The notes under the pieces were generated by a model. It was given only the letters and a program-made list of their open reading frames with translations, had not been told where the DNA came from and searched no databases. Of a stretch of 11,532 bases of DNA, positions 1 to 11,532 are shown piece after piece. A program made the translations under genes and the position numbers. Numbering within the stretch: the stretch's first letter is position 1; each line of letters opens with the position of its first letter. The stretch is from an uncultured Planctomycetaceae bacterium (GTDB lineage: Bacteria > Planctomycetota > Planctomycetia > Pirellulales > Pirellulaceae), in contig CAIYOB010000810.1 of assembly GCA_903927685.1 (NCBI GenBank), forward strand, positions 1 to 11,532. Direction: 5' to 3'.

Positions 1-330
1 ACCGAGAACGGGAAGACGGTCACCATTACCGAGAGCAGTGACTCGGGGATCACCGTCACCGTTACCGAGACGGTCGGCGGGAAAGGGAAGAAGACGGTTG
101 CGAAAGCAGCCAACGCCCAGCAATTGGCACGGAAGAACCCGGCGGCCTTTCGGCTGTACAAGAGCCACATCGACCGCGTCCAAGGCCAGGCGGGCGCGAA
201 TGGTCATGGCAGCCCGGCCGACGCACGCGAGCTGCTTCGTGACCAACTCCGCAAACAGATCCAGGACAACGCAGGCAACCCACAGCTGAGAGCGATGCTC
301 GAGAAGATGCTCAACGAACTCGAAAAATAG
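1..330 (+). CDS. C-terminal part of a lysine-rich hypothetical protein
   Basis: The frame is open from the first base of the window and stops with TAG at 328-330, so the N-terminus lies outside. The visible 109 residues begin with a threonine/valine-rich stretch (TENGKTVTITESS, then GITVTVTETV) that looks like short beta strands. A basic linker follows, and then a helical, charged C-terminal half containing NPAAFRLYKSH and ending NELEK. An internal TTG at 124 could open a shorter frame, but codon use and sequence character continue smoothly upstream of it, so I read one protein cut by the window edge. Similar repeated TVTVTE tails occur, from memory, in secreted planctomycete proteins. No function can be given. 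It converges on the response-regulator gene at 411, with no clear terminator between them. Confidence 0.7.
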   Translation, partial: TENGKTVTITESSDSGITVTVTETVGGKGKKTVAKAANAQQLARKNPAAFRLYKSHIDRVQGQAGANGHGSPADARELLRDQLRKQIQDNAGNPQLRAMLEKMLNELEK

Positions 331-410
331 CTCGCAACCGGGACGCTGCGCGGGGCCGAAATGTCCTGCGGCGAGGATCCTGTCCAGCTTCGCCTTGGAC
401 GGCTGCCGCC

Positions 411-863
411 TCACGCCGGTGGGCGCACAAAACGGAAGACCACTTGCTTCAGATCGCGAAGCGCGATGGGCTTGGCCAAGTACTCGTTGCACCCGGCGTC
501 CAGGCAGCGCTGGCGGCCTTCAGCCGACGCCGAGCCGGTGATGGCGACGATGGGGCCGTCCCAGTCCAGCTGGCGTAATTGCTGGGTGGCCGCCAAACCA
601 TCCAGGACGGGCATCTGGATGTCCATCAGGATCAAGTCATAGGCCCGGCCCGCGGCCGCGGAGCCTTGGGCCAGATCGCAGGCCTGCAGGCCGTTCTCGG
701 CCACGTCGACCTCGAACCCACAGGCAGTCAGCAGCACGCGGAGCAGTCGCTGAACATCGGGCGTATCGTCGACAACCAGCACCCGGCCGAGCGGCCCATG
801 GTCCCCACGGCACCCCGACCGTACGTCTTGCCTTTGAACTGAATGGCAGGCTACCCCCTGCAT
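411..863 (-). CDS. Stand-alone response regulator receiver-domain protein
   Basis: This 150-residue protein is almost entirely a CheY-like receiver domain, the phosphorylated half of a two-component system. The domain starts near residue 26 (GRVLVVDD). The acidic pair is D32/D33, the phospho-acceptor is D81 in LILMDIQMP, the switch threonine is T109 in AITGSA, and the conserved lysine is K131 in YLAKPI. All the catalytic positions are intact, so it should accept phosphate from a histidine kinase. There is no output domain, so it may act by protein contact or within a phosphorelay. The form of the domain (MDIQMPVLDGL, then GCNEYLAKPI) resembles receivers attached to hybrid sensor kinases. The ATG at 863 is preceded by AAGGAG about 10 bases upstream. 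The first 25 residues are not part of the fold, so a later start remains possible. No kinase gene is adjacent, only a PAS relic about 230 bp upstream on the other strand. Confidence 0.85.
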   Translation of the reverse strand: MQGVACHSVQRQDVRSGCRGDHGPLGRVLVVDDTPDVQRLLRVLLTACGFEVDVAENGLQACDLAQGSAAAGRAYDLILMDIQMPVLDGLAATQQLRQLDWDGPIVAITGSASAEGRQRCLDAGCNEYLAKPIALRDLKQVVFRFVRPPA

Positions 864-1091
864 GCTCGTGCATCTCCTTTGCTTGGCGGGCCATCCACAT
901 CGGGGCTCTTCCCGCTTGTGACTTCCGCTCGCCGGTCGGGTAGTTCGTTGGCCAACCTGCGCCGCTCGCCCGGAACAAGTCTATCCCATCCGTGACGAAA
1001 CGGGCAAGCCAGTATTCGCCAGGGACAGGGACGAATTCGAGTTTTTTTTGTCACGGTCTGTCAGAACCAGCCAAGCGGGGGACGCCTGCAC

Positions 1092-1493
1092 AAACATGTC
1101 GACCAGCTCGCCGATGCCGTGGTGGGGCATGACGCCGCCGGGCGAATCCTGGATGCCAAGCCGCACGCCTGCGCCAGCCTCGCCTCCAGCCAGGAGGAAC
1201 TGCTGCGTCTGAAGATTGCCCAAGTGGTAGCGGAACTCACCGGCTCCGAAACGGTCGCCCGGGTTTGGCGTCTGGTGACGGCAGCACGACACCAAGACGC
1301 CTCGCTTGAGCAGTCGTGTCGGGGTGGCCGGCAACTTGGAGCATCAGGAACGGCGGGAGGCCCTTTCCTTTCGCCACGTGGGTGACGGCTGAACAGTCAA
1401 CAGGAAGACGACCACGGCTTGCACCGCGAGGGAATTTGACATCGGGAATCTCCCCGGCGGCGCTTGGAATCAGCCCAACATGACAGCGCATAC
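1092..1493 (+). pseudogene. Frameshifted relic of a PAS sensory domain
   Basis: Two adjacent frames together spell one PAS domain. In the frame of position 1092 the peptide reads LADAVVGHDAAGRILDA, then HACASLASSQEELLRLKIA, up to about [13 protein letters not shown] near 1300. This is the usual PAS core: D-G-R-I-L-D-A, then a helix, then the S-x-E-E-L-L stretch. From about 1337 the next frame continues with [16 protein letters not shown] and [15 protein letters not shown], which corresponds to the closing strands and the usual D-L-T end of PAS domains. The two halves are joined by a frameshift between about 1290 and 1337. There is no kinase domain after it: the second frame stops at about 1493. 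PAS domains sense light, redox state or small ligands, usually in a histidine kinase. This piece is probably the leftover of such a sensor and is unlikely to be expressed as a working protein. Confidence 0.55.
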
Positions 1494-1717
1494 AACCAGC
1501 TCAGAACCGTGTTTAGGGTCCTGCGCAGGGCCGGCGGCCCCATCGGGCGGGCAATCGCCTTCCGGACGAGCGGTCCCAGGGCCCCGACAGCCGGCAAGCC
1601 CCACCGGACCGGCAGGTTGCCCAGGAACATCAGGCCTGTGCCTCTGCCGACTCGGCCTTGCGATACGCGGCCAGTCGCGGAGAGCCGCGTAGAGGACAAC
1701 ACCCGCAGGCGTCCGTC

Positions 1718-2221
1718 TCAGTCGTCGGCTCCCCGCTCAACACCTTCAGCTTCGCCGCTGTTGCCGCGTCGTGCCTCCACACACCGGATGGCTTCTATCG
1801 GCAGTTCATTGCCGTAAATCACCGACAGGACGGCGGGGAGGTACATGTCCAACATCGACATGGTCGTGCCCATCAGCCGGTCGATGACCGCCTCGTCCAG
1901 GTCGTCGTCCGTCAGGATCTGGGCGGCCTGGAAACGCAGTTCGCCCTGGTCAAAATCCAACTCGAACTTGCCGACCCGCAGACCGAAGTTGGCCCGGGCG
2001 ATCGTCTCGGCGAGCGCCGGCCGCGCACCTTCGGGGACGCGCACGGGCGAGTAGCCGAAGACCTGGAACAAGCTCCCTTCGTCATCCACGGCCGCGATGA
2101 CCCGGTACGTGCCGACCGCACAACGAAAGTCGGCGCAGATCGAGCTTCCTGCGCCGTTGGCCAGGTAGCTGACGTCACGTTCATCCAGGTGCTGGATCAG
2201 TTTCTCGTAGGCCGCGTACAT
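1718..2221 (-). CDS. YbjN-domain protein
   Basis: This protein of 167 residues begins MYAAYEKLIQHLDERD and belongs to the YbjN family, which shares a fold with type III secretion chaperones. The family signs seen are a short N-terminal helix, a strand-rich centre (ICADFRCAVGTYRVIAAVDD, then LFQVFGYSPV), a helix ETIARANFGLRVGKFELD, and the C-terminal helical part DEAVIDRLMGTTMSMLDMY. YbjN proteins have no known enzymatic role; in enterobacteria they affect motility and stress traits. The frame is open further up, to a possible ATG at 2362 (MRTLLAALWDLV), but an excellent AAGGGAGG lies six bases before the ATG at 2221, so I use that start. It is the first gene downstream of the tRNA array on the same strand. 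Confidence 0.8.
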   Translation of the reverse strand: MYAAYEKLIQHLDERDVSYLANGAGSSICADFRCAVGTYRVIAAVDDEGSLFQVFGYSPVRVPEGARPALAETIARANFGLRVGKFELDFDQGELRFQAAQILTDDDLDEAVIDRLMGTTMSMLDMYLPAVLSVIYGNELPIEAIRCVEARRGNSGEAEGVERGADD

Positions 2222-2227
2222 GCTTGG

Positions 2228-2235
2228 CCTCCCTT
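2228..2235 (-). promoter_or_regulatory. Ribosome binding site that sets the YbjN start
   Basis: On the minus strand the sequence reads AAGGGAGG, then six bases (CCAAGC), then ATG at 2221. This is a near-perfect Shine-Dalgarno site at ideal spacing, and it decides for the 167-residue reading against the longer open frame upstream. Confidence 0.7.
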
Positions 2236-2479
2236 GCCCAAGTTCCGTCGTTGCCGGCGAATGATCGGTTGCGGCGGTTGCGACGCCGGGCGTCGCCAGG
2301 CCGAGTGCCTCGGCCGGTCTGCCTCGTACCAGGTCCCACAGGGCTGCCAGTAGGGTCCGCATCGTCGCACCGATTCCCATCTCGCTGTTCAGGCATCCCG
2401 CCGAGGAATCGAAAGAGCGTCCTGCAGAATCGAAATCTGCCGTGCCGGCCACCACACTCGCAGGGCAAATTGCCGCCAG

Positions 2480-2551
2480 TATCCCGACCTGGACTCGAAC
2501 CAGGGTCTGGACCTTCGGAGGGTCCCATGTAATCCGCTACACCATCGGGAC
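2480..2551 (-). tRNA. tRNA-Arg(CCG)
   Basis: It folds cleanly. The acceptor GTCCCGA pairs with TCGGGAT, and the D stem GTGT pairs with ACAT. The anticodon stem GGACC/GGTCC carries loop CTCCGAA with U33 and anticodon CCG, which reads the arginine codon CGG. The T arm CCTGG TTCGAGT CCAGG is perfect, and position 73 is A. The variable loop is only three bases (AGA), one or two shorter than usual. No CCA is encoded. It is the last tRNA of the array in the direction of transcription. Confidence 0.82.
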
Positions 2552-2564
2552 GTCTTCACCGCAG

Positions 2565-2638
2565 AGCCGACGACTGGATTCGCACCAGCATGAATCCGCT
2601 TACAAGACGGATGCCTTTCTACCTCGAGCCACGTCGGC
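2565..2638 (-). tRNA. tRNA-Thr(TGT)
   Basis: The acceptor GCCGACG/CGTCGGC is perfect, with U73. The anticodon stem TCCGT/GCGGA (one G-U pair) carries loop CTTGTAA, anticodon TGT, reading ACA. The T arm GCTGG TGCGAAT CCAGT has an altered T loop, with G in place of the second T of TTCGAAT. The D arm (GCTC to AGGC) has only three pairs. The body resembles ordinary bacterial tRNA-Thr (GCCGAC to GTCGGC, CTTGTAA), so identity is clear, but the D and T arms are drifting. No CCA is encoded. It lies 40 bp downstream of the HNH gene. Confidence 0.75.
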
Positions 2639-2678
2639 ATCAACGCTCCCGGCCCGCAGACCGGGAGCGAAATCGCTC

Positions 2679-3275
2679 CTACTTCTCAAGCGCGACGTTC
2701 CAGTACGTCTCGCTCACGAACTTCGACCAGCTTTCGATCCGTTGGTCGTGGGCCGCGTACCGCGGGTTCCACGTCGGCTGGACCGGTGGGTGCTTCAGCC
2801 GCATCTGGGCCTGCTCCGGCGTGCGGTCGGCCTTGCGCTTGTTGCACGCCGTGCAAGCCAGCACGCAGTTATCCCACCGCGACTGGCCGCCCTGGGCACG
2901 CGGGATGACGTGGTCGAGCGTCAACTCGTCCATGCCCGGCTGCGCACCGCAGTACTGGCAGGTGTAGTGATCCCGCTTGAAAATGTTCCTCCGGCTGAAC
3001 GTCACGGCCGCCGCAGGCAGCCGGTCGTAACCGGTCAGCGTGATCACCTCCGGCACGCGCATGCGAAACCGAACCGCCTGAATGAACCGATCGCCGTCCT
3101 TGGGACGCAGCCTCGACCAGTCCTCCCAGGTGTAGGTCTGGTAGTCGGCCGGATCCACGACCCGCGCGGATGCGTTCCACAGCAGCACCAGCGCGCGAGC
3201 CACGGGGGCCACGTTCACTGGCTGCCAGTTGCGGTTCAGGATCAGCGTCGGTCTGTTTAGGATCTTGGATACCAC
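2679..3275 (-). CDS. HNH endonuclease within the tRNA array
   Basis: This 198-residue protein has a complete HNH nuclease domain in its C-terminal half. Zinc-binding pairs are C106/C109 (CQYC) and C141/C144 (CTAC). The catalytic strand is LTLDHVIPRAQGG, with D121 and H122; N136 and N145 complete the motif. The N-terminal 100 residues, starting VSKILNRPTLILNRNWQPV, form the extra domain common to a widespread family of small HNH proteins. The start is GTG at 3275, with GAGG seven bases upstream. It lies 24 bp after the 3' end of tRNA-His and 40 bp before tRNA-Thr, all on one strand, so it is very likely part of the array transcript. HNH enzymes of this size cut DNA as free-standing homing, phage or restriction-type nucleases; the natural target here is unknown. 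All key residues are intact, although tRNA genes around it are decaying. Confidence 0.9.
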   Translation of the reverse strand: MVSKILNRPTLILNRNWQPVNVAPVARALVLLWNASARVVDPADYQTYTWEDWSRLRPKDGDRFIQAVRFRMRVPEVITLTGYDRLPAAAVTFSRRNIFKRDHYTCQYCGAQPGMDELTLDHVIPRAQGGQSRWDNCVLACTACNKRKADRTPEQAQMRLKHPPVQPTWNPRYAAHDQRIESWSKFVSETYWNVALEK

Positions 3276-3299
3276 GGCTGCACCTCAAGTTGTGAAAGG

Positions 3300-3373
3300 G
3301 GTGACCGAAGGGAGTTGAACCCTTACCTCCTGCTTCACAGGCCGGCATGCCTACCGCATACACCACGGACACC
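3300..3373 (-). tRNA. tRNA-His(GTG)
   Basis: Loop CTGTGAA gives anticodon GTG with U33. The gene keeps the histidine hallmark: an extra G at position -1 (3373) faces C73 (3300), the pair recognised by histidyl-tRNA synthetase. The T arm AAGGG TTCAACT CCCTT is perfect. Two defects are visible: acceptor pair 4:69 is T-T (GTGTCCG against CGGTCAC), and anticodon-stem pair 29:41 is G-A (CCGGC against GCAGG). The D stem GTGT/GCAT has wobble pairs. The G-1:C73 pair suggests it is or recently was charged. No CCA is encoded. It lies just before the HNH gene. Confidence 0.75.
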
Positions 3374-3386
3374 ATGTTGATTTCCG

Positions 3387-3467
3387 CGGAAGGGGTGGGA
3401 ATCGAACCCGCAAGGCTTTCGCTCCGCCGGCTTCCAACCTTTCCATCGCCGATCGGGTCGCCCTTCC
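3387..3467 (-). tRNA. Damaged class II tRNA, probably Ser(GGA)
   Basis: The acceptor GGAAGGG/CCCTTCC is perfect with G73, as in serine tRNAs. The T arm GCGGG TTCGATT CCCAC has one mismatch. A short variable arm closes on a GAAA tetraloop (AGCGAAAGCC), a common serine/leucine trait. The loop TTGGAAG would give anticodon GGA with U33, but its stem (AAAGG against CCGGC) has only two of five pairs, and the D arm has two or three. At 81 bases it is short for class II. It is probably non-functional or highly divergent, and the identity is tentative. Confidence 0.5.
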
Positions 3468-3482
3468 GTTGTTTGTCTTCAG

Positions 3483-3554
3483 CAGCCCGACCAGGACTCG
3501 AACCCGGAACACCTCGGTAGAAACGAGGGATGATCTCCGTTTCACCATCGGGCC
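3483..3554 (-). tRNA. tRNA-Arg(TCT)
   Basis: It has a good cloverleaf. The acceptor GGCCCGA/TCGGGCT has one G-U pair. The D stem GTGA/TCAT is intact. The anticodon stem CCTCG/CGAGG carries loop TTTCTAC, anticodon TCT, reading AGA. The T arm is CCGGG TTCGAGT CCTGG, with one G-U pair. Position 73 is G and no CCA is encoded. Its acceptor and D arm resemble those of the Arg(CCG) gene at the other end of the array. Confidence 0.82.
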
Positions 3555-3561
3555 AGCAAGG

Positions 3562-3647
3562 CGGAAGGCAAGGGAGTCGAACCCTCAGGACCCGCAGGTC
3601 TCCCGGTTTAGCAAACCGGCCCGGCAAGCCGTATCCGGCTACCTTCC
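3562..3647 (-). tRNA. tRNA-Ser(GCT)
   Basis: This is a well-formed class II tRNA of 86 bases. The acceptor GGAAGGT/GCCTTCC pairs fully (one G-U), with G73. The D stem is CCGG/CCGG. The anticodon stem CCGGT/ACCGG carries loop TTGCTAA, anticodon GCT, reading AGC and AGT. The long variable arm folds on GACC/GGTC. The T arm is GAGGG TTCGACT CCCTT. No CCA is encoded. It is among the best-preserved tRNAs of the array, and its 3' region resembles that of the Gly-like gene at 3994. Confidence 0.87.
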
Positions 3648-3655
3648 GTTCTTTT

Positions 3656-3731
3656 CAGTGGACCCACCCAGGCGTGAACTCGGGCACCGACGCGCAGCGT
3701 TGGTCGCTCCGCCACGCCAGGGCGGCGTCTT
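3656..3731 (-). pseudogene. Unresolved tRNA-like stretch, possibly an Ala relic
   Basis: The spacing between Trp and Ser(GCT) leaves room for one tRNA, but no cloverleaf closes. Pieces can be recognised. CCGCC CTGGCGT GGCGG (3725 down to 3709) is a perfect five-pair, seven-base anticodon-type arm with U33 and anticodon GGC (Ala). CCGAG TTCACGC CTGGG (around 3670) looks like a T arm with one mismatch and no A58. No acceptor stem joins them. Half of the stretch is one copy of the 26-bp inverted repeat. A six-pair hairpin (CCTTGG, AAA, CCAAGG) fills 3734-3748, next to the Trp 3' end. Confidence 0.25.
3680..3705 (-). repeat. 26-bp inverted repeat, copy 1
   Basis: The minus strand here is identical over 26 bases to the plus strand at 3847-3872; it starts GACCAACGCTGCG and ends GGTGCCCGA. 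The two copies face each other about 140 bp apart and enclose tRNA-Trp. Identity stops sharply at both edges. Confidence 0.85.
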
Positions 3732-3748
3732 CCCCTTGGAAACCAAGG

Positions 3749-3820
3749 CACGCCCCCAAGGACTTGAACCCTGACCAACTGGGTTGGAACCAGCCGTGCT
3801 GCCAATTACACCAGGGACGC
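3749..3820 (-). tRNA. tRNA-Trp(CCA)
   Basis: The acceptor GCGTCCC/GGGGCGT pairs throughout with wobbles, with G73. The D stem is GTGT/GCAC. The anticodon stem GCTGG/CCAGT carries loop TTCCAAC with U33 and anticodon CCA, reading TGG. The T arm is CAGGG TTCAAGT CCTTG. No CCA tail is encoded. The D-arm wording (TGGTGTAATTGGCAGCACG) is more like bacterial tRNA-Gln than tRNA-Trp, so this may be a Gln-type body with a tryptophan anticodon. Confidence 0.75.
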
Positions 3821-3846
3821 GTGTTGTGTCTTCTCGCAGCGGAAGA

Positions 3847-3872
3847 GACCAACGCTGCGCGTCGGTGCCCGA
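3847..3872 (+). repeat. 26-bp inverted repeat, copy 2
   Basis: This is the plus-strand copy of the sequence read on the minus strand at 3680-3705. Its inner edge (GTGCCCGA) overlaps the 3' end of the tRNA-like fragment at 3863-3909, so the repeat boundary falls inside a former tRNA gene. Confidence 0.85.
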
Positions 3873-3909
3873 CTCGAACCCACAAACCCGGAATACTTCT
3901 TGGACACCG
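3863..3909 (-). pseudogene. tRNA 3'-half fragment
   Basis: Only the 3' part of a tRNA can be seen. GGGTTTGTGGG TTCGAGT is the usual variable loop, T stem and T loop, but the T stem 3' side is missing: after the loop the sequence goes straight to C-GGGCACC. No D or anticodon arm is present. Within the fragment CGGTGTC can pair with GGCACCG, closing a 47-base acceptor-plus-T-arm hairpin. The 3' GGGCAC also matches the GTGCCC at the 5' end of the next fragment (3922-3981), hinting that the two were halves of one gene. Confidence 0.35.
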
Positions 3910-3921
3910 CAGGTGCGAAAA

Positions 3922-3981
3922 GGCTCGGGGAGAGGGAATCGAACCGGAAGGCTGGTGCCTGAGCCGATCGGCCAAGGGCAC
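3922..3981 (-). pseudogene. tRNA mosaic lacking most of the anticodon arm
   Basis: The 5' end reads like a tRNA: GTGCCCT, TG, then the D arm GCC GATCGGCTCA GGC, A26 and CCAGC. It then jumps into a T loop (CCGG TTCGATT CCCTC) and a 3' end CCCCGAGCC. The loop-like CTTCCGG after CCAGC could hold a TCC anticodon, but the 3' anticodon stem is absent. The 5' GTGCCCT cannot pair with the 3' end; an internal GGCTCAG pairs with CCGAGCC (six of seven). The piece looks like two tRNA genes joined by a deletion. Confidence 0.4.
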
Positions 3982-3993
3982 GTGTCGTCAAGG

Positions 3994-4064
3994 CGGAAGG
4001 AGCGGGAGTCGAGCCGGCACTTCCGTCATGGCAAGGCAGCAGGCTACCGCTGCATCATGGACGC
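3994..4064 (-). tRNA. Gly(GCC)-type tRNA with foreign 3' end
   Basis: The first two thirds resemble bacterial tRNA-Gly: GCGTCCA, TG, ATGCAGCGGTAGCCTG, then CTGCC TTGCCAT GACGG with U33, anticodon GCC and one stem mismatch. The 3' part does not match: the acceptor 3' side is TCCTTCC, which cannot pair with GCGTCCA. The T arm GCCGG CTCGACT CCCGC has a mismatch and C54. Its flank and acceptor (AAGGCGGAAGG on the plus strand) equal those of tRNA-Ser(GCT) at 3562. It appears to be a Gly/Ser recombinant and is unlikely to be charged normally. Confidence 0.5.
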
Positions 4065-4105
4065 TTGGTTGGAAGCCGAATTGTCAAAGATCAAAGTTCG
4101 CTCAG

Positions 4106-4177
4106 AGCACCGGGAGGGACTTGAACCCTCGTCGCCGCATGACGGGTGCGGTGTCCTTGCCGCTGGACGACCAGTGC
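4106..4177 (-). tRNA. tRNA with anticodon CGT in a Glu/Asp-like body and C33
   Basis: All four stems pair: acceptor GCACTGG/CCGGTGC (one G-U), D stem GTCC/GGAC, anticodon stem CCGCA/TGCGG, T arm GAGGG TTCAAGT CCCTC. Position 73 is T. The anticodon loop is CCCGTCA. Positions 34-36 then read CGT (threonine, ACG), but position 33 is C where U is nearly universal, and position 37 is C where a purine is expected. The body (TCGTCCAGCGGCAAGGACACCGC) is close to tRNA-Glu. If the loop slipped by one base the anticodon would be GTC (Asp). Structure is certain, decoding is not. Confidence 0.65.
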
Positions 4178-4188
4178 GTTCATTCCGG

Positions 4189-4259
4189 AGGGCCGGTGGG
4201 AATCGAACCCTCCTCTCCGGCTCGTCAGACCGGCGCTACACCGTCTCCGCTACCAGCCC
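4189..4259 (-). tRNA. tRNA-Val(GAC)
   Basis: The acceptor GGGCTGG/CCGGCCC has one G-U pair. The anticodon stem CCGGT/GCCGG carries loop CTGACGA with U33 and anticodon GAC, reading GTC and GTT. The T arm GAGGG TTCGATT CCCA has lost one base on its 3' side, leaving three or four pairs. The D arm pairs poorly, and position 73 is T. No CCA is encoded. It is the first tRNA of the array in the direction of transcription, 5 bases from the T-run of the upstream terminator. Confidence 0.65.
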
Positions 4260-4264
4260 AAACA

Positions 4265-4296
4265 GAAAAAGCCCGGCGTCTTGGTGACACCGGGCT
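4265..4296 (-). terminator. Intrinsic terminator or attenuator ahead of the tRNA array
   Basis: On the minus strand AGCCCGG pairs with CCGGGCT, with an inner GTC/GAC pairing, followed at once by TTTTTC. This is a classic Rho-independent terminator. It stands directly before the first tRNA, so either it ends transcripts coming from the yaiI side, with the array having its own start, or it attenuates a promoter further upstream. Confidence 0.75.
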
Positions 4297-4756
4297 CTTC
4301 GTGTCGTCCCGTCGACTTGTAGGCCGCGTGTCACAACCGCCAATGGCGCAGGGGGAACGTATTGGCCGGATGACCGGCAAAACACGCCGCGCCTTTCTGT
4401 TCGCGATTGTAACTCGACCACAAGACCATCATTCTCCGCGACTCCGACAAAGGGCGGCTCCCAAGCCGCCGGTGATCAACTGCGTGCCACTGTTAAGAAG
4501 GACGAGAACCGCTTCCGAAGGTTCGCAAGAAAGTCTCGCACACACGCTGCCGGATAAGACGCTCGAAGCAGCCGTTTTATTCTCAGCAGCTGAGAAAATG
4601 TCCGCGACACGGATTTAGCAGGAGCGATCCCTTGGGGACAGACCTCTTGGAGCTTGGCGGCGTAATCCGTGACCTGCATGACGGGAGGCAGCACCACCTG
4701 ACTCGCGGCTCCGCCTTGTATTCGGGGATTGGGTGATTGCATCCGATCAACCGTGC
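4297..4756. other. 460-bp gap without a recognisable gene
   Basis: Between the terminator and the yaiI-type gene I see no convincing coding region. A minus-strand frame at 4476-4760 would need a TTG start and has no family features. The gap holds a 17-bp dyad at 4580-4596, a GGGGACAGACC motif near 4634-4644, and perhaps the array promoter. On the minus strand TTGGCG, 16 bases, TACAAG (about 4318-4345) is a weak candidate. Confidence 0.5.
4580..4596. repeat. Short perfect dyad, operator-like
   Basis: TTCTCAGC and GCTGAGAA are exact inverted copies separated by a single A, with AT-rich flanks (TTTTA before, AATG after). The one-base centre cannot form a hairpin loop without opening the stem, so a protein-binding site is more likely than a terminator. 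No regulator gene is nearby. Confidence 0.45.
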
Positions 4757-5206
4757 TCAACCCTTCGCCGCCGTCAACCAGCGATCAAGCTGATTGGCGA
4801 ACGCTTGCCGGTCTTGGGCGCTGAAGTTGGCCGGTCCTCCTGTGATCTGGCCTCCCCCGCGCAGCTCGTCAAGAAGATTGCGCATGGCCAACCGCTCGCC
4901 GACGTTAGCTTCCGTGTACAATTCGCCTCGCGGATTGAGGGCCTGCCCGCCCTTGGCAACCACCTGAGCCGCCAAAGGGATGTCCGCCGTGATTACGAGG
5001 TCACCCGGCTGGACAAGTTCGACGATGCGTCGGTCGGCGACGTTCATGCCTGCGGGGACCAACAAGCTGTCGACGAACTCGGAACGGGGCGTACGCAGGG
5101 CTTGATTGGCGATCAGCGTTACCTTGGTCTTCGTCCGCCTTGCAGCCCGAAACAGCAGTTCCTTGACCTCGCCCGGACAGGCGTCCGCGTCGACCCAGAT
5201 TTTCAT
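4757..5206 (-). CDS. yaiI: YaiI/YqxD family protein (UPF0178, DUF188)
   Basis: This protein of 149 residues has the usual length for the family. The N-terminus [19 protein letters not shown] carries the defining V-D-A-D-A-C-P motif. NQALRTP, the D-x-x-I-V centre ([23 protein letters not shown]), the NPRGELYT block and the helical C-terminus with RNLLDELR and FANQLDRWL all follow in order. The family has a PIN-like fold, and the conserved aspartates suggest metal binding and possibly RNA cleavage, but no substrate is established. The ATG at 5206 has GGGGA about eight bases upstream. It lies 181 bp after the YdjY gene on the same strand; the gap has no clear terminator, so the two may share a transcript. 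The hairpin at 4265-4296 may end it. Confidence 0.9.
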
Positions 5207-5387
5207 GTTGCACGTCCCCGATCACGAGTCAGAGCGGCAGCCCGGTGGATCGGTCCACAGGTCCCAGGTGAAGCTGCGGGTCGCCCAGTCGGCGGCGAGC
5301 TGTTCGCGACAGCCGATTCTACGGCCCCACGATTCCTTGGGCTGGCAGCCCATCAAGGTACGAACAAGGTGCCTCGGCGCGCCTCTG

Positions 5388-6200
5388 TCATGGCACGGGC
5401 GATTGTGCCGATTCCCCGGGCGGGTCGCGCTTGACCTCGCCGCGCTTCTCCACTTGCGGGATCAGCACCAGGCGGACCTTGGTGCCCAGCGGCGGGATGC
5501 GGTCCGTCCAGGCGGTGAACATCAGGCTTTCGTTGGATTGGCTGCTGGCCACGGGCAGGTCGAGCATCGCGGTCGGGAAATTGGAGACGCAGATCAAATC
5601 GCCTCCGTCGGCCTGGTAGTATCGCTTGCCCGTGGTCTCGTCCGTCCAGACGGAGCTGCCGGCGAAGACCCACGACTGGCTCATCGCCTTGTCCGCCTTC
5701 AGTTCCTTGATCCACTCCTGAGCCCGGACGCGGTGCTTGCTGCCCGCGGCGTCTTTCCACAAGACATGGATTTCGACGACAGGGCCGGTGGCCGCCCGAT
5801 AGGTCGGGTCAAAGCTGACCGGCTTTCCCGGCTCGGCGCCCACCGCCACGAGGGCGGCGTGGACGAACTGGGCGGTGCAGTTGACCGAGACGATCGATTC
5901 GTGCTCCTTGCTGCCCTTCGGACAGGCGAACATCTCCAGCAGACCTTCCCGCAGGCAGACCTGGCCGTCCACGATCACCCATTTGCGTTTGGGGTCGATC
6001 CACAGCTCGTAGTCCTTCGTCATCCGCACGATCCCGGTCGCCTCGTCCTTGGCGTCGGCGTCCGCAGCCGCATCCGCCGGCGGCGTTTCGGGCTTGGCCG
6101 CTTCCGCGGAGCCCGACGGTTCGGCGGCCCTGGCCAGACAAGCCGACCAGACGCTCAGCCCCAGGACGATCGCGGCCGGTAATCGCTGAAGGTGGAACAT
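5388..6200 (-). CDS. Secreted YdjY-domain protein
   Basis: The 270 residues begin with a signal peptide: basic start MFHLQR, hydrophobic core to about residue 22, likely cleavage after ARA near 25. An alanine- and aspartate-rich linker runs to about 55. The YdjY domain then fills residues 63-248. Its signatures are LWIDPKRKWVIVDGQVCLR, the ACPKGSKEHESIV block (92-104), HRVRAQEWI, the GKRYYQADGGDLICVSNF block (191-208) with PTAMLDLPV after it, and IPPLGTKVRLVLIP. The function of YdjY domains is unknown; in planctomycetes they occur as stand-alone exported proteins and are common. The H-E pair and the cysteines in ACPKG and LICVSN could bind a metal or cofactor, which is inference only. The ATG at 6200 has AAGGAG nine bases upstream. 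It is divergent from the gene at 6350. Confidence 0.88.
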   Translation of the reverse strand: MFHLQRLPAAIVLGLSVWSACLARAAEPSGSAEAAKPETPPADAAADADAKDEATGIVRMTKDYELWIDPKRKWVIVDGQVCLREGLLEMFACPKGSKEHESIVSVNCTAQFVHAALVAVGAEPGKPVSFDPTYRAATGPVVEIHVLWKDAAGSKHRVRAQEWIKELKADKAMSQSWVFAGSSVWTDETTGKRYYQADGGDLICVSNFPTAMLDLPVASSQSNESLMFTAWTDRIPPLGTKVRLVLIPQVEKRGEVKRDPPGESAQSPVP

Positions 6201-6349
6201 GGAATGGATCTCCTTGCCGTGGCAGTTTGCAGCCCCATCGGATAATCACGCCGGCCCCCTGACAAGCCGCCGTGTTTCGCGTATCGTGATGCGTACTTTG
6301 GGTACTCGCGAATCCCGGCACCATTATAGGCCCCGAGGCGTTGGCCGCC
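6201..6349. promoter_or_regulatory. Divergent intergenic region
   Basis: The gap separates two genes facing outward and must hold both starts. Candidates are weak: on the plus strand TTGGGT, 18-19 bases, CATTAT/ATTATA (about 6298-6328); on the minus strand TTGTCA (6260-6265) with TATCCG about 15 bases on. Neither is strong. Confidence 0.3.
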
Positions 6350-8113
6350 ATGCCCGTAACGACGCGTACGAACAAGTCTTTGACTCGCAGCCTTGGCCCC
6401 CAGCGCTGGGACGAGTGGGTGACGCACCTGGCCAGCCGCGCCGGTCCGCTGCCTCCCTGGGCCAGAATCTCGGCCGGTCGCCGCTGTCCGTTGTCCTGGT
6501 CCCTCGCGCCGCCGGCTCCATCCGAGTCCGGCCGCGGGCTGCTGCGACGGATGGAGCGTTGGCTGCGGGCGGAGCGGTTGCCGGCGGCGGAGATTGCGCG
6601 AGCTGTCGAGCCGTGGCTCAGTTCCGCCGAGCGCCGGGCGACCGATATGGAGTTCGCCTTGGAGTGCCTGGGCTGGAGCTACCTGCTGCCCAGGCTGGCC
6701 AAGGTTCTGCCGGCGGCGCCGTGGTGCGAGGTCTGGGACGGATTGATCGCGCTGGCGGCGGAGCCGGACGCCGCTCCGCCGACGTGGGACTCCCCCTTGG
6801 TTCGGCAGCTGCTGGCCGGCGAGCTGGCCTGGACGCTGGCCGACCAGTTCCCGGAATTGGCGCGCTGCCGAGCGTTAGGCCGCATGGCTCGCCGACGCCT
6901 GAGCGCGGGAGTCCGCGAGTTGCTGGCGGACAGCGGGCTGCCGCACTGCCAGCACGTCGAGCTGGTCCGGCCGCTGCTGGCGTGCTGGACGCGTTGCCGG
7001 AAATTGGTGCGCGCGGACGGAACGATATGCTTCGATCGCGAAGCCGCGCGGCGTTACGAACGGTTCGTGCGGCAGGCCTTGCAGCTGTCGCGTCAAGATG
7101 GCGGCCGGGTGTTCAGTGCCAACGGCAGCGGCCCGCATGATGTCGAGTTGCTGGACACCGCCTTGGAATTGGCCGGTCGGGACGAGGATCTGGCGGTGGC
7201 CGGCCAGTTGCTGCCGTGGCGTGCAGCGGGCGGCGAGGCCGGCGCCGAACCGGACCAGTTGCCCAGTTCGTCCGTGTACTCCGAAGCGGCCCAGTTGGCC
7301 AGTCTGCGGCCCAGTTGGCACCGCGGCAGCATGCATCTGGTGGTCGGCCATCACGAGGGCGCCGTGCGCACGGAGTTGAACCTGGGTTCAACGACCGTCT
7401 GGTCCGGGAATTGGCTGGTTCAGCTGCGCGTCGGCAACACGTTGCTGGAGCCCCGGGCCTGGGAGGAGGTCTGCTGGCACTCGGATGACGACGTGGACTA
7501 CCTGGAACTGGAGACCAACTGGCCCGGCTCCTGGAAACTGCAGCGTCAGATCCTGCTGGCTCGCGAGGAGCACTTCCTGTGGCTCGCGGACGCGGTCACG
7601 GGGCCGGAAACCGAAACGCTGGACTATCGCAGCGTGTTGCCGCTGGCGCCTGGCATCGAGTTCCGAGGGGAAACGGAAACATGCGAGGGAGAATTGCGGA
7701 ACCGCCGACGGCTGGCCCGGGTGTTGCCGGTGGCCATTCCGGAATGGCGTCTCGCGGCCGCGACGGGCGGCCTGGAGGCTGGGCCCGGCGGCCTGCAACT
7801 CCGGCAGCGGACGCAAGCGCGCGGCCTGTACGCGCCGTTGTTCCTCGATCTCAGCCCGCACCGCCAGAAGTGGCCGCTGACCTGGCGGCAACTGACCGTG
7901 GCGGAGAAGCTGCAGATCCAAAGTCCCGACGTCGCCGTGGGCTACCGCGTCCAGGTCGGCGGCGACCAGTGGCTGTTCTACCGCTCGCTGACCGATCTGG
8001 CCAGCCGCACGCTGCTGGGACAGAACATCCGGCACGAGTTTTATGCGGCACGGTTCGACACCGAAGGCGAAGCCGACGAACTGCTGGCCCTCGATCCTGC
8101 CGGGACGTCGTGA
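6350..8113 (+). CDS. Large conserved-type protein with heparinase II/III-like outline
   Basis: This is a 587-residue protein from ATG 6350 (MPVTTRTNKSLTRSLG). A TTG nine bases earlier is in frame, but it sits right against the GAGG site, so ATG is preferred. Residues 1 to about 320 are helix-rich with many W, R and L residues (LLRRMERWLRAERL, WTLADQFPELARCRAL, HVELVRPLLACWTRC). From about 328 the sequence becomes strand-rich: MHLVVGHHEGAVRTELNLGS, NWLVQLRVGNTLLEP, DYLELETNWPGSWKLQRQI and so on to the end. A helical toroid followed by a beta-sandwich is the layout of heparinase II/III and alginate lyases, and GHHEGA sits where those enzymes carry their histidine motif. I cannot identify the catalytic residues, and there is no signal peptide, so enzymatic activity is unproven. 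It may be a planctomycete-specific family. It is followed directly by a palindromic terminator candidate. Confidence 0.75.
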   Translation: MPVTTRTNKSLTRSLGPQRWDEWVTHLASRAGPLPPWARISAGRRCPLSWSLAPPAPSESGRGLLRRMERWLRAERLPAAEIARAVEPWLSSAERRATDMEFALECLGWSYLLPRLAKVLPAAPWCEVWDGLIALAAEPDAAPPTWDSPLVRQLLAGELAWTLADQFPELARCRALGRMARRRLSAGVRELLADSGLPHCQHVELVRPLLACWTRCRKLVRADGTICFDREAARRYERFVRQALQLSRQDGGRVFSANGSGPHDVELLDTALELAGRDEDLAVAGQLLPWRAAGGEAGAEPDQLPSSSVYSEAAQLASLRPSWHRGSMHLVVGHHEGAVRTELNLGSTTVWSGNWLVQLRVGNTLLEPRAWEEVCWHSDDDVDYLELETNWPGSWKLQRQILLAREEHFLWLADAVTGPETETLDYRSVLPLAPGIEFRGETETCEGELRNRRRLARVLPVAIPEWRLAAATGGLEAGPGGLQLRQRTQARGLYAPLFLDLSPHRQKWPLTWRQLTVAEKLQIQSPDVAVGYRVQVGGDQWLFYRSLTDLASRTLLGQNIRHEFYAARFDTEGEADELLALDPAGTS

Positions 8114-8136
8114 ACAGGGCTGCCGGCAGCCCTGTT
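8113..8136 (+). terminator. Perfect 24-bp palindrome at the stop codon, likely terminator
   Basis: AACAGGGCTGCC is followed at once by its exact reverse complement. The hairpin would have a ten-pair stem closing a CCGG loop, and starts on the last base of the TGA. The tract after it is only GTTTCGCC, so termination may be partial. It could work in both directions. Confidence 0.55.
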
Positions 8137-8168
8137 TCGCCGGCCCGGCAACTTGTCGTGTGGGCTGG

Positions 8169-8196
8169 TTGACAGGACGGTGCCGTCAAGGACAAT
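8169..8196 (+). promoter_or_regulatory. Promoter of the efflux operon
   Basis: A perfect TTGACA (8169-8174) is followed after 16 bases by GACAAT (8191-8196), four of six matches to the -10 consensus. It lies about 110 bp ahead of the adaptor start and just after the palindromic terminator, a sensible place for the operon promoter. Planctomycete housekeeping promoters are not always of this type. Confidence 0.5.
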
Positions 8197-8308
8197 AGGT
8201 CCCGTCGCGGCCGACCCGAGCTGCGCGAGACAGGGTTTCCGCAAATCCCGCTGCGACTGGTTGCCTCACGCCTGCCCACTGACCGGCCCCACCTACCGGG
8301 AGATCCGC

Positions 8309-9574
8309 ATGAGTCCGTTGAGCCACGACGTCGTGCTGCGAGTTGGCTGGGTGTTCGTCTGGCTGATGCCCGTGTGCGCCGCCCTGGCGGGTTGCCAGGC
8401 GAACGCCTCGCCGCACCGCACCGAATCGGAAGCCACGACGGCTGCGGCGGGCGTGCCTGCCGAGGTCGAGGTCGTGGCGGTCGAGTCGCGGCCGTGGCCG
8501 CGGGAGGTGCGCGTCCAGGGCAGCCTGTTGGCGGACGAACATGCGGTGATCGGCACGAAGGTCGCCGGCCGCGTTCAGCAGGTCCACGTCGATCTGGGCT
8601 CGATCGTGGCGGCGGGCGACGTCCTGGCCACGTTGGAAACCGAGGAGTTTGATCTCGAAGTCCGCGCGGCCGAGTCGCAACTGGAACAAGTACGGGTCAG
8701 GCTCGGCCTGAAGCCGGACGACAAGGAAGAAAAACTCGATCCCACGCAGGCCCCGACGGTCGTGCAGGAAGCCGCCCTGCGAAACCAGGCCCGGGCCAAC
8801 CTGCAACGCGCCCAGTCGCTGGCGCCGAATCACATCATTACGGCGGAAGAACTGGACCAGTGCCAGGCGGAACTGGAAGTCGCCGAAGCCCGCTACCGTT
8901 CGGCCCTGAATTCCGTCGCCGAGACCATCGCCTCGATCGGCCTCCGCCGGGCGGAACTCGAACTGGCCCAACAGGCGCGGCTGGACGCCGAGATTCGCGC
9001 CCCGTTTGCCGGTTGCATCCAGCAGCGTTTTGTAGCGCCCGGGACGTATGTGCAAATCAGCCAGCCGATCGCCACGCTCGTGCGGACGAACCCCTTGCGG
9101 TTTCGCGCCGGTGTCCCCGAGCGGCAGGCGGCCCCGTTGGAGGTCAAGCAAGCCGCGCGGGTGCATGTCGAGGGGCTGGCGGCACCTTTGCAGGGAACCG
9201 TATCGCGAATCAGCCCGGCCCTGGATCTGTCGAATCGGACGCTGACCGTGGAAATCGACGTGCCCAATCCCGACTCGCGGTTGCGGGCTGGGGTGTTCGC
9301 CGAAGCGGCAGTCATCGTGGACACCGAGGCGCGGGCCCTGGCAATTCCCCACGATACGCTGAAGGATTTTGCCGGTGTCGAAAAGGCCTGGATCGTGCTG
9401 GACGGCAACGCCGCCGAACGCGTCCTGACCACCGGCCGCCGGGACGGCGATTGGGTCGAGGTCCTGACCGGGCTGGCCGCTGGCGACAATATCGTCCGGC
9501 AGCCGCCGGAGGGCCTGGCCGGTCCAGTCCGGGTGCGGCCACCCCACGCGGTGGCGGCGACGGAACAGCTGTAG
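8309..9574 (+). CDS. RND efflux periplasmic adaptor (HlyD/AcrA type) lipoprotein
   Basis: This 421-residue adaptor bridges an inner-membrane RND pump and an outer-membrane channel. It begins with a lipoprotein signal: a hydrophobic segment at residues 10-28 ends in LAGC, so C29 should be lipidated. The first half-lipoyl motif (VAGRVQQVHVDLGSIVAAGDVLATLE) follows near 85-110. A long helical hairpin rich in E, Q, A and R spans about 115-225, then the second half-lipoyl motif (DAEIRAPFAGCIQQ, FVAPGTYV). The beta-barrel comes next (LVRTNPLRFRAGVPE) and the closing stretch LRAGVFAEAAVIV to IPHDTLK. The ATG at 8309 has GGGAG about six bases upstream. An upstream GTG at 8153 is in frame but would spoil the signal peptide. 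The permease gene follows after 144 bp holding a palindromic element. Confidence 0.93.
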   Translation: MSPLSHDVVLRVGWVFVWLMPVCAALAGCQANASPHRTESEATTAAAGVPAEVEVVAVESRPWPREVRVQGSLLADEHAVIGTKVAGRVQQVHVDLGSIVAAGDVLATLETEEFDLEVRAAESQLEQVRVRLGLKPDDKEEKLDPTQAPTVVQEAALRNQARANLQRAQSLAPNHIITAEELDQCQAELEVAEARYRSALNSVAETIASIGLRRAELELAQQARLDAEIRAPFAGCIQQRFVAPGTYVQISQPIATLVRTNPLRFRAGVPERQAAPLEVKQAARVHVEGLAAPLQGTVSRISPALDLSNRTLTVEIDVPNPDSRLRAGVFAEAAVIVDTEARALAIPHDTLKDFAGVEKAWIVLDGNAAERVLTTGRRDGDWVEVLTGLAAGDNIVRQPPEGLAGPVRVRPPHAVAATEQL

Positions 9575-9592
9575 CGAAAGTCGAGAGTAGCC

Positions 9593-9684
9593 TCGTTCGA
9601 GAAATCAGTGTCCGATTGTCGCCTTTCGCTCCGCGAAAGGACGTTCTTTCGCGGAGCGAAAGACGACACTTGTTTCTCGAACGA
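9593..9684. repeat. Nested palindromic element between adaptor and permease
   Basis: The outer arms TCGTTCGAGAAA and TTTCTCGAACGA are exact inverted copies. Further in, AGTGTC faces GACACT. The core is CTTTCGCTCCGCGAAAG (9623-9639) and its reverse complement (9646-9662), six bases apart; each core copy is itself a seven-pair hairpin around TCC or GGA. The left arm carries about ten extra bases (CGATTGTCGC region). The whole can fold as one long hairpin or as two small ones. It has the form of a REP- or MITE-like element without coding capacity. Confidence 0.8.
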
Positions 9685-9705
9685 TGCTCGAGTTCAATCC
9701 CCGAC

Positions 9706-9710
9706 GGAGG
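9706..9710 (+). promoter_or_regulatory. Ribosome binding site that sets the permease GTG start
   Basis: GGAGG lies eight bases before the GTG at 9719. The nearby ATG at 9724 is in another frame and does not give the RND protein. The site lies just outside the palindromic element, which could therefore mask or free it. Confidence 0.7.
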
Positions 9711-9718
9711 ACACCGAA

Positions 9719-11532
9719 GTGCAATGGCTGGCTGAAATCTGCATCCGCCGACCGGTGTTTGCCGTGATGCTGATCCTGGCCCTGGTGGTGGCCGGCATCG
9801 CCGCCTATCTGCGGCTGGGCGTCGACCGGTTTCCCCAGATGGATATGCCGACCGTCTACGTCTCGACCGTGTATCCCAACGCCGCGGCGGAAGAAGTCGA
9901 GTCGGAAGTCACGCAGCTGATGGAGGACTCGGTCGCGACGGTGGGCGGCATCGACGAATTGCGGTCGATCAGCCGCGAAGGGGCCTCGTTGCTGTTGCTG
10001 ACCTTCCGCGTGGACCGGGACATCGATGCGGCGACCCAGGACGTCCGCGACGCCGTCAACGCGGTGCTGAACCGCCTGCCGCCGACCGCGTATCCGCCCG
10101 TGGTTCGCAAGCAGGACTTGGAAGCGTCCCCGATCCTGACGCTCGCCCTGTCGGGCGACCGGCAGCCGCGCGAGCTGTTCGTGCTCGCCGACCGCTACGT
10201 CAAGGACTTGATCGAATCGGCCCCGGGGGTCGGCCAGGTGGGCATCTACGGCGCCCAGGACCGCGCCGTACGGATCGACGTCGAGGCGGCCCGGTTGGCG
10301 GCGTACCGGCTGTCCATCCTCCAGGTCCGCGACGCGCTGGTGCGTCAGAACGCGGACATCCCTGGCGGACGCGTCGATACCGGGGCCCGCGAACTGGGCC
10401 TGCGCACGTTGGGTCGGTTTCGCGAGCCGCGCGATTTCCTGGAGATGGTCATCGCCACGCCCGGTGGGACACCCGTCCGGCTCCGGGATCTGGGCACCGC
10501 AGTGGACGCGACCAAGGAGGTCCGCAATCTCGCTCGGCTGAACGGAAAGCCGGCGGTCGTGCTGAGCGTGCAGCGGCAGTCCGGCGAAAACACGGTGGAC
10601 GTCATCCAGGCGGTCAAGGAACGCCTGAAGCGGAGCCAACAAATCCTGCCTCCGGATGTGCGTGTCGAAGTCATCCAGGACCAGTCGCGGTACATCCTGG
10701 CCGCGATGCACGAGATCCAGAAGCACCTGATCGTAGGCAGCGTGTTGGCGACGCTCGTGGTCTTGATCTTCATGCGGTCGTGGCGTTCGACCATCATCGC
10801 CGCCGTGGCGATTCCCACGTCCCTGATCGCGACCTTTGCCATGATGCGGGCGCTGAACTTTACGCTCAACAACATGACCATGCTGGCCATGGTGCTGATG
10901 GTCGGGATCGTGATCGACGATGCGATTGTGGTGCTGGAGAACGTCTTTCACTGCATTGAGGAAAAAGGGATGCCGCCCATGCGTGCGGCCGTCGTGGGCA
11001 CGAAGGAGATCGGCCTGGCCGTGCTGGTCACGACCCTGTCGCTGGTGATCGTATTCCTGCCGCTGGCGTTCCTGTCCAGCCTGGCCGGCCGGATGCTGTT
11101 CCAGTTCGGCATGACGGCCACGGTCTCGATCCTGGTCTCGCTGCTGGTCAGTTTCACGCTCACGCCGATGATGTGCTCGCGGTTGCTCCAGCCGGCCCGG
11201 GCCACCGAGGGCGGGCCGGCCTCGCGCCGCGGCTTTTATCACGGGATCGAAGTCGGCTATCTGGCCGTGCTCCGCTGGTCGCTGCGCTGGCGCTGGGCCG
11301 TGCTGCTGCTGTCGCTGGCGGCGATCGCGACCAACTGGCCGCTGTACCATCTGGTCAAGCAGGATTACATCCCGACCAACGTGGATGAATCGGAGTTCGA
11401 GGTCGAGGTGGTGGCCCGTGAAGGAACTTCGCTGAGTTCCATGGACCAGCTGGCGCGGGCGGTCGAAGCGGAGTTGCAGACGCTGCCCGGCGTCAAACTG
11501 TTGCTGACCAACCTCGGCTCGGGCGGCCTCCC
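9719..11532 (+). CDS. RND-family efflux permease, N-terminal part
   Basis: The frame from GTG 9719 stays open to the window end (604 complete residues of a family usually over 1000 long). It encodes the inner-membrane pump that drives drugs, metals or lipophilic compounds outward using protons. The start (MQWLAEICIRRPVFAVMLIL) has the typical cytoplasmic helix with RRPVFA and the first membrane segment at about 13-32. The porter domain follows, with FPQMDMPTVYVSTVYPNAA, GIDELRSISREG and APGVGQVGIYGAQ. Membrane segments resume near residue 335. The proton-relay aspartates are D400 and D401 in GIVIDDAIVVLENV. Two more segments and the TPMMCSRLL end of the first membrane bundle follow, then the second periplasmic half begins. 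All visible key residues are intact. With the adaptor upstream it forms an operon; the outer-membrane channel is not in view. Confidence 0.95.
   Translation, partial: MQWLAEICIRRPVFAVMLILALVVAGIAAYLRLGVDRFPQMDMPTVYVSTVYPNAAAEEVESEVTQLMEDSVATVGGIDELRSISREGASLLLLTFRVDRDIDAATQDVRDAVNAVLNRLPPTAYPPVVRKQDLEASPILTLALSGDRQPRELFVLADRYVKDLIESAPGVGQVGIYGAQDRAVRIDVEAARLAAYRLSILQVRDALVRQNADIPGGRVDTGARELGLRTLGRFREPRDFLEMVIATPGGTPVRLRDLGTAVDATKEVRNLARLNGKPAVVLSVQRQSGENTVDVIQAVKERLKRSQQILPPDVRVEVIQDQSRYILAAMHEIQKHLIVGSVLATLVVLIFMRSWRSTIIAAVAIPTSLIATFAMMRALNFTLNNMTMLAMVLMVGIVIDDAIVVLENVFHCIEEKGMPPMRAAVVGTKEIGLAVLVTTLSLVIVFLPLAFLSSLAGRMLFQFGMTATVSILVSLLVSFTLTPMMCSRLLQPARATEGGPASRRGFYHGIEVGYLAVLRWSLRWRWAVLLLSLAAIATNWPLYHLVKQDYIPTNVDESEFEVEVVAREGTSLSSMDQLARAVEAELQTLPGVKLLLTNLGSGGL

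Follow-up and report, generated by a model that had tools for sequence, protein, structure and literature searches.

A decayed tRNA gene array with an intact HNH nuclease gene looks like the remnant of a planctomycete tRNA island

Long arrays of tRNA genes are a recurring feature of bacteria, archaea, plasmids and phages. A contig of 11,532 nucleotides from an uncultured Planctomycetaceae bacterium (the whole of which is here called the window) raises the question of what a dense, partly broken run of tRNA genes enclosing an HNH endonuclease gene represents: an accessory cassette, as a prior sequence-only reading proposed, a housekeeping operon, or what is left of something larger.

ARAGORN calls eight tRNAs on the minus strand, all within 2479-4260 and none elsewhere in the window, while dinucleotide-shuffled versions of the stretch gave no call in 200 of 200 cases. 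Seven of the eight pass the Rfam tRNA cut-off; the Rfam match of the remaining one, Ser(gct), is to tRNA-Sec and lies below the cut-off. Five further tRNA-like pieces are uncalled by ARAGORN. In comparison with 530 tRNAs of related loci, each of the 13 pieces outscores its shuffled maximum (20 shuffles per piece), the weakest being 3834-3917 with 48 versus 28, and all 13 match array tRNAs of planctomycete relatives. The earlier count of about thirteen genes and pieces on one strand is borne out by these figures, and with 8 called genes and 13-14 pieces the window stays below the at least 20 clustered tRNA genes of a tRNA array unit. The features, all on the minus strand, are as follows.

1502..1674, minus: relic of a TROVE/Ro60 gene in two frames (tblastn with the L001 protein, E 2e-12; DNA block)
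1718..2221, minus: intact YbjN-like island gene (Pfam YbjN, E 2.6e-11)
2392..2467, minus: tRNA-Arg(tcg) relic, outside the 2480-4259 range first noted (alignment to L001 7969-8044)
2479..2551, minus: tRNA-Arg(ccg) (ARAGORN; lineage ambiguous between Arg.cct and Arg.ccg of the full array)
2564..2638, minus: tRNA-Thr(tgt) (ARAGORN and match to related array tRNAs)
2679..3275, minus: intact HNH endonuclease gene, 198 aa, GTG start (Pfam HNH, E 1.8e-15)
3298..3372, minus: tRNA-His(gtg), adjoining HNH as in relatives (ARAGORN)
3384..3474, minus: degenerate tRNA-Ser(gga) (score 112 to L001 Ser.gga, shuffled maximum 29; no ARAGORN call)
3482..3554, minus: tRNA-Arg(tct) (ARAGORN and match to related array tRNAs)
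3560..3647, minus: tRNA-Ser(gct) (ARAGORN and match to related array tRNAs)
3655..3744, minus: broken tRNA-Ala(ggc) relic at a gap edge (related array tRNA match, L001 alignment)
3747..3820, minus: tRNA-Trp(cca) (ARAGORN and match to related array tRNAs)
3834..3917, minus: weak relic, Gln.ctg / Ser.tga gap edge (related array tRNA match, L001 alignment)
3918..3992, minus: fused relic, Gly(tcc) front and Gln(ttg) end (related array tRNA match, L001 alignment)
3995..4090, minus: fused relic, Gly(gcc) front and Ser(cga) end (related array tRNA match, L001 alignment)
4105..4177, minus: tRNA-Thr(cgt) (ARAGORN and match to related array tRNAs)
4187..4260, minus: called Val(gac), Phe-derived, gap edge in Lys.ctt of L001 (L001 alignment)
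4203..4680, minus: upstream flank alignable with L001, in blocks 4203-4582 (includes the Phe front) and 4625-4680

The identity of the Val at 4187-4260 is misleading: 55 of the 57 aligned bases of its front are those of tRNA-Phe in L001, the closest relative found, and as judged from this alignment it is a Phe tRNA whose anticodon has changed and whose 3' end differs. That no CCA is encoded is true but not peculiar to the array, as 0 of 29 dispersed tRNAs read in the L001 genome encode it either, and its absence was rejected as a mark of mobility. A GOLLD or other known large RNA within the array was likewise rejected, there being no Rfam match to one in the window.

L001 carries 40 tRNAs, an array unit in the above sense, with the HNH gene at the same place as in the window and, later, a slipin gene, a YbjN-like gene, a Y RNA and a Ro60/TROVE gene. 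The 13 window tRNAs assigned to a lineage (12 of the tRNA-like pieces plus the Arg(tcg) relic) have an LCS of 13 with the L001 order, versus a shuffled maximum of 9. Alignment of the two loci shows eight gaps, five of them with both ends at tRNA genes, which makes the earlier term "recombination platform" apt at least for the mode of decay. The locus looks like the eroded remnant of a planctomycete island of about 40 tRNAs, with the erosion apparent by comparison with L001 and the direction of change, i.e., loss in the window, suggested by the order common to the other islands. The YbjN-like gene is 90% identical to that of L001, with a dN/dS of 0.11. An intact TROVE gene accompanied by a Y RNA is present in L001 and others, whereas the window holds the TROVE relic, and a search there for a Y RNA relic or tRNA-like element gave nothing beyond 12-base matches (E 0.32) and no Rfam match. 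RtcB gave no match in the window either, where no rtcB adjoins rsr or a Y RNA as in an RtcB repair operon. Loss of slipin is uncertain, because a slipin of the L001 type is unseen at most TROVE-type islands.

Inspection of related loci points to a single tRNA order common to planctomycete islands: 17 of 17 planctomycete-type arrays, picked by hand, beat every shuffle. The full island has about 40 tRNA genes in fixed order, Phe first and Cys last, and in about half of an unbiased sample the HNH gene lies between the His and Trp/Thr genes. In many islands the array is followed by one or two Y RNAs with Ro60/TROVE, by a tRNA-like RNA with slipin, or by both. TROVE or slipin lies downstream at 16 of 22 loci with at least 8 tRNAs, 3 of 12 with 1-7 and 0 of 46 with none (Fisher 5e-11), the TROVE counts including two partial matches (L006, L009). 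A Y RNA is found in 12 of the 16 TROVE loci scanned and in none of the other four; its alignment has compensating changes at 15 of 29 pairs, and its scores lie under the Rfam cut-off except at L159, where TROVE, two Y RNAs and an RtcB relative follow in that order. For 12 of the 21 TROVE genes in the order sample, the stretch examined shows 0-1 tRNAs upstream on the same strand; such stretches span about 12 kb upstream and, on the downstream side, about 3 kb or as far as the contig reaches, arrays on the far side (as at G110) being missed. RtcB relatives lie beside TROVE in 4 of 20 TROVE loci; in three of these cases (L161, L162, G110) an array is present there. Most planctomycete islands yielded no RtcB. 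Alignment A4 leaves out L263 and L008, and G003 is L018. The tRNA-like RNA preceding slipin (the slipin survey covered 20 of 32 places) conserves the D, anticodon-stem and T arms with a short acceptor, usually has a hairpin where a tRNA would end, and shows a hypervariable anticodon loop. YbjN matches of 45-57 bits at other loci were left uncounted, as they resemble read-through of Arg tRNA sequence.

Against erosion of such an island, it could be held that metagenome misassembly joined repeated tRNA genes into false chimeras, and two of the gap junctions do share 8 and 15 bases. However, these stretches are short, five of the eight junctions share none, one gap extends into a protein-coding gene and the blocks show 3-20% divergence from L001, which renders this very improbable. 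A minimal but live accessory array, whose eight callable tRNAs are used, e.g., in replacing cleaved tRNAs, with the broken pieces as spacers, would fit the ARAGORN folds and Rfam scores, and a promoter may persist in the 380-base block that runs upstream from the Phe front and is 83% identical to L001. It is nevertheless unlikely, in view of the altered anticodon and 3' end of one of the eight, the five uncalled pieces, the relic state of TROVE and the want of a Y RNA match. A divergent housekeeping tRNA operon could account for an order conserved over many planctomycetes, but its probability is negligible. In the L001 genome, 21 array anticodons recur among the 29 dispersed tRNAs read (L123, which lies within the array contig itself, being excluded), and six array-bearing genomes hold 66-85 tRNA matches each; the array is absent, further, from the HNH loci of many relatives. 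Array and dispersed copies in L001 are 0.52-0.72 identical (mean 0.61), compared with 0.74-0.86 between the L001 array and nine other planctomycete arrays, and array tRNAs thus appear to form a lineage separate from the dispersed ones. This redundancy, low identity and patchy presence favour, as far as relatives tell, the accessory rather than housekeeping nature initially proposed.

The HNH gene was rightly read as intact and as lying between His and Thr. Its protein contains the motif residues invariant among 10 aligned relatives, is 88% identical to that of L001 and has a dN/dS of 0.14-0.25 against 8 relatives; like the YbjN-like gene, it is intact and constrained, and it sits embedded in the array. 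The same HNH occurs beside planctomycete tRNA arrays elsewhere, and the family is also found at or among arrays of unrelated order in Nostoc, Mycobacterium and viral contigs; comparison with defence systems gave domain-level matches only (PtuB, Cas9, others). It might be asked whether HNH is itself the driving element, a homing endonuclease that goes on entering tRNA arrays and spreading them, with the tRNAs as passengers. Its presence in unrelated arrays, its constraint while the window array decays, and L153, where the His and Trp tRNAs are adjacent with no HNH between them, are in keeping with this, as is the density of tRNAs at viral HNH loci (6.72 per 10 kb versus 0.07 at dUTPase control loci, which are shorter on average, some HNH loci being near-copies). 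On the other hand, its position is constant among planctomycete arrays, and 46 of 80 HNH loci have no nearby tRNA, some groups of these sharing non-tRNA neighbours. We regard the driver role as a genuine but doubtful possibility. Arrays without an HNH match make up 4 of 8 TROVE-centred (L153, L155, L161, L162) and 4 of 9 slipin-centred cases (L246, L248, L250, L253), which, together with the HNH loci without tRNA, implies that neither needs the other. On the HNH tree, array presence is interleaved with absence, and starred branches force at least four changes for absence, the tree being by a quick method with 34 of 77 inner branches drawn open and loss counts rough. As a clear tRNA relic is kept in only 1 of the 46 array-less loci (L028), array loss there rests on the tree, weakly supported in places; alignment of the flanks upstream of HNH between one array-less group and L035, where a His tRNA remains, was of too low quality to reveal a relic.

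Arrays with HNH, or with TROVE, are already known elsewhere; new, as far as searched, are the planctomycete lineage, the endings with Y RNA and tRNA mimic, and the decay. The trn operon of Anabaena PCC 7120 is a long, plasmid-borne tRNA array. A single repressor, whose hold is lifted under translational stress, controls the array, an HNH gene, slipin, rtcB and rimK (PMC10272220); the likeness to the islands extends to supernumerary tRNAs, HNH in the same regulon and co-regulated slipin and rtcB. In the two Nostoc plasmids examined, however, the HNH relative lies just upstream of 24 and 20 tRNAs rather than inside the array, the order is unrelated (LCS 7 and 6, within shuffles) and the stretches hold no TROVE or slipin match. 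Mycobacterial units, as described in excerpts of PMC5966550 and PMC12803027, resemble the islands in one embedded HNH gene and anticodons redundant with chromosomal tRNAs; they differ in placing HNH between Met and Asn, unlike the His-Trp/Thr place, and the order of mycobacterial L089 against L001 stays within shuffles (LCS 10, maximum 11). Judged by tRNA order, an ancestry common to the islands and the arrays of Nostoc, mycobacteria or phages was rejected, as 0 of 13 tested exceed the shuffled maximum. Archaeal tRNA gene clusters have a TROVE gene in 20 of 29, HNH genes in context and pseudo-tRNAs, but no Y RNA or fixed HNH place is named in the accessible part of that account (PMC6333295). 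L159 recalls the Salmonella rsr-yrlBA-rtcBA RNA repair operon, in which, on a partial text, Ro60 and Y RNA respond to cut tRNAs (PMC7790460); that text names no tRNA array, and most planctomycete islands differ in showing no RtcB.

We consider it probable, on the whole, that the locus is an eroded planctomycete island, that intact islands are a stress reserve with a self-copying HNH, and that the reserve in the window is no longer whole. Losses with ends mainly in tRNA genes would have taken away the bulk of the tRNAs and of TROVE together with the Y RNA region, as well as slipin if this lineage ever had it, leaving fused tRNAs and sparing HNH and YbjN. By analogy with the Anabaena and Salmonella work, and from the gene set, intact islands are most likely activated by impaired translation or by cleavage of tRNAs: the array would replace tRNAs, while Ro60 and the Y RNA that mimics tRNA, accompanied in some islands by an RtcB relative, would handle damaged RNA. 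The frequent RNA quality control genes at the end of fuller copies suggest that the reserve helps recovery from damage to the translation machinery. The HNH enzyme probably cuts array DNA lacking HNH, and so would help copy itself and its neighbours, and the window reserve probably no longer works as a whole. An extension that we advance with little confidence unites array, Y RNA and slipin-linked RNA in one tRNA-damage response: the tRNA-like RNA might act as a decoy for, or a sensor of, anticodon nucleases, with a loop that changes as these attackers change, much as Y RNA is a tRNA mimic for Ro60. The array would then replace cut tRNAs, and the window would represent such an island once the threat or the need is past.

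A chromosomal array family with one long-conserved order and a physical link either to Ro60 with Y RNA or to slipin with a tRNA mimic allows a direct test of the tRNA-damage reserve idea, and the decaying copy shows how islands can die, by losses between tRNA genes that leave fused tRNAs with false identities and an intact nuclease gene. As to horizontal mobility, planctomycete-type arrays also occur on two contigs labelled viral, L165 and L166, the picture being otherwise one of conserved order; none of four L165 proteins scanned is clearly phage-structural, and L166 carries two ParB-like genes.

The tRNA stretch of the window spans positions 2479 to 4260 of the minus strand, where ARAGORN calls eight tRNAs, namely Val(gac), Thr(cgt), Trp, Ser(gct), Arg(tct), His, Thr(tgt) and Arg(ccg), with none in the rest of the window and none in 200 shuffles. 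Together with five interspersed pieces recognized against related loci, these account for the approximately 13 tRNA-like pieces on one strand counted in the sequence-only reading, which had also rightly placed an intact HNH endonuclease gene between His and Thr. Two further features of this region are:

2679-3275, HNH gene, intact, between His and Thr
2392-2467, Arg(tcg) relic, recognizable against related loci

The Val of that reading (4187-4260) agrees with the ARAGORN call, but 55 of the 57 aligned bases at its front are those of the Phe gene of L001, the closest relative found to the window island; one change against the Phe front lies in the anticodon, and the departure from Phe comes after the T loop. 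Likewise, the window array indeed encodes no CCA, but this does not set it apart, as none of the 29 dispersed tRNAs read in the L001 genome does so. A G+C-rich hairpin, noted by eye, follows the HNH stop and precedes the next tRNA (2639-2678 in the window, also in L008, L016, L152 and L154); it could mark the end or attenuation of transcription inside the array.

L001, titled Rhodopirellula sp., carries 40 tRNAs and an HNH protein 88% identical to that of the window. The two islands align as nine collinear blocks separated by eight gaps, of which five have both ends in, or at most 2 bases from, tRNA genes (Phe/Lys, Gly/Ser, Gly/Gln, Gln/Ser and Arg/Arg), one has a single end in a tRNA and two have none. 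The window lacks most of the tRNAs that L001 has, along with its slipin, Arg(gcg), Cys and Y RNA region; TROVE is largely missing too, with 57 residues persisting as a relic split over two frames. The tRNAs appear lost in the window rather than gained in L001, because the L001 order is common to distant islands, an argument which does not extend to the upstream gap or slipin. Both the HNH gene and the YbjN-like gene are constrained, with dN/dS of 0.14-0.25 for the former in comparisons with eight relatives and 0.11 for the latter in the comparison with L001. Since the upstream flank is alignable, the two islands probably occupy the same chromosomal place. A YaiI/DUF188 gene lies close to the arrays of both the window (4757-5206) and L019 (9686-10150), on opposite sides.

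When 84,980 species genomes were scanned for the HNH protein, 249 loci emerged, and among the best 80 of these ARAGORN found nearby, on the HNH strand, at least 8 tRNAs in 22, 1-7 in 12 and none in 46, so that the same HNH family does sit beside arrays in related planctomycetes, as had been proposed for checking. In these 22 arrays HNH is directly preceded by a His call in 19 cases, and 21 have Trp, Thr or Arg as the tRNA that follows the gene. Further, in all 17 planctomycete-type arrays, chosen by hand and including two on contigs labelled viral, the tRNA order resembles L001 above all 300 shuffles, whereas in 13 others (Nostoc, mycobacterial and actinobacterial plasmids, a Tunturiibacter phage and viral contigs) the likeness does not exceed shuffles. 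This argues that the planctomycete array is one lineage, with the same HNH family met at several other array lineages. Assembly PLA7 has two array loci, L002 and L005, with closely related HNH genes and fewer tRNAs in the second.

As to the probable accessory nature of the array, judged from relatives, six array-bearing genomes have 66-85 tRNA matches each. The 29 dispersed tRNAs of the L001 genome, read from 26 fetched stretches, present 24 anticodons; 21 anticodons are common to these and the L001 array, with identities between copies of 0.52-0.72, and nine arrays of other planctomycetes show mean identities of 0.74-0.86 to the L001 array.

Many island ends carry a TROVE/Ro60 protein (Pfam TROVE and Ro60 vWA; best solved match the Ro sixty-related protein 2nvo) or a slipin with a Band_7 domain. 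Among the best 80 of 249 HNH loci, one or the other lies downstream in 16 of 22 with at least 8 tRNAs, 3 of 12 with fewer and 0 of 46 with none (Fisher 5e-11, no strict probability as the loci are related). Of the 146 genomes examined from the order, 21 have a TROVE match, with same-strand upstream tRNAs numbering at least 8 in eight, 5 in one and 0-1 in 12; four of those eight (L153, L155, L161 and L162) lack an HNH match. Beside TROVE in L159, L160, L161 and L162 stand RtcB relatives with 24-36% identity to the phage protein used as query. In genome G110 (L160 and L248), some 12 kb of DNA carries, in succession and on the same strand, TROVE, the RtcB relative, 30 tRNAs, the tRNA-like RNA and slipin.

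Of the 16 scanned TROVE loci, 11 have an Rfam YrlA match ahead of TROVE and, if tRNAs are present, behind the last of them; in L159, the only locus to pass the cut-off, YrlA is matched in the interval separating TROVE from the RtcB relative. Among these 16, Rfam found no Y RNA in L006, L007, L009 and L065, though L006 and L007 have short BLAST matches to other Y RNAs. In an alignment of twelve copies from ten loci, both sides have changed in 15 of 29 pairs, an argument for a genuine Y RNA that contains a tRNA-like module at these loci. Five array-less TROVE loci (L146, L147, L148, L150 and L156) have a single Gln(ttg)-like tRNA some 400-450 bases ahead of TROVE, the one in L147 lying close to a Y RNA match.

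The slipin of the L019 type is present in 32 of the 146 genomes, from which 20 places were fetched; whether an array is present or not, all 20 have a tRNA-like element ahead of the slipin match, at a distance of 469-575 bases except in two (1260 and 1694). At least 8 tRNAs accompany nine of them, five of these with HNH. The HNH scan contributes eight more loci with this type of slipin, two of them duplicates, for a total of 26 distinct copies:

L019, 7921-8032, tRNA-like RNA
L255, 1602-1713, tRNA-like RNA
L261, 8829-8940, tRNA-like RNA
23 more copies

The D and T arms and the anticodon stem are conserved, in contrast to a hypervariable anticodon loop, and the acceptor is short. A perfect stem of at least 5 pairs, starting at most 14 bases past the T arm, is found in 22 of 26 copies with 16 different stem sequences, a count made without a shuffled control. 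A strict pattern applied to the 146 genomes gives five hits, each of them some 440-540 bases ahead of a slipin. As the one copy tested passes the Rfam tRNA cut-off, the element may be an ancient tRNA put to another use.

Altogether, 7,742 proteins match the window HNH at E 0.001 or better. At viral loci there are 6.72 tRNAs per 10 kb around HNH (80 kept), 0.07 around the dUTPase control (80) and 1.67 around RtcB (60), with at least 8 tRNAs in 19, 0 and 6 loci, respectively; the comparison is tempered by the shorter length of the dUTPase loci and by near-duplicates among the HNH loci. Two viral-labelled contigs have a planctomycete-type array, L165 with slipin and L166 with TROVE. In planctomycetes HNH is also retained where tRNAs are absent, and some of these groups have non-tRNA neighbours in common. 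These distributions fit a homing-type gene travelling with arrays and later sometimes kept for itself. In two large viral contigs (L184 and L227), 33-35 tRNAs and the HNH relative are accompanied by a TROVE match, which lies at the upstream margin of the stretch.

HNH within mycobacterial arrays (PMC5966550, PMC12803027) is already on record, as are archaeal tRNA clusters with a TROVE gene, 20 of 29 in one study (PMC6333295). Among the top-ranked papers of the searches made, none presents an array from planctomycetes, an array ending in a Y RNA or a tRNA-like RNA before slipin, and priority is thus provisional. The anatomy, decay and linkage of the islands are observed; as to mechanism, the planctomycete islands would join replacement tRNAs with the handling of damaged RNA. 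In Anabaena, a single repressor, which translation stress relieves, controls the array together with an HNH gene, slipin, rtcB and rimK (PMC10272220); in Salmonella, rsr, Y RNAs and rtcBA respond to cut tRNAs (PMC7790460); and phage tRNAs and RNA ligases are considered to counter tRNA-cutting defences. In the Tunturiibacter phage Tunturi_5 (L091, 4332-10438), an HNH relative is grouped with 15 ARAGORN tRNAs, an RtcB-type tRNA splicing ligase and an enzyme for S6 modification, an arrangement reminiscent of the stress regulon in Anabaena.
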